A DNA stretch of 64,000 nucleotides from Rhodohalobacter halophilus (lineage in GTDB: Bacteria; Bacteroidota; Rhodothermia; Balneolales; Balneolaceae): contig NZ_MDWE01000001.1 in NCBI RefSeq assembly GCF_001715195.1, positions 62,001 to 126,000 of the forward strand, in the 5' to 3' direction. The translations under genes and the position numbers were made by a program. Below, piece after piece: positions 1 through 64,000 of the stretch. How positions within the stretch are numbered: the first letter of the stretch is position 1; each line of letters begins with the position of its first letter. Below the pieces are notes generated by a model. That model was not told the origin of the DNA, did not search any database, and saw only the letters and a list, made by a program, of their open reading frames with translations.

Positions 1-684
1 TTCTGGACCCAGTCTTACGAAGAGGGTGAGTTTATGTCTACCTGGACTGTTTTCTACTGGGCCTGGTGGATTTCATGGTCGCCTTATGTAGGTATGTTTA
101 TTGCCCGAATTTCACGGGGACGAACGGTTAAACAGTTCGTTTTGGGAGTTCTAATTGTCCCCACTCTCATTACCTTCTTATGGATGAGTGGATTTGGCGG
201 GAGCGCACTCTATCTCGAAACCAACGGAATTGCAGAAATTGCAGCCGCGGTAGAGGCAGATCAAACCACCTCACTATTCATCCTGCTGGATCAGTTTCCA
301 TGGGCTATTATCACATCGTTCCTGGCAATTATTCTGGTTCTGAGTTTCTTCGTTACATCTTCTGACTCCGGCTCACTGGTTATTGACGGACTTACAAGTG
401 GCGGTAAACTGGATGCACCGGTTGGACAGCGAATTTTCTGGGCATCCACCGAGGGGCTTGTAGCCGCGGTACTCCTGATTGGCGGAGGTCTGACTGCACT
501 TCAGGCGGGAGCCATTAGTACAGGATTGCCATTTGTTATAGTTCTGCTGGTAATGTGTTACAGTCTGCAACGGGGTCTGCACAAAGAACATCAGGATATG
601 ATGCGTCAGGACAGAGACAAAGAGCGTCAGTCCTACAGAGACCTTGTCATGAATGCTATTAAAAAACAAAGAAAATCGGAGTGA
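1..684 (+). CDS. BCCT family osmolyte transporter, C-terminal part (5' truncated by window)
   Basis: The open frame runs in from base 1, so the N-terminal half lies outside the window. The visible start region contains the BCCT helix signature TVFYWAWWISWSPYVGMF followed by IARISRGRTVK, the betaine/carnitine/choline transporter core. Further hydrophobic segments follow, including a SFFVTSSDSGS stretch typical of the family, and the protein ends in a charged cytosolic tail. BCCT carriers are sodium- or proton-coupled uptake systems for glycine betaine, choline or ectoine and act in osmoprotection. Substrate cannot be decided from this fragment. A universal stress protein gene follows 7 bp downstream on the same strand, so the two are probably co-transcribed. 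Confidence 0.95.
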   Translation, partial: FWTQSYEEGEFMSTWTVFYWAWWISWSPYVGMFIARISRGRTVKQFVLGVLIVPTLITFLWMSGFGGSALYLETNGIAEIAAAVEADQTTSLFILLDQFPWAIITSFLAIILVLSFFVTSSDSGSLVIDGLTSGGKLDAPVGQRIFWASTEGLVAAVLLIGGGLTALQAGAISTGLPFVIVLLVMCYSLQRGLHKEHQDMMRQDRDKERQSYRDLVMNAIKKQRKSE

Positions 685-691
685 GGAAATT

Positions 692-1597
692 ATGAAAGAT
701 TCAAAACACTGGTTAGCGTGCCTCGATCTGTCCAACATGGACGAAATCCTGATCGGGTACTCTGCATTTTTAACATCGGTAGTGAAACCCAAAACCATCA
801 CATTTTTCCATACGGTTGAATCGGGACCAACAGCACTCGAAATTGTTGAACAGTTCCCGGAAATTGAGACCGAAGAGGAGTTTCTCGATCTGATTCGCGG
901 CGAACTCAAGGAAAAAGTTGAGGGCCATTTTGATGATGACTCCATCGAAATAAGAATTGTCATCAAACAGGGAAAACCCACCGATCAAATCATTGATCTG
1001 GCCAACTCCTTAGAACCCGACCTTATTTTGATGGGGAAAAAGATCGGTTATGCAGGAGAGGGAGTGGTTCCGCGTCGAATTCTCAAATATGTCTCCTCAT
1101 CAATTCTATTTGTTCCGGAGAACAGCCGTTATAACCTTGAAAAGGTATTGGTCCCGGTTGATTTTTCTGAACAGTCAGCAAAGTCCGTACAAACGGCAAA
1201 AGCTCTGGTGAACGATGAAAATGTAACAGCACAGCATATCTATCGATATCGGGCTCAGTTCTTTCCGTACACTCTCTCCGATGAAGAGAAGCGTGAGGTT
1301 GACTCGAAGATTGAGAAGAAGATGCAGAAGTTTATAAATGAGAACGGTATTTCTGATAAGGTGAATTTTGTTCTCACTCTGCATAAAAAGGGAAAAGTAG
1401 CTGATGAAGTCTACAACCAGGTTGTGAAGGATCAGGTCGATTTTATAATCGTATCGTCCAAATCAAAGAAACTGAGCAGTATTGTCGGTCACGATTTTAC
1501 CGATAAGATGGTCGACTATGCTTTCGGTGTTCCGCTTCTGGTTCAGAAAAACAAGGAGAAGCACCGCAAGTTTCTGAAATCCCTTTTCGGAGATTAA
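692..1597 (+). CDS. Universal stress protein, tandem UspA domains
   Basis: The 301-residue protein has two UspA-like halves. The first ends near residues 95-125 with LILMGKKIGYAGEGVVPRRI; the second begins near residue 140 with KVLVPVDFSEQS and ends with VDFIIVSSKSKKLSSIVGH. Tandem USPs bind ATP or other nucleotides and act in the cytoplasm as stress sensors. I place the start at ATG 692 because GAGGAA lies just upstream and the MKDSKHWLACLDLS start fits; the frame stays open to 653 inside the BCCT gene. Close coupling to the BCCT carrier suggests a role in controlling osmolyte uptake, as known for other transporter-linked USPs; that role is inference. Confidence 0.9.
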   Translation: MKDSKHWLACLDLSNMDEILIGYSAFLTSVVKPKTITFFHTVESGPTALEIVEQFPEIETEEEFLDLIRGELKEKVEGHFDDDSIEIRIVIKQGKPTDQIIDLANSLEPDLILMGKKIGYAGEGVVPRRILKYVSSSILFVPENSRYNLEKVLVPVDFSEQSAKSVQTAKALVNDENVTAQHIYRYRAQFFPYTLSDEEKREVDSKIEKKMQKFINENGISDKVNFVLTLHKKGKVADEVYNQVVKDQVDFIIVSSKSKKLSSIVGHDFTDKMVDYAFGVPLLVQKNKEKHRKFLKSLFGD

Positions 1598-1620
1598 TCT
1601 GAAAATATAACCCAACAAAA

Positions 1621-1644
1621 AAGCCTGGAATCAACTCCGGGCTT
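1621..1644. terminator. Bidirectional rho-independent terminator
   Basis: A 9-bp stem (one G-T pair) at 1621-1629 and 1636-1644 encloses a 6-nt loop. Runs of A precede it and runs of T follow it, so it can stop transcription from both the USP gene (+) and the amidohydrolase gene (-), which converge here. Confidence 0.85.
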
Positions 1645-1682
1645 TTCTATTTAAAACCGATGTTTAAACACTTTTTGCAGTT

Positions 1683-2966
1683 CTAATCGTGTTTGTAGAC
1701 CACACCCTCCTTCATCACAAAACGGACATTTTCGAGTGTAGAAATGTCCCGAAGCGGATTCCCGTCTACGGCAATTATGTCGGCTAATTTACCTGCTTCT
1801 ACCGACCCTATCTGATCTTCCAAACCTAATACAGCTGAAGCGGTCTGAGTTGCACTCAGTAGTGCCTCGGCTTCAGGCATCCCCACTTCTACCATGTAGC
1901 CAAACTCTTGGGCATTATCGCCGTGGTGGAACACACCGGCATCAGTACCAAATGCAATTTTCACTCCATACCGATACGCTTCTGCAAAAGTGTTCTGAAT
2001 AAGCGGACCGATTTCACGTGCTTTTGGAACGACCAGCGGGGGATAGTATCCATCCACTTCCGCTTTTTCGGCTACAAATTTCCCTGCCGTAATGGTTGGA
2101 ACATAATATGTGCCATGATCTACCATTGCCTGTATCACCTCTTCATCCATATATGTTCCATGCTCAATGGTATGAACCCCGGCTTTAACCGCCCGCAGCA
2201 TACCCTCTTTTCCATGGGCATGAGCAGCCACATGCATCTCATAATCGCGGGCTGTTTCAACGATCGCCTGCAGTTCATCATTCATGAACTGAGGATTTTG
2301 TCCCGATTTTGCGACACTCAAAACTCCGCCAGTAGCCGTTATTTTGATATGATCAACCCCCAGTTTGTAGTTCTGCCGGACAGCTTCACGTGCTTCAACC
2401 TCGCCATTCACCACGCCCAGTTCCGGGCCCGGACTTCCCATCAAATCTCGTTTAAAACTGTTGGTTGGGTCTGCATGTCCACCGGTTGTTGCCAACGATT
2501 TTCCAACACTTATCACGCGGGGACCTTCCACATAACCTGCTCGAATGGCATCTCTCAAAGAAGTATTCACTCCCGAACCGCCCAGATCTCTTACCGTTGT
2601 AAAACCGGCCATCAATGTTCTTTTGGCATAGAGAGATGACTCGAACGCTACATCTTCAGGATTCTTCGTAAAGCGATCCAGATAGCGGCTGGGACCCGTT
2701 TCATTCTCAAGGTGAACATGCAGGTCAATCAAACCGGGCAGTACAGTTCTGTTGCTTAAATCAATTAAACTGCTTTCAGAATCGGGACGAAGAAATCCAT
2801 CTTGAACTTCAACAATCCTGTCTCCATCTACAATAATCGTCACATTCGACCTCATCTCTTCTCCGGTTCCGTCAAACAGATAACCGGCATGGATGTAAGT
2901 CTGCTGAGCCTGAAGGCTTGTTGCAAGCCCGGCAATCAGAACAATTAAAATTAGGCGTACTTTCAT
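1683..2966 (-). CDS. Secreted amidohydrolase (imidazolonepropionase/prolidase-like)
   Basis: This 427-residue protein belongs to the metal-dependent amidohydrolase superfamily. It has a signal peptide ending ATSLQA-Q. The metal-binding residues are visible: HVH (His83, His85) after LPGLIDL, a candidate bridging lysine in HIKIT (Lys208), His249/His251 in AAHAHG, His269 in HTIEHG, and Asp342 in FGTDAG. The family includes Xaa-Pro dipeptidases and imidazolonepropionase-like enzymes; with a signal peptide, a periplasmic peptidase or amidase role is most likely, but the substrate is unknown. An M1 aminopeptidase gene lies 58 bp upstream on the same strand, which suggests joint peptide degradation. 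Confidence 0.9.
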   Translation of the reverse strand: MKVRLILIVLIAGLATSLQAQQTYIHAGYLFDGTGEEMRSNVTIIVDGDRIVEVQDGFLRPDSESSLIDLSNRTVLPGLIDLHVHLENETGPSRYLDRFTKNPEDVAFESSLYAKRTLMAGFTTVRDLGGSGVNTSLRDAIRAGYVEGPRVISVGKSLATTGGHADPTNSFKRDLMGSPGPELGVVNGEVEAREAVRQNYKLGVDHIKITATGGVLSVAKSGQNPQFMNDELQAIVETARDYEMHVAAHAHGKEGMLRAVKAGVHTIEHGTYMDEEVIQAMVDHGTYYVPTITAGKFVAEKAEVDGYYPPLVVPKAREIGPLIQNTFAEAYRYGVKIAFGTDAGVFHHGDNAQEFGYMVEVGMPEAEALLSATQTASAVLGLEDQIGSVEAGKLADIIAVDGNPLRDISTLENVRFVMKEGVVYKHD

Positions 2967-3024
2967 GATTCTCCTTTAGTTTTGTTTTGTGGAAGGTATA
3001 ATGAACCAATGCATTTCGTAACGA

Positions 3025-4698
3025 TTATAATTTTTTCAAAATCCAGTGATGCGGATCCACTTCAAAATCGGCACTTTCAGGGATTTCAAATGAGATTCGG
3101 TTATTCTCGGGTACCAGTGTAATCCACTCCTCATTCACCCGAACTTCAACCGGCATCGGGAAGTTAATATTCCCCGGAATGTGCCACTGCATCACCACCT
3201 GAAGGCCCGCCCGTGTTACGGACAGCTCCGGCATTTCAGCCTGACGCAGATAAACCTCAAACAGCCACGCCAGATCCATCCCGGAAATATCTTCTGCCAG
3301 GTGAAGCAGGTCATCGGTAGTGGCGTATCGGACCTGTTCACCGGTAGTAATACTCTCCATCTCTTCTGTAGGGTATGCAAATCGCCTGAGAATTCTGAAA
3401 AAGTTCTCATCACCCACTACGTATCGTAACGTGTGCATGAACCAGGCTCCCTTATAATAGACATCGCCGCCGCGCTCGCCTTCTCTGATATCAAGCGAAC
3501 TCATCGAAGATTCTCTTGGAGCCGTTGCCCTTGTTGATCTGATTCTGGTTCTTAAAAACTCCATCATCTCACGATACGACTCCTCTCCATTTAAATGTTC
3601 TGCGTAGAGCGGCTGCATGTAAGTTCCAATTCCCTCGTGAATCCAGAAATCGCGCCAGTCCCAAACCGAAACCAGATTTCCCCACCACTCATGGGCCAGC
3701 TCATGCTGATGGAGATCATCATAGCCTGCATTTTGCCCGAAGAGGTTGTCATTTTCAAAACTTGCGCCATAAGCAATTATTGACTGATGCTCCATTCCAA
3801 GGTAAGGCGCATGGGCTACACCGTATTTATCTGCCCTGAAGGGGTACGGCCCGACAATTTCCTCAAGGAACCGGATCTGTTCGGCAAACTGCGGGAAGAG
3901 GCGTTCGCTCTGTTCCCGAAATTCGGGCAGGAACCAGAATGTGATCTCCATCTCATCCCCCGCCGTACTGGTAAACGTTTCACTGATGGTTTCGTACGGT
4001 GCAGCGTTTACCGTTACGTTGTAGTTGTTGATCGGGCTGGAGACAAACCAGTGTGAGGTCTTCCATCCGTCGTCATGCTCGGTCACTCCCCGGCTCCTGC
4101 CATTTGCGGCAACCACAAGATTTTCGGGCATGGTGTAGTTAATAGCTACAGAATCCGCCTTATCGGTTGGATGGTCCTTATTTGGCCACCATGTCCAGGC
4201 CCCGAGTGACTGAACTGCTACCCCAACCCACGGCTCACCGGAAGGAGTACGATCCCAAACCATCCCGCCGGTCCACGGAGGATTATCTCCAACAATCGGT
4301 TGTCCACTGTAAGCTACATCCACAGATGTACTGAGGCCCGGTTGCAGTGTTTCAGGGAAATAGAGGTAAAATGTTTTGGAAGAACTGTTACGCTCAAGTT
4401 GTATCGGTCGTTCCCTTTCGTCACCGATCCAGTTCACAGATTCAATACTCAGTCTCGGGTCGAGATCGAGAGCTATGACGTTGGTCGGATGAACCACATG
4501 GAAATGAATTCCAACATTTCCCGACACCGTACTGTCTGCCGGGTCAATTTTCAGATTTAAATCGTAATAGTGAACATCGTAAGAAGCTTTCTCCGGCGGT
4601 AGCTCACCACCCGACTCGTAAACCAACTCGCGATCTTGAGCAAAGCCATTCAGTGCGATAAGAGATAAAAACAGTGTTAGAATTACGGTTCTGAGCAT
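3025..4698 (-). CDS. Secreted M1 family metallopeptidase
   Basis: The 557-residue protein has a signal peptide (cleavage near LNGFA-Q). It contains the M1 gluzincin zinc motif HELAH at residues 332-336 with the third ligand Glu355 in WIHEG. The exopeptidase motif, usually GAMEN, appears as GMEHQ at 301-305. N-terminal beta-rich and catalytic domains are present, but it lacks the long C-terminal helical domain of PepN-type enzymes, matching the shorter M1 forms common in Bacteroidota-like bacteria. Probable function is periplasmic or surface aminopeptidase activity. It is followed by the secreted amidohydrolase gene in the same direction. Confidence 0.93.
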   Translation of the reverse strand: MLRTVILTLFLSLIALNGFAQDRELVYESGGELPPEKASYDVHYYDLNLKIDPADSTVSGNVGIHFHVVHPTNVIALDLDPRLSIESVNWIGDERERPIQLERNSSSKTFYLYFPETLQPGLSTSVDVAYSGQPIVGDNPPWTGGMVWDRTPSGEPWVGVAVQSLGAWTWWPNKDHPTDKADSVAINYTMPENLVVAANGRSRGVTEHDDGWKTSHWFVSSPINNYNVTVNAAPYETISETFTSTAGDEMEITFWFLPEFREQSERLFPQFAEQIRFLEEIVGPYPFRADKYGVAHAPYLGMEHQSIIAYGASFENDNLFGQNAGYDDLHQHELAHEWWGNLVSVWDWRDFWIHEGIGTYMQPLYAEHLNGEESYREMMEFLRTRIRSTRATAPRESSMSSLDIREGERGGDVYYKGAWFMHTLRYVVGDENFFRILRRFAYPTEEMESITTGEQVRYATTDDLLHLAEDISGMDLAWLFEVYLRQAEMPELSVTRAGLQVVMQWHIPGNINFPMPVEVRVNEEWITLVPENNRISFEIPESADFEVDPHHWILKKL

Positions 4699-5043
4699 AA
4701 TGTAGTCGTTATGTTTTCTTTTCCGTCAAAATAGAAAATTTCAGCTTAGTCGCTATAAGGGAATCTCAATCAATTTTAATGGTCCAAGAATAAAAATATT
4801 CACAACAGGAAGCTCCGAGGAAGCCTGTGACTGGACGGGGTTCGATGTTATATAAACAGAAAACTCCTTCGGAGAAGGTTCGGTTTTTCGATTCATCCAA
4901 CATAAATATGGTCTATCCGCGAAACTACGGCCAATCATGTGCTATTTTACTCTTCCAATCTTCGAAAGGAATCTTACTATCTTTGCAAAATCAACCTTAT
5001 CTTTGAGCCGAATTAACACAAACTCTGTAATCGCGACTGAAGA
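4699..5043. other. Divergent intergenic region between M1 peptidase and hisS
   Basis: I see no convincing gene here. The short minus-strand open frame at 4753-4938 has no start signal or recognisable protein. Two copies of TATCTTTG (4978-4985 and 4998-5005) match the TAnnTTTG -7 box of Bacteroidota promoters and lie 40-65 bp upstream of hisS. A clear TTTG -33 box at the right spacing is not obvious, so these are only candidate promoters. Confidence 0.4.
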
Positions 5044-6306
5044 ATGGCGCAACCCAAATACACCACACACCTCGGAATGGTAGATATTCTGCCTGATGAA
5101 GTACGAAAATGGCAATATCTCGAAAACCTGATCCGGGAAGAGGCCGAGAAGTTTAACCTCGAAGAGATCCGTACGCCTATTATGGAGCAGACCGAACTGA
5201 TTGTCCGCGGCTTGGGTCAACTTACCGATATCGTCTCCAAAGAGATCTTCTCTTTCAGCCGCGGTGAAGACAATTACGTGCTTCGCCCGGAACTTACGGC
5301 ACCTGTGGTTCGATCCTACGTCGAGAATCACCTCGATCAGCGCGGCGGTTCGCAAAAGCTCTACTACATCGGGCCGATGTTCCGTGCCGAGCGACCGCAG
5401 AAGGGACGTCAGCGCCAGTTCCACCAGTTTGGTATGGAGGTAATCGGCAGCAGCGATCCCGTGGCCGACGTGGAAGTGATCGCCTTCATGATTCACATCT
5501 ATAAGAAAGTGGGAATCACCAATACAACGTTGAAGCTCAACTCGATCGGAGATCCCGAGAGCCGCGAAAAGTATAAAGAGGCGTTAAAAGCACACCTCAA
5601 ACCAAACTTTGACAAACTGAGTGAAGTATCCCAAAAACGATTTGAAAACAATCCCCTGCGAATTCTCGACTCCAAGGAAGAGGAAGATCAGCCATTCATC
5701 GAGAGTGCACCGGTTATTACAGAGTACCTGGGAGAGGACTCTCTGGCTCACTACAATAAAGTAAAAGAGTATCTGAATGATCTTGAGATCCCATTTGAAG
5801 AGGATCCCTACCTGGTGCGCGGCATGGATTACTATACCCAAACCGCTTTTGAGCTGATCAGTCCCGACCTAGGTGCACAGGATGCACTGGCCGGTGGAGG
5901 GCGGTACGACCTTCTGGTTGAAGAGATTGGCGGGCAGCCCACCCCGGCGGTCGGTTTCGCCGCGGGCATGGAACGCTTGATGATCGCATGTGAAGAGCTG
6001 GGTATTACGCTGGGAACAGAAAAAGAGGTGGACGTTTATGTGGTAACACTTGGCGATGAAGCCCGCAAATGGGGGATCAAACAGTTACCTGTTTTACGTG
6101 ATAAAGGACTTTCAGCAACGATGGACTACATGGGGCGATCGATGAAAGCCCAGATGAAGGATGCCAATCGCGAAAATGCACGTTACACCCTGATTGTAGG
6201 AAGCAATGAACTTCAGGAAGGAAAATTTACGCTGCGCAATATGAGAGAGAGTGAAGAGGTTTCACTGACGTTGGAAGAGGTGATTCAAAAATTAACTCCC
6301 GGATAA
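5044..6306 (+). CDS. hisS: Histidine--tRNA ligase
   Basis: This 420-residue class II aminoacyl-tRNA synthetase charges tRNA-His with histidine in the cytoplasm. Visible motifs are motif 2 (MFRAERPQKGRQRQFHQFG), the histidine-A signature LVRGMDYYTQTAFEL, motif 3 (AVGFAAGMERL), and a C-terminal anticodon-binding domain starting near VDVYVVTLGD. Length is normal. It is transcribed alone on the plus strand, divergent from the M1 peptidase gene and convergent with the SulP gene, with a gap of only 16 bp at the 3' end. Confidence 0.98.
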   Translation: MAQPKYTTHLGMVDILPDEVRKWQYLENLIREEAEKFNLEEIRTPIMEQTELIVRGLGQLTDIVSKEIFSFSRGEDNYVLRPELTAPVVRSYVENHLDQRGGSQKLYYIGPMFRAERPQKGRQRQFHQFGMEVIGSSDPVADVEVIAFMIHIYKKVGITNTTLKLNSIGDPESREKYKEALKAHLKPNFDKLSEVSQKRFENNPLRILDSKEEEDQPFIESAPVITEYLGEDSLAHYNKVKEYLNDLEIPFEEDPYLVRGMDYYTQTAFELISPDLGAQDALAGGGRYDLLVEEIGGQPTPAVGFAAGMERLMIACEELGITLGTEKEVDVYVVTLGDEARKWGIKQLPVLRDKGLSATMDYMGRSMKAQMKDANRENARYTLIVGSNELQEGKFTLRNMRESEEVSLTLEEVIQKLTPG

Positions 6307-6322
6307 CAATCGAAAGGATTAC

Positions 6323-8110
6323 TCAATCCGCATCATCCAGATAGTCGCGAAGGCGGTGGGGCGTTTCTGCTTCGTCGTCTCCGTTTTGCTCATACTCTCT
6401 TTCTTCCTCCTTGTCCCACTTCTCAAGAAGGTAGATAATCGCATCATGCGTGGTTTCATGAAAATGGGTGCCACCGATTTTCCGGGCCAGCCCTGACCGC
6501 ATCAGCAATTTTTGAACCGGTGTTTTCAGTCCGGCAAAATGCAATTCAATATCCCAATCCTCAAGCGTCTCTTTCACAGATTGAAGCGTCTCAATAGCTG
6601 TGGTGTCAATGTCGTTAATACTCTTGGCATCAATCACTACCGCACGAATCTGTTTATTTTGTTCTCCACTCTGCTGGATAATAAAATCCTTGATATAATC
6701 AGCATTGCTGAACTCCATGGATGAATCAAATCGAAGCAGCAGCAGTTCGTCAATCGACTTCGCTTTTCGATTTCGTTCAATATCCCTAAAATTTCTCGAG
6801 CCCCGAATATGCCCCAAAACGGCTACATTTGGGCGGCTGGTTCTGTAGAGGACGGAAAGCAACGAAGCCCCGATTCCGAGCAAAATACCCTCCTGAATAC
6901 CAATAATAAGTGTACAAGCAAAGGTGAAAATAGCAATATATGCCTCTGATGGCTTGGTTCTGAACAGGTAGCGCAACTCTTTCACATCAATGAGAGAAAT
7001 AGTTGCAGCAATAATAACCGCTGCAAGAGCCGGCATCGGCACAAAATAGAATAACGGTGTTAGGAAAAGAAGTGTGAGACCAATAATAATGGCTGTCACC
7101 ACATTGGAGAGAGGCGTTCGGGTTCCCGCCTCATCGCTCACAGCCGTTCTGGAAAAACTGCCCGACATTGGTGGGCTTTGGAAAAAACTTCCTACAAAAT
7201 TGGCCATCCCCAGTGCAAAAAACTCCTTGTTAGCATCAATCGGGTATTTGTACTTGTTGCCAAATGTTTTACCCAGAGACATAATCGCCATCAACTGAAT
7301 AAGAACCAGAGTAGTTACCGTTGGAACTAATCGCCTCACATCATCCAGTGTGAATTCATGAAGCTGAAAGGAGGGCAAACCGGATGGAATCACACCGATC
7401 ACATCAACATGATAGCGCTCCAGATTAAAAAACCATACAGAAAACCCGCCGGCGGCAATCAGCAGAAGTGCTCTCGGGAAGAGCGGATTGATCTTCTGCA
7501 GCACAAATAAAAGGATGAGCCCCGATCCCCCGATGGCCAGTGCTACCGGGTTAATCATCTCAATCTGCTCAAAAAGCTGCATGGCAAGAACTCCCACATA
7601 CTGTGTTCGTTCAAGTTCAACTCCAAACAGGTTACCCATTTGGCTGAATCCAATAATGATGGGTGCAGCAACCATGAATCCGTAGATCACCGGTTTGGAG
7701 AGCAGATTCACCAGGAAGCCCATTCTGAAAAGCGACATGGCGATGTGAACCAGGCCAACAAGCATGGTAAGAAGCAGCACCACCGTCACATATTTGTCCG
7801 TTCCGGGATCCGCCACCAGTGATGCACCGGAGGCTATAATGATCATATCGGTGGCTACAATCCCCAGAGCGAGATGCCGGGACGTACCAAAGAGTGGATA
7901 GATGAGAAGAGGAATAAGCGAACCGTAGAGACCGTAAATAGGTGACAAACCGGCGATAACTGCATACGCCATCGCCTGGGGGATCTCAATCACTCCAACA
8001 GTAATACCGGATTTCAGGTCACCGGCTAAATCCTCTTTTGAATAGTTCGGCAGCCAGTTCAGTATATTGAACCGGCCTTTGATCCATGCCAGGATTGCCG
8101 TCAGTTTCAT
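6323..8110 (-). CDS. SulP family inorganic anion transporter with STAS domain
   Basis: The 595-residue inner-membrane protein starts with a SulP signature (DLKSGITVGVIEIPQAMAYA, residues about 31-50). About a dozen transmembrane segments follow, and a cytosolic STAS domain occupies roughly residues 440-560, including VVIDAKSINDIDTTAIETL. SulP proteins carry sulfate, bicarbonate or other small anions, usually with Na+ or H+. The substrate is not readable from sequence, and no carbonic anhydrase or sulfate-assimilation gene is adjacent. It belongs to a run of three minus-strand ion transporters with the two antiporters upstream. An acidic C-terminal tail (EEEREYEQNGDDEAE) is present. Confidence 0.95.
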   Translation of the reverse strand: MKLTAILAWIKGRFNILNWLPNYSKEDLAGDLKSGITVGVIEIPQAMAYAVIAGLSPIYGLYGSLIPLLIYPLFGTSRHLALGIVATDMIIIASGASLVADPGTDKYVTVVLLLTMLVGLVHIAMSLFRMGFLVNLLSKPVIYGFMVAAPIIIGFSQMGNLFGVELERTQYVGVLAMQLFEQIEMINPVALAIGGSGLILLFVLQKINPLFPRALLLIAAGGFSVWFFNLERYHVDVIGVIPSGLPSFQLHEFTLDDVRRLVPTVTTLVLIQLMAIMSLGKTFGNKYKYPIDANKEFFALGMANFVGSFFQSPPMSGSFSRTAVSDEAGTRTPLSNVVTAIIIGLTLLFLTPLFYFVPMPALAAVIIAATISLIDVKELRYLFRTKPSEAYIAIFTFACTLIIGIQEGILLGIGASLLSVLYRTSRPNVAVLGHIRGSRNFRDIERNRKAKSIDELLLLRFDSSMEFSNADYIKDFIIQQSGEQNKQIRAVVIDAKSINDIDTTAIETLQSVKETLEDWDIELHFAGLKTPVQKLLMRSGLARKIGGTHFHETTHDAIIYLLEKWDKEEEREYEQNGDDEAETPHRLRDYLDDAD

Positions 8111-8218
8111 CTCTATTCGCCCTATGTGATAATCAGCTTTTGTTCACAAATCAAAGTTAACTGAACAATTCCCAAGAGTCCACCATGGAATAAGGTTAAG
8201 CGGAAAAAGCAATTTCCC

Positions 8219-10375
8219 TTATGTGTTAAAAACAATAACCGGACAAGGAGCCATTCGAATGATGTTCTCTACACGAGGTCCAAGATAGAGCCGGTTGGTT
8301 CCCGGTCTGATATTGGTGCCCACCACAATGAGGTCGATGTGATTCTCTTCTGCAATGGCTCTAATTACCTCTTCCGGACTTTCCCCTTTCCGAACCATAC
8401 TTTCTGTTTTTACACCAAATGCCTCACCCAGCTTCTTCAGCTCCCCAACCGCATCTTCCGCAAACTGCTCACGGCTCTGTTCAATATCAGATTTCACATT
8501 CTGAACAGGACGGAGTTCATCCATCATTACGTTCAGGGCAAGAACCTCTTTATTTGAATCTGACTTAGCCACATAAAATGCCAATTCTGCGGCATTTCGG
8601 GAAGCTGAGCTGCCGTTCGTGGGAACCATGATTCTCTGAGGCGTCCAGTTCTCCGGAACACTGCCCGCTTTTACAATCAGCGTTGGGCATGGAGCAAATC
8701 GAGTAATAAAATCTACAATCGGGCTGAAGAGATGAGCTTTTACATCCACATCTTCTGTGGCACCCAGTACAACCAGGTCGTAATCTTTTTTCGCCTCATC
8801 CAGAATTGCATCACCCGGTTTATCCGAAACCACAACTTTAGTCACAACCTCGTGCAGATTGAAATATTGAGCCAGGTTATTCAGATACGTTTCACACGAT
8901 GCCCGGTCATCTTTCGTGACCGTCATAATTGTGAGCGAAATTTGAGAGTCTTCACCAATCAAATCCAGAATCTGAGCCTCGGTTGACTGAATATTCTTCT
9001 TATTGACATCAGCCTCTTTACGGGTTCGAACCGGCAGCAGCACACGATGGATATCGGCAACCAGACTCTCCGCCTCCAGCTCCTCTTTCTTCAGTCGCTT
9101 CTCCTCCTCTTCACCGATGGTGACCCGCTTTAATACCCAGCGCAGTGCAAAAGGTGCCATCAGAGATGTGGCAATCGCCATCACAACAATGATGGAAAAC
9201 ATATCCTGCGAAAGTATACCCAGCCGCAAACCAATGGTTGCGATAATGATCTCCATCGCACCGCGGGCGTTCAGTCCGGCTCCAAAACTGAGGGAGGTCC
9301 AGTGATCTTTTCCGCCGATAACCCTTGCCCCTGTGTAAGTTCCAATCACCTTACCGAGCGTGGCGATGGCAATCACAATCAGAGTAATAACGAGCAACGT
9401 TGGGTCAAACAGGTTCAGCATGTTCACCTTAAGACCGGCAACGGCAAAAAAGATAGGTGCAAATATTCCCAGCGCTATACTCTCCAACTTGTTCACAACC
9501 TCTTCGGGCAGACGCGGCATCATTCCAAAAAGAATACCCATCACAAAAGCACCCAGGATAGCCTCAAGATTCAGCAGTTGTGTTATGGCACCCCAGAAAA
9601 AGGCGAGAATAATAACAAGGGAAAGAATCCGGTCGGTACTGATCACCTCATCCTGAACATAAACCAGCAATTTACGCACCATCCACCGGCCCAGGGTGAA
9701 ACTGATAATCAAAAATGCCAGCACGCTTCCAACTGTTGTAAGAACGGTTCCGGTGGTAACAGCATCTCCGGCGGCAATACCGGCAACAATTGAGAGCAAA
9801 ATCCACCCGATGGTATCATCGCTCATGCCTGCTGCGAGAATAGTCTGGCCAATATCGCGGCGCATCAGGTTCATGTCCATCAGCACCTTAGCAATAACCG
9901 GAATGGCTGAAATTGCCATGGCCGTTGCTACAAACAGAGAAAATACCAGCCGTTCGTCAGAATCCGCAAGTAGAAAGTCTGGCAGATGCTGACCAAGAAA
10001 AAAACCGGTGATGAACGTGACCGAAATACCGCCAAAAGAGACACTGATTGCCGTTTTGGCGTGTCGCTTAATGAGCTGGATATCGGTTTCGAGTCCGGTT
10101 ATCAACAGTAAAAACATGGCGCCCAGCAGGGAGATAACCTCCAGAAGATAACCACTGACTTCCGTTTGAGGGATGATGAGTTCACCAAATGCAGGAAAAA
10201 TACCCGCCAAAAGTGAGGGGCCTAAAATGATACCGGCCAGGATTTCACCAATAACCGATGGCTGACCGAGTCGTGTGGCCACTTCGCCAAATGCTCGGGC
10301 AGCTAAAAGAAGAACACCAACCTGAAAAACGAGAAGAAAAACATCATGATGTGGAGCAGCGGAAAATACGTCCAT
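8219..10375 (-). CDS. CPA2 cation/proton antiporter with C-terminal tandem USP domains
   Basis: The 718-residue protein has a CPA2/KefB-type membrane domain (about residues 1-415; GQPSVIGEILAGIILGPSLL near the start) with about 12 helices. The cytosolic tail holds two UspA-like domains. The first is about residues 440-575 and ends APCPTLIVKAG; the second is about 580-718, begins QRIMVPTNGSSASR and ends IVVGTNIRPGTNRLYLG...APCPVIVF. It probably exchanges Na+ or K+ for H+ at the inner membrane, with gating by nucleotide binding to the USP tail (inference from USP-antiporter fusions). Its neighbours are a SulP carrier downstream and a second antiporter upstream, both on the same strand. Confidence 0.93.
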   Translation of the reverse strand: MDVFSAAPHHDVFLLVFQVGVLLLAARAFGEVATRLGQPSVIGEILAGIILGPSLLAGIFPAFGELIIPQTEVSGYLLEVISLLGAMFLLLITGLETDIQLIKRHAKTAISVSFGGISVTFITGFFLGQHLPDFLLADSDERLVFSLFVATAMAISAIPVIAKVLMDMNLMRRDIGQTILAAGMSDDTIGWILLSIVAGIAAGDAVTTGTVLTTVGSVLAFLIISFTLGRWMVRKLLVYVQDEVISTDRILSLVIILAFFWGAITQLLNLEAILGAFVMGILFGMMPRLPEEVVNKLESIALGIFAPIFFAVAGLKVNMLNLFDPTLLVITLIVIAIATLGKVIGTYTGARVIGGKDHWTSLSFGAGLNARGAMEIIIATIGLRLGILSQDMFSIIVVMAIATSLMAPFALRWVLKRVTIGEEEEKRLKKEELEAESLVADIHRVLLPVRTRKEADVNKKNIQSTEAQILDLIGEDSQISLTIMTVTKDDRASCETYLNNLAQYFNLHEVVTKVVVSDKPGDAILDEAKKDYDLVVLGATEDVDVKAHLFSPIVDFITRFAPCPTLIVKAGSVPENWTPQRIMVPTNGSSASRNAAELAFYVAKSDSNKEVLALNVMMDELRPVQNVKSDIEQSREQFAEDAVGELKKLGEAFGVKTESMVRKGESPEEVIRAIAEENHIDLIVVGTNIRPGTNRLYLGPRVENIIRMAPCPVIVFNT

Positions 10376-10527
10376 AGAATAAACCGAATCCGGTTAAAAA
10401 GTTTAACAGTTTGACGGCAAAAATAGTTATTGTTTAGATGAAACTAAAAATTATCGAAAATAACCGCCGTCATTCCTTAAATTTTGAATGTTCTTGTAGA
10501 GCCTGAACACTCATAGAGCAGATATTT

Positions 10528-13014
10528 TTACACTTCCGTTTCCATAACGGCCCGATAAACCTCGGCAGCTGTTTTTGCAGCCCGTACTGCCTTTAGGTTC
10601 TTACCCGGTTTGATGAGTTGAGCAACTTCGTTTACTCCCTCCAGGTGTTTTTCCGGTGAGCAGGATTTAGGACTGAGCAATATCAAAATAACATGTGCGG
10701 GGTGTGCAACCTGTTTTAGATTCAACCCCTTGTCGCTTACCCCTACAAACAGAAGCTGTTCATCCACTTTAGAGGTATGAGCTTCATAGAGCAGCACACC
10801 TGGCATTACCTCAGGGGTGTAATCAGCCGAATTTTTGAGCAGCCGTTTGGTTATTCGGCTCAAATCAATATGATCAAATGCGGGATCTTTATGGATGATC
10901 TGCTCCAGTACTTGGTCCGTTTCAGCCTCTTCAAGCCCTATCTTTATCCGTTTTTGTTGCAATAGCTGCAGATTCTCCCTCTCGGGTGAGCTTCCTCCTG
11001 CCCGCTCCCGGCCCTGAGCCGGATAGATGGTAATAAAGCTCAACTGTGGATAGCGCTGAGCTATCACCCTGGGTAAACGATCCAGCCCCGGCCGCCAGGA
11101 AACGGATCCGTCACGGGCGCTGAGTAAAACAAACAGGTCCTCTTCATCTTTAAAATCATCGTACCACGCCGGCAGATCCCCCCACTTCTCGATGACTTCA
11201 AACGTTACATCGGGCTCCGGCTGAATATTATCCACCCTAGGTTTCACATAGTTCTGACGTGCGGTTGTGGTTACAATCACCAGTTCATCTCCAATCTGAT
11301 CTGCCATCAATTTAAGCGATCTTACTGCTTCGGTGAATCCCGGTTCAAACTCAGCAAACGGAGGCATTGCAACTACAATTCTCTTTGATGTGTTCACGGG
11401 GCGCTCAATTTTACTCACCATAATCATGGTTTGAACCTCCTCCAGAAGCTGATCCAGAATACTTCCAAAAATCTTCTGTTTGGCTGATATCTGTCCGTTC
11501 CAGCCAATAATGATGTTTGAAATCCGCATCTCACTAACCGCACGGGCAATTCCCTTGGCAATATTGAAATCAACGCGTGTAACAGGGTTGACCGGCACAT
11601 TCGCCGCGGCTGCGTGAATCACGGCGTGGCTCAGCATCTTTTCTCCCCTGGCAACCTGCTCTTCGGCATCCCGGCCATCACGGGCTACTGTTAGCGGATA
11701 GAGTGGCTGATCCAGTTTCTGATCACGTACCATAAACGCAATATCCATCAATGCATCTGAAGTTTCAGGATTGGCCAGCGGAACCAGAATACGCTGCGGT
11801 GCTTCCGACGGTTTATACGGCTTCTTATCCTCCTGAGTAGCCACTTCACGTCCATACTTCTCAACCAGCCATGGGCCGACCAGGCAAGTCATCAAAATCA
11901 TGATCACCACTGCATTTACCGCCGTGGAGTCAAAAAATCCCAGATCAAAGCCAATTAGGGTCACGGCAAGCGTGGCTGCAGATTGAGGAGTCGTGAGTCC
12001 ATAAATGACAAACCCCTCCTCTTTAGTAAACTTAAACAGCGAGGTGATACCGAATGACGCAAGTCCCTTTCCTATAAAAACGAGCAGCGTAAAAATGATC
12101 GCCTTGAACCATACATCCAGACTTCCCAGAACCGAAACATCCACCAGCATACCTACGCTTATCAGAAAAAACGGAATAAAAAGTGCATTTCCCACAAATT
12201 GAACCCGGCTCATAAGCGTACCGCTGCCGGGTACCAACCGGTTTAAAAGGAGTCCGGCTAAAAAAGCACCAATAATTGGGGCGAGACCTGCAAGTTCGGC
12301 AAAGAAAGCTGTTGTAAACAGTATCGCCACCAAAAAGATGTAATCCATATTGCCTTGCGATTTTACATTTCGAAAAAACCAGCGTCCGAGCCGCGGCAGC
12401 AATATGACGGAAACGGCCACAAATGCGATAACAGAGGCGGCAAATCCGGTCCAATATCCGGCACCGCTATTATCCCCTGCGGTTCCGGCAACGATTGCGA
12501 GCACGCCCAAAGAGAGGGTGTCAGTCACAAGCGTTCCACCCATCGACATGGTGACTCCCATATTTTTGGTAATCCCCAATCGCTCAGCAATTGGGTAGGC
12601 AAGCAGAGTATGCGAACCAACAATTGAACCGAGAAGCAGTGAGGTTGCAACGGAGTAGTTAAGCAGGTACACACCTGCTGCTAATGCAGCCATCTGAGGC
12701 AATAGAAAAGAGACCAAACCAAAACCGATACTCTTATTCCGAAGTTTTTCAAACTGAATCAAATCCAGCGAAAGGCCGGCCATAAACATCAGATAGAGCA
12801 GTCCGACGGTTCCAAGAAGCTCAATGGTAAAATCCCGTTCAATCAAACCGAGGAGCCCGGGTCCTACAACGGTTCCGGCCAGAATCAACCCTACGATTGA
12901 TGGCAATTTCACCTTTTTGGCCAGCATGGGTGCCAGCAGAATGATGAGCATCACCAGGGCAAAGATGATAACCGGATCCTCAAACGGCAATTGATATGAA
13001 AAAATTTGGTCCAT
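10528..13014 (-). CDS. CPA2 cation/proton antiporter with USP and EIIA-like C-terminal domains
   Basis: From ATG 13014 (MDQIFSYQLPFEDPVIIF) the product is 828 residues. The membrane domain (about 1-400) contains LPSIVGLILAGTVVGPGLLG. A UspA-like region follows from about 425 (RILVPLANPETSDALMDIAF). The last 150 residues resemble a PTS EIIA type-2 domain, with a histidine in LYEAHTSKVDEQ at the position of the phosphorylated His and a C-terminal AKTAAEVYRAV helix. The frame stays open upstream to a TTG at 13242, but that extension begins hydrophilic and lacks a start signal, so 13014 is preferred; ATG 13086 is an alternative. Probable Na+ or K+/H+ exchanger with two sensory inputs. Confidence 0.88.
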   Translation of the reverse strand: MDQIFSYQLPFEDPVIIFALVMLIILLAPMLAKKVKLPSIVGLILAGTVVGPGLLGLIERDFTIELLGTVGLLYLMFMAGLSLDLIQFEKLRNKSIGFGLVSFLLPQMAALAAGVYLLNYSVATSLLLGSIVGSHTLLAYPIAERLGITKNMGVTMSMGGTLVTDTLSLGVLAIVAGTAGDNSGAGYWTGFAASVIAFVAVSVILLPRLGRWFFRNVKSQGNMDYIFLVAILFTTAFFAELAGLAPIIGAFLAGLLLNRLVPGSGTLMSRVQFVGNALFIPFFLISVGMLVDVSVLGSLDVWFKAIIFTLLVFIGKGLASFGITSLFKFTKEEGFVIYGLTTPQSAATLAVTLIGFDLGFFDSTAVNAVVIMILMTCLVGPWLVEKYGREVATQEDKKPYKPSEAPQRILVPLANPETSDALMDIAFMVRDQKLDQPLYPLTVARDGRDAEEQVARGEKMLSHAVIHAAAANVPVNPVTRVDFNIAKGIARAVSEMRISNIIIGWNGQISAKQKIFGSILDQLLEEVQTMIMVSKIERPVNTSKRIVVAMPPFAEFEPGFTEAVRSLKLMADQIGDELVIVTTTARQNYVKPRVDNIQPEPDVTFEVIEKWGDLPAWYDDFKDEEDLFVLLSARDGSVSWRPGLDRLPRVIAQRYPQLSFITIYPAQGRERAGGSSPERENLQLLQQKRIKIGLEEAETDQVLEQIIHKDPAFDHIDLSRITKRLLKNSADYTPEVMPGVLLYEAHTSKVDEQLLFVGVSDKGLNLKQVAHPAHVILILLSPKSCSPEKHLEGVNEVAQLIKPGKNLKAVRAAKTAAEVYRAVMETEV

Positions 13015-13241
13015 GCGAATAACAGCAGTTACTTCAGGGTTGAAAGCAGGCAGGATACCGCTTTGATATGAAAAAAACATTAAAACGGATGTCAAATCTT
13101 TCAATCCGCATTTGTTTGTTACTTTGAATTCTTTATCCTCTGCTCTGAACATAATAGCCCAGAGCCGGTTATTTTGAAGTTCAAAACTTTTTGTTTGCAG
13201 TACCGTATTAAGGTCAACCGTTCTGACATACTTAAATATCA

Positions 13242-14774
13242 ATGAAATTAAATCTCATGAAACGAATACTTCTCGGACTTTTCGTCGTCCTTGCATTCAC
13301 GTCGATAGACGTTCAAGCACAAAACCCTTCCGCCCAGGATATCGAACAGTCTATTCTGAAAAGCGATGTTGAATTTGACATCTACTTCCTCGCTTCAGAT
13401 GAATTTCTCGGCCGCGATACCGGTACCCAGGAGTTGAAAATTGCCTCTCGCTACATCGCCACAAGATTTCAACAATATGGCATGAAAGCAGCCCCCGGGC
13501 TTGACGGATACTATCAACATGTACCATTCCGAATGAACCGGGCGCCGGAATCGATACAGATGTCTGTGTTAGACTCCACATTTACCCTGAACCGACACTT
13601 GGTTGCAATGAGTCCATACCGGGGAGATACTGAAGCAGACGTGGTTGTTCTGGAGTACGGATCGCAGGATGAGATTTCCAACCACGAGCTGAATGGTAAG
13701 ATTGTGATTGCCAAAGCCGGATTGCAGGGAGATGAAAACCCTCAACAGCTATTTCAAATTTCTGCGGTTAAACGAGCTCAGGTTGCAGAGGCAGGCGGTA
13801 CCGGTTTGATCGAGATCTATCAAAATCAGCAGCTACCATGGCAAACCCTCGCCGGGTTCATGAATCGTGATCAATTGTCCCTGGATACTGATAGTGGTTC
13901 AACCAATGAAGAAACCTCCCCTATACCACACCTCTGGATGAACGGCCTTGCGGGAGATATAGACATGTTTTTGAGCGGTATCCCAGGTGAAACGATCTCA
14001 CTATCAGTTAAAGGAGAAGAAAGCCGAACATTTTACAGCCGGAATGTGGTTGGCATAATTGAGGGAAGCGACACGAACTTAAAGGATGAGTACATCCTGC
14101 TGTCGGCTCACTACGATCACACCGGAACGACGGGTGATCCGAGCCAGGAAAACTACATTAACAATGGGGCAAGGGATAATGCTGTAGGTACAGCCGGTAT
14201 TCTGGCTGCTGCCAAGTATCTCTCCGAAAATCCACCAAGGCGATCTGTGATCGTTGCCGCCTGGACCGCAGAAGAGAAGGGATTACTGGGAAGTGGTTAT
14301 TATGCGGAGAATCCGCCGATACCACTCCATCAAACCGTTTACAATTTAAATATTGACGGCGCCGGATATAATGATATCACCAAGGTAACTGTAATCGGTC
14401 TGGGCCGGACCGAAGCCGATGACGACCTGAAAGCATCTGCCGAGGCATTCGGCCTGGAGGCGATTCCCGATCCGGTTCCCGAGCAAAACCTGTTTAACCG
14501 ATCGGATAATGTTCACTTTGCACGGGCCGGAATTCCGTCCCCAACCTACAGTATGGGGTTGACCGCATTTGATGATGAGATCAACAAGTATTACCATCGC
14601 CCGACCGATGAACCACACACAGTTGATTATGAGTACGTAACAGCTTACATCCGTTCATACGTAATGGCTGCAACCCTGATTGGAAATGCTGACAAGGCCC
14701 CATTCTGGCTTGCCGGTGATGAGTATGAACAGGCCGGTTTAGAGCTTTATAATTTCGAGACAGAAAACTACTGA
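13242..14774 (+). CDS. Secreted M28 family zinc aminopeptidase
   Basis: This 510-residue protein has a signal peptide (cleavage near DVQA-Q); the second Met, at codon 6, is an alternative start. The co-catalytic zinc site of M28 is complete in the visible motifs: His290 in SAHYDH, Asp312 in GARDNAVG, Glu344-Glu345 in WTAEEKG, Asp372 in LNIDGAG, and a late His in YYHRPTDEP. An inserted PA-like segment sits at about 130-260. The protein should act in the periplasm or outside the cell, releasing N-terminal amino acids from peptides. It is divergent from the antiporter gene. Confidence 0.95.
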   Translation: MKLNLMKRILLGLFVVLAFTSIDVQAQNPSAQDIEQSILKSDVEFDIYFLASDEFLGRDTGTQELKIASRYIATRFQQYGMKAAPGLDGYYQHVPFRMNRAPESIQMSVLDSTFTLNRHLVAMSPYRGDTEADVVVLEYGSQDEISNHELNGKIVIAKAGLQGDENPQQLFQISAVKRAQVAEAGGTGLIEIYQNQQLPWQTLAGFMNRDQLSLDTDSGSTNEETSPIPHLWMNGLAGDIDMFLSGIPGETISLSVKGEESRTFYSRNVVGIIEGSDTNLKDEYILLSAHYDHTGTTGDPSQENYINNGARDNAVGTAGILAAAKYLSENPPRRSVIVAAWTAEEKGLLGSGYYAENPPIPLHQTVYNLNIDGAGYNDITKVTVIGLGRTEADDDLKASAEAFGLEAIPDPVPEQNLFNRSDNVHFARAGIPSPTYSMGLTAFDDEINKYYHRPTDEPHTVDYEYVTAYIRSYVMAATLIGNADKAPFWLAGDEYEQAGLELYNFETENY

Positions 14775-14798
14775 GTTCCCATTTAATTAACTATCAAC

Positions 14799-14834
14799 CT
14801 GCCGTTTCCAGGCTCTTTTTTCGGGAAACGGCAG
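14799..14834. repeat. Perfect 11-bp inverted repeat after the M28 gene
   Basis: The arms at 14799-14809 and 14824-14834 (CTGCCGTTTCC and its complement) enclose a 14-nt loop that itself contains T6. No T-tract follows the second arm on the plus strand, so it is not a textbook terminator. It could be an mRNA-end stabiliser of the M28 transcript or an operator ahead of lysA. Confidence 0.55.
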
Positions 14835-14909
14835 TGAAGGGTCTGACTCACTGAAAAGTATTCATAGTATTTCGTATCATAAGCGCCCTTACTTAACCAA
14901 CTCAATTTG

Positions 14910-16058
14910 ATGTTCGACGCTGAAACCATAGAGATCTTCAAATCTCATAAAACTCCGTTCTACTACTACGACCTTGGCCTGCTCCGCCGTACACTGGATG
15001 AGATCAAAACACATGGACTCTCGAAGGGGTATCATGTGCACTTTGCCATCAAGGCTAATTTCAATCTGCCCATTCTTGAAGAGATTCGTAAAGCGGGACT
15101 CGGCATCGACTGCGTGAGTGGAAATGAGATCAAACGAGCCATAGAATCCGGCTTTACAGGGAAACAGCTCGCTTTTGCCGGCGTGGGGAAAACGGATGAG
15201 GAGATTCAGATTGGGCTCGACAACAACATTTTTTCCTTTAACTGCGAGTCGCTACAGGAGCTCGAAGTTCTGAACTCGTTAGCCGGGAAAAGCGATAAAA
15301 CGGCAAACATCTCCATCAGGCTAAACCCGAATGTAGAGGCCAAAACCCACAAATATATCACCACCGGGCTGAATGAGAACAAGTTCGGCATTACGGCTGA
15401 CAAACTCCCGAAATTGTTTGAGATGCTCCCCTCCCTGGAGAATATCAGCCTCACCGGAATCCACTTTCACATAGGATCACAAATCACCGATCTACAGCCA
15501 TTCAAAGATCTTTGTGATCGCGTAAATGAGATGCAGGATCTGTTTGAGAAGAATGCAATCCGTCTTCACCATATCAACGTGGGCGGCGGTTACGGAATTG
15601 ATTATGAGAATCCCGATGATAACCCCATTCCCGATTTTAAATCTTTTTTTGAAGTGTTTGACAGAAACCTTGAACTGCGAGAAAGCCAGCAGGTGCACTT
15701 TGAACTGGGCCGGAGCATTGTCGGCCAGTGTGGCAGCCTGATCTCCAAGGTACTTTTTATTAAAGAGGGGGTGACAACCAACTTTGCCGTGATCGATGCC
15801 GGTATGACCGAACTGATCCGCCCTGCACTCTACCAGGCAAACCACCGGGTAGATGTACTCACGTCAGATAAACCACACAAAACGTACGATGTAGTCGGGC
15901 CAATTTGTGAAACATCCGACACCTTTCAAAAAAAGGTTCAGCTGCCTGAATTGCAGCGTGGTGACCTGGTGGCCATCCGAAGTGCCGGAGCCTACGGAGA
16001 AGTGATGAGCAGCGGCTTCAATTTACGGGAACGTGTGAAGGCAGTATATTCAGAATAG
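14910..16058 (+). CDS. lysA: Diaminopimelate decarboxylase
   Basis: The 382-residue PLP enzyme converts meso-diaminopimelate to lysine and CO2. The PLP lysine is Lys48 in HFAIKANFN. HFHIGSQ (His187) and GGGYG (225-229) form the cofactor phosphate site, and Cys333 in GPICETSD is the substrate-site cysteine contributed in the dimer. I choose ATG 14910 over the in-frame TTG at 14907. No aspartokinase gene is adjacent, so lysA stands alone here. Confidence 0.95.
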   Translation: MFDAETIEIFKSHKTPFYYYDLGLLRRTLDEIKTHGLSKGYHVHFAIKANFNLPILEEIRKAGLGIDCVSGNEIKRAIESGFTGKQLAFAGVGKTDEEIQIGLDNNIFSFNCESLQELEVLNSLAGKSDKTANISIRLNPNVEAKTHKYITTGLNENKFGITADKLPKLFEMLPSLENISLTGIHFHIGSQITDLQPFKDLCDRVNEMQDLFEKNAIRLHHINVGGGYGIDYENPDDNPIPDFKSFFEVFDRNLELRESQQVHFELGRSIVGQCGSLISKVLFIKEGVTTNFAVIDAGMTELIRPALYQANHRVDVLTSDKPHKTYDVVGPICETSDTFQKKVQLPELQRGDLVAIRSAGAYGEVMSSGFNLRERVKAVYSE

Positions 16059-16525
16059 AAACTTGGGTATAAACTACCTTACAAATCGGTCAACACATAA
16101 ACAGCCTCTAATATCAGAAGTGCGCATAGACAAGAGAATTCTGACCCTATCTGTCTTTAATACTCTTTCTTTCTGAGGAATTACACCAAGTTCAAATAGA
16201 AGCCTCAGAACCGGTGCTCAGCCTGCACAAATTTCCCGACTGGTCAACCCCGTATGATCAAACCGCAGGGTAAAATTAAGGGGAAATGGGATAATAATAT
16301 GCACACTCTATTGGAATCATTGGCACGAATAAAGTGAATAACTGATTGCTGAATCCAATATCCAGAACTGAGTGAATATTAAAATTTATACAGATCACTA
16401 TTTTAAATTATACATTTTTATATACATTAAGCACCTCGGGCTTAATAAGTTAGCTTGATTAAAATTCGTGATAAACTTGCTGATCTATCAAGAATCAAAC
16501 AACTGTCAACGAAAACGGAGGTGCC
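16059..16525. other. Long AT-rich intergenic region with a leader hairpin
   Basis: No gene or tRNA is recognisable in these 467 bp. It becomes strongly AT-rich from about 16380. A 7-bp hairpin with a 7-nt loop (ATTAAGC at 16426-16432, GCTTAAT at 16440-16446) lies about 80 bp upstream of the small secreted-peptide gene and may belong to its control region. Confidence 0.4.
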
Positions 16526-16666
16526 ATGATATTCAATCACGTAATCTCTGCAGTACTTACCTTAGCTCTACTCCTCATTCTATCAATTCCTGCCCATAGC
16601 CAATCAACTCTTGAAGATCCTGCCGATCAGGCCGGATATGGGCTTACTCTTAAAGTCAATTTCTGA
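16526..16666 (+). CDS. Small secreted protein, 46 residues, unknown function
   Basis: A short reading frame starts at ATG 16526 with a strong Shine-Dalgarno GGAGGT ending 3 bases before it, unusual strength for this genome. Residues 1-25 are a convincing Sec signal peptide with a long Leu/Ile core and likely cleavage at PAHS-Q. The mature part would be only about 21 residues, ending GYGLTLKVNF. A perfect 13-bp hairpin begins 27 bp after the stop. Strong ribosome site, export signal and terminator together argue for an expressed gene. The terminal aromatic beta-strand-like end resembles the last strand of an outer-membrane barrel, so it could also be an internal-deletion remnant of such a gene. 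No homolog is recognised. Confidence 0.6.
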   Translation: MIFNHVISAVLTLALLLILSIPAHSQSTLEDPADQAGYGLTLKVNF

Positions 16667-16692
16667 CCAAATGATACGCGCTTGACCTAACC

Positions 16693-16732
16693 GGGATTTG
16701 CAAAACGTTCTACATCGTATTTTGCAAATCCC
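16693..16732 (+). terminator. Perfect 13-bp hairpin, probable terminator of the small secreted gene
   Basis: GGGATTTGCAAAA at 16693-16705 pairs perfectly with 16720-16732, with a 14-nt loop. The stem's second arm starts with T4 and is followed by ATTATTTATT. It lies 27 bp after the stop of the 46-residue gene and 30 bp before the next gene. Confidence 0.7.
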
Positions 16733-16762
16733 ATTATTTATTCAACTCCTTAATTCACTCCC

Positions 16763-17149
16763 GTGGAAAATTACTCTAAGCTTCTGATTCCCATCGTTCT
16801 ATTTTTACTATCATTCATCATGATCGGAATACCCTACTGGCTCATACCGATTCAAGAGGTTACTCTCCCAAATGCACTCTATAGTCCGGCACTGACTGCA
16901 GTAGCGGTTGCCACAGCTCTTCTGCACTATCTTACAGAAAATACATTCATCACAAGCGTAAACATCATGGCAATGGTTTTGCCCGCCGTGGTTATGAGCA
17001 GAGTCATTGCGGAGGGCATTATCGATCCCACGTCTCACAATCTCTGGCCAATTGAGCTGATCATCGCCATTTTAATGGGCTATGCTATTGCACTTCCCTC
17101 TACGGTTGTCGGTGTCGCTATTCGAAAGCTCTTCGATCGACCCGTCTAA
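16763..17149 (+). CDS. Small four-helix membrane protein of unknown function
   Basis: The 128-residue protein begins with GTG. It has four predicted transmembrane segments, at about residues 7-28, 42-60, 66-85 and 96-116, with very short loops, and ends in a basic tail (IRKLFDRPV). No ribosome-binding site is obvious. I recognise no family. It converges on the STING-like gene with a gap of only 22 bp. Its regularly hydrophobic composition and full-length frame make it a credible gene. Nothing in the sequence assigns a function. Confidence 0.7.
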   Translation: MENYSKLLIPIVLFLLSFIMIGIPYWLIPIQEVTLPNALYSPALTAVAVATALLHYLTENTFITSVNIMAMVLPAVVMSRVIAEGIIDPTSHNLWPIELIIAILMGYAIALPSTVVGVAIRKLFDRPV

Positions 17150-17171
17150 ACATCAAAACCTTGACTCTTTA

Positions 17172-17822
17172 TCACACCTTCTCAACTTTTATGCGTCTCA
17201 AAACGTAATCCTGCCGGTTATCCTCCAAAAGATCTTCCAGCTGCTCCGCAAACCCTTCGTAATATTGCCGGATCTTTTTCGGTTTGGTTTGACCCAGACT
17301 TATTTTCACAAAACGGGGTAGTGAAAACAGTGTTCTTGGGAAATCTGCAATTTTTAATCGATCTCCTTCTACCTTCGCACGCGACCAAAACGGAGTCCCG
17401 TCTTTTGCGTTGATGATATCGATATTTTGATATCCTTTCTGATTATTTAGAACATCTGAAATCTGATCCAGGCTATCAGAGTTCATCGGCATGTAAACCG
17501 TTATCTCAATACTGTTTATATCAAAGTGCATAGATTTATGTTCATCCCGGAACCTCACCTCCGTTCTTTTACCAATGTTCCGTGCCATCGGCTCCAAAAA
17601 GTTGATAAAATATCCGGTTGCAAGAATTTCGGCCAGTGCTTTCTCTTTCTTACCCAGATTGTTATGAATAAAAAGAGCAATCAACCCAAAAAGAACGGCA
17701 ATGCCAATAATGACCGGAATCCAGGGTCGCTCGAAATAGGGAAGCGTACCCATGATGGAAACAATAGACGGCATCAGTGATATTCCAAAGTCCATCACCG
17801 ATAAGAACTCTTTCCATTTCAT
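17172..17822 (-). CDS. Putative transmembrane STING-like cyclic dinucleotide receptor (TM-STING)
   Basis: The 216-residue protein has one or two N-terminal transmembrane segments (about 13-28 and 35-53) and then a soluble domain (about 57-216) that I read as a STING ligand-binding domain. The first soluble helix LATGYFINFLEP (67-78) aligns without gaps with LAWSYYIGYLRL of human STING. ADFPRTLFSL (159-168) matches the human ATPLQTLFAM region, and the last segment FAEQLEDLL...LRRIKVEK matches FCRTLEDIL...CRLIAYQE. Bacterial TM-STING proteins bind c-di-GMP made by a CD-NTase and oligomerise in CBASS antiphage defence. No CD-NTase is seen nearby. Its ATG overlaps the stop of the upstream NTF2-like lipoprotein gene (ATGA), so the two are translationally coupled. 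The assignment rests on remembered family patterns, not a search. Confidence 0.65.
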   Translation of the reverse strand: MKWKEFLSVMDFGISLMPSIVSIMGTLPYFERPWIPVIIGIAVLFGLIALFIHNNLGKKEKALAEILATGYFINFLEPMARNIGKRTEVRFRDEHKSMHFDINSIEITVYMPMNSDSLDQISDVLNNQKGYQNIDIINAKDGTPFWSRAKVEGDRLKIADFPRTLFSLPRFVKISLGQTKPKKIRQYYEGFAEQLEDLLEDNRQDYVLRRIKVEKV

Positions 17823-18313
17823 GGCTGTGATTCCTCTTCAGGCGGGTTGTTAAACAACATCGTCTGTATCCTCCAGCCGCCATCCGGATCTTTTTTCCAG
17901 TGAATTAGTGCCCGGGCATCATACGACCACTCTTCTCCTTCATTTGAAATCCATTCCGCCCGAAAGGTGGCGAACTCCACGGCTACATCTCCGTTAAAAT
18001 AGATCGACTCCGTTCTGTGCCTGTAGTCGACGGGCTGATGGTTATCAAACAAAAATTGATAAAACTCCCTGATTTCTTCCCGGCCGCTATTTGTCTTGTA
18101 ATTATTTGGAATGTTGAGAGCATCAGCCTGATAGATCGATACTGAGGCTTCAGCATCACTCGCTTTCCAGTTTTGAGTAAACTGATTCCATAACTCCCTT
18201 AATTCCCCTTCCGGGTTTTCCGGGGCAGCACTCCCCGCCGATTGATTTGTGCATGATGTAAGTGCAGCGAAACCGAATACACTTACTGTAAAAAGAGTTG
18301 AAAGTACTTTCAT
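17819..18313 (-). CDS. NTF2-like (SnoaL/DUF4440-type) lipoprotein
   Basis: From ATG 18313 the product is 164 residues with a lipoprotein signal (MKVLSTLFTVSVFGFAALTSC, lipobox LTSC). The mature part is an NTF2-like fold: an N-terminal helix (LRELWNQFTQNWKASDAEASVSIYQADALNIPNN), then REEIREFYQFLFDNH and a beta sheet with WSYDARALIHWKKDPDGGWRI. Relatives include SgcJ/EcaC and DUF4440 proteins, which often bind small hydrophobic ligands or have no known activity. The frame is open to 18388, but only the 18313 start gives a lipobox. It lies directly upstream of, and overlaps by four bases, the STING-like gene. Confidence 0.85.
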   Translation of the reverse strand: MKVLSTLFTVSVFGFAALTSCTNQSAGSAAPENPEGELRELWNQFTQNWKASDAEASVSIYQADALNIPNNYKTNSGREEIREFYQFLFDNHQPVDYRHRTESIYFNGDVAVEFATFRAEWISNEGEEWSYDARALIHWKKDPDGGWRIQTMLFNNPPEEESQP

Positions 18314-18698
18314 AGCTATCGCTTTTTGAGTGATGGTTTGAGAGCAATAGCGCTGGAAAGGTGATATAAAAGCTTGTCGTATGATCAACTTAACTAAATT
18401 TCCGACAACCTTTGTCTTAGCTAATTAACCCAATTCATAGGTTTATTTCAATATCTGCACTCATCCATTTTATGGTTAACACAAACTAAATTTTTTACGT
18501 ATTGCCTTCATCCGTTTTCCTATATTCTCTCATTGGTCTGAAATCTTTACATAATCGGCAAAACGTATCATACAGATCCAAGCGATACATCTGCTGAATA
18601 ATCCATCTGCTTGATTCCCCGAATAAGAGTAGGAAACATCAGTATGACATACCCGGTTTTACAAAATCTTTATTAAATCAAAATCTGAAATCTATCGG
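18314..18698. other. Divergent intergenic region
   Basis: This 385-bp gap separates the lipoprotein/STING pair (minus) from the DUF5916 gene (plus). I see no protein-coding frame, tRNA or strong hairpin. It must hold the promoters of both divergent units, but none can be placed with confidence. Confidence 0.4.
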
Positions 18699-20924
18699 AT
18701 GAAACTGTTATTTCTTTCTGCTGCTCTTTTTAGTCTGTCTATTCTGCCTGATCAACCCATACTTGCTCAAACTACCCAGCCGGTTCCCGCTCCCACAGAC
18801 TTTGAGGTGCACGCTGTATTTACAGATACGCCCCCATTTATTGATGGTAATCTGGACGATCCGGTCTGGCAGGAGATCCCTCCCATCACCACATTTACGC
18901 AGGTGTGGCCTCGCGACGGTCAACCGGCTACTGAAGACACCGAGGTTCGTATCGCCTACGATCGCGACAACCTCTATTTCGCCTTTCGTTTTTATGATGA
19001 AAATCCTGACCTGATCCGTGCCAAAAACCTGGAGCGCGGCGGACGTAACAACAGAGACGACCATGCCTATATCGGGATAGACACCTACCTCGACGGACGC
19101 AACGCCTATCTGTTTGAAATGAACGCTCTCGGCACACAGGATGATGCCCTGGTAACGAATGAAGTTCTCAACTACGACAGTTTTTCATGGGATGCGGTAT
19201 TCTTGAGTGAAACTGTGATTGATGATGAGGGTTGGACCCTGGAAGTTGCCATTCCGTTTCGCCAGCTTCGGTTTCCTGAAGGTGAAGAGCTGGAATTTGG
19301 GTTGATGGTGTCACGTATGATCAACCGCAAAAATGAGCGCGTTCTCTGGCCGGCGATTGGGATGGAGTATGGCGGAAGTTTTGGAGTGCTGGCAGCCGCT
19401 TCTCAATATGGTCGACTGAAAGGATTGAAGGGGATTAACAGAGGAAAAAATATTGAGATTAAACCGTACGTGATATCCGGTGCACAGGAAGTTCGCCCGA
19501 GCCTGCAGGAGGAAGCCACCGATATCGACTATACCTACGACTTTGGCGGTGACCTGAAATATAGTCTCTCCTCCAACATAACGCTCGATCTCACTGTAAA
19601 TACCGATTTCGCCCAGGTTGAAGCTGATAACGTTCAGCTAAACCTGACTCGCTTCAACCTTTTTTTTCCGGAAAAACGGGAGTTCTTCCTGGAGCGAGCC
19701 GGGCTTTTTGAGCATGGAAATGTCCGTTCAACCCAAACCTTTTTCTCCAGAAATATCGGTCTGACCGATCAGATTCTGACCGGAGCAAGACTTACCGGCC
19801 AAACCGGACGCTACTCTATCGGCCTGATGAATATTGAAACCGGCGGTGGAATGCGCGATCTATTTGGAGTCAACTCAACAAACAATACAGTAGCTCGCTT
19901 GCAGGCAAATGTTTTTCCAAGGGCAACGGTTGGAACCATTTTCACCAACGTTGAGCGTCCGGACGGATTTAATCGCGCGCTCGGCCTCGACACTAAATAC
20001 CGTTTCTGGAGCTCCAGCCAATTCGATGCCTGGTTCACCAACGTCTGGGATGAGAACAGTATGCTGAACGATGCTGCCGGAAATATCTCCCTTCAACTTG
20101 AGAATGATCTTTATGAAGGCGGAACATCATTTACGTCCGTCGGAGTTAACTATCGGCCGGAGCTTGGCTTTGTACGCCGGCGTGATTTTCGTCAGTACTC
20201 TGCAAATCTCGGATATAAACCCAACGTCGATTTCAACTTGATCCCCTCTATCCGAAAACTCTATTTCCGAACTTCTTTCGACTATTTTGAAGGGCAGGAC
20301 GGCACACTTCAAACCACTGAATTTTCAGCTTCCATACGGTCTGAGTTTGGAAACCGTCAATCATTTGAAGTAGAGTATGACCGACAGTTTGAGCGACTCA
20401 TCAATGATTTTGCCCTCCGTTCGGATGCTATTATTCCCGCCGGAGACTACACGTTTCACACTCTGTCAGCCAGTGGAAAAACCGATGAAGCCCGTAATGT
20501 ATTTGGATCGTTCGATTTCTCAACAGGCCAGTTCTACGATGGCAATCGAACTGACTTTGGTGTCGATTTCGGATTTCGACAATCGAGACACTTTCATGTA
20601 GAGGGCGGTGTTGGCCATACGATCATTCGTCTGCCGTTCGAGAATGGAGATTTCGAAGCCACCACCATACGAACATCGATGTTGGGTGCCATCAGCCGAA
20701 AGCTGTTTGCCAGGGCTTTGGTTCAATACGACAATTTTTCCAGAAACCCGCAGACAAACCTTCGCATCAACTGGATACACCGGCCGGGGAGTGATCTGTT
20801 CCTCGTATTTAATATCAACTACCATATCACCGGAGACAATGAGGACCTCTTCGATCCTCGGAAAGATTTCATCCTGAACAGCCGTGCCGGAATTGTGAAA
20901 TTAACATATTTGATCATGATTTGA
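18699..20924 (+). CDS. DUF5916 outer-membrane protein with N-terminal CBM9-like domain
   Basis: The 741-residue protein carries a signal peptide (cleavage near ILAQ). An N-terminal CBM9-like jelly roll (about residues 35-240; PFIDGNLDDPVWQEIPPI and VRIAYDRDNLYFAFRFYDENP) is followed by a C-terminal DUF5916 region (about 245-741). The latter is rich in alternating beta strands, with the family segment NLFFPEKREFFLERAGLFE near 330. Such proteins are common in Bacteroidota-like and gammaproteobacterial marine bacteria, are predicted outer-membrane beta-barrels, and are often found near peptidases. Role unknown; binding or passage of peptides or glycans is plausible. It is monocistronic here. Confidence 0.9.
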   Translation: MKLLFLSAALFSLSILPDQPILAQTTQPVPAPTDFEVHAVFTDTPPFIDGNLDDPVWQEIPPITTFTQVWPRDGQPATEDTEVRIAYDRDNLYFAFRFYDENPDLIRAKNLERGGRNNRDDHAYIGIDTYLDGRNAYLFEMNALGTQDDALVTNEVLNYDSFSWDAVFLSETVIDDEGWTLEVAIPFRQLRFPEGEELEFGLMVSRMINRKNERVLWPAIGMEYGGSFGVLAAASQYGRLKGLKGINRGKNIEIKPYVISGAQEVRPSLQEEATDIDYTYDFGGDLKYSLSSNITLDLTVNTDFAQVEADNVQLNLTRFNLFFPEKREFFLERAGLFEHGNVRSTQTFFSRNIGLTDQILTGARLTGQTGRYSIGLMNIETGGGMRDLFGVNSTNNTVARLQANVFPRATVGTIFTNVERPDGFNRALGLDTKYRFWSSSQFDAWFTNVWDENSMLNDAAGNISLQLENDLYEGGTSFTSVGVNYRPELGFVRRRDFRQYSANLGYKPNVDFNLIPSIRKLYFRTSFDYFEGQDGTLQTTEFSASIRSEFGNRQSFEVEYDRQFERLINDFALRSDAIIPAGDYTFHTLSASGKTDEARNVFGSFDFSTGQFYDGNRTDFGVDFGFRQSRHFHVEGGVGHTIIRLPFENGDFEATTIRTSMLGAISRKLFARALVQYDNFSRNPQTNLRINWIHRPGSDLFLVFNINYHITGDNEDLFDPRKDFILNSRAGIVKLTYLIMI

Positions 20925-21074
20925 TCCATTGGCTTGATGGATAGTATAGTGGAATAAAGAGAGCCCAAACGGACTCGGCACACGAGCCGGGCGTTCAGAG
21001 CCGACTGTTACAAACTGAACGATTTCACCGGGTTGTGACTTTAAGTCATATAGTCCGCAATCAATTGAATACCT

Positions 21075-21872
21075 ATGAAATTTCTGATCATTTCACTTTC
21101 CCTCCTATTTACAAGCCATGTCCTATCCGCTCAGGATTTTGCCCTTCAGCAGCTCGAAGATTCACTGCGTCACCATGAATGGGTCGAAGTTCAGGATGGT
21201 GACCGTACCATCCACAATTTCGTTGTCTACCCTGAAGTCTCTGAAAATGCAATGGCTGTAATCGTTCTTCACGAAAACCGCGGACTCACCGATTGGGTTC
21301 GCAGTTTTGCAGATCAACTTGCGGCTGACGGTTATATCGCCATCGCCCCGGATTTGCTGTCCGATTTTGATGAGAGCCACAAACGTACCCGAGATTTTGA
21401 ATCGAGTGATGCCGCCCGCGATGCACTCTATCATCTCGACCCGGACCGGATCACCCGGGATCTGATGGCCGTGCAAAATTATGTTTCGGGTTTACCCGCC
21501 TCCACCGGGGAAGTGGCAGTAGCCGGGTTCTGTTGGGGCGGTTCACAAACTTTCCGTTATGCAACGAATGCAACCGGACTTTCCGCGGCTCTCGTATTCT
21601 ACGGCAGTGCTCCCACCAATGAGGAAGCAATCAGCCGGATTTCCGTGCCCGTTTATGGTTTTTATGGAGGAAATGATCAGCGAATTAATTCCACGATCCC
21701 CGAAACTTCAGAGCTCATGCAGAAATACGATAAAACCTATATCTACAACATCTATGAAGGTGCCGGACACGGTTATATGAGAACAGGTGATGCCCCAGAC
21801 GTCACACAAGCCAACAAAACAGCTCGAGACAGTTCCTGGGAGTGGATTCGGGAAATCCTTAGTGAGCTTTAG
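21075..21872 (+). CDS. Secreted dienelactone hydrolase family protein
   Basis: This 265-residue alpha/beta hydrolase has a signal peptide ending VLSA-Q. The dienelactone-hydrolase triad is visible: Cys153 in GFCWGG, Asp201 in GGNDQR and His232 in GAGHGYM. The conserved Glu lies in HENRGL (about 67). Cysteine as nucleophile is the hallmark of the DLH family. With an export signal it likely acts in the periplasm as an esterase or carboxymethylenebutenolidase-like enzyme of unknown substrate. It converges on the M61 peptidase gene across a shared terminator. Confidence 0.92.
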   Translation: MKFLIISLSLLFTSHVLSAQDFALQQLEDSLRHHEWVEVQDGDRTIHNFVVYPEVSENAMAVIVLHENRGLTDWVRSFADQLAADGYIAIAPDLLSDFDESHKRTRDFESSDAARDALYHLDPDRITRDLMAVQNYVSGLPASTGEVAVAGFCWGGSQTFRYATNATGLSAALVFYGSAPTNEEAISRISVPVYGFYGGNDQRINSTIPETSELMQKYDKTYIYNIYEGAGHGYMRTGDAPDVTQANKTARDSSWEWIREILSEL

Positions 21873-21890
21873 AAATGTATTTTAAAAATA

Positions 21891-21915
21891 GAGCCCAACT
21901 CAAACCATTGGGCTC
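21891..21915. terminator. Bidirectional terminator
   Basis: An 8-bp perfect stem, GAGCCCAA at 21891-21898 with TTGGGCTC at 21908-21915, has a 9-nt loop. It lies between the converging dienelactone hydrolase (+) and M61 peptidase (-) genes and is flanked on the upstream side by an A-rich stretch. Confidence 0.8.
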
Positions 21916-21936
21916 TTCTGGCTTGATGAATTTTTA

Positions 21937-23721
21937 TTACTTCAGCCAGGCACTTCTCTTTTCAGTTTGTGATTCCGATAGCCTCTCAATCAATCCGGTG
22001 CGAATGGATGGATCCTCTGCCAACTCTATATTAACTGAATATTCCTCTCCAAGTCGGTTGAATGTAACCTCAACTTGATCACCCGGACTCTTTGAGCTCA
22101 AAATTTCATCTATGCTGTTCACACTTGCCAGCGATACTCCGTCAATTGAAACAATTTCATCATTCCGGTTGATTCCTGCTTCATATATCGGGGAACCCAC
22201 AATCGCATTGGTTCTCAGTTTACCCACGCCATTCTCGATCTGAACCGCTGTACCCAAAGTTGCCCGGCCGGGATTTGCCCTTTCGATATTCACGCCTACC
22301 GATTCCAACAGTGATCGATAATCAGGCAACTTGCTGTCGTAAACAGAGTGGGTAAAAAACTCATCAGCCATTTCCGTTCCGGCATACTCTTCCAGAGCAT
22401 CACGTATATCGCGTACCGTGTACGGTATTTCATTCCGTCCATATTTATCCCAAATAAGTACCATGAAATCATCCAGGTTCAGATCTTCATTTCTCAGCAT
22501 CAGATCGAGCCCCAGGCCAAGAATGCTCCCATAAGTGTAGTAGGAAATAAACGTGTTCTCGCGGTTGGTAGGATCCACCGAGCGGGCTGCATCCACAAAT
22601 GGTGCCTGATAGCTCATTTCAATTGGATTAAAGTAATTTCTGCCGGGAGAATTGACTACAAAATTGATCCCGCCGGCAAGCCCCTCCACATATTCTTGTT
22701 CTGAAATAATACCGGCCCGTACCAGTGTCAGCCCAGTATAGTAGCTTGTGAATCCCTCCGCAAACCAGAGTTCACCACTCATGTTGGCCTCCTCAAAATC
22801 AAACGGCTCGAGCGAGGCGGGACGAATCCGCTCTACATTCCAGACATGGAAAAATTCGTGGGATATTGTGCTGATTCTAAAATCACCCAACGCCCGCTCC
22901 AATGGTTTGGAACCAGTAACAATGGTAGAGTTTCTGTGCTCCATTCCATCACCGCTTGCGTTCGGCATGTAGCAGTTCAAAAAGGTGTACTCACCGTAAT
23001 CGAAAGCCGGCATTTCGCCAAAAACTTCTGTCTGGTGTTCAACAATGGCCATCACTTTCTCAAAATAGTCGTCAATCTCTTCTTCTGAAGCATGGGTGTG
23101 AAGCGCCATCCGAATGTTCTGTCCCCGGTACTCCCTTTCCCTAAGATGAAAATTTGCTATCTCAACGGGACTGTCGAGGAAATAGTCAAGATCCGGTGCG
23201 TAGTATCTATTACCCTCAATGTGTTTTAGCTGTGTTGCCACTTTCCAGTCCCAGTCTTCCCTTACATTAAAGGTGATTTCAATAGGACGATGCTCATAAT
23301 TTCGGGCCCAGGCAAATGTTGCCGGAATGTTCAGGTGGGCATGAGTCTCATCAATTTGTGAATAGGTTCCATCGCCGCGATTGGCAAACAGAGTGTACTC
23401 AAACCGAACCGTTCCGCTGTGTCCGCTCACATTCCACTGGTGTGGATTGGGCCGGGTTATCGTTAGTTCATTTCCATCTTCATCATACGCTTTAACACTA
23501 TACACATTCTTGGCAAATTCATGGAGTGCATATCGGCCGGGAGATGTCCGGCTCATACGAACTTCGAGATCTTTCTCTTCCAAATTCTCAAACAAAATTG
23601 AGATCTCCGCCTCGTGATGAACGGCGTTATCAAAGGAAATTTCATATTTGGTTGCAGTTTGTGAAAAACCGAGTGAGTAGATACAAAATGTGAGGATTGT
23701 TGTAAGTAGCAGTCGTTTCAT
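21937..23721 (-). CDS. Secreted M61 family peptidase with PDZ domain
   Basis: The 594-residue protein has a signal peptide (cleavage near LGFS-Q). The M61 glycyl-aminopeptidase type zinc site is HEFFH at 288-292 with Glu322 in WFAEGFTSYY. The N-terminal beta domain covers about 25-200. A C-terminal PDZ domain at about 485-580 contains GSPIYEAGINRNDEIVSIDGV, which would hold substrate ends. The family cleaves peptides with N-terminal Gly or Ala. It is most likely periplasmic and probably acts with the other exported peptidases in this window. Confidence 0.94.
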   Translation of the reverse strand: MKRLLLTTILTFCIYSLGFSQTATKYEISFDNAVHHEAEISILFENLEEKDLEVRMSRTSPGRYALHEFAKNVYSVKAYDEDGNELTITRPNPHQWNVSGHSGTVRFEYTLFANRGDGTYSQIDETHAHLNIPATFAWARNYEHRPIEITFNVREDWDWKVATQLKHIEGNRYYAPDLDYFLDSPVEIANFHLREREYRGQNIRMALHTHASEEEIDDYFEKVMAIVEHQTEVFGEMPAFDYGEYTFLNCYMPNASGDGMEHRNSTIVTGSKPLERALGDFRISTISHEFFHVWNVERIRPASLEPFDFEEANMSGELWFAEGFTSYYTGLTLVRAGIISEQEYVEGLAGGINFVVNSPGRNYFNPIEMSYQAPFVDAARSVDPTNRENTFISYYTYGSILGLGLDLMLRNEDLNLDDFMVLIWDKYGRNEIPYTVRDIRDALEEYAGTEMADEFFTHSVYDSKLPDYRSLLESVGVNIERANPGRATLGTAVQIENGVGKLRTNAIVGSPIYEAGINRNDEIVSIDGVSLASVNSIDEILSSKSPGDQVEVTFNRLGEEYSVNIELAEDPSIRTGLIERLSESQTEKRSAWLK

Positions 23722-23805
23722 AGCGAGTGACTTTTCTTTCTTATTCTGATCGTTAAATGATTGTATCCGGCAGTGGCAATGTCTGAAAATAATGTTTAAA
23801 CCAAA

Positions 23806-23833
23806 AAAGGCGGACCCTCTACAGTCCGCCTTT
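23806..23833 (-). terminator. Rho-independent terminator of the M19 dipeptidase gene
   Basis: A 10-bp perfect stem (23806-23815 with 23824-23833) has an 8-nt loop. Read on the minus strand it is followed by T6. It lies 24 bp beyond the dipeptidase stop. Confidence 0.88.
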
Positions 23834-23856
23834 CCGGTCAGCTTTTTGAAATCTGT

Positions 23857-25134
23857 TTACTCAAAGTCTGTTATGAGAGCTTCAGACGGCCCTCGTTCCT
23901 GCTGAAGCCGTACGGCGGTTGCTTCAATTCCACGCATTACACGGAGCATGTTTTCACCGGCGATCTTTCGCAGATCTTCCTCACTATACCCTCTTCTGAG
24001 AAGTTCAGCGAACAACTCAGGATAGGTTGATACATCTTCAAGCCCTGTTGGAAGGGAAGAGATACCATCATAGTCTCCGCCAATTCCGATGTGATCCACT
24101 CCGACCTGATCGCGGATGTGATCGATATGATCCGCTACCTGTTCCAGCGTAGATTTTGGCATTTCATTTTGTTCTGACCACTCCTCCATTCTATCTCTGA
24201 TGATGTCCGGCTGACCGGGATAGAGCGATTCTATTTTAGCACGGTAGCCGTTTCGCTCGGCGTAGTATTGACGCAGCTCTTCAGATGTAAACGACTCAAC
24301 AAAAGTGACCATCACCAGGCCATCTTTTTCCGGCAGAAGCTGCAGTACATCATCCGGTACATTTCTAGGGTGGTTTGAGATGGCACGTGCATTTGAGTGA
24401 GAAAACATCACCGGTGCTTCAGAAACACGTATAGCATCTTTCATAGTAGCCGGAGTAACGTGTGAAAGATCCACGGCCATACCCAATCTGTTCATTTCGC
24501 GCACCACTTCTTCACCAAATTCGCTGAGACCGTCGTGTTTCGGATCATCACCGGCAGCATCAGCCCAGTCAAGTGTTCGTCCGTGTGTCAGCGTCATATA
24601 GCGAACACCCAGCTCATGAAACATTCGAAGTACGCCAAGAGAATTATTAATAGAGTGGCCACCCTCCATCCCCATCAGGGAAGCGATTTTCCCTTCTGCA
24701 AAGATGCGCTCAACATCATCTGCAGTATGTGCAATTTCAAACACATCAGGATACTCATGCGCCATCCGGTGAACAAACTCCACCTGCTCCATGGTCTGTT
24801 TCACAGCCTCGGCTTCCGGCAAGTTTGCCGACACATAAACGGACCACCACTGTGCACCAACACGGCCTTCTCTCAGACGGTTGATGTCGGTGTGCATGGC
24901 ACGTTCGAGGTGTGTAGTATCGTAAAAATCGAGTTCGCTGAATTTATATCCGGCACGATTTCGATATTGCAGCGGCGCATCATTGTGACCGTCAAAAAGC
25001 GGAACACTTTCCAAAATTTCAATAGCCTGCTGGCGATAGTCGTCCCGGTCGGTCTGGGCAGAGAGGGAAGCGCACCCAAGAAACAGAGTTGACACAGTAA
25101 TAAAAAGTATCAGTTTTGTAGAGTATTTGAGCAT
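23857..25134 (-). CDS. M19 membrane dipeptidase lipoprotein
   Basis: The 425-residue protein is a lipoprotein (lipobox LFLGC, Cys21). It belongs to the M19 renal dipeptidase family. The binuclear zinc ligands are visible: His50 and Asp52 in FDGHND, the bridging Glu157 in MGMEGGH, His225 in VDLSHV and His246 in FSHSNAR; the closing GIGGDYDGI is also present. The enzyme hydrolyses dipeptides, including ones with D-residues, at the cell envelope. A sialidase-fold lipoprotein gene lies 75 bp upstream in the same direction. Confidence 0.94.
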   Translation of the reverse strand: MLKYSTKLILFITVSTLFLGCASLSAQTDRDDYRQQAIEILESVPLFDGHNDAPLQYRNRAGYKFSELDFYDTTHLERAMHTDINRLREGRVGAQWWSVYVSANLPEAEAVKQTMEQVEFVHRMAHEYPDVFEIAHTADDVERIFAEGKIASLMGMEGGHSINNSLGVLRMFHELGVRYMTLTHGRTLDWADAAGDDPKHDGLSEFGEEVVREMNRLGMAVDLSHVTPATMKDAIRVSEAPVMFSHSNARAISNHPRNVPDDVLQLLPEKDGLVMVTFVESFTSEELRQYYAERNGYRAKIESLYPGQPDIIRDRMEEWSEQNEMPKSTLEQVADHIDHIRDQVGVDHIGIGGDYDGISSLPTGLEDVSTYPELFAELLRRGYSEEDLRKIAGENMLRVMRGIEATAVRLQQERGPSEALITDFE

Positions 25135-25209
25135 AGTATTTCGTTTAATTTAACATTTCAATATAAAATAGTGCTTATCTAGATGAAGACAAGTTGAAGA
25201 AACAATCTA

Positions 25210-26466
25210 TTACAATTCAGGGATATCAAATGCATCAAACGGTACCAACGCCGTACGAACCCTAATGAGCGGAGCTGTTTGAGTCCACGCAAAAAAGAGA
25301 CCGTCATCGGTTGCTTTCATCTGAGGAAACCCGCTGTTTCTGGATGGTGAGGTTAGTCCAACCAGTACACTCTCTTTAATATTTCCGGCGGAGTCTATTT
25401 CCGTAACCATCACATCTCCCACTTCGCCCCGGTGGCGCAACCAGCTTACATATATGCTTCCATTCTCCAGCAAAGCCAGATTTACACGCCCCATTGAACG
25501 ATCGCCTCCAATCTGAATTGGTTCCCCAAAGGTTTCACCACCATTATCTGATCGAATGAGATACGTTCTCGACTCGTTTCCCTCCATCGTGAACCATGCC
25601 ACCGCCACTCGGTCACCGTCAGCAACCACTTTGGGCCCGTTAACCGGACACGCCCCGATCCTCCAGTTATCGTTATGAACAGCCATCGGCTCACCCCATT
25701 CACCCGTTTCAAGATTGTATCTCGATATGTATATATCCCGAATTTCATCTTCTGTTCGATCACGATATACAGCAAGGAATCCATTTTCTGTTTTTACAAG
25801 ATCGGTTTGGCAGCAATCACACACAGAATCGTCGATAATTCTGCTTCTTAGGATTTCACCGGAACGAGTCACTTCTGCTGATCGAAGTGTCATTGATTTG
25901 TTCATATCTTCATATTCATCGGCAGCCCGTCCCTCAGTATCACGACCATCCAGCCAAATGGCCAGAACTCGGTCCTCATCTATCGGACGGATGGTAACAA
26001 ATCCATGCTCCGTCGCTGTATCGTCAAGATGTGGTGTGATAGGTTCAGCCCATCGCAGAGAGCCTTCCTGTGGGAATGAAACCTGAACATGATATGCATA
26101 AGGACCTCCCTCAACCTTTCGAAGCCAATGTGCAGCCATTGGTTCTCCCTCAAACCCGATAACAGACGGAAAATCCGCCCAGTTGGTAAAAAAGTTAGTC
26201 CCTACTTTAACCGTGCCGGGCATAGTCCATTGCCCTTCGCTGTATGTGGAGTACTGAAGTGCATACATATCCTCCTCAATCCCCATCAGCCAGCTCATGT
26301 AAATTTTACCCTCCTCATCCTGGTGTAGATATGGATAGCGCGAACCGGTATCAGCCGGACTGGTCAGTGCATATTCGTATACCGGTTGTTGCAGTTCTGT
26401 GTTGTTACACGAGGCAAAGAGAAGTATAGAAAATAAAACAGGAGCAAATCGTATCACTGTCTTCAT
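25210..26466 (-). CDS. Sialidase-fold (BNR repeat) lipoprotein, family unknown
   Basis: The 418-residue protein has a lipoprotein signal (FASC, Cys20). The rest is beta-propeller-like with repeated W-containing strands and an Asp-box SDNGGETFG near residue 310. A cysteine cluster VCDCC (Cys216, 218, 219) and a later GACPVNGP are, as I recall, conserved in a large uncharacterised exo-alpha-sialidase-like family. These residues could bind a metal or form disulfides. The usual sialidase arginine triad is not demonstrable by eye, so true sialidase activity is doubtful. It stands upstream of the M19 dipeptidase gene on the same strand. Confidence 0.8.
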   Translation of the reverse strand: MKTVIRFAPVLFSILLFASCNNTELQQPVYEYALTSPADTGSRYPYLHQDEEGKIYMSWLMGIEEDMYALQYSTYSEGQWTMPGTVKVGTNFFTNWADFPSVIGFEGEPMAAHWLRKVEGGPYAYHVQVSFPQEGSLRWAEPITPHLDDTATEHGFVTIRPIDEDRVLAIWLDGRDTEGRAADEYEDMNKSMTLRSAEVTRSGEILRSRIIDDSVCDCCQTDLVKTENGFLAVYRDRTEDEIRDIYISRYNLETGEWGEPMAVHNDNWRIGACPVNGPKVVADGDRVAVAWFTMEGNESRTYLIRSDNGGETFGEPIQIGGDRSMGRVNLALLENGSIYVSWLRHRGEVGDVMVTEIDSAGNIKESVLVGLTSPSRNSGFPQMKATDDGLFFAWTQTAPLIRVRTALVPFDAFDIPEL

Positions 26467-26609
26467 ATGAGAAATATTTAAATCAGATCAGAATGATTGG
26501 TATTTTTCACGCTTAAAATAACTTTGATCGGCCTAACATCCTAAACGGGTTAATAATTGCAGCCGGAAATCCGGTTCTAAAATTTTTAGAAGGGTTTTTA
26601 CTTATTTTT

Positions 26610-28604
26610 ATGCTTCAACTTGACAAAATCACTCTCTTTTTTGGCGATAGACCGCTCTTTGATGGCGTATCCACTACGATCAATCCCGGTGAACGAATTG
26701 GGCTCGTTGGACCAAACGGAGCCGGAAAATCTACCCTGCTCAAGATCATCGCCGGCGAACAAGAGGCCGACTCCGGAAGTGTAAATATGAGTAACAGTGC
26801 AACAGTTGGATATCTTCCTCAGGATGGTGTGGATCCCGACCCATCACTTTCCGTTTATGGTGAGGTAGAGCAGGCATTTTCTGAAATTCTGGCCCTCAGG
26901 GATAAACTGGAAAAGCTGCAAAATAAGCTGGACACACTTGATCCAAAATCTGAAGAGCATCATAAATCATTGGACGAATTTGGCAAAGTCCAACATCAAC
27001 TCGAAAACATCGGGAGTTACACCCTTCAAGCCGATATCGAACGTGTCTTGATGGGGCTAGGCTTCAGCAAAGAGGATTTTACCCGGTCTACAACGGAGTT
27101 CAGTGGAGGCTGGCTGATGAGAATCGCTCTGGCAAAACTACTGCTCCGCAAGCCAACTTACCTGCTGCTGGATGAGCCTACTAATCATCTTGATATAGAA
27201 TCACTCCAATGGATTGAGTCCTTTCTTAAAAACTATGAAGGTGCCTGTATCATCGTATCTCACGACCGTGCCTTTCTCGATTCCGTAATGACAAGAACAC
27301 TTGCTCTTCGAAAAGGTGATTTAAACGACTATTCCGGCAACTACACTTTTTACGAGAAAAAGTACGCCGAAGAACAGGAGCTGCTGAAGAAAAAGATGGA
27401 AAATCAGCAGAAAGAGATGAAGCAGACACAGGAGTTTATTGATCGTTTTCGATACAAAGCCACGAAAGCGAAACAGGTTCAGAGCCGGATCAAACAGCTG
27501 GAAAAGATGGAAGAGATTGAACTGGATGAGGAGCAGTCTGAAATATCCTTCAGCTTTCCGCCCCCCGACCGTGCCGGTCAGGTTGTATTGAAACTGACCG
27601 ATTTGGTAAAAAAATATGGGGATAACACTGTATTTGACGGAATTGACTATGAAATAGAGCGGGGCGATAAGATTGCGGTAGTGGGACCAAACGGGGCCGG
27701 GAAATCGACCCTGATTCGAATCTTGGCAGGCATCGAGCCAATCACTTCCGGAAAGAGAGAGGTCGGTTATAATGTAACACCCGGTTATTTTGCACAGCAT
27801 CAGGCAGATGAGCTGGATCCGAAAAACACACCGCTTGAAGAGATGAGACTTGCAGGATCGGGTGAAAATGATACGCGTCTCAGAACCATCCTTGGATGCT
27901 TTCTATTTGTGGGGGATGATGTATTCAAAAAAGTTGGTGTACTTTCAGGTGGAGAGAAGAGCCGGGTTGCACTGGCAAAAATGCTGCTCAACAGCGGAAA
28001 CTTTCTCATTTTTGATGAGCCGACGAACCACCTCGACATGCAGTCGAAAAACATTCTTCAGCAGGCTTTGCAGCAGTATGAGGGTACCTTGATGATTGTA
28101 TCGCACGACCGGGATTTCCTCGATCCCATTGTGAACAAAACGCTCGAAATTCAGCCCGGATATATTAAAACGTGGCTGGGTAATGTGAGCTACTATCTCG
28201 ATAAAAAGCGCGAGGAACAGGATGCAATTGAGGAGAAGAGTACTGGGCAGAAATCAGAAAAAATGGGCTCTGCAGATCCAACCGTAGGAATGACCCGGAA
28301 AGAGCAGCGCCGGTACGAAGCGGAAAAACGAAATGCGCTATCGCGAAAAGTAAAACCCCTCAAAAAACGGATTGAAGAACTTGAAACAGAGATTGAACAA
28401 CTGGAAGTAAGAAAAATGGAGATTGAGGAGCAGATGGCTGATCCGGCGTTTTATGATGATGAAGACCGAGTGAAAGAGATTTCTCTGGAGTATGAGGCTG
28501 TAAAATCTGATTCCGCGGAAAAGATGGAGAAGTGGGAAGAGATTGCCGGACGTATTGAGCATATCGAAGAGTCGTTTGACAAAGAGTATCAGGCAGCGCG
28601 GTAA
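26610..28604 (+). CDS. ABC-F family ATP-binding protein
   Basis: The 664-residue soluble protein has two ABC domains and no membrane segment. Walker A boxes GPNGAGKST are at 34-42 and 359-367. The signature motifs are FSGGWLMR in the first domain and LSGGEKSR in the second, each followed by an LLLDEPTNHLD or IFDEPTNHLD box. A charged linker lies between the domains (about 250-315). The C-terminal end (about 560-664) is a coiled coil as in Uup-type members. ABC-F proteins act on ribosomes in translation or antibiotic protection. The WbqC gene begins 1 bp after the stop. Confidence 0.95.
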   Translation: MLQLDKITLFFGDRPLFDGVSTTINPGERIGLVGPNGAGKSTLLKIIAGEQEADSGSVNMSNSATVGYLPQDGVDPDPSLSVYGEVEQAFSEILALRDKLEKLQNKLDTLDPKSEEHHKSLDEFGKVQHQLENIGSYTLQADIERVLMGLGFSKEDFTRSTTEFSGGWLMRIALAKLLLRKPTYLLLDEPTNHLDIESLQWIESFLKNYEGACIIVSHDRAFLDSVMTRTLALRKGDLNDYSGNYTFYEKKYAEEQELLKKKMENQQKEMKQTQEFIDRFRYKATKAKQVQSRIKQLEKMEEIELDEEQSEISFSFPPPDRAGQVVLKLTDLVKKYGDNTVFDGIDYEIERGDKIAVVGPNGAGKSTLIRILAGIEPITSGKREVGYNVTPGYFAQHQADELDPKNTPLEEMRLAGSGENDTRLRTILGCFLFVGDDVFKKVGVLSGGEKSRVALAKMLLNSGNFLIFDEPTNHLDMQSKNILQQALQQYEGTLMIVSHDRDFLDPIVNKTLEIQPGYIKTWLGNVSYYLDKKREEQDAIEEKSTGQKSEKMGSADPTVGMTRKEQRRYEAEKRNALSRKVKPLKKRIEELETEIEQLEVRKMEIEEQMADPAFYDDEDRVKEISLEYEAVKSDSAEKMEKWEEIAGRIEHIEESFDKEYQAAR

Positions 28605-28605
28605 T

Positions 28606-29274
28606 ATGAAACTGGCAATCCTTCAACCTGTTCTGATTCCGGATCTACACGATTTGTCAACGATGATGACAGCCAATCACATTGTCTATCAAGATACCGA
28701 GCAGTGGTCAAGAAAAGGCCGAACCCACCGCGCATTGATTCGCACACCTGAAGGAACCGACTACATCTCCATTCCTGTGATGACGGCCGATAAAAAAAAG
28801 TCGATCAATAAAGTTCGAATTGATCATGCCAGAGACTGGATCAGCCCGATGCTTCGCTCACTGAAGTTCAACTACAGTAACAGCGTCTATTATGACTTTT
28901 ATGAGCCTGAGGTTCGAGCTGATATCGAGATGGGTCACAATTTTGAATATCTGCTTGATTTCTCACTGTTTTTGAGAAAACGCCTGTTTCAATTTCTGGA
29001 GCTGGAAATTTCAGCGAAAATCGATTTTTCAAGCGGAATGGAGGGATACACCTCCGATCCGGATGAATTCGCAAAACAATTAGGGGCAGAAATCTACTAT
29101 CAGGAGCATGATGCGCGGCACTACCAGCGGCAGGGAAAAAATCAGAGTGAGTTAAAGTTTACCCATCCGGAATATCGGCAGCATTTTGAGGGATTTGAGC
29201 CGTGGTGCTGTCTGTATGATCTTCTCTTCCAATACGGCCCGGAGAGTTTTCGAATATTTGAAGAGTTGGATTAA
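28606..29274 (+). CDS. WbqC family protein
   Basis: The 222-residue protein matches the WbqC-like family (start MKLAILQPVLIPDLHDL; internal ISIPVMTADKKKSINKVRIDH; end FEPWCCLYDLLFQYGPES). Members are found in O-antigen or glycan gene clusters and may take part in sugar nucleotide or amino-sugar modification, but biochemical roles are little known. The start ATG 28606 is 1 bp after the ABC-F stop, suggesting co-transcription; a longer frame within the ABC-F gene is not needed. Confidence 0.9.
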   Translation: MKLAILQPVLIPDLHDLSTMMTANHIVYQDTEQWSRKGRTHRALIRTPEGTDYISIPVMTADKKKSINKVRIDHARDWISPMLRSLKFNYSNSVYYDFYEPEVRADIEMGHNFEYLLDFSLFLRKRLFQFLELEISAKIDFSSGMEGYTSDPDEFAKQLGAEIYYQEHDARHYQRQGKNQSELKFTHPEYRQHFEGFEPWCCLYDLLFQYGPESFRIFEELD

Positions 29275-29278
29275 TCCA

Positions 29279-29309
29279 CTTGTTGCACGCCTTCAAGTCG
29301 TGCCACAAG
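29279..29309. repeat. REP-like imperfect palindrome, copy 1
   Basis: The arms 29279-29289 (CTTGTTGCACG) and 29299-29309 (CGTGCCACAAG) pair with a single mismatch around a 9-nt centre. The element begins 4 bp after the WbqC stop. Its sequence closely resembles, in inverted orientation, the palindrome at 30468-30496. No T-tract follows. Confidence 0.6.
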
Positions 29310-29338
29310 TATGCCAGACTTTGTTAATTCGGAATACT

Positions 29339-29405
29339 ACTCCGGAGGAGTTGCCTGTTTATAGCACGTAATGAATTGTGTAATATCCAGGCTCCATCGG
29401 AGCCT
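29339..29405. repeat. Pair of short CTCC/GGAG hairpins
   Basis: Two mini-hairpins with 3-nt loops lie 37 bp apart: ACTCC-GGA-GGAGT at 29339-29351 and AGGCTCC-ATC-GGAGCCT at 29389-29405. The spacer carries TGTTTATAG. From memory, similar hairpin-plus-TTTATAG strings recur between genes in several Bacteroidota-like genomes. They fill most of the 208-bp gap between the WbqC gene and the PH-domain gene, which holds no coding frame. Confidence 0.45.
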
Positions 29406-29482
29406 CCTCATTCTCTGTTCCTGGTTATTTAGAAGGTCTATTTCATCAAAGTCTTTTGGACTTCAACGATGCCATTCAAAGG

Positions 29483-29950
29483 TTAAGATGAAAAATAAGA
29501 TTCAGGGTTAACTGACAACTGACTGTGAATTGCGTTCTTGAGCCTTTCAGCACTCTTTAAACCCTTGATTTTTTTAGTCCGGATCCCAATACCAAAGAGT
29601 GTTACCATACCTTTATTCCAAAATTTATCGACCCAATTTTGATATAAAGTAATATTATCCACTTTATTGAATGGATACTCTTCTGTTTGCAAATAATAAT
29701 ACCCGGAAACTATAACCAAACGCTTGTTTGTAACAATATACTCTCTATATGTCCATTTAAAGTATCCAAAAACTGTCCAAAACAGTCCTATCATTATAAA
29801 AATAAGACCGGCTTTATATACCTCCCCTGCCAAAATCACCGCAATATTATAGATCAAAAACAGTACCCCGCCATAAAAAATAGACGGGTGTTGATTGCTT
29901 CTGATTAATATATCTTCACCTTCTTTCTTTTGGAATTTTTTAGACGTCAT
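29483..29950 (-). CDS. Membrane PH-domain (bPH2, YdbT-like) protein
   Basis: The 155-residue protein has two transmembrane helices (about 25-42 and 46-66). A bacterial PH-like domain follows (about 68-150), with the family features REYIVTNKRLVIVSGYY, VDNITLYQNWVDKFWNKGMVTLFGIG and a final helix RLKNAIHSQL. Function of such proteins is unknown; YdbS/YdbT have been linked to envelope stress. It is transcribed toward the WbqC gene and flanked by the REP-like palindromes together with DoxX. Confidence 0.85.
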   Translation of the reverse strand: MTSKKFQKKEGEDILIRSNQHPSIFYGGVLFLIYNIAVILAGEVYKAGLIFIMIGLFWTVFGYFKWTYREYIVTNKRLVIVSGYYYLQTEEYPFNKVDNITLYQNWVDKFWNKGMVTLFGIGIRTKKIKGLKSAERLKNAIHSQLSVNPESYFSS

Positions 29951-30017
29951 GGAAGAGTGATCTATACCAAAATAACCATTATAGAACTATCACTTTATGA
30001 TGCTACGGGCAAAACAC

Positions 30018-30434
30018 TTACTTCCCAAATAATTTCTGATCAACGGAATATTTGCCGGCGCCGGTGAAGAACAGCACAATAAAACTGATCAGAAAAAACA
30101 GTCCCAACTCTTTTCTGCTGAATGGATCATCTGCATGAGCTACAAAAACAACCACCGCCATATTGATAATAAGAGGGATCAATGCCACTCGTGTAAACGC
30201 TCCGATTAATACAAAAACTGCACAAATCGCTTCGGCAAAGGTAACGAGAAGAAGTGAGGCCGTTGAACCGATTCCAATAGGATCACCGAAGCTGAAATCA
30301 CCATCCAGGACTCTTAGGAGTTTTGGAATGCCATGAGTCATAATTAGTGCGGCTGCACCAATTCGTAAGATTAATATTGCAATATCGGGGCTGACAAATT
30401 GATCAAGTTTGGTAGAAAGTAAGTTTTTTAGCAT
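30018..30434 (-). CDS. DoxX family membrane protein
   Basis: The 138-residue protein has four predicted transmembrane segments and the DoxX pattern ILILRIGAAALIMTHGIPKL at about 19-38, then TFAEAICAVFVLIGAFTRVALIP. DoxX relatives are small inner-membrane proteins, some tied to redox or membrane stress, with no firm enzymatic role. Upstream lies a palindrome and the ALDH7 gene, downstream the PH-domain gene. Confidence 0.9.
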   Translation of the reverse strand: MLKNLLSTKLDQFVSPDIAILILRIGAAALIMTHGIPKLLRVLDGDFSFGDPIGIGSTASLLLVTFAEAICAVFVLIGAFTRVALIPLIINMAVVVFVAHADDPFSRKELGLFFLISFIVLFFTGAGKYSVDQKLFGK

Positions 30435-30467
30435 TCGAGTCGAGTTTTAAGCTTGTAATTAAAACAA

Positions 30468-30496
30468 TCGTGGCACGTCATTAAGGCGTGCCACGA
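30468..30496. repeat. REP-like perfect palindrome, copy 2
   Basis: The arms TCGTGGCACG (30468-30477) and CGTGCCACGA (30487-30496) are perfectly complementary around a 9-nt centre TCATTAAGG. On the reverse strand the centre and arms resemble copy 1 at 29279-29309. It lies between the ALDH7 stop and the DoxX start, without a T-tract. Confidence 0.65.
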
Positions 30497-30568
30497 ATAG
30501 TTGTGTCTATATTTTTACCGGCTGGATAAAAATCCACCTAAAATGCATGAAACGCATTTACCTAACCA

Positions 30569-32089
30569 TTACACATCAAACTCAATTCCCTGCGCAAGCG
30601 GCAATTCATCGCCCCAGTTGATGGTGTTGGTTTGTCGGCGCATATACGCTTTCCAAGCGTCTGATCCCGATTCGCGTCCACCGCCGGTCTCTTTTTCCCC
30701 GCCAAACGCACCGCCAATTTCCGCACCGCTGGTTCCGATGTTGATATTGGCAATTCCGCAATCGGAGCCTGCATGACTCAGGAATCTCTCCATCTCTCGC
30801 ATATTCAGCGTAAACATGGATGAGCTGAGTCCCTGGACCACACCATTGTGCAGTTCTATCGCTTCGTCAAGTTCACTGTACTTAATCAGATAGAGAATTG
30901 GAGCAAACGTTTCGTGCTGTACGATTTCATAGTGATTTTCCACTTCACAAATAGCCGGCTTCACGTAATGCCCTTCCAGGTTTTCGAGAACGTCTCCTCC
31001 GCAAACTACGGAACCGCCCTCAGCTTCTACTTTCTTCAGCGCATTCTGCATGGCATCTACTGCATCCTGATCGATGAGCGGTCCAACCAGTGTATCGGAA
31101 TCGAGCGGATCTCCGATATTGATGCTCTTGTAAATGTTCACCAAGCGATCTTTCAGCTCGTCATACACATCTTCGTGAATAATCAACCGGCGCGTACTGG
31201 TACAGCGCTGTCCGGCTGTTCCGACTGCTCCAAACACAATTGCACGAATGGCCATCTCCAGATCAGCTTCTTTACTAATGATAATCGCATTGTTTCCACC
31301 AAGTTCCAGAATCGTTTTACCCAACCGTGCAGCAACGGTTTTACCAACCTGCTTGCCCATCGGAATGGATCCGGTTGCGGAAATCAAAGGGATTCGTCCG
31401 TCGGTTGTCATCCACTCACCGACTTCGCGTCCACCGGTGATCATTCCGAAAACTCCTTCCGGAACGTCATTCTCTTTCAATACTTCCCCAATAATGTTTT
31501 GAACCGCTACCGAGCAGAGAGGTGTTTTCTCCGACCCTTTCCAGATGACGGTATCACCACAAATTGCAGCGATCATGGCGTTCCAGCTATACACTGCAAC
31601 CGGAAAGTTGAAAGCGGAAATAATTCCAACAGGACCTAGCGGATGCCACTGCTCATACATTCTGTGTTGGGGACGCTCAGAGTGCATCGTTTTTCCGTAT
31701 AACATTCGAGACTGCCCCACAGCAAAATCACAGATGTCGATCATCTCCTGAACTTCACCCAAACCTTCCTGGTAGATTTTACCCATCTCATACGATACCA
31801 GTTTCCCTAACGGCTCTTTGTATTCACGAAGTTTCAGACCGATCTGGCGGACAATTTCCCCGCGTTGCGGAGCCGGCATCATTCGCCACTCTTTAAAAGC
31901 TTCCTGTGATGCTTTCACCACCTGTTCATAATCCTCCTTGGAGGTTTCATAAACTGATGCGATTTCAGAACCGTCTGATGGTGTATGGCTTGTGATCAGG
32001 TTGGTAGACGTGTTTTCAATGTAATTTACACCGGTTGATGTTCCGGCATTCTTCTCTTTGATACCGAGCGTGCTCAAAAAATCTTTCAT
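30569..32089 (-). CDS. ALDH7-type aldehyde dehydrogenase (aminoadipate-semialdehyde/piperideine-6-carboxylate dehydrogenase)
   Basis: The 506-residue NAD-dependent enzyme has catalytic Cys296 in GQRCTSTRRL and the general base Glu262 in LELGGNNA. It also carries the ALDH7 hallmarks FNFPVAVYSWN (about 160-170) and CGDTVIWKGSEKTPL. ALDH7 members oxidise alpha-aminoadipate semialdehyde (cyclic form piperideine-6-carboxylate) in lysine breakdown and also protect against betaine aldehyde and lipid aldehydes. No other lysine-catabolic gene is adjacent, so a general aldehyde role is possible. It is cytoplasmic and transcribed alone. Confidence 0.92.
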   Translation of the reverse strand: MKDFLSTLGIKEKNAGTSTGVNYIENTSTNLITSHTPSDGSEIASVYETSKEDYEQVVKASQEAFKEWRMMPAPQRGEIVRQIGLKLREYKEPLGKLVSYEMGKIYQEGLGEVQEMIDICDFAVGQSRMLYGKTMHSERPQHRMYEQWHPLGPVGIISAFNFPVAVYSWNAMIAAICGDTVIWKGSEKTPLCSVAVQNIIGEVLKENDVPEGVFGMITGGREVGEWMTTDGRIPLISATGSIPMGKQVGKTVAARLGKTILELGGNNAIIISKEADLEMAIRAIVFGAVGTAGQRCTSTRRLIIHEDVYDELKDRLVNIYKSINIGDPLDSDTLVGPLIDQDAVDAMQNALKKVEAEGGSVVCGGDVLENLEGHYVKPAICEVENHYEIVQHETFAPILYLIKYSELDEAIELHNGVVQGLSSSMFTLNMREMERFLSHAGSDCGIANINIGTSGAEIGGAFGGEKETGGGRESGSDAWKAYMRRQTNTINWGDELPLAQGIEFDV

Positions 32090-32179
32090 ACTATATGTTT
32101 GTCTTAATTAGTAGTTTCTTGGAATATAGAGCCTTGATCAGCGAAACCCAATTTATGCAAAGCAGTTAAATAAATTTTT

Positions 32180-32953
32180 ATGTCCCACACACCCCCTTCG
32201 AATCGTCAGCTCACTGAATGGAGAAAACTGCTTCAGGGAAAGTATCGCAAACGGCAGCAAAAGTTCATTGCGGAAGGGTTACGCTGTGTTGAGCAGATCA
32301 TCAACCAAAAACGCATTCATGTAGAAGCTGCTGTGATTCAGAAAGACGTCGATCTCCCCGTTTCAATCTCAAATTCAGGGCTGCCCATTTTTGAAGTCAA
32401 TTCTGACGAATTTGAATCCATATCCGATACTGAAACGCCACAGGGTATTCTCGCAATCTGCCGGATCCCGGAAGAGTCTGCCATTGATCAAATGAAAATC
32501 ATGGGGGGTCTAATTGTGGCATTTGACGCAATTCAGGATCCGGGAAACCTGGGTACGATGATTCGCACAGCATCATGGTTTAATGTAACGGGATTGATCA
32601 TCGGGCATGGAACTGTTGATCCTTTTCACCCTAAAGTAGTTCGAAGCACCGCCGGAGCTACAGGAGCGCTTCCATATTCGAAATCAAACCTTGCAGATGT
32701 TTTTTCAGATTTTGAATCTTCCGGCTGGAACGTTGCCGCATTGGATGGCGGATCAGATTCGATTTCCCTGAAGAGCGCCAAACCGACCATAAAAGATATC
32801 CTGATTATTGGTAATGAGGGAAATGGTGTTCATCCTGAGCTTATGAAAGGTAGGAAGAAGATCAAGATTGATGGAAATGCTGACCATGTGGAGAGTTTAA
32901 ATGCCGCCGTGGCGTTGAGCATCGCACTCTATCATTTTTCGCCTAATACTTAA
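32180..32953 (+). CDS. TrmH family RNA methyltransferase (SpoU)
   Basis: The 257-residue SPOUT methyltransferase has an N-terminal substrate-binding region (RQLTEWRKLLQGKYRKRQQKFIAEGLRCVEQ) and a C-terminal knotted catalytic domain. The three SpoU motifs are visible: DAIQDPGNLGTMIRTA (about 116-131), ILIIGNEGNGVHPEL and SLNAAVALSIALY. It probably 2'-O-methylates a ribose in rRNA or tRNA with S-adenosylmethionine. The exact target is not readable. Confidence 0.95.
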   Translation: MSHTPPSNRQLTEWRKLLQGKYRKRQQKFIAEGLRCVEQIINQKRIHVEAAVIQKDVDLPVSISNSGLPIFEVNSDEFESISDTETPQGILAICRIPEESAIDQMKIMGGLIVAFDAIQDPGNLGTMIRTASWFNVTGLIIGHGTVDPFHPKVVRSTAGATGALPYSKSNLADVFSDFESSGWNVAALDGGSDSISLKSAKPTIKDILIIGNEGNGVHPELMKGRKKIKIDGNADHVESLNAAVALSIALYHFSPNT

Positions 32954-33056
32954 GTAACTTCACAGTTGGATATTTTTCACCCTGAGCAATTCTGAGTGAT
33001 AGGAGATAAAATCATATTTTTTGGTGAGTGAACTGTCCGTTAAAAAAAATTTTTTC

Positions 33057-33085
33057 TTTGACAGATTAAATCACCATTAACTTTC
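33057..33085 (+). promoter_or_regulatory. Candidate Bacteroidota-type promoter of the PhoH2 gene
   Basis: TTTG at 33057-33060 and TAACTTTC at 33078-33085 resemble the -33 and -7 (TAnnTTTG) elements, with one mismatch and a spacing of 17 bp, slightly short. They lie about 90 bp upstream of the start and just after an A8/T6 tract. The rest of the 220-bp gap holds no gene. Confidence 0.3.
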
Positions 33086-33173
33086 CCCAACTTATTGATT
33101 CTATCGGGCCGTTTAGGTATAGTTAGATAAGCAATCTACAGAATAGCCCCCATAAACCTGAGCCGCTTTGCCT

Positions 33174-34508
33174 ATGCCACGTGCCAAAAAAGCGAAGAAG
33201 ATCTTTGTACTCGACACTTCCGTTCTTCTCTACGACTCCGACGCCGTCAAAAACTTTGAAAAGCACGATGTCGCTATCCCCATCACCGTGCTTGAGGAGC
33301 TCGACTCCTTTAAAAAAGGCAACTCCGTAACCAATCTTCATGCCCGTCAGTTTATCCGCTATCTGGATAAAATCTCTGACGCAAATATGATTGAAAAGTG
33401 GATTCCGCTGAACGGAAAAACTCACGGAAAAATTAGAGTAGTCAGTGATGAAGGATTGGATGATGTTGCTTCCAGACTTTTCGGTTCTGTTAAAAATGAT
33501 CACCGGATTCTAAATACCGCTCTTCATTTAAGAGAAGAGGAGACCTCCAAAAAGGTGGTTTTAGTATCCAAAGACATCAATCTTAGATTGAAAGCACGGG
33601 CATTGAAACTCGATGCTGAAGATTATGAGACGATTCGGATCAAAGACATTGACCATCTCTACAAAGGAAAGACGGAGCTCCAGTTTGAAGACAACGCTCC
33701 CATCAACGATCTCTACAAGAAGGGACACATCAAACACAACAAGCTGGAAAAAAGTGATCCAATCACCAATCACTACTATATTCTGAAAAACCACTCCTGC
33801 TCGGCTTTAGGACATTACAACACCAAAAATGAAAGCGTGGAGCTGATCAAGCCGATGAGCGCCTACGGAATCTCTCCAAAAAATGCCGAACAGACGTTCG
33901 CACTGCATGCCATTATGAACCCAGCCATCCAATTGGTAACTATCACAGGAGCAGCCGGTACAGGGAAGACTCTCCTGGCACTGGCCGGTGCATTGGAGCA
34001 GAGAAGAGAGTACCGGCAAATATACCTGGCGCGGCCGATTGTCCCGTTAAGCAACCGTGATATCGGATATCTGCCCGGAGATGTAAAATCAAAAATCGAC
34101 CCTTACATGCAGCCGCTTTGGGATAACCTGAGCATCATCAAAAATCAGTACAAGGAGAGCAGCGCTCAGTACAAAAAGGTTGATGAGCTGGTTCAGACCG
34201 AAAAACTTTCGATTGAGCCGTTGGCCTACATACGTGGACGTTCATTGAACAATGTGATTTTCATCATCGATGAAGCGCAGAATCTGACACCGCACGAAAT
34301 CAAAACCATCATCACCCGCGCCGGTGAGAATACAAAAATCATCTTTACAGGAGATATATTCCAGATCGACACACCGTATCTGGATACACAAACCAATGGC
34401 CTCTCCTACATGATTGACCGGATTCACAACAATGATATCTACGCACATATCAATCTGGAGAAAGGTGAACGATCTACACTGGCGAATATCGCGAGTAAGT
34501 ATTTGTAG
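33174..34508 (+). CDS. PhoH2-type PIN-domain and PhoH ATPase fusion
   Basis: From ATG 33174 the protein is 444 residues. The N-terminal PIN nuclease domain (about 9-150) has Asp14 in FVLDTSVLLY, an acidic VLEELD patch and Asp134 in VSKDINLR. The C-terminal PhoH domain has Walker A GAAGTGKT (259-266), LSNRDIGYLPGDVKSKIDPYM and a DEAQ box at 366-369. PhoH2 proteins are RNA helicase/RNase enzymes studied in mycobacteria. An in-frame TTG lies 6 bases earlier but ATG is more likely. It is monocistronic and converges on the flavoprotein gene. Confidence 0.95.
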   Translation: MPRAKKAKKIFVLDTSVLLYDSDAVKNFEKHDVAIPITVLEELDSFKKGNSVTNLHARQFIRYLDKISDANMIEKWIPLNGKTHGKIRVVSDEGLDDVASRLFGSVKNDHRILNTALHLREEETSKKVVLVSKDINLRLKARALKLDAEDYETIRIKDIDHLYKGKTELQFEDNAPINDLYKKGHIKHNKLEKSDPITNHYYILKNHSCSALGHYNTKNESVELIKPMSAYGISPKNAEQTFALHAIMNPAIQLVTITGAAGTGKTLLALAGALEQRREYRQIYLARPIVPLSNRDIGYLPGDVKSKIDPYMQPLWDNLSIIKNQYKESSAQYKKVDELVQTEKLSIEPLAYIRGRSLNNVIFIIDEAQNLTPHEIKTIITRAGENTKIIFTGDIFQIDTPYLDTQTNGLSYMIDRIHNNDIYAHINLEKGERSTLANIASKYL

Positions 34509-34513
34509 ATGAT

Positions 34514-34575
34514 AGTCGTGAGTCCATAGGCTTGAGTCATGAGAGCTCAAGACTTGTATCTTACGACTCAAGACT
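34514..34575. repeat. Nested inverted repeats between convergent PhoH2 and flavoprotein genes
   Basis: An outer imperfect pair, 34514-34524 (AGTCGTGAGTC) with 34565-34575 (GACTCAAGACT, one mismatch), encloses an inner 6-bp hairpin CTTGAG/CTCAAG (34531-34536 and 34546-34551). The GAGTC/GACTC words recur several times. The right arm reaches 15 bases into the 3' end of the flavoprotein gene. It may act as a bidirectional terminator, though no T-tract is clear. Confidence 0.45.
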
Positions 34576-35805
34576 AGAAATAGCATTCGCCGCCAGCCAG
34601 CCGTTCGTCCATGCCGCCTGAAAGTTGAATCCGCCGGTTACCCCATCGATGTCCAGAACCTCTCCCACAAAATATAACCCGGGGACTTTTTTACTCTCCA
34701 GCGTATCGGGATCAATTTCGTCCAGCGGGATTCCGCCACACGTCACAAACTCCTCTTTATAAGTGGTTTTGCCCTGAATATTAAATCGACTTCTAAATAG
34801 AGGCTGTGTCAGATCATGGATTTCCTTATTCGAAAGATCTGCCCATCGCTTATCTGTTTTTATTTCAGACAGTTCCAGAAACCGATCCCACAGTCTGTTA
34901 GGGAATGAAAAATAATCCTGCTTCGACACAGTTTTCCGGGCGTTTGAATCACGCAGCTTCATCAGTGCTTCGCGAACATCCTGCTCATTGGCGGGATAGA
35001 CCCAGTTTATCAAAACATCAAACCGATACTCCAGTTCGTGTAACTCCCGCGCAGCCCAGGCAGATATTTTCAGAACAGCAGGACCGCTCAAGCCCCAGTG
35101 CGTAATAAGAACCGGACCGGCCTCTTCATAAGGAAGCTGTTCAATTTTTACATGAGCATTCTTTACAGAAATTCCGGCCAAATCAGACAGTACTTTTTCA
35201 CGAAAGTTAAATGTAAAAAGGGACGGTACCGGAGAATGAACTGAATGGCCTAACGTTTTCAGCCAGCCATACGCTTTTCCGCGGTTGTAACCGCCCGTGG
35301 CAACAACAACCCGGTCAAAATATTGAGGCTCTTCACTTCGGATGGATAAACTGAATCCGCCGTTGCTTTCGGGCACAATTGCATCCACTTTAGTTTTCGT
35401 ACGTATCTCTACTCCATTCTTTCGAGCTTCGTTCATCAGGCAATCTATGATTGTTTGTGAATCATCGGTAACAGGAAACATTCTTCCATCCGGCTCCGCC
35501 TTCAGTCTCACACCTCTCGACTCAAACCACTCCACAGTATCACTGGCCTGAAACTGTTCAAAACTCCATCGCAGTACTTTTCCTCCCCTCGGATAGTGAC
35601 GTGATAACAGCTCCGGATCAAAACAGTTGTGAGTTACATTGCAGCGTCCCCCACCCGATATTCGTACTTTCGACAACACCTCTCTCGATTTCTCAAATAT
35701 GGTAATATCCAGTTTCGGGTTTTGTCTTGCAGCATTTATAGCTGTAAAAAAACCGGCTGCCCCGCCTCCAATAATTGCAATCTTTTTGCCTGCTCTTCTA
35801 TTCAT
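34561..35805 (-). CDS. BaiN/HI0933-like FAD-dependent oxidoreductase
   Basis: From ATG 35805 the protein is 414 residues. The N-terminal Rossmann dinucleotide-binding motif is IAIIGGGAAGFFTA (about 9-22). The family markers SGGGRCNVTHNC (about 55-66), HWGLSGPAVLKIS and the C-terminal TCGGIPLDEIDPDTLESK and GLYFVGEVLDIDGVTGGFNFQAAWTNG identify the HI0933/YhiN group. Members include BaiN, a bile-acid reductase, but most have no known substrate. A TTG 15 bases upstream is less likely as a start. Confidence 0.93.
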   Translation of the reverse strand: MNRRAGKKIAIIGGGAAGFFTAINAARQNPKLDITIFEKSREVLSKVRISGGGRCNVTHNCFDPELLSRHYPRGGKVLRWSFEQFQASDTVEWFESRGVRLKAEPDGRMFPVTDDSQTIIDCLMNEARKNGVEIRTKTKVDAIVPESNGGFSLSIRSEEPQYFDRVVVATGGYNRGKAYGWLKTLGHSVHSPVPSLFTFNFREKVLSDLAGISVKNAHVKIEQLPYEEAGPVLITHWGLSGPAVLKISAWAARELHELEYRFDVLINWVYPANEQDVREALMKLRDSNARKTVSKQDYFSFPNRLWDRFLELSEIKTDKRWADLSNKEIHDLTQPLFRSRFNIQGKTTYKEEFVTCGGIPLDEIDPDTLESKKVPGLYFVGEVLDIDGVTGGFNFQAAWTNGWLAANAISSLES

Positions 35806-35847
35806 GGTTGAAAAATACAAAAGTCATCGGCGAAATATCGAAGCAAT

Positions 35848-35881
35848 AAAAAAAACCTCTTCCCAATAAATTGGAAAGAGG
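35848..35881 (-). terminator. Rho-independent terminator of the FecR-like operon
   Basis: An 11-bp stem with one mismatch (35856-35866 with 35871-35881) has a 4-nt TAAA loop. Read on the minus strand it is followed by T8. It lies 27 bp beyond the FecR-like stop. Confidence 0.85.
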
Positions 35882-35907
35882 GCTCACTCACATTTACAGA
35901 CTAACTG

Positions 35908-36669
35908 TTACTCCACAGTTGAGTCTGTTTGCTCATATACGCGAATTTCTTCTTCCACAGTGTCACCTGCTCTGTTTCTGAACTGAATTTTCATCTGCCG
36001 TTCAATCAGGTCACTCTCCAGAATTTGAAATTCCTCGGCCAGTTCCATCAGCTCCTCATCAGAAAGCTCACCGCTGTCTACAGAACCGTCGTCCTGTACC
36101 TGGATGAACATCCTGTTTGTAAGCGAACGGACCTCACCGGTCTCTCTTAATGTTACTTCAACTTCCCCCTCTTCTACCCAGATTTTATCATCGGCCGTTA
36201 CACCAAAACGTGTTCCCTTCACAGACGCCACCGCCCGAGTCGTAGTTATCTCGAATTCGCGGTCCGGTCTGCTTTCCACATCCAGGAACATCCCTCCCAG
36301 TAACATGCCGACATGAGTACGCATATTCAGATTTCGTTCAGGATTAAGTTCACTTCGAATGACCATTTGAGATTGAGGACTGACTCTCGCAATCGACTCA
36401 TCCAAAAACAACACCATCGCATACCCGCTGTTATTGGTTGTGAGTGTATCACCTGAAACCAACCCTCTTCCAACTTCCTGTAATGAGTCTCTGTATGATG
36501 CATTTGTTACTGTAACATCCGGCACATATCGTCGCACAAATGCAATCTCATCATCTGTTTCATTCAAAACCGGCTCTTCGTAAACCGAATCGGATCTGTC
36601 TGACATCATCAGAATAATTCCGGTTATAACTGCACCAATCACAAATAGAGAAATAATTGTCTTTTTCAT
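35908..36669 (-). CDS. FecR-domain protein with N-terminal membrane anchor
   Basis: From ATG 36669 (ribosome site AAGGTGG upstream) the protein is 253 residues. One N-terminal transmembrane helix (about 6-24) is followed by a FecR-type beta domain. Typical features are VGRGLVSGDTLTTNNSGYAMVLFLDESIARVSPQSQMVI and ITTTRAVASVKGTRFGV. Unlike true FecR anti-sigma factors, there is no cytosolic N-terminal domain, and no sigma factor or TonB receptor gene is adjacent. The C-terminal part is acidic and helical. It is downstream of, and probably in one operon with, the unknown secreted protein gene (15-bp gap). Confidence 0.88.
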   Translation of the reverse strand: MKKTIISLFVIGAVITGIILMMSDRSDSVYEEPVLNETDDEIAFVRRYVPDVTVTNASYRDSLQEVGRGLVSGDTLTTNNSGYAMVLFLDESIARVSPQSQMVIRSELNPERNLNMRTHVGMLLGGMFLDVESRPDREFEITTTRAVASVKGTRFGVTADDKIWVEEGEVEVTLRETGEVRSLTNRMFIQVQDDGSVDSGELSDEELMELAEEFQILESDLIERQMKIQFRNRAGDTVEEEIRVYEQTDSTVE

Positions 36670-36684
36670 TATGGCCACCTTTCA

Positions 36685-37818
36685 TTAGCTAACTACTTTT
36701 AATTGATTCCTTTCAATTTTGCCTGCCATTTCCCTCAAAATTCTGAGTGCTTCATCTTTTGAATAGGACACTCCGTCTATCTGAATCTGATCAAATAACA
36801 AGCCATTTTCTATAAATTCCTCTGTGCGCTCTTCCCCAAACAAATTGACCAGGAGAGTCCTCATCTCACCTTCAATCGGGAAGCATGTAGTAAATTCAAA
36901 GCGTTCTGAAAATACCTGAACTTCCTCATTTCGAACGGTCTGTTTTGTGGTTTGAACCTGCCATCTATAGGTTTTACCCGGTTCAAACAGTCCGGCAAAC
37001 CGTTCCGGTATCTGATACTGCGGGCTATCGGCTAACACATCCAGAACCACTCCTAAGGATTCATCGCGAATACTCTCTTCAGAGTGGTCAAGGTTAAACC
37101 GTTCATCAAAAAGTCTGTCGGAGTTCATCGCCCGGTCAGCATCAACAATAATCAATCTGTAAACCTGATTAGGCTCACCGTTCCATTGAAACTGAGGCGC
37201 TTCTTCAGAAACATTCAACCCTCTTAACCCCGAAATCACCTCCGGTTCAGATTGAATTGTCAACTCACTCCGGTTGAGAGTTGTCTCAAAAGAAACCGAC
37301 GATCCTGATATTTTGCTAAACTCATCGTTCATTCTCTGCATGAGTGAAATATCGAGTGTGTATCGATCATCGGTGATCAGATACCCGCGTCTAATATTTT
37401 GAACCAGCCTTCTGCCATTCGATGTGAGTGTAAAGTCAAACGATGGTTCCCCTTCGATCGACAAGTTCGAAACATCAGATACATCAAGGTTTGAAAATGT
37501 AATTCTGCCGTTTGGGTTGAGCGTAAAGAGGCCGGAAGCCGTCTGTTCTACCATTAAAATAGTTCCAAACTCTTCGCTTTTCAGCTCCAGTTTAATAAAA
37601 TTGTCCCGTAAAATTCCGCTTGAGGTATTCTCTACGGTAATATTGAACAGTGCCGTTGAAAAACTCTGTTCAGTCATTCCAATCAGCAGGTCATCCAGAT
37701 CATTTTGCGAAAAGGTTTCCGACATACTCACACTGAGATCCACATCCGAATATTGCGGAGTTCCCGCAGCAGCGAGCATGAGCAGAGCCATAAATGATAT
37801 AATTATTTGCTGAGCCAT
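36685..37818 (-). CDS. Secreted protein of unknown function, FecR partner
   Basis: I recognise no family for this 377-residue protein. It has a signal peptide or N-terminal anchor (IIISFMALLMLAAAG). Beta-rich central regions include a segment like YRLIIVDAD and a later YRWQVQTTK that resemble Ig-like or fibronectin-type strands. A short acidic helical C-terminus ends ALRILREMAGKIERNQLKVVS. It is upstream of the FecR-like gene with a 15-bp gap, so both are probably made together and may form an envelope complex. Confidence 0.8.
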   Translation of the reverse strand: MAQQIIISFMALLMLAAAGTPQYSDVDLSVSMSETFSQNDLDDLLIGMTEQSFSTALFNITVENTSSGILRDNFIKLELKSEEFGTILMVEQTASGLFTLNPNGRITFSNLDVSDVSNLSIEGEPSFDFTLTSNGRRLVQNIRRGYLITDDRYTLDISLMQRMNDEFSKISGSSVSFETTLNRSELTIQSEPEVISGLRGLNVSEEAPQFQWNGEPNQVYRLIIVDADRAMNSDRLFDERFNLDHSEESIRDESLGVVLDVLADSPQYQIPERFAGLFEPGKTYRWQVQTTKQTVRNEEVQVFSERFEFTTCFPIEGEMRTLLVNLFGEERTEEFIENGLLFDQIQIDGVSYSKDEALRILREMAGKIERNQLKVVS

Positions 37819-37932
37819 TTAGGTTTAACGGGTTCAATGTATTTCTTCATCGAAAATATCAGAACCTACGCATTTATGCCTATAAATCTGACTAACAAAG
37901 CCGTTTTTTTGATTAAATCTATCTAACTCGCT

Positions 37933-38919
37933 CTACATGCCCGTTAACACAATTTTGCCGGCATTTCTGTTTTCACTCATCATTTGATGTGCTTTCTCTA
38001 CATCATTCCAATCAAAAATTGCACTAATAACCGGGCTTAACTCCTCTTGTTTGAACAGTTGCTCTGTTTTCTCCCAAAACTCTCCGGTCAATCTTTTTTT
38101 ATACTCAACAGATCGATTTCTGAGTGTTGAACCTCGAATTGTCAGCCGTTTTCGTAAAATGGGTATCAAATTCAACTTCTCTACAGTAACTCCTCCCAGC
38201 ATTGAGAGAATCACAACCCGACCATCCATAGACAGACAATCAATGTTACTTTCCCAATATGGCGAACCCACAAAATCGATGATAAGATCCATGCTGTTTT
38301 CACCAAACCGATTGCGGATTGCCTCAGCAAAATCTTCTTCTTTATAGTTGATCTGCAGAATAGAACCCAGCGAACGGCATAAATCCAGCTTCTCTTTGCT
38401 GCCGGCTGTAACGGCAATTTTTGCATGATTCAGATGTTTTGCCAGCTGAATAGCTGCTGTGCCTACGCCACTGGCTCCTGCATGAACCAGAACCGTTTCT
38501 TTATCCTTCAACTCCCCAAGCCATATCAAAGACTGGTAGGCTGTTAAAAAAACCTCCGGAATGGCAGCTGCTTCTTCAAAAGACATGAAATCAGGCATCA
38601 ACATTGCCATGTCTTCATGGATGGTACATTTTTCAGCATACCCTCCACCTCCGAGAAGCCCAAATATGTGATCACCCTCAGAAAACTTTGTGACCTGTTT
38701 ACCCACACTCTCTACCACACCGGCCATTTCCAGTCCCAAGATGGTTGATTCACCTTCAGGAACAGGATATTTACCTCTTTTCTGGAGCAGATCCGCCCGG
38801 TTCAATGCGGTCGCTTTTATCTTTACCAGCAAATCATACTCACCCGGTATTGGCTCTTTCACTTCACCCATTTCCATTACCGGTTTACCTGAATGATCAT
38901 TGACAAGAAGTGCCTTCAT
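37933..38919 (-). CDS. Zinc-free quinone oxidoreductase-like MDR protein (PIG3-type)
   Basis: The 328-residue medium-chain dehydrogenase begins with a GroES-like domain (TALNRADLLQKRGKYPVPEGESTILGLEMAGVVESVG). It continues with an NAD(P)-binding domain carrying HAGASGVGTAAIQLAKHL (about 141-158). No structural-zinc cysteine cluster is seen, as in NADPH:quinone oxidoreductases of the TP53I3 group. Likely reaction is NADPH-dependent reduction of quinones or enones in the cytoplasm. It follows the flippase gene by 10 bp, which implies co-transcription without an obvious functional link. Confidence 0.9.
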   Translation of the reverse strand: MKALLVNDHSGKPVMEMGEVKEPIPGEYDLLVKIKATALNRADLLQKRGKYPVPEGESTILGLEMAGVVESVGKQVTKFSEGDHIFGLLGGGGYAEKCTIHEDMAMLMPDFMSFEEAAAIPEVFLTAYQSLIWLGELKDKETVLVHAGASGVGTAAIQLAKHLNHAKIAVTAGSKEKLDLCRSLGSILQINYKEEDFAEAIRNRFGENSMDLIIDFVGSPYWESNIDCLSMDGRVVILSMLGGVTVEKLNLIPILRKRLTIRGSTLRNRSVEYKKRLTGEFWEKTEQLFKQEELSPVISAIFDWNDVEKAHQMMSENRNAGKIVLTGM

Positions 38920-38929
38920 CTTAATCCTT

Positions 38930-40396
38930 TCATTTTCTGTTAAAAATCAAATTGTGAATGTCTTCAGAAACTTTGAAGTATAGTATTGGCATCGCAAAGA
39001 GTAATAAAAAGATCAATGACTGAAGAGTTCCGGTTATCCATAAATTATCGATCTTAAAATTTACCCGGCTTGAGATGAAAAGTGCAATCACACCCAGCGA
39101 TATCACAATAAATGTTTTATAGGTGAATGGTGTCAATTTCATTTTCCATTTTACGTATAAAAACTTTACTCCATTGTAAATAAAAATCGCACCGGCAGAT
39201 GCAATCGCGGCCCCTTCAATTCCGTACAGTGGAATTAGCATGTAGTTTGCAAAAATAGTTACGGCTACCAACACAATATTCGTGTAAAAACTCACTCTGT
39301 AGTGTCGGGAGTTCAGTAAAATCACACCGTTCGCTCCATTGCCGATGTCTATCAATTTTCCAATTCCAATAATGAAGACCACCCATTTTCCATCCCGGTA
39401 CACTTCAGGCAAAAAGGAAAAAAGCAGGTCTATATTTATCCAGATGATACCAAAAATGGCCATACCTAATATCAACTGATTAAGAGAAGTCTTCTTATAA
39501 ATTCTATCGACCTCTTTCCACTTCTTCTGTTTAATAAATTCTGAAATTAGAGGAGTCGCAATTTTGTCAATAGATCGTTGAGGAACCGCAATCACCGACC
39601 CGACGTAAAAAGCGATCGCATAAATTGCAGTGCTATCCAGGCCGGCCATAGAGCCCAGCATTAAAACGTCCACATTCCACACCAGCACCGTTGTGAGACC
39701 GCCAAGCAGAGAATAGAGACTGTAATTCGCCATTCCCTTTACCAGCGGTTTTTTCAGAATGTTAAAATTGGGTTTGATTTGAAACTCCCTCTTCCGAATA
39801 ATTTGCCCTAAAATAAGAAGTGGCTGCGACGCGTAGCTCAAAACAAACAGTGCCACAAACTCCGCAAAACTTATCCATCCAAAGAAATAGAAACCCAAAA
39901 ACAGAATAGCAAAAAGTCGCTGAGAAACTTCATTCACAAGTGAACCGGTGGTGGAATCCCGGAGTGACCTTAGATAGTTATTGAGCACTTCAAAATAGAG
40001 TACAAAGAGCGTCAGCGGAAGCAGCCAGAGATAATAGTCCACAAATAGCGGGGAGCGATCTGAATAGACCTGAATTAGCAGTTCATCAAATAGAAAAAAG
40101 AGTAGTGTGAATAGCAGAAACCCACCGAAAGGAACCGTTAACGCCCAAAAAAGAAACCCATGTTCTTTCGGAGATGCATTTTTAAAAAATGGAAAATAAC
40201 GCAAAATCAGGTTGTTAAAACCCAAGTGTGCAAATTGGGAGAGGATGAGAGCAGCCGAAACCATGACTCTTGTCAGGCCGTATTGATCGGGGTTCAAAAT
40301 GTGCGGGTAGAGAAATACTGTCAGTACAAAACCCAACCCGATCCCAATATACGTAATCAGGCTGTTCCAGGCGCTCTGTTTGGCTATAATTCCCAA
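38930..40396 (-). CDS. Polysaccharide flippase (MATE/Wzx-like)
   Basis: The 488-residue membrane protein has about 14 hydrophobic segments and the Wzx/MVF-like start SAWNSLITYIGIGLGFVLTVFLYPHILNPDQYGLTRVMVS. It should move lipid-linked glycan units across the inner membrane. The start codon is TTG 40396, supported by GGAGGAG about 6 bases upstream; no ATG near the N-terminus would keep the first helix. It lies 2 bp after the GT2 gene and 10 bp before the MDR oxidoreductase gene, all on one strand. Confidence 0.9.
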   Translation of the reverse strand: MGIIAKQSAWNSLITYIGIGLGFVLTVFLYPHILNPDQYGLTRVMVSAALILSQFAHLGFNNLILRYFPFFKNASPKEHGFLFWALTVPFGGFLLFTLLFFLFDELLIQVYSDRSPLFVDYYLWLLPLTLFVLYFEVLNNYLRSLRDSTTGSLVNEVSQRLFAILFLGFYFFGWISFAEFVALFVLSYASQPLLILGQIIRKREFQIKPNFNILKKPLVKGMANYSLYSLLGGLTTVLVWNVDVLMLGSMAGLDSTAIYAIAFYVGSVIAVPQRSIDKIATPLISEFIKQKKWKEVDRIYKKTSLNQLILGMAIFGIIWINIDLLFSFLPEVYRDGKWVVFIIGIGKLIDIGNGANGVILLNSRHYRVSFYTNIVLVAVTIFANYMLIPLYGIEGAAIASAGAIFIYNGVKFLYVKWKMKLTPFTYKTFIVISLGVIALFISSRVNFKIDNLWITGTLQSLIFLLLFAMPILYFKVSEDIHNLIFNRK

Positions 40397-40398
40397 CT

Positions 40399-41325
40399 CT
40401 ACACTCCTCCCCGGTCAGCTTTCAGAAAGCCTCTCAAAACCCAAATTCTGAACTGCAAAATAAATGAGGCGGCTTTTGTTCTTCCTCTCATAAGATACCC
40501 GATGCTCAGTATGATACTGCCGGTAAATTTCACAATTTCACTCAGCAGCTTTACCGCTTTTTTCCCGGGTAACTCTTTAAGGCGGAGATTTTCGCTCAAA
40601 CCAATTCCGATAGATTGATTTTTGAGGTACTCTTTTGTGAGACGCTTCTGTCCAATCCTGTGATGTAAACTCATTGACGGCCAGTAGTGGAGGTGATACC
40701 CATGTTCTCTTGCACGATCAAAAAAGGCCTTCTCTTCACTTCCCAGCAGTTGCTTCCCGATTCGTCCCAAATCGGTATCAAATTGACCGATTGTATCAAA
40801 AACCTCTTTTTTAATCAGCATATTTCCACCGCGAGGGAAATTCGTTTTTGGATAGAATCTCTCATCATCTCCCAAATCATGCAGGCCAAACATTGGCATC
40901 AATTCGTCCGGAATCCAATCGGGCTCACTCTCATCAAACCGAACAAATATCCGCCCCCCCGCACAAACAGCCTCCGGATATCTATTCATATAATCAATTG
41001 CAGCACTTACAAAATCACTCTTGAGTTCTACATCATCATCAATGTAGAGCAGTGTATCGGTTTCAGCTTCTTCAATCGCACGGTTTCTGGCATACGATAA
41101 GCCCTGCTTTTTCTCCTTCACCACCCGAAATTGCAGGTTACTGTTTGCCTCCTGAAATTTCCGGCAAACCTCCTGAGTTTGATCCGAGCTATTGTTATCA
41201 ATAACTAAAATTTCAAACTGTGAGTTTTCAGCAGTTTGGTTCGCCAGATCGTTCAGTGTATCCCGGAGATAGCTAGCCCGGTTATATGTGCAAATGGCGA
41301 TTGTTATGAATGTCTCTTTTATCAT
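40399..41325 (-). CDS. Family 2 glycosyltransferase
   Basis: The 308-residue GT-A enzyme starts ITIAICTYNRASYLRDTLNDLANQ, with the nucleotide-sugar metal site in LLYIDDDVELKSDFV (about 92-106). A further acidic EEKAFFDRAREHGY matches GT2 acceptor-site motifs. It probably transfers a sugar in surface-polysaccharide assembly on the cytoplasmic side of the membrane. It heads the operon with the flippase, and a second GT2 gene is divergent on the other side. Confidence 0.93.
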   Translation of the reverse strand: MIKETFITIAICTYNRASYLRDTLNDLANQTAENSQFEILVIDNNSSDQTQEVCRKFQEANSNLQFRVVKEKKQGLSYARNRAIEEAETDTLLYIDDDVELKSDFVSAAIDYMNRYPEAVCAGGRIFVRFDESEPDWIPDELMPMFGLHDLGDDERFYPKTNFPRGGNMLIKKEVFDTIGQFDTDLGRIGKQLLGSEEKAFFDRAREHGYHLHYWPSMSLHHRIGQKRLTKEYLKNQSIGIGLSENLRLKELPGKKAVKLLSEIVKFTGSIILSIGYLMRGRTKAASFILQFRIWVLRGFLKADRGGV

Positions 41326-41373
41326 CTGTATTTTGTGTGAACGAAAATATAATCATTTGAAGGAAGAAGAAAA

Positions 41374-42195
41374 TTGAGCAATTATCCACTTGTAAGTGCC
41401 ATCATCCCCACCAAGAACAGAGCGAAACTTTTAGAGCGTGCAATCCATTCGGCATTAGAACAGACTTGGGAAAATATGGAGGTAATCGTTGTAGATGATG
41501 CTTCGGATGATTCGACTCCGGATCTGCTCCGTAATCTCCAAAATCAACATCCGAATATTTCCGTAGTCCGAAATGAATATTCACAGGGTGCCGCAGCCTG
41601 CAGAAATATTGCCATTCATCATGCCAAGGGAGAATATATCGCCGGATTGGATGACGACGATTTCTGGCGACCTAAGCGTATTGAAAAGTTGATGGAGGAG
41701 TTTGAAGATGGATTTGCAGCTGTTACTTCGAATGACCGACTCGATTTTGGTGAAAAAGAGATCGTCTGGAAAAAGAAAGCTGTTATTACTCTTGACGACC
41801 TTCTCTACTATAACCAGGTTGGCAACCAGGTACTGACCAGAAAAGAGTACATTGAAAGTGTTGGCGGGTATGATGAAAAACTTCCATCAGCGCAGGATTA
41901 TGATTTATGGATTCGTCTTGCTCACGATTTTGGACCGATCAAAACGGCTCCCCACACACTGCAGGTCGTGAATATGGAGATTGATCGTGACCGAATTTCA
42001 ACTTCCGGTGACGAGACTGTCGGTTATTATGCCTGCTTTGAGAAACATCAGGGCAAGATGAGTGAACAACAAAAAAAGTATCAACAGTACAGAATTAAAC
42101 TTGCGGAAGGAAAAGAGACCGGATGGATTGAAATGTTCAGATCCACACCGTCACATCTCTATTTAAAAGAAGTAACCCGTAAACTGTTTCTATAA
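41374..42195 (+). CDS. Family 2 glycosyltransferase with TTG start
   Basis: The 273-residue GT2 enzyme begins SNYPLVSAIIPTKNRAKLLERAI and carries the donor-site motif IAGLDDDDFWRPKRIEKL (about 89-106), then YDEKLPSAQDYDLWIRLA. The start is TTG 41374, with AAGGAAG about 8 bases upstream. The next ATG is about 35 codons inside and would delete the first Rossmann strand. It is divergent from the other GT2 gene and convergent with the TupA-like gene, 4 bp apart. Confidence 0.92.
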   Translation: MSNYPLVSAIIPTKNRAKLLERAIHSALEQTWENMEVIVVDDASDDSTPDLLRNLQNQHPNISVVRNEYSQGAAACRNIAIHHAKGEYIAGLDDDDFWRPKRIEKLMEEFEDGFAAVTSNDRLDFGEKEIVWKKKAVITLDDLLYYNQVGNQVLTRKEYIESVGGYDEKLPSAQDYDLWIRLAHDFGPIKTAPHTLQVVNMEIDRDRISTSGDETVGYYACFEKHQGKMSEQQKKYQQYRIKLAEGKETGWIEMFRSTPSHLYLKEVTRKLFL

Positions 42196-42199
42196 CTAC

Positions 42200-43060
42200 T
42201 TAGAGCTGCAGGTTTTCACCCAGTTCAAAGTCGAACCAATCCGGTTGATACGAAATAAACCCATTGCCCGGAAAGTTTGTAAGCTCTCCAAAATAGACCT
42301 TATTACCTACCGAGTAGAGGTCTACACGAATAAAGTTGAACTCAGAGGATAATTTTTCTGCTACTTCAATCATCTCATCCAACGTGCCGGGCGGAGTGAT
42401 TGGGTTTTCAGAGTTGGGATAGAGTGATGTAACCGGAAGCAGGTTAAAATTTCGATCGTATAGATTGCGTCGTTGTTTCTCAAACCTCCCGATATCAACC
42501 TGAATCAACGCAACTCTTCCATGAAAACAGAATAATTTGTAATCTTTGGGAATCTCATTGTACTGATTGAGCAGCAGCTCTTCGGCAATTATATCCCGTT
42601 TTGCGTCTTCGTAAACCCACTCTCTGCCAAATTTAGCATAGTTGAACTCTTGCCACTCCCGGGTAATTTGAGCAATCTTCAAGAAATCAACGTTCTGCTT
42701 CCCATCTATGATCTCAATCATTCCGCAGCCGTGATTTGCCTTAAGCACAAACTGATCTGGAAGTGTTTCCCACTCCCGGGCAGTCAAATTTGATGTTTCC
42801 AATACTAAAGGAATCAGATACTCCTCTCCAATTTGATCTTTTACATACTCCCGGACTCTCTTCCGGCTGGCGGCCATTTTTCTTAACGGATTCCTATCAT
42901 AAAGTTTGACGTACTGTATTTTCTCTGTAAATGACTGTGGCGTTTTCAGGTTTAACTTTCTGCCAACATCCAGCCGGTAGCGAATTTTTGCATACTGAAC
43001 ATCACTCAGAATTTTATGTAATCCGCCCCAAAAAAGCTTTCTGAGAAACCATTCTTTCAT
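42200..43060 (-). CDS. TupA-like ATP-grasp protein
   Basis: The 286-residue protein matches TupA-like ATP-grasp enzymes found in teichuronopeptide and capsule clusters. Family features include LNLKTPQSFTEKIQYVKLYDRNPLRKMAASRKRVREYV, FVLKANHGCGMIEI (about 103-116) and the C-terminal FIRVDLYSVGNKVYFGELTNFPGNG. It probably ligates an amino acid or acyl group to a surface polymer using ATP. Its ATG overlaps the stop of the YfhO gene by four bases (ATGA), indicating translational coupling. Confidence 0.88.
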   Translation of the reverse strand: MKEWFLRKLFWGGLHKILSDVQYAKIRYRLDVGRKLNLKTPQSFTEKIQYVKLYDRNPLRKMAASRKRVREYVKDQIGEEYLIPLVLETSNLTAREWETLPDQFVLKANHGCGMIEIIDGKQNVDFLKIAQITREWQEFNYAKFGREWVYEDAKRDIIAEELLLNQYNEIPKDYKLFCFHGRVALIQVDIGRFEKQRRNLYDRNFNLLPVTSLYPNSENPITPPGTLDEMIEVAEKLSSEFNFIRVDLYSVGNKVYFGELTNFPGNGFISYQPDWFDFELGENLQL

Positions 43061-45546
43061 ATCTTTTCAATCTCTTCCGGCGGAGATGAGTCACCGGCTC
43101 TCTTCATTTTCATCAAACCTATTCCAAGCGTAATCAGGAGCAGAATTGTTCCAATTCGAGCCAGCCAGTTACCCGTTTCATACCAAACCGGTTCAATAAT
43201 CATTTCCAATGTGTGCTCACCGGCGGGAATTTCAAATCCCCGGAGTACATAATTTGTTCTGATCACGTCAATCGGTTCTCCATTTAAGGTTGCTTTCCAA
43301 CCTTCGGGATACCAAATTTCACTCAATACCAAAAATCCTTCTGAGTCGGCGGTGATTTCAAGTGAAATTTTGTTGGCATTGTAGTCATTCACTGATACAG
43401 ACCGATTTGCAGAATCGTACTCTATTGACCGAGAGTCTGCAACAAATGCCACCGAATCAGCACTAAAATCTTCTGATATACGTCGCAACAGCTCCGATTG
43501 ATCTGTGAATGATTCAACACGATTCACAAACCAGGCTTTTGGCAATACATCCATATTTTCTAAAACCACGCCATCCTGTCCCCTGTAGGCCACCTCAAAT
43601 CCCGGAATATTAAAAGCACCTTGTGCTGACATATAACGAATATTGAGCATATTCAAGACTCCCTTGTTGATGCCAAACGGGCCGGAGAAAAATGCCTCAT
43701 CAATCAGATCCTGATAGTAGCCAAGTTTTGCACCGGAATAGCCGCCCGCAGATGGATAGAAAAATGCCGGAACCGCATTGTTAAATGGATTATCGAGCAT
43801 CGGTAAAACACGATATTCCCAACCGGCGTCTGTTTCCACCTGATTCTTCAAAAATCGGTCCAGTTCCCGTTCGTTTCTTTGAAGTACATCCGTCCGGTCC
43901 AAACTTTGATCAACCAAAGAACTTTCACTTAAATAACGCTGATCCACGCGAATAAAATCGTAGGCAATGAATATACAAAAGAGCATACCTCCGGTAGAGA
44001 TGGATATTTTCTTCATCCCCATAGCAAACAGAATTCCTATCCCGGCGGCAAAGAAAAATCCAAACCGAAGGGTATCGCCACGCGCTAACTCCTCTCTCTG
44101 CGGAATGAGATCATTCTGAAGATACCTGCTCACCGTTTGGGAAACTCTGGGATCATCTGCTGGAACCTCGTTTTGTGCGGCTACCTGCCGGGAAAGCTGC
44201 TCCCGCTCACCCGGTTTTTCAAACGAAAGAAACTGAAACCCGATCAGCATAACAACCATACCGGTGCCGGCTGCTGCATAAATCGGCTTTTTCCATTGGC
44301 TGGGCTTGTTTTCCCTGATCTTATCCAACAACCACTCCAGTCCAAAAACTGCCGGAACAGAGAAGCAAAACACAGAGATCATCAGCCACATTTCTGGAAC
44401 CCGGAATTTATCAAACAGAGGAAAATAGGCAAACATCAGATTGTTAAGCGTACCAAAATTCTCACCCAGGGAGAAGAGCAAGGTTGCAATACCGGGACCG
44501 AGAAATACCCATTTTAGTTTGTGAGAAGATTTCCAGGCACCTACAACCAGAAAGAGTAGTGTCAAAGCCCCAAAATAGTGCGGACCGCTGGTGAATGTTT
44601 TAGGACCCCAGTATAGCTCCGACCCACCATACGCCCCGGGAATAATCAACGTGAGCAGCTCACCCCACCCTTGCGACCAGGCAAAAGCATAATCTCTGGC
44701 TAACCCCGTATTGCCGGCAAGTTCCGAGCCTCCCCGCATACTGTAGGGGGAATACTCCAGCGTGCTCCAATAGAGCTGAATGGAAATTAAAGTGGCAATA
44801 ATTGCCGCGCCAACCAACCATCCGGTGTGTATCGCAAATGGTTTGATATTTCCTGACCTGATGGCTTTGGAAAGATCGTAAAAGAATAGTGTTAACAGCG
44901 GGAATAGGAAAAAGTAGGTAACCTGAGGGTGATATGCCCGCAAATGAAGAGTAAGCGCCCAAGCAAAGAGAAATGCGGCCAGCCAGGGATTCCATTTAGA
45001 CCTTGTCAGAAGAAAGTATCCGTTATATAGCCACGGAATGTAGATATACGCTAAAAATTTAGCGTTGTGCCCCGCTCCAATAATGATTGGAATATAGGTC
45101 GAAAACCCAATAATAACTGCGCCAAAAACAGCCGACAAGGGTCGTACACCTAAGAGTAAAAACATGAAATAAGCTCCACCGAGCAGAATCCACATCTCGG
45201 CTGCGGGGTAGATAGAGCTCAGAAATTTCAGTAAGGTATTATCAAGGTTACTGATTTGCGGGGGATGGGAAATGGTTGTTGCCGGCATTCCGGAGAACAT
45301 GTTCGTAGCCCAGTGCGCAACTTCGCCAAACTCCTGCTGATGCTGAATCAACGATTCCGCTCCCGCCCTCCACTGAATTACATCATGCCCCATGTACTGC
45401 TGACCGCCAAGAACCGTGGCATGAAACAGAATAACCGGCAGAATAAACAGAAACCCTAAACAGAGCAGATGTTTATTCCGATCAGCCAGTGACTCCCAAA
45501 AACCTTTGTTGGATTGTTTCTTCTGTTTGCTTTTATCAGCAGCCAT
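43057..45546 (-). CDS. YfhO family membrane protein
   Basis: The 829-residue inner-membrane protein has about 12-14 transmembrane helices. A large C-terminal extracytoplasmic region (about 560-790) contains the family signature VLSEIWYPEGWKATLNGEPIDVIRTNYVLRGFEIPAGEHTLEM, and a last helix follows before a short cytosolic tail. YfhO proteins are GT-C-like and implicated in glycosylation of lipoteichoic acid or other envelope polymers. It sits between gatC (51 bp upstream) and the TupA-like gene (4-bp overlap). Confidence 0.92.
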   Translation of the reverse strand: MAADKSKQKKQSNKGFWESLADRNKHLLCLGFLFILPVILFHATVLGGQQYMGHDVIQWRAGAESLIQHQQEFGEVAHWATNMFSGMPATTISHPPQISNLDNTLLKFLSSIYPAAEMWILLGGAYFMFLLLGVRPLSAVFGAVIIGFSTYIPIIIGAGHNAKFLAYIYIPWLYNGYFLLTRSKWNPWLAAFLFAWALTLHLRAYHPQVTYFFLFPLLTLFFYDLSKAIRSGNIKPFAIHTGWLVGAAIIATLISIQLYWSTLEYSPYSMRGGSELAGNTGLARDYAFAWSQGWGELLTLIIPGAYGGSELYWGPKTFTSGPHYFGALTLLFLVVGAWKSSHKLKWVFLGPGIATLLFSLGENFGTLNNLMFAYFPLFDKFRVPEMWLMISVFCFSVPAVFGLEWLLDKIRENKPSQWKKPIYAAAGTGMVVMLIGFQFLSFEKPGEREQLSRQVAAQNEVPADDPRVSQTVSRYLQNDLIPQREELARGDTLRFGFFFAAGIGILFAMGMKKISISTGGMLFCIFIAYDFIRVDQRYLSESSLVDQSLDRTDVLQRNERELDRFLKNQVETDAGWEYRVLPMLDNPFNNAVPAFFYPSAGGYSGAKLGYYQDLIDEAFFSGPFGINKGVLNMLNIRYMSAQGAFNIPGFEVAYRGQDGVVLENMDVLPKAWFVNRVESFTDQSELLRRISEDFSADSVAFVADSRSIEYDSANRSVSVNDYNANKISLEITADSEGFLVLSEIWYPEGWKATLNGEPIDVIRTNYVLRGFEIPAGEHTLEMIIEPVWYETGNWLARIGTILLLITLGIGLMKMKRAGDSSPPEEIEKI

Positions 45547-45597
45547 TAAGTAAAAATGTAGGTTAGAATGGGATGTTCGAGTAAATAAAGCCGGAGC

Positions 45598-45888
45598 TTA
45601 TTCAATTACACGCGGCACACGGAAGTAGTCGGAGTCTGCATCGGGGGCATTTTTAAGTGCCTCCTCATGGTCGAGCGGTGCTCCAGCTTCATCTTTTCTG
45701 AATGAGGAAGAAACAATTTCCGTCACATGCTCCAATGGTTCAACATCGGAGGTATCAAGTTCGTTGAGTGTTTCAATATAGCCGAGAATTTTATTCATAT
45801 CGCCCTTAAGGCGTTCTGCTTCGTCCTCTTTCAGCTGAAGTCGGGCAAGATTAGCAATGTAATATACTTCCTCTTTTGATACAGACAT
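45598..45888 (-). CDS. gatC: Asp-tRNA(Asn)/Glu-tRNA(Gln) amidotransferase subunit C
   Basis: The 96-residue protein has the GatC pattern: VSKEEVYYIANLARLQLKEDEAERLKGDMNKILGYIETLNELDTSDVEPLEHV, and ends DYFRVPRVIE. It stabilises the GatA-GatB complex that converts mischarged tRNAs to Gln- or Asn-tRNA. gatA and gatB are not in the window. It precedes YfhO on the same strand. Confidence 0.96.
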   Translation of the reverse strand: MSVSKEEVYYIANLARLQLKEDEAERLKGDMNKILGYIETLNELDTSDVEPLEHVTEIVSSSFRKDEAGAPLDHEEALKNAPDADSDYFRVPRVIE

Positions 45889-46076
45889 GTTTCCTTATTT
45901 ATCGGTGAATCAAATTTTCTTCGGTTTAAGGTAAGAAATCCTTCAGAAAAGCATAAGCCATCCGGCAAATCAATTTTTCAAACTATGTTGACCTCTGTTT
46001 CATAGAAATTCAAATCTCTTGCAATCCCCTCACGTTTTTACTTGATTACAAATATACAGTCATAAATCTATCTATT

Positions 46077-46568
46077 ATGCTAGTCGGAATCTGTTCAGAT
46101 ACACACGATCACGTAAACAATATTCAAAAAGCGGTTCAAAAGTTTAAAGAGCTGAACGTTTCAAAAGTGATCCATGCAGGAGACTACTGCAGCCCATTCA
46201 CCATTCCTCTGTTTAGCGGGCTTGATCTACACGGAATTTTCGGTAACAATGACGGCGATAAGTTTCTGTTGATGAAGAAGTTTGAGGAGATTGGAGGAAC
46301 GCTTCATGGAGAGTTTTTTTCATTCGAAGATGATAAATTAAAGTTTGCTGTCTATCATGGCACCTACCCCGAAATTACCGATAGCCTGGAAAATTGCGGG
46401 AAGTATGATGTTGTCATCTCCGGCCATACGCATCAGGCAAAAGTTGGCACAGCCGGCGATACGGTTACCATTAATCCGGGAAGCGTAAATGGATTTGACC
46501 AGGATCCCTTAGTTGCCATTTTTGACACGCTTACCAAACAGGTAAAATTTGTTGAGTTAAACGATTAA
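46077..46568 (+). CDS. YfcE/MJ0936-type metallophosphoesterase
   Basis: The 163-residue calcineurin-like phosphoesterase has the metal-site residues Asp8 and His10 in SDTHDH, Asp36 in HAGDYCSP, Asn58 in GNNDGD, His94 in VYHGTYP, and His117/His119 in SGHTHQ. The INPGSVNG end is typical of the YfcE group. It is a cytoplasmic phosphodiesterase with a broad or unknown natural substrate. It converges on the isocitrate-type dehydrogenase gene. Confidence 0.95.
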   Translation: MLVGICSDTHDHVNNIQKAVQKFKELNVSKVIHAGDYCSPFTIPLFSGLDLHGIFGNNDGDKFLLMKKFEEIGGTLHGEFFSFEDDKLKFAVYHGTYPEITDSLENCGKYDVVISGHTHQAKVGTAGDTVTINPGSVNGFDQDPLVAIFDTLTKQVKFVELND

Positions 46569-46574
46569 AAACAG

Positions 46575-46604
46575 AAAAGGCTGTATGTTTCCACACAGCC
46601 TTTT
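46575..46604. terminator. Bidirectional terminator
   Basis: A 10-bp perfect stem AAAAGGCTGT (46575-46584) with ACAGCCTTTT (46595-46604) has a 10-nt loop, between the converging phosphoesterase (+) and dehydrogenase (-) genes. Confidence 0.88.
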
Positions 46605-46628
46605 ATACATTTGGATCAAATGTTGAGT

Positions 46629-47639
46629 TTAATCTCGCAGCAGTTTACAGATCGCTTCAGTGTAGCTTTCTGTATTGCCTTCGCCACCGATGTCTTCTGT
46701 ACATTCTTTTTTATGCTCCTGAAGAACGGTGTACACTGCAGAGCGGATCTTTTCAGCCAGTCTGTCTTCGCCCAGATACTCCAGCATCATCAGAGCCGAA
46801 AAGAGGAGCGCTGTCGGGTTTGCCATACCTTTACCTGCAATGTCCGGGGCTGAACCGTGAACCGCTTCAAACATAGCGGCATCATCACTGATATTTGCAG
46901 CACCGGTTACACCCAAACCTCCAACAAGCCCTGAAGCAAGGTCAGAAAGGATATCACCGAATAGATTTGTGGTCACAATCACATCAAACTGTTGTGGGCG
47001 CAGAACCATCTGCATGGCCATGTTGTCAACAATCAGATCTTGAAATTCGATGTCCGGATAATCCCGAGCAATCTCTTTTCCAATCTTCAAAAACAGACCG
47101 GTTGTAAATTTCAGGATATTGGCTTTGTGAACCAGGCTTACTTTCTTTCTGCCTCGCTTTTTCGCGTATTCAAAAGCTGAACGAATAATTTTTTCACTTG
47201 CTTCCCGGGTTACGACCGCAATTCCCTCAGCATGCTTCTCATCGTCACCAATCCAGTGCTCTTTACCGATGTAGAGCCCCTCAGTATTCTCCCTGAAGAG
47301 CACCAAATCCACATCACGGAAAGGCGTGTCGATGTTCGGAAGCGACCGGGCCGGCCGTATATTGCTATAGAGGTTAAACTTCTGGCGCAAAGCTACATTT
47401 ATGGATCTAAATCCTGCACCGACCGGAGTGGTAAGCGGACCTTTTAATGCAATTCGATGCTTTTTAATTGCATCGATCGTCTCTTCCGGCAGAGGAGTAC
47501 CCAATTCATCATTTGCTCCCGCACCGGCTTTGCACTCAATCCAGTTGATATCTGCACCGGCGGTATCTAAAATTTTAGTTACAGAATCCGTAATCTCTTT
47601 TCCAATTCCGTCTCCCGGAATCAATACAACATTATACAT
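46629..47639 (-). CDS. NAD-dependent isocitrate/isopropylmalate-family dehydrogenase
   Basis: The 336-residue decarboxylating dehydrogenase has the family motifs [40 protein letters not shown] (substrate arginines), [13 protein letters not shown] and [19 protein letters not shown]. The length and ENTEGLYIG loop favour short NAD-type isocitrate dehydrogenase over 3-isopropylmalate dehydrogenase, and no leu genes are adjacent. Homoisocitrate dehydrogenase is possible but less likely because lysA indicates the diaminopimelate route for lysine. The tsaD gene is 79 bp upstream on the same strand. Confidence 0.88.
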
Positions 47640-47718
47640 ATAGCAATCAGTTATGGTGTTGAACTTTATTTCGACTGAAGATAGGGATTTTAAGACTCGA
47701 ATGTGAGTGATTTACGCT

Positions 47719-48705
47719 CTATCCCACTCTTGAGAATGGTTTAAGGCTTAGATCATCAAACACTCCCTCACGTGCTTTTAGGGCTCCGGTAACAGCAATC
47801 ATCGCTGCATTATCCGTACAATACTCCAGTGCGGGTATCATGACGTTCAAGCCCCTTTTTTCAGACAACTTATTCATCTTTTTTCTAAGCATGGAGTTTG
47901 CTGATACCCCGCCCGCGAGCATAACATGCTCTACATCTTTCTTCTTAACGGCACGTCGAAGTTTTGCAACCAGCACATCTGTAATTGCCGCCGATACACT
48001 TGCACAAATATCATTCAAATTTTGTTGAACAAACTCTTCTCCTTTCTCCTGCGTGTAGTACAGAACGCTCGTTTTTAATCCTGAAAAACTGAAATCCAGA
48101 CCTTTATTAATCATTGAGCGTGGAAAATCGTGAAATTCGGGGTTTCCCTCCTTTGCCAGCATATCAACAACAGGACCCGCCGGATATGGCAGCCCCAGAA
48201 TTTTACCAATCTTGTCGAATGCCTCTCCAGCTGCATCATCTCTGGTTTCACCAAGCACTTCATGATGAAAAGCCTTTTTTACATAAACAAGCCGAGTGTG
48301 TCCGCCCGATACAATCAAGCCGACAAATGGATACACCTCATTGTGTTCAATGAAATTGGCGTAAAGATGAGCGTCGATATGATTAACACCAATTATCGGT
48401 TTTTGATAGGTGAGAGCCAGCCCTTTGGCAAAACTGAGCCCCACCAGAAGTGACCCGATTAATCCCGGCCCCTGTGCAACGGCTATCACATCCACCTCAT
48501 TCATCGATATTTCAGCTTCAACCAGTGCCTGCTGCACTGTTTTCCAAATCGTTTTATGATGCGCCCTGGATGCCAGTTCCGGCACTACCCCTCCGAACTG
48601 TTCGTGAATGGATTGTGAGGCGATAATATTTGAAAGAATCTCACCGTCTTTCCAAACAGCTGCTGCTGTTTCATCGCAGGAAGATTCTATTCCGAGTACA
48701 TTCAT
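47719..48705 (-). CDS. tsaD: tRNA N6-threonylcarbamoyladenosine transferase TsaD
   Basis: The 328-residue ASKHA-family protein installs threonylcarbamoyl on A37 of ANN-decoding tRNAs. It has the start VLGIESSCDETAAAV, metal-binding His109 and His113 in NHIDAHLYA, and VMLAGGVSANSMLRKKM near the C-terminus. Length is normal. Confidence 0.97.
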   Translation of the reverse strand: MNVLGIESSCDETAAAVWKDGEILSNIIASQSIHEQFGGVVPELASRAHHKTIWKTVQQALVEAEISMNEVDVIAVAQGPGLIGSLLVGLSFAKGLALTYQKPIIGVNHIDAHLYANFIEHNEVYPFVGLIVSGGHTRLVYVKKAFHHEVLGETRDDAAGEAFDKIGKILGLPYPAGPVVDMLAKEGNPEFHDFPRSMINKGLDFSFSGLKTSVLYYTQEKGEEFVQQNLNDICASVSAAITDVLVAKLRRAVKKKDVEHVMLAGGVSANSMLRKKMNKLSEKRGLNVMIPALEYCTDNAAMIAVTGALKAREGVFDDLSLKPFSRVG

Positions 48706-48776
48706 TTAAGCCTGTATTGTTTTTAAACCGTCTGTTTCTACAGTCTCAAATATACGATTAAATCTAACCGGGATAT

Positions 48777-48809
48777 AAAAAAAGCCCGCCTCCAACAGAA
48801 GCGGGCTTT
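48777..48809 (-). terminator. Rho-independent terminator of dnaK
   Basis: A 9-bp perfect stem AAAGCCCGC (48781-48789) with GCGGGCTTT (48801-48809) has an 11-nt loop. Read on the minus strand it is followed by T7. It lies 29 bp beyond the dnaK stop. Confidence 0.9.
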
Positions 48810-48837
48810 CAATGATCTGTTTATGAATCAAAGAAAT

Positions 48838-50766
48838 TTACTTTTTCTCATCATCATCTTCATCAACTACTTCGAAGTCTGCATCTACGGCATCATCGCC
48901 TTCGGCTGACTCTTCAGCATCAGCAGCACCGTCTTGAGCAGCTCCACCGGCTTGCTGTTCAGCTTCTGCGGCTTGATAAATCTCCTGGGAAGCTGCAGCC
49001 CAAACTTGATTCAGTTCTTCGATAGCGGGTTCAATTTCATCCACTTTCTCCTCTTTATGGAGCTCTTCCAGCTTGTTGAGCGCACCTTCGATCTTACTCT
49101 TATTCTCATCAGAGATCTTATCTTTGTGCTCATCCAGCTGCTTCTTGGTAGAGAAGATCAGAGAGTCTGCCTTATTGAGAGTTTCAATTCGCTCACGCAC
49201 TTTTTTATCCTCTTCTGCGTGCTCTTCGGCAGCGTTCTTCATCTTTTCAATCTCCTCCTCGCTCAATCCGGAAGATGATTCAATTCGGATACTCTGCTCT
49301 TTACCGGTGCCTTTATCCTTCGCGCTTACATTTAACACACCGTTGGCGTCAATATCGAATGTTACCTCAATTTGAGGTACACCGCGTGGTGCCGGCGGGA
49401 TACCGTCCAGGTGGAACCGGCCGAGTGTGCGGTTATCTTTAGCCTGAGCACGTTCACCCTGAAGAATATGAATCTCCACACTGCTTTGATTATCTGCAGC
49501 CGTTGAGAATGTCTCTTTCTTGCTTGTCGGAATTGTCGTATTTGCTTCAATCAATTTGGTCATTACACCGCCAAGAGTTTCAATACCGAGCGTAAGTGGT
49601 GTAACGTCGAGGAGCACAACATCGTCCACGTCTCCGGTCAGAACTCCACCCTGAATTGCAGCACCTACGGCCACAACTTCATCCGGATTCACACCTTTAC
49701 TTGGATCTTTTCCAAAGAACTCCTTCACCACTTCCTGAATCTTTGGAATACGTGTTGAACCACCTACAAGAATGACCTGATCGATCTCATTCTTGGATAT
49801 TCCGGCATCTTTCAGCGCTTTTTCACACGGTTTGATGGTTCTCTTCACCAGATCATCCACCAGTTGCTCAAACTTAGAGCGGGTAATGTCAATATTCAGG
49901 TGCTTTGGACCGGAATCAGTTGCGGTGATAAATGGAAGGTTCACATTTGTTTTCTGTGAACTTGAAAGTTCAATCTTGGCTTTTTCGGCAGCATCTTTTA
50001 GTCGCTGCATTGCCATCGGATCTTTTCGCAGATCAATGCCTTCATCTTTCTTAAACTCATCAGCCAGGAAGTTAATCAAACGCTGGTCAAAGTCGTCACC
50101 ACCCAGGTGAGTATCGCCACTGGTTGATTTCACTTCAAATACACCGTCGCCAAGATCGAGAACGGAAACGTCGAATGTACCTCCACCAAGGTCATAAACA
50201 ATAATCGTCTGATCGTCATCTTTCTTGTCAAGGCCGTACGCCAGCGATGCAGCCGTTGGCTCATTAATAATTCGCTTCACATCTAATCCGGCAATTTTTC
50301 CGGCTTCCTGTGTTGCTTTACGCTGTGCATCGTTAAAGTATGCCGGTACGGTAACAACCGCTTCTTTCACTTCTTCGCCGAGATACTCTTCAGCTGTCTG
50401 CTTCATTTTTTGCAGAACCATTGCAGAAATCTCCTGCGGTGCATACTTGCGGTCATCAATCTCCACACGGGCGGTTCCGTCATCACCCTTTACCACCTTG
50501 TAGGAAACCTGCCCAATTTCATCTTTCACTTCGTTGAACATGCGTCCCATAAAGCGTTTGATAGATGAAACGGTTTTTTCCGGATTGGTAATTGCCTGTC
50601 GTTTTGCAGGCGCACCAACCAGGCGCTCTCCGTCTTTTGAAAATGCAACCACAGACGGTGTTGTTCGTCCACCCTCTGAGTTTTGAATGACAACAGGCTC
50701 TCCGCCTTCCATAACGGAAACGCATGAGTTTGTTGTACCTAAGTCAATTCCTATAATCTTACCCAT
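48838..50766 (-). CDS. dnaK: Chaperone protein DnaK (Hsp70)
   Basis: The 642-residue Hsp70 shows [49 protein letters not shown], the linker [15 protein letters not shown] and a glutamine/alanine-rich tail ending in an acidic DDDEKK. It folds proteins with DnaJ and GrpE, whose genes are not here. An Hsp20 gene lies 39 bp upstream on the same strand, giving a heat-shock pair. Confidence 0.98.
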
Positions 50767-50805
50767 AATATTAACCTCGTTTTACTTTTTATTCTAATAA
50801 ACTGT

Positions 50806-51234
50806 TTAATTGATTGGAATGGACTGGCTGTCGCCGTCTTCTTCCGAAACTGTTTTTGAAACGGTAATCCTGAGCACCCCATCATTAAATTCCGCCTGAA
50901 CCGATTTGGGATCGGCACCTTCAGGCAGAGCAAATGCACGAGAAAAAGAACCCTGTTTTCGCTCACTTCTCACCAGTTTTTCATGATCTTCAAGAAACAA
51001 CTCCCGATCGCCACTTACGGTAATAACTCCATTTTTCATCGTGATGGAGATCTGTTCCTTCTTCATTCCGGGCAGATCAAGGATTAACGAGAACTGTTTC
51101 TCACTTTCAACCACATCACATTTTGGCTGAAAGTTGGAAGCCCCTTGCACGGGCACCGCTCGCTCTACGAGCTGCTGAATATCTCGTCCTAATTTTGAGA
51201 GTTGTTTTTCCAAATCAATACTGAAGTTGCTCAT
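50806..51234 (-). CDS. Hsp20/alpha-crystallin small heat-shock protein
   Basis: The 142-residue protein has an alpha-crystallin domain at about 38-135, with FSLILDLPGMKKEQISITMKNGVITVSGDREL and the closing signature LPEGADPKSVQAEFNDGVLRITV. It is an ATP-independent holdase. It precedes dnaK in the same direction with a 39-bp gap, so the two are likely co-induced. Confidence 0.95.
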   Translation of the reverse strand: MSNFSIDLEKQLSKLGRDIQQLVERAVPVQGASNFQPKCDVVESEKQFSLILDLPGMKKEQISITMKNGVITVSGDRELFLEDHEKLVRSERKQGSFSRAFALPEGADPKSVQAEFNDGVLRITVSKTVSEEDGDSQSIPIN

Positions 51235-51267
51235 GGTAATTTCAATTTTACCTGTATATGAGCAACC

Positions 51268-51296
51268 TCAATGCCAAGTTTACCCCAAGGCATTGA
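51268..51296. promoter_or_regulatory. Inverted repeat upstream of hsp20-dnaK, possible operator
   Basis: TCAATGCC (51268-51275) and GGCATTGA (51289-51296) form a perfect 8-bp inverted repeat with a 13-bp spacer, beginning 34 bp upstream of the hsp20 ATG. It is not the CIRCE sequence. It could be a heat-shock operator or a weak 3' hairpin of aroA, which ends 58 bp away. Confidence 0.35.
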
Positions 51297-51353
51297 TCAC
51301 TGACGTATTGACATGCAGACGAGAGGTTTAGTAAGGCGTTGCCAAATTGACAA

Positions 51354-52643
51354 CTACGATTGGATAAGCTGATGCAAATGTGTCCAGAAGTCCGGGTAAG
51401 AAATGGCAGTACACTCTGCATCTTCAACTTCAGAAAGCCCGGAGCCGCGAGTTGCCAACACCGCAGCTGCCATTGCCATTCGGTGGTCGTGGTGCGATTT
51501 AAACCTTGCCGGCCTTGGAGTAAATTGAGGATCACCGTAAATCACCATGCCATCCTTTTTCAGTTCAATCTCTGCACCCGATGCAGTCAAAATCTCAGCC
51601 ATGGCCGAGAGACGGTCGGTCTCTTTATGGCGAAGCTCTTCCGCTCCGGAGATAACTGATTTACCATCGGCAAAACACATCGCCACCATCAAAACAGGGA
51701 GCTCATCAATGCAGTTTGGAATGAGTTTTGGATCAAGGTTAATCGGGTTCAAATTAGCCGAAGTAATAGTCAGGTCAGCTACAGGTTCTTTTCCGGCAAA
51801 TGTGCTGTTTGATATCTCAAAATTTGCACCCATCTCTTCAAGAATATGAAAGGCACCCGTTCGTGAGGGATTCATCCCAACATGTTTCAGACTAAGCTTG
51901 CTCTCGGGGTTTATGGATGACGCCACAAGCCAGAAAGCTGCTGCTGAAAAATCTCCCGGTACTGCATATGATTGTGCAGGTATCACATCACTTCTGCTGC
52001 TTTGAATTAATTTACCCGACCCATAAGCCTCTGATTTCAGATTCAACAGTCTCTCAGTGTGGTCCCGGCTTTGCACGGTCTCCACAACTTCAGTCGGTTT
52101 CTCTCCAAACAACCCGGCCAGAAGAACACAAGACTTTAGCTGTGCACTTGCAATGGGAAGCGGATAGCGTATCGGCTTAATGCCGCTATTAAGGCCAATT
52201 TTTAATGGTGCGAATTCATGGTCACGCCCATCAATGCTGGCTCCCATCTGCTTCAGCGGTTCAATAATTCTTTTCATTGTACGAGATGATAGAGAGTCGT
52301 CCCCTACCATTTCACACTCAATTCCGGCCGCACTCACGATTCCGGCAAGCAGACGCATGGTTGTTCCCGAGTTTCCACAGTTGAGAGGTGAATCCGGCTT
52401 TTTGAATCCGTCTCGTCCAACTCCTTTAATTTCAACCCGGTTGCCGGTTTGCTGAACAGAAACACCCAACTGACGTAAACATGAGAGTGTACTCTGCGGA
52501 TCAGCCGCTGACGAGTAGTTGTCGATAATGCTTATTTCACTGCTGATTGCAGCAAACATTGCCGCCCGATGCGAAATTGATTTATCCGGCGGCATCTGAA
52601 TGGTACCTGCCAGACTGCCGGCAGGTTCTGTTTTTTGAATCAT
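51354..52643 (-). CDS. aroA: 3-phosphoshikimate 1-carboxyvinyltransferase (EPSP synthase)
   Basis: The 429-residue shikimate-pathway enzyme joins shikimate-3-phosphate and phosphoenolpyruvate. Motifs are MPPDKSISHRAAMFAA (about 17-32), LNCGNSGTTMRLLAG and ELRHKETDRLSAM, plus DHRMAMAAAVLA near the C-terminus. It starts 2 bp after the stop of the large TPR-protein gene, so it is probably in that transcript. Confidence 0.96.
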   Translation of the reverse strand: MIQKTEPAGSLAGTIQMPPDKSISHRAAMFAAISSEISIIDNYSSAADPQSTLSCLRQLGVSVQQTGNRVEIKGVGRDGFKKPDSPLNCGNSGTTMRLLAGIVSAAGIECEMVGDDSLSSRTMKRIIEPLKQMGASIDGRDHEFAPLKIGLNSGIKPIRYPLPIASAQLKSCVLLAGLFGEKPTEVVETVQSRDHTERLLNLKSEAYGSGKLIQSSRSDVIPAQSYAVPGDFSAAAFWLVASSINPESKLSLKHVGMNPSRTGAFHILEEMGANFEISNSTFAGKEPVADLTITSANLNPINLDPKLIPNCIDELPVLMVAMCFADGKSVISGAEELRHKETDRLSAMAEILTASGAEIELKKDGMVIYGDPQFTPRPARFKSHHDHRMAMAAAVLATRGSGLSEVEDAECTAISYPDFWTHLHQLIQS

Positions 52644-52645
52644 GA

Positions 52646-55633
52646 TTAATTTCTGTTGAGCAGATTTTGGGCTTTTTCAGCTCCCGAGGTTCCCGGATAT
52701 CGATCTACGATGGATTCAAGAAGAGAAATAGCGTCACCCCGACGACCTTCCCGTATGTGAATTTCCGCAATTTTATACTGTGCTTCAGCAACCCAAATGT
52801 CATAGGTCTCAAAAAGAACCTGAACTCTGGAAAATGCCTCTCGGGCGGCCTCAGAATCACCTGCTTCCAGAAAAGTCTGACCAAGTAAATATTGGGCTTC
52901 GGCTCCGGTATCCGTAGTATTATTCTCTGCTACAAGGGAGAAAAATCGTCTGGCTTCATCAACACGGCCATCTTCAAGCAGAACTTTCCCCATTCCAATC
53001 CGGGCCGGATCACTGTTCTCATTTATTGAAAGCACCTCTTCATAATACTGACGTGCCCGGTTAACATTACCCAATGCAAGGTTTGCATCACCCATGCCCA
53101 AAATCCCCTCCTGGCGATAACGGGAGTCGGTTTCAATCAATTGTTCGAAACGATTTAATGATTGCTGATAGTTACCTTCTTCATAATGCAGACGGCCAAG
53201 TTCCGATAGTGCGCCGGCCGTTTGGTCAGAATTTGGATAGTCGTTCACCAAGGTTTCAAGTGCCTCAATGGCCGCCACTCGATTATTAACTCTTTCATAG
53301 GCGTCTGCCATATTCATGTAGGCTTCGGGAACCAGCTCCGTGTTATTGGTAATTCGCAAGTACTGCCTGAACTCATCCACCGCTGCTTCGTAATCACCCG
53401 ATTGCATCATATTTTCGGCCTGTCGAAATCTGAGTCGATCCGCCGTTGAAGAGGTCGGATTATCTGCCAGAAAGTCTTCCAGTACATCAGTTGACGTATC
53501 CTCTTCACCAGCGGAGAGCTGTGCAAACTGAATTCCGTTAATCGCTTCAATGATGTAGCTGCTTCGAGGATAATCTTCCAACACCTGCCGATAGGCGGAA
53601 ATTGCCTGATCATACTGTCCGGCATTGTAGTAAGAGTCGCCAATATTATATTGTGCACGAGCTGCCCATTCTGTTCCGGGGTATCGATTGATCACGGTTC
53701 TGAACTCCTCAATCGCCTGATCATAATTGCCGGTATTCAAATAGATGTAGGCGATATTATACTGTGCTTGTTCGCGCAATGTGGAATAGGGATAAATTCT
53801 AAGCACCCTTCTAAATTGTGAAACAGCTTCAAAATTTTGATTCATTCTGTAATGGCTGTTTGCAACCTGAAACATTGCGTAATCACCGCCCGGCTCAGCC
53901 CCTATTGCCATGTTGTAATATCTGAGTGCTTCGCGATATTCCCCTTGTGCATAATAGGCATCCCCGATACGAAGCTGTGTATCAGTATCGTAGGGGAAAA
54001 GTGCCATGGACGGCGGCTCATAATTCTCAAGAAAATCGATCAGCGGATCGGTTGCATTTTCAAAATCCCCCATCATAAAATAGGACCAGCCGAGTGCGTA
54101 TTTTGCTGCTCCGACCAGTTCATGATTTGGATAGCGCTCTATAAAACGGGCATACTGTTGTGCGGCGGGACCAAAATTTCTGATTTGATAATGAGCATCT
54201 GCGCTCCAGAAAAGTGCTTCACGACCCAGCGGTGAGTCAGGGGATTCATCATGAACCCGTTCAAAATCGGGTTGAGACTGGGCAAATGCCTGATTGCTGT
54301 ATTGCACCCATGCCCGTTGAAACCTCGCCTGTCTTTTCACAGCGGGGTCCAGATCAGCCAGTTCATCTGCTATCTCAAATGTTTCAAGTGCTCGGGTATA
54401 CTCCCCGTTTGCAAAATAGACTTCACCCAAAAATGTAATGACGTCGCCGGGATTTTCAAGCTCGTCGGCTCGTTGTGCCAGCGGACGTAAAGCCTCAATT
54501 GCTTCGCCGTAAAAGCCTACTTCAAAAGCCAAAACGGCCCATTCAAAATATGCTTGCTCAGAAAAAACTCCGTAGTCGTATCGATCCCCAAATTCACGAA
54601 ATGTTTCGATCGCCTGATCTGAACGGCCGGCCATTTTCTCATTGGCGCCTTTGTAGTAAAGTGCCTTTCTTGCCAGTTCATCATCTCCTTGAGCAGCTTC
54701 GCCAAATGATCTGGCAGCCCAGTGATAGATCTCCTGCTTGTGATAAACCCACCCAAGCCCATAATGGGCAATTCTCAAATCGTCATCTTCATTCGCACCA
54801 TTAATATATTGACGGTAAAACCGAGTGGCATCCTCATATCGGTTCAGTGCATTGTAACTCTCTGCCGTGAGGTAAACAGCCTTCTGGCGTCCTTCATGGT
54901 CAAGGTTTGGCAGTGCATCTTGAAAGGCTCCGATCGCATCTTCAAAATTTCCTTGCTGGTAGTACGACTCGCCAAGTGCAGTTCCAATTCGCCGGGTCAT
55001 TGGGTCGAGCGGGTGCCGTTCCCTGAGCAGTTCAAATGCATCAGCCGATTCAGAAAACCTCTCCTCTTCCAGGAAGAGCCGACCTCTTGCATAGAGTGCT
55101 TTTGGAGACCATTCACTGCGGCGATGCTCATCAGATAGTGTCAGAAAGTATTGCCTTGCCTGCTCAAAATCACCATACTCCGCAGATGTTTCCCCAAGCA
55201 TGTAGTATAGTTCTGCACGCTCCCGGTTTGATTGCGGATAGTTCAGTGCCTCATCCATCCGGCTTATTGCCGCCTCTAAATCACCCTGTTCTTTGTGAAG
55301 ATTTGCCAGCTCCTTCAGTAAAACCGAAGATTTATTGCTGCCCGGATACATCTGAACAAAACGATCAACATGTGTATTTACACCCAGGGAGTCGACCTTT
55401 ATGAAAGCGCGGGCATGCAGAAATGAGGCCATTTCTTTAGTTATTTCACTCTCTGCCTCCAACATTGCTTGCTCCAGTAGTGGAATGGAGGAGTCGTACA
55501 GCCCTTTATCAAACAGATGAATAGCCTCTTTTAAGGATGGCTGATAAGATTCCTGGTTCTGTTGGGCTAAAAGTGTTGCCGGAAAAGATAAAATCAGTAC
55601 AGTAAGGCAGTAGTAGCGTAACGTTCGGCTCAT
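52646..55633 (-). CDS. Large exported TPR-repeat protein
   Basis: From ATG 55633 the protein is 995 residues. A signal peptide (MSRTLRYYCLTVLILSFPATLLAQ) is followed almost entirely by tetratricopeptide repeats of about 34-38 residues, for example AQYNIAYIYLNTGNYDQAIEEFRTVINRYP. I estimate more than 20 units. It ends RYPGTSGAEKAQNLLNRN. It is likely a periplasmic scaffold, as in YbgF/BamD-like or gliding-related TPR proteins of these phyla. The longer frame to 55702 lacks a signal peptide at its start. aroA follows within 2 bp. Confidence 0.92.
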   Translation of the reverse strand: MSRTLRYYCLTVLILSFPATLLAQQNQESYQPSLKEAIHLFDKGLYDSSIPLLEQAMLEAESEITKEMASFLHARAFIKVDSLGVNTHVDRFVQMYPGSNKSSVLLKELANLHKEQGDLEAAISRMDEALNYPQSNRERAELYYMLGETSAEYGDFEQARQYFLTLSDEHRRSEWSPKALYARGRLFLEEERFSESADAFELLRERHPLDPMTRRIGTALGESYYQQGNFEDAIGAFQDALPNLDHEGRQKAVYLTAESYNALNRYEDATRFYRQYINGANEDDDLRIAHYGLGWVYHKQEIYHWAARSFGEAAQGDDELARKALYYKGANEKMAGRSDQAIETFREFGDRYDYGVFSEQAYFEWAVLAFEVGFYGEAIEALRPLAQRADELENPGDVITFLGEVYFANGEYTRALETFEIADELADLDPAVKRQARFQRAWVQYSNQAFAQSQPDFERVHDESPDSPLGREALFWSADAHYQIRNFGPAAQQYARFIERYPNHELVGAAKYALGWSYFMMGDFENATDPLIDFLENYEPPSMALFPYDTDTQLRIGDAYYAQGEYREALRYYNMAIGAEPGGDYAMFQVANSHYRMNQNFEAVSQFRRVLRIYPYSTLREQAQYNIAYIYLNTGNYDQAIEEFRTVINRYPGTEWAARAQYNIGDSYYNAGQYDQAISAYRQVLEDYPRSSYIIEAINGIQFAQLSAGEEDTSTDVLEDFLADNPTSSTADRLRFRQAENMMQSGDYEAAVDEFRQYLRITNNTELVPEAYMNMADAYERVNNRVAAIEALETLVNDYPNSDQTAGALSELGRLHYEEGNYQQSLNRFEQLIETDSRYRQEGILGMGDANLALGNVNRARQYYEEVLSINENSDPARIGMGKVLLEDGRVDEARRFFSLVAENNTTDTGAEAQYLLGQTFLEAGDSEAAREAFSRVQVLFETYDIWVAEAQYKIAEIHIREGRRGDAISLLESIVDRYPGTSGAEKAQNLLNRN

Positions 55634-55721
55634 GAAATTTTCAGGATAATAGATTCTTTTAACGAGGTAAATATACCAATCAGCATTCAATCTAATCACC
55701 AAAATTTGATGATTTTACAAA

Positions 55722-56390
55722 CTATACATCAAGATAGCGAAGCAGCTCATCCGCACGGGAAGAGATGTCTGTTTGAAACAGATCGTTTCTGTTCTCTGTG
55801 GTTGTGAGATACCCATGACGCTGCAGAGAAGAAACAACGGCTGATGTATCGATATGGCTGATTTTAATCGATATTCGTAATCGAAGATTGTCACCCGAAG
55901 CCTGTTCAACCGTCAAACCAAGAATTTTGGCACCTTCCATTTCAATCAGATGAACCAGTTCTGAGATCGTAAAATCTTCTTTAGCCACATCAACCGTAAG
56001 GACCGATCCGGAAGTAGTAATATTGAGCATTTTTGAAAAAGCTTCCAGAATATCTTTTTTCTCTATCACTCCAAGATAACCACCTTCATCATCCACCACC
56101 GGTAGCAACCGGATTTCATGCTGAAGTATCAACCGGGCTACTTCAAACAGGTGCTGTCCCGCATATACAAAAATTGGGTTGTGCAGCTGAATCGAGTTTA
56201 CAGGTGCCGATTCATCTTTCTGATCGGCCACGTCTTCGAACTGAATAACTCCAACCAACCTCCCTGTTGATGGCTCAAGTACGGGAATCTGCGTGGCATG
56301 CCACGCATCCATTTTGGCCAATACCGCAGAGATTGGGCTGTCGGGCCGGAGAGGAGTGAAATCGGTATTTAAAAGCTCTTTTGCTAACAC
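55722..56390 (-). CDS. CBS-domain protein with C-terminal ACT-like region
   Basis: The 222-residue cytosolic protein has a CBS pair (about 1-130: TQIPVLEPSTGRLVGVIQFEDV and IRLLPVVDDEGGYLGVIEKKDILEAF). A second part (about 135-210: GSVLTVDVAKEDFTISELVHLIEMEGAKILGL) looks like an ACT domain. It probably senses adenine nucleotides or another small ligand; target unknown. The start codon is GTG 56390, one base after the hflX stop, so the two genes are co-transcribed. Confidence 0.85.
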   Translation of the reverse strand: MLAKELLNTDFTPLRPDSPISAVLAKMDAWHATQIPVLEPSTGRLVGVIQFEDVADQKDESAPVNSIQLHNPIFVYAGQHLFEVARLILQHEIRLLPVVDDEGGYLGVIEKKDILEAFSKMLNITTSGSVLTVDVAKEDFTISELVHLIEMEGAKILGLTVEQASGDNLRLRISIKISHIDTSAVVSSLQRHGYLTTTENRNDLFQTDISSRADELLRYLDV

Positions 56391-56391
56391 G

Positions 56392-57678
56392 TCATTGGGA
56401 GTTTACCGGTTGAATTTCGGCCAGCATGCTTTCAAAACGATCTCGTTCTGCTTTTGACACGCTGCCTTCTATTGTAACGTGATTTCCTTCAAAATGTTCG
56501 CGATCAATTACTGCCACTTCGTGCAAATATGCTACTGCCTTATAATGCGACATTGGAACATCGTATGCAAATTCTACATAATCCTCTTCTATAAGCGATG
56601 TAATTCGTTCTTTAAGCTTACCCAAGCCAATACCGCGGGCAGCTGAAACAAACACGGCTCCGGGGAACTCTTTTTTGAGATGTATCAACTGGTTTGGTTC
56701 AAGCCGATCGATCTTGTTCAGCACAAGAATCATTTTCTTTCCTTCAATTTCTAACTCTTCAAGAGTTTCGCGAACAACGTCTATATAATCTTCAATTAAT
56801 TTACTTGATGCATCCACCACATGAAGAAGAATATCCGCATCCCGAACTTCATCCAATGTTGACTTAAAACTTTCAATCAGGTTGTGTGGCAGTTTTCGGA
56901 TAAATCCTACCGTGTCGGATAACAATATTTGATGATCCTCCAGGTCAAGACGCCGAACAGTGGAGTCGAGCGTGGCGAAAAGACGATCTTCAGCCAGTAC
57001 ATTGGTATCGGTCAATGAATTCATCAGGGTGGATTTCCCTGCATTTGTATATCCAACCAGAGATACCCGAATCGTTCCTTGTCTGTTCTTGCGCTGTGTG
57101 GTTCGCTGTTTATCGAGCTTTTCCAGCTTCTCTTTTAACGTAGAGATCCGTTTACCAATCAAACGCCGGTCAGTCTCGATCTGGGTTTCACCGGGTCCTT
57201 TTGTTCCAATCCCACCCTTCTGTCGAGAGAGGTGAGTCCAAAAGCGGGTCAGTCGTGGCAGCAAATACTGCAACTGAGCCAGCTCAACCTGCGTTTTTGC
57301 AGCCGCCGTTTTTGCACGTGATGCAAAAATATCCAGAATCAAACCGCTGCGATCCAGTACTTTATTGTCCACAGTTTTTTCAATGTTCCGTATCTGTGTG
57401 GGACTCAGATCATCATCAAAAATCAATACGTCTGCACCCTTTTCTGAAGCCAATGTTTTTAATTCTCGCAGTTTGCCCGTTCCCACAAATGTTGTAGGGT
57501 CGGGGTGCGGACGATTTTGCAGTATTTTCTCAACGGTGTCGGCACCGGCTGTATCGGTTAGCAATTCAAGCTCATCCAGATACTCTTCTGCCAGCCAGCG
57601 CGGTGTTTCAGGTCCGTAAATTCCCACCAGAATTGCTCTCTCTTTGTCGAGGGATGGTTTTCGTATATCGTCTAACAA
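56392..57678 (-). CDS. hflX: GTPase HflX
   Basis: The 428-residue GTPase has the HflX N-terminal domain (FVGTGKLRELK, VLIFDDDLSPTQIRNIE), the glycine-rich KGGIGTKGPGETQIETDRR segment (about 154-172), P-loop GYTNAGKST (209-217), DTVGF (255-259) and NKID. HflX rescues or splits stalled ribosomes during heat stress. The start is TTG 57678; no ATG lies near the family's usual N-terminus. A CBS-domain gene follows by 1 bp. Confidence 0.95.
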   Translation of the reverse strand: MLDDIRKPSLDKERAILVGIYGPETPRWLAEEYLDELELLTDTAGADTVEKILQNRPHPDPTTFVGTGKLRELKTLASEKGADVLIFDDDLSPTQIRNIEKTVDNKVLDRSGLILDIFASRAKTAAAKTQVELAQLQYLLPRLTRFWTHLSRQKGGIGTKGPGETQIETDRRLIGKRISTLKEKLEKLDKQRTTQRKNRQGTIRVSLVGYTNAGKSTLMNSLTDTNVLAEDRLFATLDSTVRRLDLEDHQILLSDTVGFIRKLPHNLIESFKSTLDEVRDADILLHVVDASSKLIEDYIDVVRETLEELEIEGKKMILVLNKIDRLEPNQLIHLKKEFPGAVFVSAARGIGLGKLKERITSLIEEDYVEFAYDVPMSHYKAVAYLHEVAVIDREHFEGNHVTIEGSVSKAERDRFESMLAEIQPVNSQ

Positions 57679-57704
57679 ATTCTTATAGCCTAATTAGAGT
57701 GAAA

Positions 57705-58295
57705 TTAATCAAATGCTTTGATGTCGAAAGAAGTGCCGTGAACCGGAGACATTGTCTTGCCAATTTTTAATGAGACAAGTTTGTCAAATTTTGAACACTT
57801 CTCGTCCGGCACAAGCAGTTCAAGCCGGATTAATTTTTTTCTTGCAGTCTCGTTTCTATCTGACTTATCGTATATGAAAATGTATTCTGAACCCTTTTCT
57901 GTCGGCTTTTCTACATAATCACGTATCTGGTGCCAGGCGATGGTTTGAGACGGGTCATTTACATTCTTAACGATCCCATGATCTGTCACATAAACTTTCG
58001 TAGAGAAATAACTGGCTGTAAACCAACTAACTCCCATCCAGATATAACTTCCCAGGATTATCTGATACTTCTCCATCCCGTTGCTCCAGACATATCCTGC
58101 AACACCGAGCCCGAATATCAGAAATAGAGTTGAAAAAAGTGGATAACCAAATAATTTTCCACACTTCCAGCTCAACCGAATATTTCTAAGGCGCCAGGCA
58201 TTTGCAACAGAATATGCCGCTAACAACGTGGCTCCAATTGTGAAAAGCGCGAGCAGCAATACAAAGAGGCTGTATATATCAGTTGTAATGTTCAT
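57705..58295 (-). CDS. Membrane protein with PH-like C-terminal domain
   Basis: The 196-residue protein has three predicted transmembrane helices (about 8-30, 52-70, 78-95). A cytosolic beta-rich region follows (about 97-180) with KVYVTDHGIVKNVNDPSQTIAWHQIRDYVEK, which resembles bacterial PH-like domains. No named family is certain. Its start directly abuts the stop of the BatA-like gene (no bases between), so they share a transcript. Confidence 0.75.
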   Translation of the reverse strand: MNITTDIYSLFVLLLALFTIGATLLAAYSVANAWRLRNIRLSWKCGKLFGYPLFSTLFLIFGLGVAGYVWSNGMEKYQIILGSYIWMGVSWFTASYFSTKVYVTDHGIVKNVNDPSQTIAWHQIRDYVEKPTEKGSEYIFIYDKSDRNETARKKLIRLELLVPDEKCSKFDKLVSLKIGKTMSPVHGTSFDIKAFD

Positions 58296-60407
58296 TTAAG
58301 AATCAGATTCGATATTGTAGAACCTGCTGATTACAGATTCTGTCAATAATAATATAATTGCGGCGATGATAAACCAAAACCAAATTTCTCTGCCCAGTGA
58401 AGCACTTTCAAGCTCCGTAATCAGCTCTTCACCGTCATCATGCATCTCCAAAACCCGAACTTGTTCAAACTTATCACCGAGCAGTTCATTCAGTTCTGCA
58501 TACTCTAACGATTTTAAATCTGATTCCATTGCATTTTGGTTGACTGAAAATAACAATTCTCTGTCGTCTGACAGAACCTTACCAAATCCGGGTGTCCACT
58601 CTTTACCATTATACGTTAATCGTGTTCCCTCAAACTGACGGGTAACATCGGCCAATACGGTTTCTCCACCCTTCTCAATCTCGGCTGATTCTACCGGGGT
58701 ATCCAATAAAATGGAAAGGGGTTCTCCTAATCGGAAATCATTTAATTTAGCGCCTTTACCACTCGACAGATATTCCACTGTTCTGTAAAAGAATGGAGCA
58801 AAAAACGGTTTTACCGGAAAGTTTGACCAGCCCGGGTTACTGCCAATGGCAGAGTAGATGATCCTGCCGTTGCCCACCCTGCTCTCTTGGATCAGTGATT
58901 GTCCATTGCTTGTTTCGAGAAGTGGGAATGTACCTGCTCCATTTCCCGGCTCAATCGAAAACATGTAGAAAATTTCCGGCACATTCAGTTGGATATCCTC
59001 ACCCTGCGGCACATCAAATATTGTGTCCAGAACAGGGTGTCCGCTTGAAGGTGCTGCCATCCGGTCAATAACGTCAAAAGAACCGTATGATCCGGAAACG
59101 TTCGTGTATTGTCCGGTACTCCCGCTTCCAAGTATCCGGTTGTAGGTAGAGATGTCCCCTTCGGCGGCAGGAATCAATAAAGCGCCGGCTCCATCCTGAA
59201 CTACATCTAAAACGGATTGAGAAATGTAATCCGGAATGTTTTGCACCGCATCAAGTACAATAGCATCTGCGTCAAAAAAATCGTCCGGCCCTATTTCATC
59301 TGCCGTGAAGAAGTTTATTTCGTAACGATTTTGCTCCTCAGCCATAACTTCCAGCATCGGCAGCAGATAGGACTGGAATCCGGAAGAACTTCCATCATCG
59401 TGCACAACGACAATTTTACGTACTTTTGGGAGCTCAATCGCCGCATAGTAGTGGTCATCAAATGTAAGTTCATCACCATCAATTACAATTTCTGCTGAGA
59501 TGAAGTCTTGACCATCAGAAGGAAAAGAAAATTGGAATTCGTGCTGTGCCCCCCCCTCCAACTCTATTGCCTGCTGACTTTGAAGTTCACCTTCAAGTAT
59601 AAAATTCAAAAACCGGTTTGTTACACGTTCCTCACCATAATTCCGAACTCTGACACGCAGCCGCAATTCATCTCCTCCAGTTAACGCAGCCTCCTCAAGT
59701 TGCGTACTCTCAACCCCAACATTTGCACTTTGTGTTTCACCCACAGAAATAAAATGTACCCGGATATTGTCACTGCCTTCAAACTCGTTTTCAATCAGCT
59801 GCCCCAACTGAGATATCTGGGCGTCGGTTATCGCATAGAGCCATTTATTTGGCTCTTCAGCTTCATTCAGCCGATCGATTAAATCACTCAACCGTTCATA
59901 AATAAAGTTGCCTTTATTAACCGACTCAATTCTCTGTATCCTGCTGGCGGCAGCTTCCGGTGATAGAAAGGGCGTGTTTATTGATTCTCCGTTTGTAACA
60001 TTCAACAGATATCGATCCCCCCTTTTTCCCATGTTAACAATCTGCTCCGCAGCTTCTTTTGCCTGATCCATAAATGGCCCATTCCGGTCAATTTGGCTCA
60101 TCGACGGACTGTTATCAATTAGCACCGCAACCGCTTTCGGTTCATTGATGGCCGAAAGTCCAAACCCTCCGGGTAAAAAAGGTTTAGCTGCAGCAAAAAC
60201 CAGCATCAAAATGGCGGCCATTCGAACAAGAAGCAGTAAAATTCTTTTGAACTTCAGCCGTTTAAGTGCAGTCTCTTTTAAACTGTCGAAAAAAGCCAGT
60301 GTAGAAAATCGGACTTTTTTCGGTTTCCTAACGTTGAGCCAGTAGATAAGCAGCGGTATGGATGCTGCCGCCAACGCTATTAGAAACAGAGGATTTAAAA
60401 AGCTCAT
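58296..60407 (-). CDS. BatA-domain/VWA-type membrane protein
   Basis: The 703-residue protein begins with the BatA N-terminal signature FLNPLFLIALAAASIPLLIYWLNVRKPKKVRFSTLAFF and a second helix near 58-77. A von Willebrand A-like domain follows (about 90-235: VLIDNSPSMSQIDRNGPF). A long extracytoplasmic middle contains a glutamine-amidotransferase-like segment, and a C-terminal transmembrane helix (about 680-697) ends the protein. Relatives accompany MoxR ATPase modules, but no MoxR gene is visible in the window. Confidence 0.88.
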   Translation of the reverse strand: MSFLNPLFLIALAAASIPLLIYWLNVRKPKKVRFSTLAFFDSLKETALKRLKFKRILLLLVRMAAILMLVFAAAKPFLPGGFGLSAINEPKAVAVLIDNSPSMSQIDRNGPFMDQAKEAAEQIVNMGKRGDRYLLNVTNGESINTPFLSPEAAASRIQRIESVNKGNFIYERLSDLIDRLNEAEEPNKWLYAITDAQISQLGQLIENEFEGSDNIRVHFISVGETQSANVGVESTQLEEAALTGGDELRLRVRVRNYGEERVTNRFLNFILEGELQSQQAIELEGGAQHEFQFSFPSDGQDFISAEIVIDGDELTFDDHYYAAIELPKVRKIVVVHDDGSSSGFQSYLLPMLEVMAEEQNRYEINFFTADEIGPDDFFDADAIVLDAVQNIPDYISQSVLDVVQDGAGALLIPAAEGDISTYNRILGSGSTGQYTNVSGSYGSFDVIDRMAAPSSGHPVLDTIFDVPQGEDIQLNVPEIFYMFSIEPGNGAGTFPLLETSNGQSLIQESRVGNGRIIYSAIGSNPGWSNFPVKPFFAPFFYRTVEYLSSGKGAKLNDFRLGEPLSILLDTPVESAEIEKGGETVLADVTRQFEGTRLTYNGKEWTPGFGKVLSDDRELLFSVNQNAMESDLKSLEYAELNELLGDKFEQVRVLEMHDDGEELITELESASLGREIWFWFIIAAIILLLTESVISRFYNIESDS

Positions 60408-60520
60408 TACACAAAAAGTTTATACCTTTACAGCCTGCCTGTTTGGAACAATTCATCCGAATGGGTATTAAGCTATGGTATTAACCGATCCTGAACAAAC
60501 ATATTATCCTGAAGCTGTCA

Positions 60521-63181
60521 GTGAATAATTTATCATCTATCCCACGCTATTTCGTTTTAATTTTAATTGTACTCATTGCGGCAGGTTGCTCAAATAAGTC
60601 TGTGAATCACTGGACAGAGCTGGTTCCGGGCGACACGCCATTTGTTCTCGTACCTGAGCAAAACACGGCCATTTTTGATCTCCTTGAGGCGCAATACACA
60701 CCGCTTCTGGATGATATGACCCCTTCTGCCATTCAGTTAATTAATTATGTTGATGAGGAGGCTCCGGGAGAAACCTCAATCCAAGCCGTCCTTTTCTACC
60801 CAGATATGGCCAATGACTGGCAGCCGGTATGGATTTCGAATGCCCCATCCAACCTGTTTGGCCGTCTCACTGCAAAGCATCAAAAACGATTTGAGCAGAA
60901 TCGCTACCTCTTTAACGGTTATACCATCGAAAAGCTATTCCTGGATGATCGTGTACTTTTTGTGATTACGCTTGGAGATTACTTCATCTTTTCGGAATCG
61001 AGCCTGGGAATTGAGAATATGATACGCACGCTCACCGGTGAAGACAATCCGATAAACCTGCTTCCGGAAGAGGCCGCAGCGGGTTCATTTATTGTCAATA
61101 CTGTAAGTTTGGAAAGCTGGGTGAAGCAAGTTGCCCAGGTTACTTATAGGCCTCATCTTGCAAATATGTTTACCGGAGGAAGCCCTCTCGTTTTCCGAAT
61201 GGATTCTACAAATGCTGAAACAGAATCCTGGCGTATGAGCGCAGCCATGAACCTGGGGGAAAACCGGTCTCCCCTGCTCCGATCAATCAGTTCGGAAGAG
61301 CGTGGATTTACTCTCGACCGATACATTCCTGTAAACAGTGCAGCATTCTCCATTCAAAGATTGCAGCCCAGATCGGTTCCACCCGAAGAGTACACACCGG
61401 AAACCGACACCGACCGGTTTATTGAGCAAAACCTATCTGTTTGGCAGGATATTGCAGCCGAGCTGGATTCTGAGTTTGCATTTGCCACCTTTGCAGAGTC
61501 GGGAGCAGAGAGCACCAGTGAATATCTATATCTACGAAAAATCAGCAGTGCATCTACGATCCGTTCCGCACTTAATGAGCTTGTTCAGGAAGATTTAATC
61601 ATACGCGACGGGAACACTTACTCCATACAAAGCAGCTGGCTTGCCAGGCTGTTTGGAAGTGAGCTGAACCCAATGATCGACTTCTATGTGACCGTTTATG
61701 ATGAAGTAGCGGCCATTGCAAGCCGAAAAGGGTTGGTTGAAAGTATAGGAGGTGACGCAAACCGCCGCCGTGTGATGTACTATGATGACGATTTCATGGA
61801 GATAAAAGAGACCATCAGTGAATCTGTAAGCTCAATTTTTTACATGAATGCCAGGGCTTTTGACACCTACATTCAACCATGGCTTTATCCTCAAAATTAC
61901 CTCAGCACACTGCTCTCTCCCCTTGATCAGCTTGTGATTACCACAGAACTGGAATCACCTGACAGGCTCACGGTTCAAATTCACTCTTTTGAGCGGGAAA
62001 GTATCGATCAGCCCTATCGCGAAAGATGGATATTTCCACTGGGCGGTGCTGAAATTACCGGCCCTTCTGTACTGGCCGACATCACCGGCAGTTCAAGAAA
62101 TGAAGTAATATTCTCTACAAACAGAGGCAATGTCTTTGCGCTCGCAGCAGACGGAACAACGGTTCTGGAAGCTTCCACCGGTGATGATACACCGATCGGA
62201 GCACCTGTGGTCTACGATTGGTACGGCAATAATCAGAATGTGATTTTACAGGCAGCCGGAAATAAAGTGTATGCCTGGAATAATTCCGGTGCACTTCTGC
62301 CCAATTTCCCTATATCATTAGATGAAAATATTACAACTCCTCTTACAGTTGAGGATATTACTCGAAACGGAGTAGCAGAGCTTGTGGTGGGAACCAATGA
62401 CCGCAACCTGCACATTCTCAACTCAAGAGGCCGGGCACTAAATGGCTGGCCACAAAGTACAAATGCCACCATTGACGAGCCTCCGTTTATCGGTACTTAC
62501 GAAGGTGAACGTTCCATTTTTACCTATTCGGAGAATACACTCCATGCCTGGTCTATCAATGGTGAGCGCCGAAACGGATTCCCCGTATTTCTTCCCGCTC
62601 AAATTTATGGTGCTCCATCCAAATTCAAAGAACATATTGTTGGAGCAGGGTATGACGGAAGCCTGTATGCAATCGGAACGAATGCACTCTTTGCTGACTC
62701 ATTATCAGTAACTCATGCATCCGACTCACTATTTGTACAATCCATCCAGATATCTAACACTACATTGAACGCTACCCCGAGTAGTCATAACCTAATGCTC
62801 AGAGTGGATGATGAATTGGTTCGGGACGACTTTGTGCTCATTCAATCTTCCAACGGATCACTATTCCTCTACGATGATACAGGCAGATTGGTCGTTACGC
62901 AAACCATGGGGCAGCCCTCGTCAAACAGTTTCGCCCCATTAATATCGGATATTGATCGCGATCAAAGAATGGATCTGGTTGCACTTGCCAGTTTTGGCCG
63001 GCTTTACGCCTGGGATGTAGTTTCCGGTGCCAGAATTCTGGATCTGCCAACTACCGGCATGAACCATCCAATTATTCAGGATGTAACCGGTGATGGAAAT
63101 ATCGAGATTATTGCCCAGACCCGCGACGGTTTAAGAAGCTGGACAATTTTGGAGGTAAGAAAAGAGGGGGAGTCGAATTGA
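60521..63181 (+). CDS. Large lipoprotein with DUF3352-like body and FG-GAP/beta-propeller end
   Basis: From GTG 60521 the product is 886 residues with a lipobox (LIAAGC, Cys23). The first two thirds (about 25-500) resemble DUF3352-type periplasmic proteins, with long mixed sheets and YLYLRKISSASTIRSAL-type helices. From about 510 the sequence repeats short units such as ITGPSVLADITGSSRNEVIFSTNRGNVFAL, then DITRNGVAELVVGTNDRNLHIL and DIDRDQRMDLVALASFGRLYAW, typical of FG-GAP/VCBS-like beta-propellers. It is divergent from the BatA-like gene. Function unknown; probably an outer-membrane surface protein. Confidence 0.8.
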   Translation: MNNLSSIPRYFVLILIVLIAAGCSNKSVNHWTELVPGDTPFVLVPEQNTAIFDLLEAQYTPLLDDMTPSAIQLINYVDEEAPGETSIQAVLFYPDMANDWQPVWISNAPSNLFGRLTAKHQKRFEQNRYLFNGYTIEKLFLDDRVLFVITLGDYFIFSESSLGIENMIRTLTGEDNPINLLPEEAAAGSFIVNTVSLESWVKQVAQVTYRPHLANMFTGGSPLVFRMDSTNAETESWRMSAAMNLGENRSPLLRSISSEERGFTLDRYIPVNSAAFSIQRLQPRSVPPEEYTPETDTDRFIEQNLSVWQDIAAELDSEFAFATFAESGAESTSEYLYLRKISSASTIRSALNELVQEDLIIRDGNTYSIQSSWLARLFGSELNPMIDFYVTVYDEVAAIASRKGLVESIGGDANRRRVMYYDDDFMEIKETISESVSSIFYMNARAFDTYIQPWLYPQNYLSTLLSPLDQLVITTELESPDRLTVQIHSFERESIDQPYRERWIFPLGGAEITGPSVLADITGSSRNEVIFSTNRGNVFALAADGTTVLEASTGDDTPIGAPVVYDWYGNNQNVILQAAGNKVYAWNNSGALLPNFPISLDENITTPLTVEDITRNGVAELVVGTNDRNLHILNSRGRALNGWPQSTNATIDEPPFIGTYEGERSIFTYSENTLHAWSINGERRNGFPVFLPAQIYGAPSKFKEHIVGAGYDGSLYAIGTNALFADSLSVTHASDSLFVQSIQISNTTLNATPSSHNLMLRVDDELVRDDFVLIQSSNGSLFLYDDTGRLVVTQTMGQPSSNSFAPLISDIDRDQRMDLVALASFGRLYAWDVVSGARILDLPTTGMNHPIIQDVTGDGNIEIIAQTRDGLRSWTILEVRKEGESN

Positions 63182-63189
63182 TTAACAGG

Positions 63190-64000
63190 TCAAAGAATAT
63201 CTCCGAGGGCTGTTTCTACATCTTCAAATTGGAAATTGAATCCTGCCTTCTGGAGTACTTTGGGCTGAACATTCAGGCTTGAAACAACCGGTACAGCAGC
63301 TTCTCCCAAGGCGATGTTCAAAGCGAATTCCGGCACACGGAAAAATGAAGGTCTGTTCATCACACGCCCCATAGCCGATGCAAACTCATTCATAGTTACC
63401 GGCTCTGGTGCAGTAGCATTGAATACCTCATCTATCTCTTCATTCTCTATTGCAAACACGATTGCATTACAAAGATCTTTCATATGTATCCAGGACAAAT
63501 ACTGAGTACCGGGACCAATCGCACCGCCAACGAATAATGAGAAAGGCAGCTTCATTTTCTCAATAACCCCTCCATCCTCTTCAAGGACAATCCCAAATCT
63601 CGAGATCACAACCCGAACCCCAAGCTCTCTTGCATTCACCGCTTCCTTTTCCCAATCTTTACAAACCTTTGCGAGAAAGTCATCTGCAGCTTTGCTCCCC
63701 TCCGTAATAACATCATCTCCGGCAGGTTTATAATAATTAATACCGGAAGCTGAGATGAAAACATCCGGTTTTTTACTCGAGGCTCTGATTGCATCTACCA
63801 GTTCACGGGTGATAGAAATACGGCTATCATAAATTTTCTTCTTGACCGATTCTGTCCATCGTTGTCCAAAGAGATTTTCCCCCGCCAGATTAATGACCAC
63901 ATCAGTCGACTCCATTACATCCGGAACTTCATCAAGCGTGATGAACTTTTGATTCTTGGTGTGCTCCGATTTGTAAGCTTTTGGAGATCGGGTGACAATG
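63190..64000 (-). CDS. TIGR01777 family NAD-dependent epimerase-like protein (N-terminus beyond window)
   Basis: The coding frame continues through the window end; at least 28 further codons precede the Met at 63915 (ending EVPDV), so the true start and the Rossmann GxxGxxG motif lie outside. Visible features of the family are VVINLAGENLFGQRWTESVKKKIYDSRI, SASGINYYKPAGD, SWIHMKDLCNAIVFAIEN and NATAPEPVTMNEFASAMG. The C-terminal DUF1731 end is present. The family is SDR39U1/YfcH-like; substrate unknown. Confidence 0.93.
   Translation of the reverse strand, partial: IVTRSPKAYKSEHTKNQKFITLDEVPDVMESTDVVINLAGENLFGQRWTESVKKKIYDSRISITRELVDAIRASSKKPDVFISASGINYYKPAGDDVITEGSKAADDFLAKVCKDWEKEAVNARELGVRVVISRFGIVLEEDGGVIEKMKLPFSLFVGGAIGPGTQYLSWIHMKDLCNAIVFAIENEEIDEVFNATAPEPVTMNEFASAMGRVMNRPSFFRVPEFALNIALGEAAVPVVSSLNVQPKVLQKAGFNFQFEDVETALGDIL

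Follow-up and report, generated by a model that had tools for sequence, protein, structure and literature searches.

A 46-codon open reading frame in Rhodohalobacter halophilus is most likely the remnant of a longer membrane-protein gene

Is the short open reading frame (ORF) downstream of lysA in Rhodohalobacter halophilus a gene for a secreted peptide, or is it what remains of something longer? The ORF lies in a 64,000-nucleotide stretch of one contig (hereafter the window), at 16526-16666, and encodes 46 residues (MIFNHVISAVLTLALLLILSIPAHS-QSTLEDPADQAGYGLTLKVNF). A sequence-only reading had taken it for a genuine short gene with a ribosome site, a signal peptide and a perfect terminator, and had named the scar of a deleted outer-membrane barrel gene as the alternative. 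The elements on which that reading drew are all present. The N-terminus, judged by eye, resembles a signal peptide, and GGAGGT lies 3 bases 5ʹ of the ATG, closer than the usual spacing of 5-9 bases. The arrangement GGAGGT-NNN-ATG occurs once in the window, and at least once in 37 of 100 shuffles. Beyond the stop codon is a 13-bp hairpin with a loop of 14 bases (arms GGGATTTGCAAAA, 16693-16705, and TTTTGCAAATCCC, 16720-16732), for which the RNA fold is -19.7 kcal/mol (z -6.6 versus shuffles). It is terminator-like, but “perfect” is too strong: the hairpin is followed directly by ATTATTTATT, with no clean T run, and is missing from the output of a terminator scan that covered loops of 3-8 only. 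The 46-residue product has no Pfam match. As a candidate for a known RNA element, the locus was set aside: an Rfam scan of 16000-17200 gave a single chance-level match, to Plastid-rpoB (20 bits versus 45).

The equivalent locus in a same-genus genome, G009 (record LKNA01000040.1, deposited as MAG Chitinophagaceae bacterium T5-Br10_B2g13), carries a whole 156-aa gene (L029:1844-2314, minus strand), both ends of which match the 46-codon ORF. When 58 genomes (own included) were searched with the 46-aa query, residues 1-39 matched G009 at 77% identity (E 2e-13) and residues 31-46 matched at 69%, about 300 bases further on, within one open frame of 179 codons that contains the 156-aa gene. G009 is the only convincing match besides the query itself; matches at E 0.03-1 in 19 other genomes of the 58 were taken, by their E-values, for chance hits to signal-like segments. 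The 156-aa protein, searched against 28 genus genomes, matched G009, the remnant in the window’s own genome and, weakly, G012 (E 1e-3), where the frame has only the hydrophobic motif region in common, in a different sequence context. Neither the short nor the long form was found elsewhere among these 28 genomes, and the best hit in G023 had an E-value of 1.8, which is no match. The window’s genome has no match to the 156-aa protein besides the remnant, at E <= 0.001 or at E <= 0.01.

The leader, the ribosome site, the signal peptide, the C-terminal strand and the 3ʹ hairpin are common to the window and the G009 gene. Because the leader, the ribosome site, both frame ends and the hairpin all recur in G009, there around the 156-aa gene, the comparison indicates that these elements of the window are beyond chance. 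How do the two ORFs relate to each other? We scanned offsets of 318-342 and every break point under a single-deletion model. The best fit takes 101 bases of the G009 gene and then an offset of 330, with 123 of 141 bases matching. The window ORF thus corresponds to the first 101 and the last 40 bases of the G009 gene, and 110 codons that are present in G009 are gone from it, in frame. In G009, the direct repeat copies CAGCCCGGTTAT and CAGGCCGGATAT are exactly 330 bases apart and match at 10 of 12 positions; the junction pair is among just 6 of the gene’s 79,800 pairs of 12-mers at least 60 bases apart that match at 10 or more positions. The letters of the repeat in the window are those of the 3ʹ copy throughout. 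The alternative named by the sequence-only reading, a deletion scar with both ends kept, is therefore borne out by the exact in-frame offset, and the search of relatives that it proposed did find a full-length gene at the site. The coordinates are collected in Table 1.

Table 1. Features of the putative remnant locus and its neighbour, in window coordinates.
Feature	Position	Strand	Comparison and remarks
Conserved leader/promoter region, with GGAGGT at 16517-16522	16378..16525	+	About 150 bases, 75% identical to the G009 leader; G009 homology starts at 16378
Remaining 5ʹ gene end: start codon, signal-peptide-like segment, start of mature part	16526..16626	+	Matches the first 101 bases of the G009 gene (156 codons); residues 1-39 are 77% identical at the protein level
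Remaining 3ʹ gene end: last 13 codons including stop	16627..16666	+	Aligns to the G009 gene at offset +330
330 bases absent between 16626 and 16627		+	From the G009 gene alignment
Junction copy of the 12-base direct repeat, the only one left, CAGGCCGGATAT	16628..16639	+	G009 copies 330 bases apart
13-bp hairpin, terminator-like	16693..16732	+	Also 3ʹ of the whole G009 gene
ORF for a 128-aa membrane protein; neighbour, outside the remnant	16763..17149	+	65% identity in G009, same order there

In the 156-aa protein, a signal peptide precedes a hydrophobic domain, which bears an LPGGGHFYSGE motif, and a C-terminal strand follows. Matches at E <= 0.01 were found in 34 of 394 phylum genomes, a set that includes the window’s own remnant and excludes G009. 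Two distant homologues (37% in G275, 29% in G178) show a hydrophobic segment at the N-terminus, together with the PGGGxxYxGE motif, a YxIxDA segment and a strand at the C-terminus. Both hold the missing middle, which indicates that the long form is the ancestral state. In Pfam, the G009 protein scores 18.6 bits to DUF6677 (cut-off 24.3), with no row for DUF5683. The rows for eight homologues include DUF5683, DUF6677, TM2 or Borrelia P13, one of them above its cut-off (DUF5683, L055). A single-sequence structure model of the 156-aa form, of low confidence (mean pLDDT 48.8), consists of helices and two terminal strands; no solved structure matched this form at E <= 1. Based on the Pfam rows and the model, the lost gene probably encoded a membrane protein of helical fold rather than a barrel. 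The window’s genome keeps one full DUF5683 gene, on contig 4 (E 1e-37), which is a different paralogue.

The 46-residue ORF is most likely a relic rather than a dedicated peptide gene. We give a probability of about 90% that a small exported membrane protein, DUF5683/TM2-like, was once encoded here by 156 codons, and that the ORF is what remains after one in-frame deletion of 330 bases between the copies of a 12-base direct repeat. The ancestral gene would have carried two copies of the repeat, 330 bases apart, and replication slippage or RecA-independent recombination between them could have removed the 330 bases in frame. One repeat copy and both gene ends would remain, with the leader, the ribosome site and the hairpin inherited from the whole gene. 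The function of the membrane protein would be lost, and any short exported peptide would be at most a by-product of the inherited signals. Since the deletion is in frame, it is sufficient on its own to account for the open 46-codon frame. The whole gene is found in one genus genome only (G009, tabulated at 9% contamination), such that the deletion is read from a single near comparison together with the distant homologues. The wider significance is that a convincing small secreted-peptide gene, complete with ribosome site, signal peptide and terminator-like hairpin, can arise from a single in-frame deletion. Such by-products are a trap for small-ORF discovery. A literature search on small ORFs and deletion remnants found no paper.

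What else could account for the locus? A dedicated short secreted-peptide gene, with no relation to a longer gene, would explain the anatomy of the ORF, but both ends match one 156-codon gene, in a syntenic place and at an exact in-frame offset, and the short frame is not conserved: in the one near relative that has the locus, the long form is found, an observation that the sequence-only reading had itself named as counting against its preferred claim. We regard that possibility as refuted, with a residual likelihood close to nil. The proposal that the lost gene encoded an outer-membrane beta-barrel draws on the C-terminus, where an alternating strand ends in F, and on similar end strands in the distant homologues. 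However, the missing middle is hydrophobic, a DUF5683/TM2-like motif is present, the low-confidence model is helical apart from its two terminal strands, and the homologues score, mostly under cut-offs, to the families listed above. GYGLTLKVNF, which had been read as a final outer-membrane strand, is in this model the last strand of a small terminal pair; the barrel to which it was assigned is most likely wrong, and we consider it highly improbable. An assembly error or a mixed population, in which the organism has the 330 bases but the assembly skipped them by collapsing the short repeat, might be suspected in a draft genome of 92 contigs. A repeat of only 12 bases, imperfect in G009, is an unlikely cause of such a collapse; moreover, the site is internal to a 173,911-base contig, and a search of the assembly for the deleted part found it at no other place at E <= 0.01. 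An artefact of this kind therefore seems improbable, if slightly less so than a barrel.

A further possibility accepts the deletion and holds that its product was retained, the fused 46-residue form being expressed and exported as a mini-protein on which selection acts in this lineage. The frame, the ribosome site, the signal-like N-terminus and the hairpin are all intact, and comparison of the remnant with G009 gives a dN of 0.086 and a dS of 0.41 (ratio 0.21). The silent-site difference is 0.31 (about 33 silent sites), compared with 0.60 for lysA, 0.63 for the 128-aa ORF, 0.69 for the STING-domain gene, 0.71 for the SnoaL-like gene and 0.60 for the gene at 18699, of which the 5ʹ part was compared. 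In these five genes, the minimum over 858 windows of 46 codons is 0.36, although these windows overlap heavily and correspond to an estimated 23 non-overlapping ones. Silent sites kept this well are unexpected in a remnant long dead, and to that extent count against the leftover reading. Nonetheless, they do not prove that the short form is in use: the window’s genome (G000) and G009 may have diverged mostly before the deletion, in which case dN/dS reflects the whole gene, and two sequences cannot polarise the changes. Constraint on the gene ends, high expression, recombination at the locus or chance could each explain the low silent-site difference. In addition, neither the 28 genus genomes nor the 58 relatives yielded the short form a second time, and the in-frame deletion alone accounts for the open frame. 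We therefore consider retention of the mini-protein unlikely. The same low likelihood applies to a fuller version, in which a membrane-protein gene came, through the in-frame deletion, to encode a secreted peptide of 21 residues that selection has kept, partly via constraint on DNA or RNA in the leader and at silent sites. If retention were true, a short gene would have been born from a longer one by internal deletion, in one step.

Across 16378-16640, the leader and the silent sites of the remnant are better conserved relative to G009 than are the silent sites of the neighbours, with no stable common RNA fold. Identity to G009 falls from 75% in the leader to 63% in the 3ʹ region. We rejected a structured leader RNA, since folding of the leader barely beats that of shuffles in either genome (z -0.97 and -0.67), and the predicted structures are not alike. 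We also rejected a repeated element: among the 28 genus genomes, the only strong match to the leader besides its own is in G009, with others at E 0.01 or weaker.

The surroundings of the locus are shared with G009. lysA is upstream in both, and the downstream order (128-aa membrane ORF, STING-domain gene on the other strand, SnoaL-like gene, start of the gene at 18699) is common to the two. In G009, lysA and the 156-aa gene are about 4.7 kb apart, whereas in the window the corresponding distance is about 0.3 kb. From lysA to the conserved leader the window has roughly 315 bases (16063-16377), which do not align to the 4.7 kb of G009; this points to another insertion or deletion at the locus, on either side of the comparison. 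The 128-aa neighbour is matched in 7 genomes of 58, the window’s own among them. In G023 (L073 4133-4252, minus strand) it is a broken fragment with stops; gene decay at the locus is therefore not limited to the window’s genome.

Two genes downstream of the remnant, 17172-17822 (minus strand) encodes a 216-aa protein that combines hydrophobic segments near the N-terminus with a prokaryotic STING domain (PF20300, E 2.8e-23). This gene is very strongly conserved in G009 (dN/dS about 0.02) and occurs in 3 of 58 relatives, a count that includes the window’s own genome; in G023, too, it adjoins the SnoaL-like gene. Its neighbourhood contains no recognised CD-NTase, and it is possibly a stand-alone STING. 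Among G000, G009 and G023, a SMODS match was found only in G000, on another contig: contig 12 encodes a 404-aa SMODS-type nucleotidyltransferase (L078 721-1935, minus strand) between a 382-aa ORF, by eye HNH/SAVED-type effector-like, and a 155-aa ORF. This region may be a separate CBASS-like operon. A literature search on prokaryotic STING in Balneolaceae found no paper, and the available part of PMC12424679, on STING, contains nothing bearing on the remnant locus.

The deletion and the gene that it removed both resemble known systems. A literature search on DUF5683 found nothing relevant. The small membrane proteins of the DUF5683, DUF6677 and TM2 families (PF18935, PF20382, PF05154) have a P-G-G-G-x-F-Y-x-G-E motif and hydrophobic segments, as does the whole form, although the latter falls under the Pfam cut-off and the 46-aa remnant has no domain. 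Loss of the stretch between short direct repeats, with one copy left, is a known process in bacteria, as described in the available part of PMC5426353. Nothing at this locus differs notably from that description, with the qualification that the repeat is imperfect in G009, which stands in for the ancestor. The window has likewise lost the stretch between the repeats, and keeps one copy.
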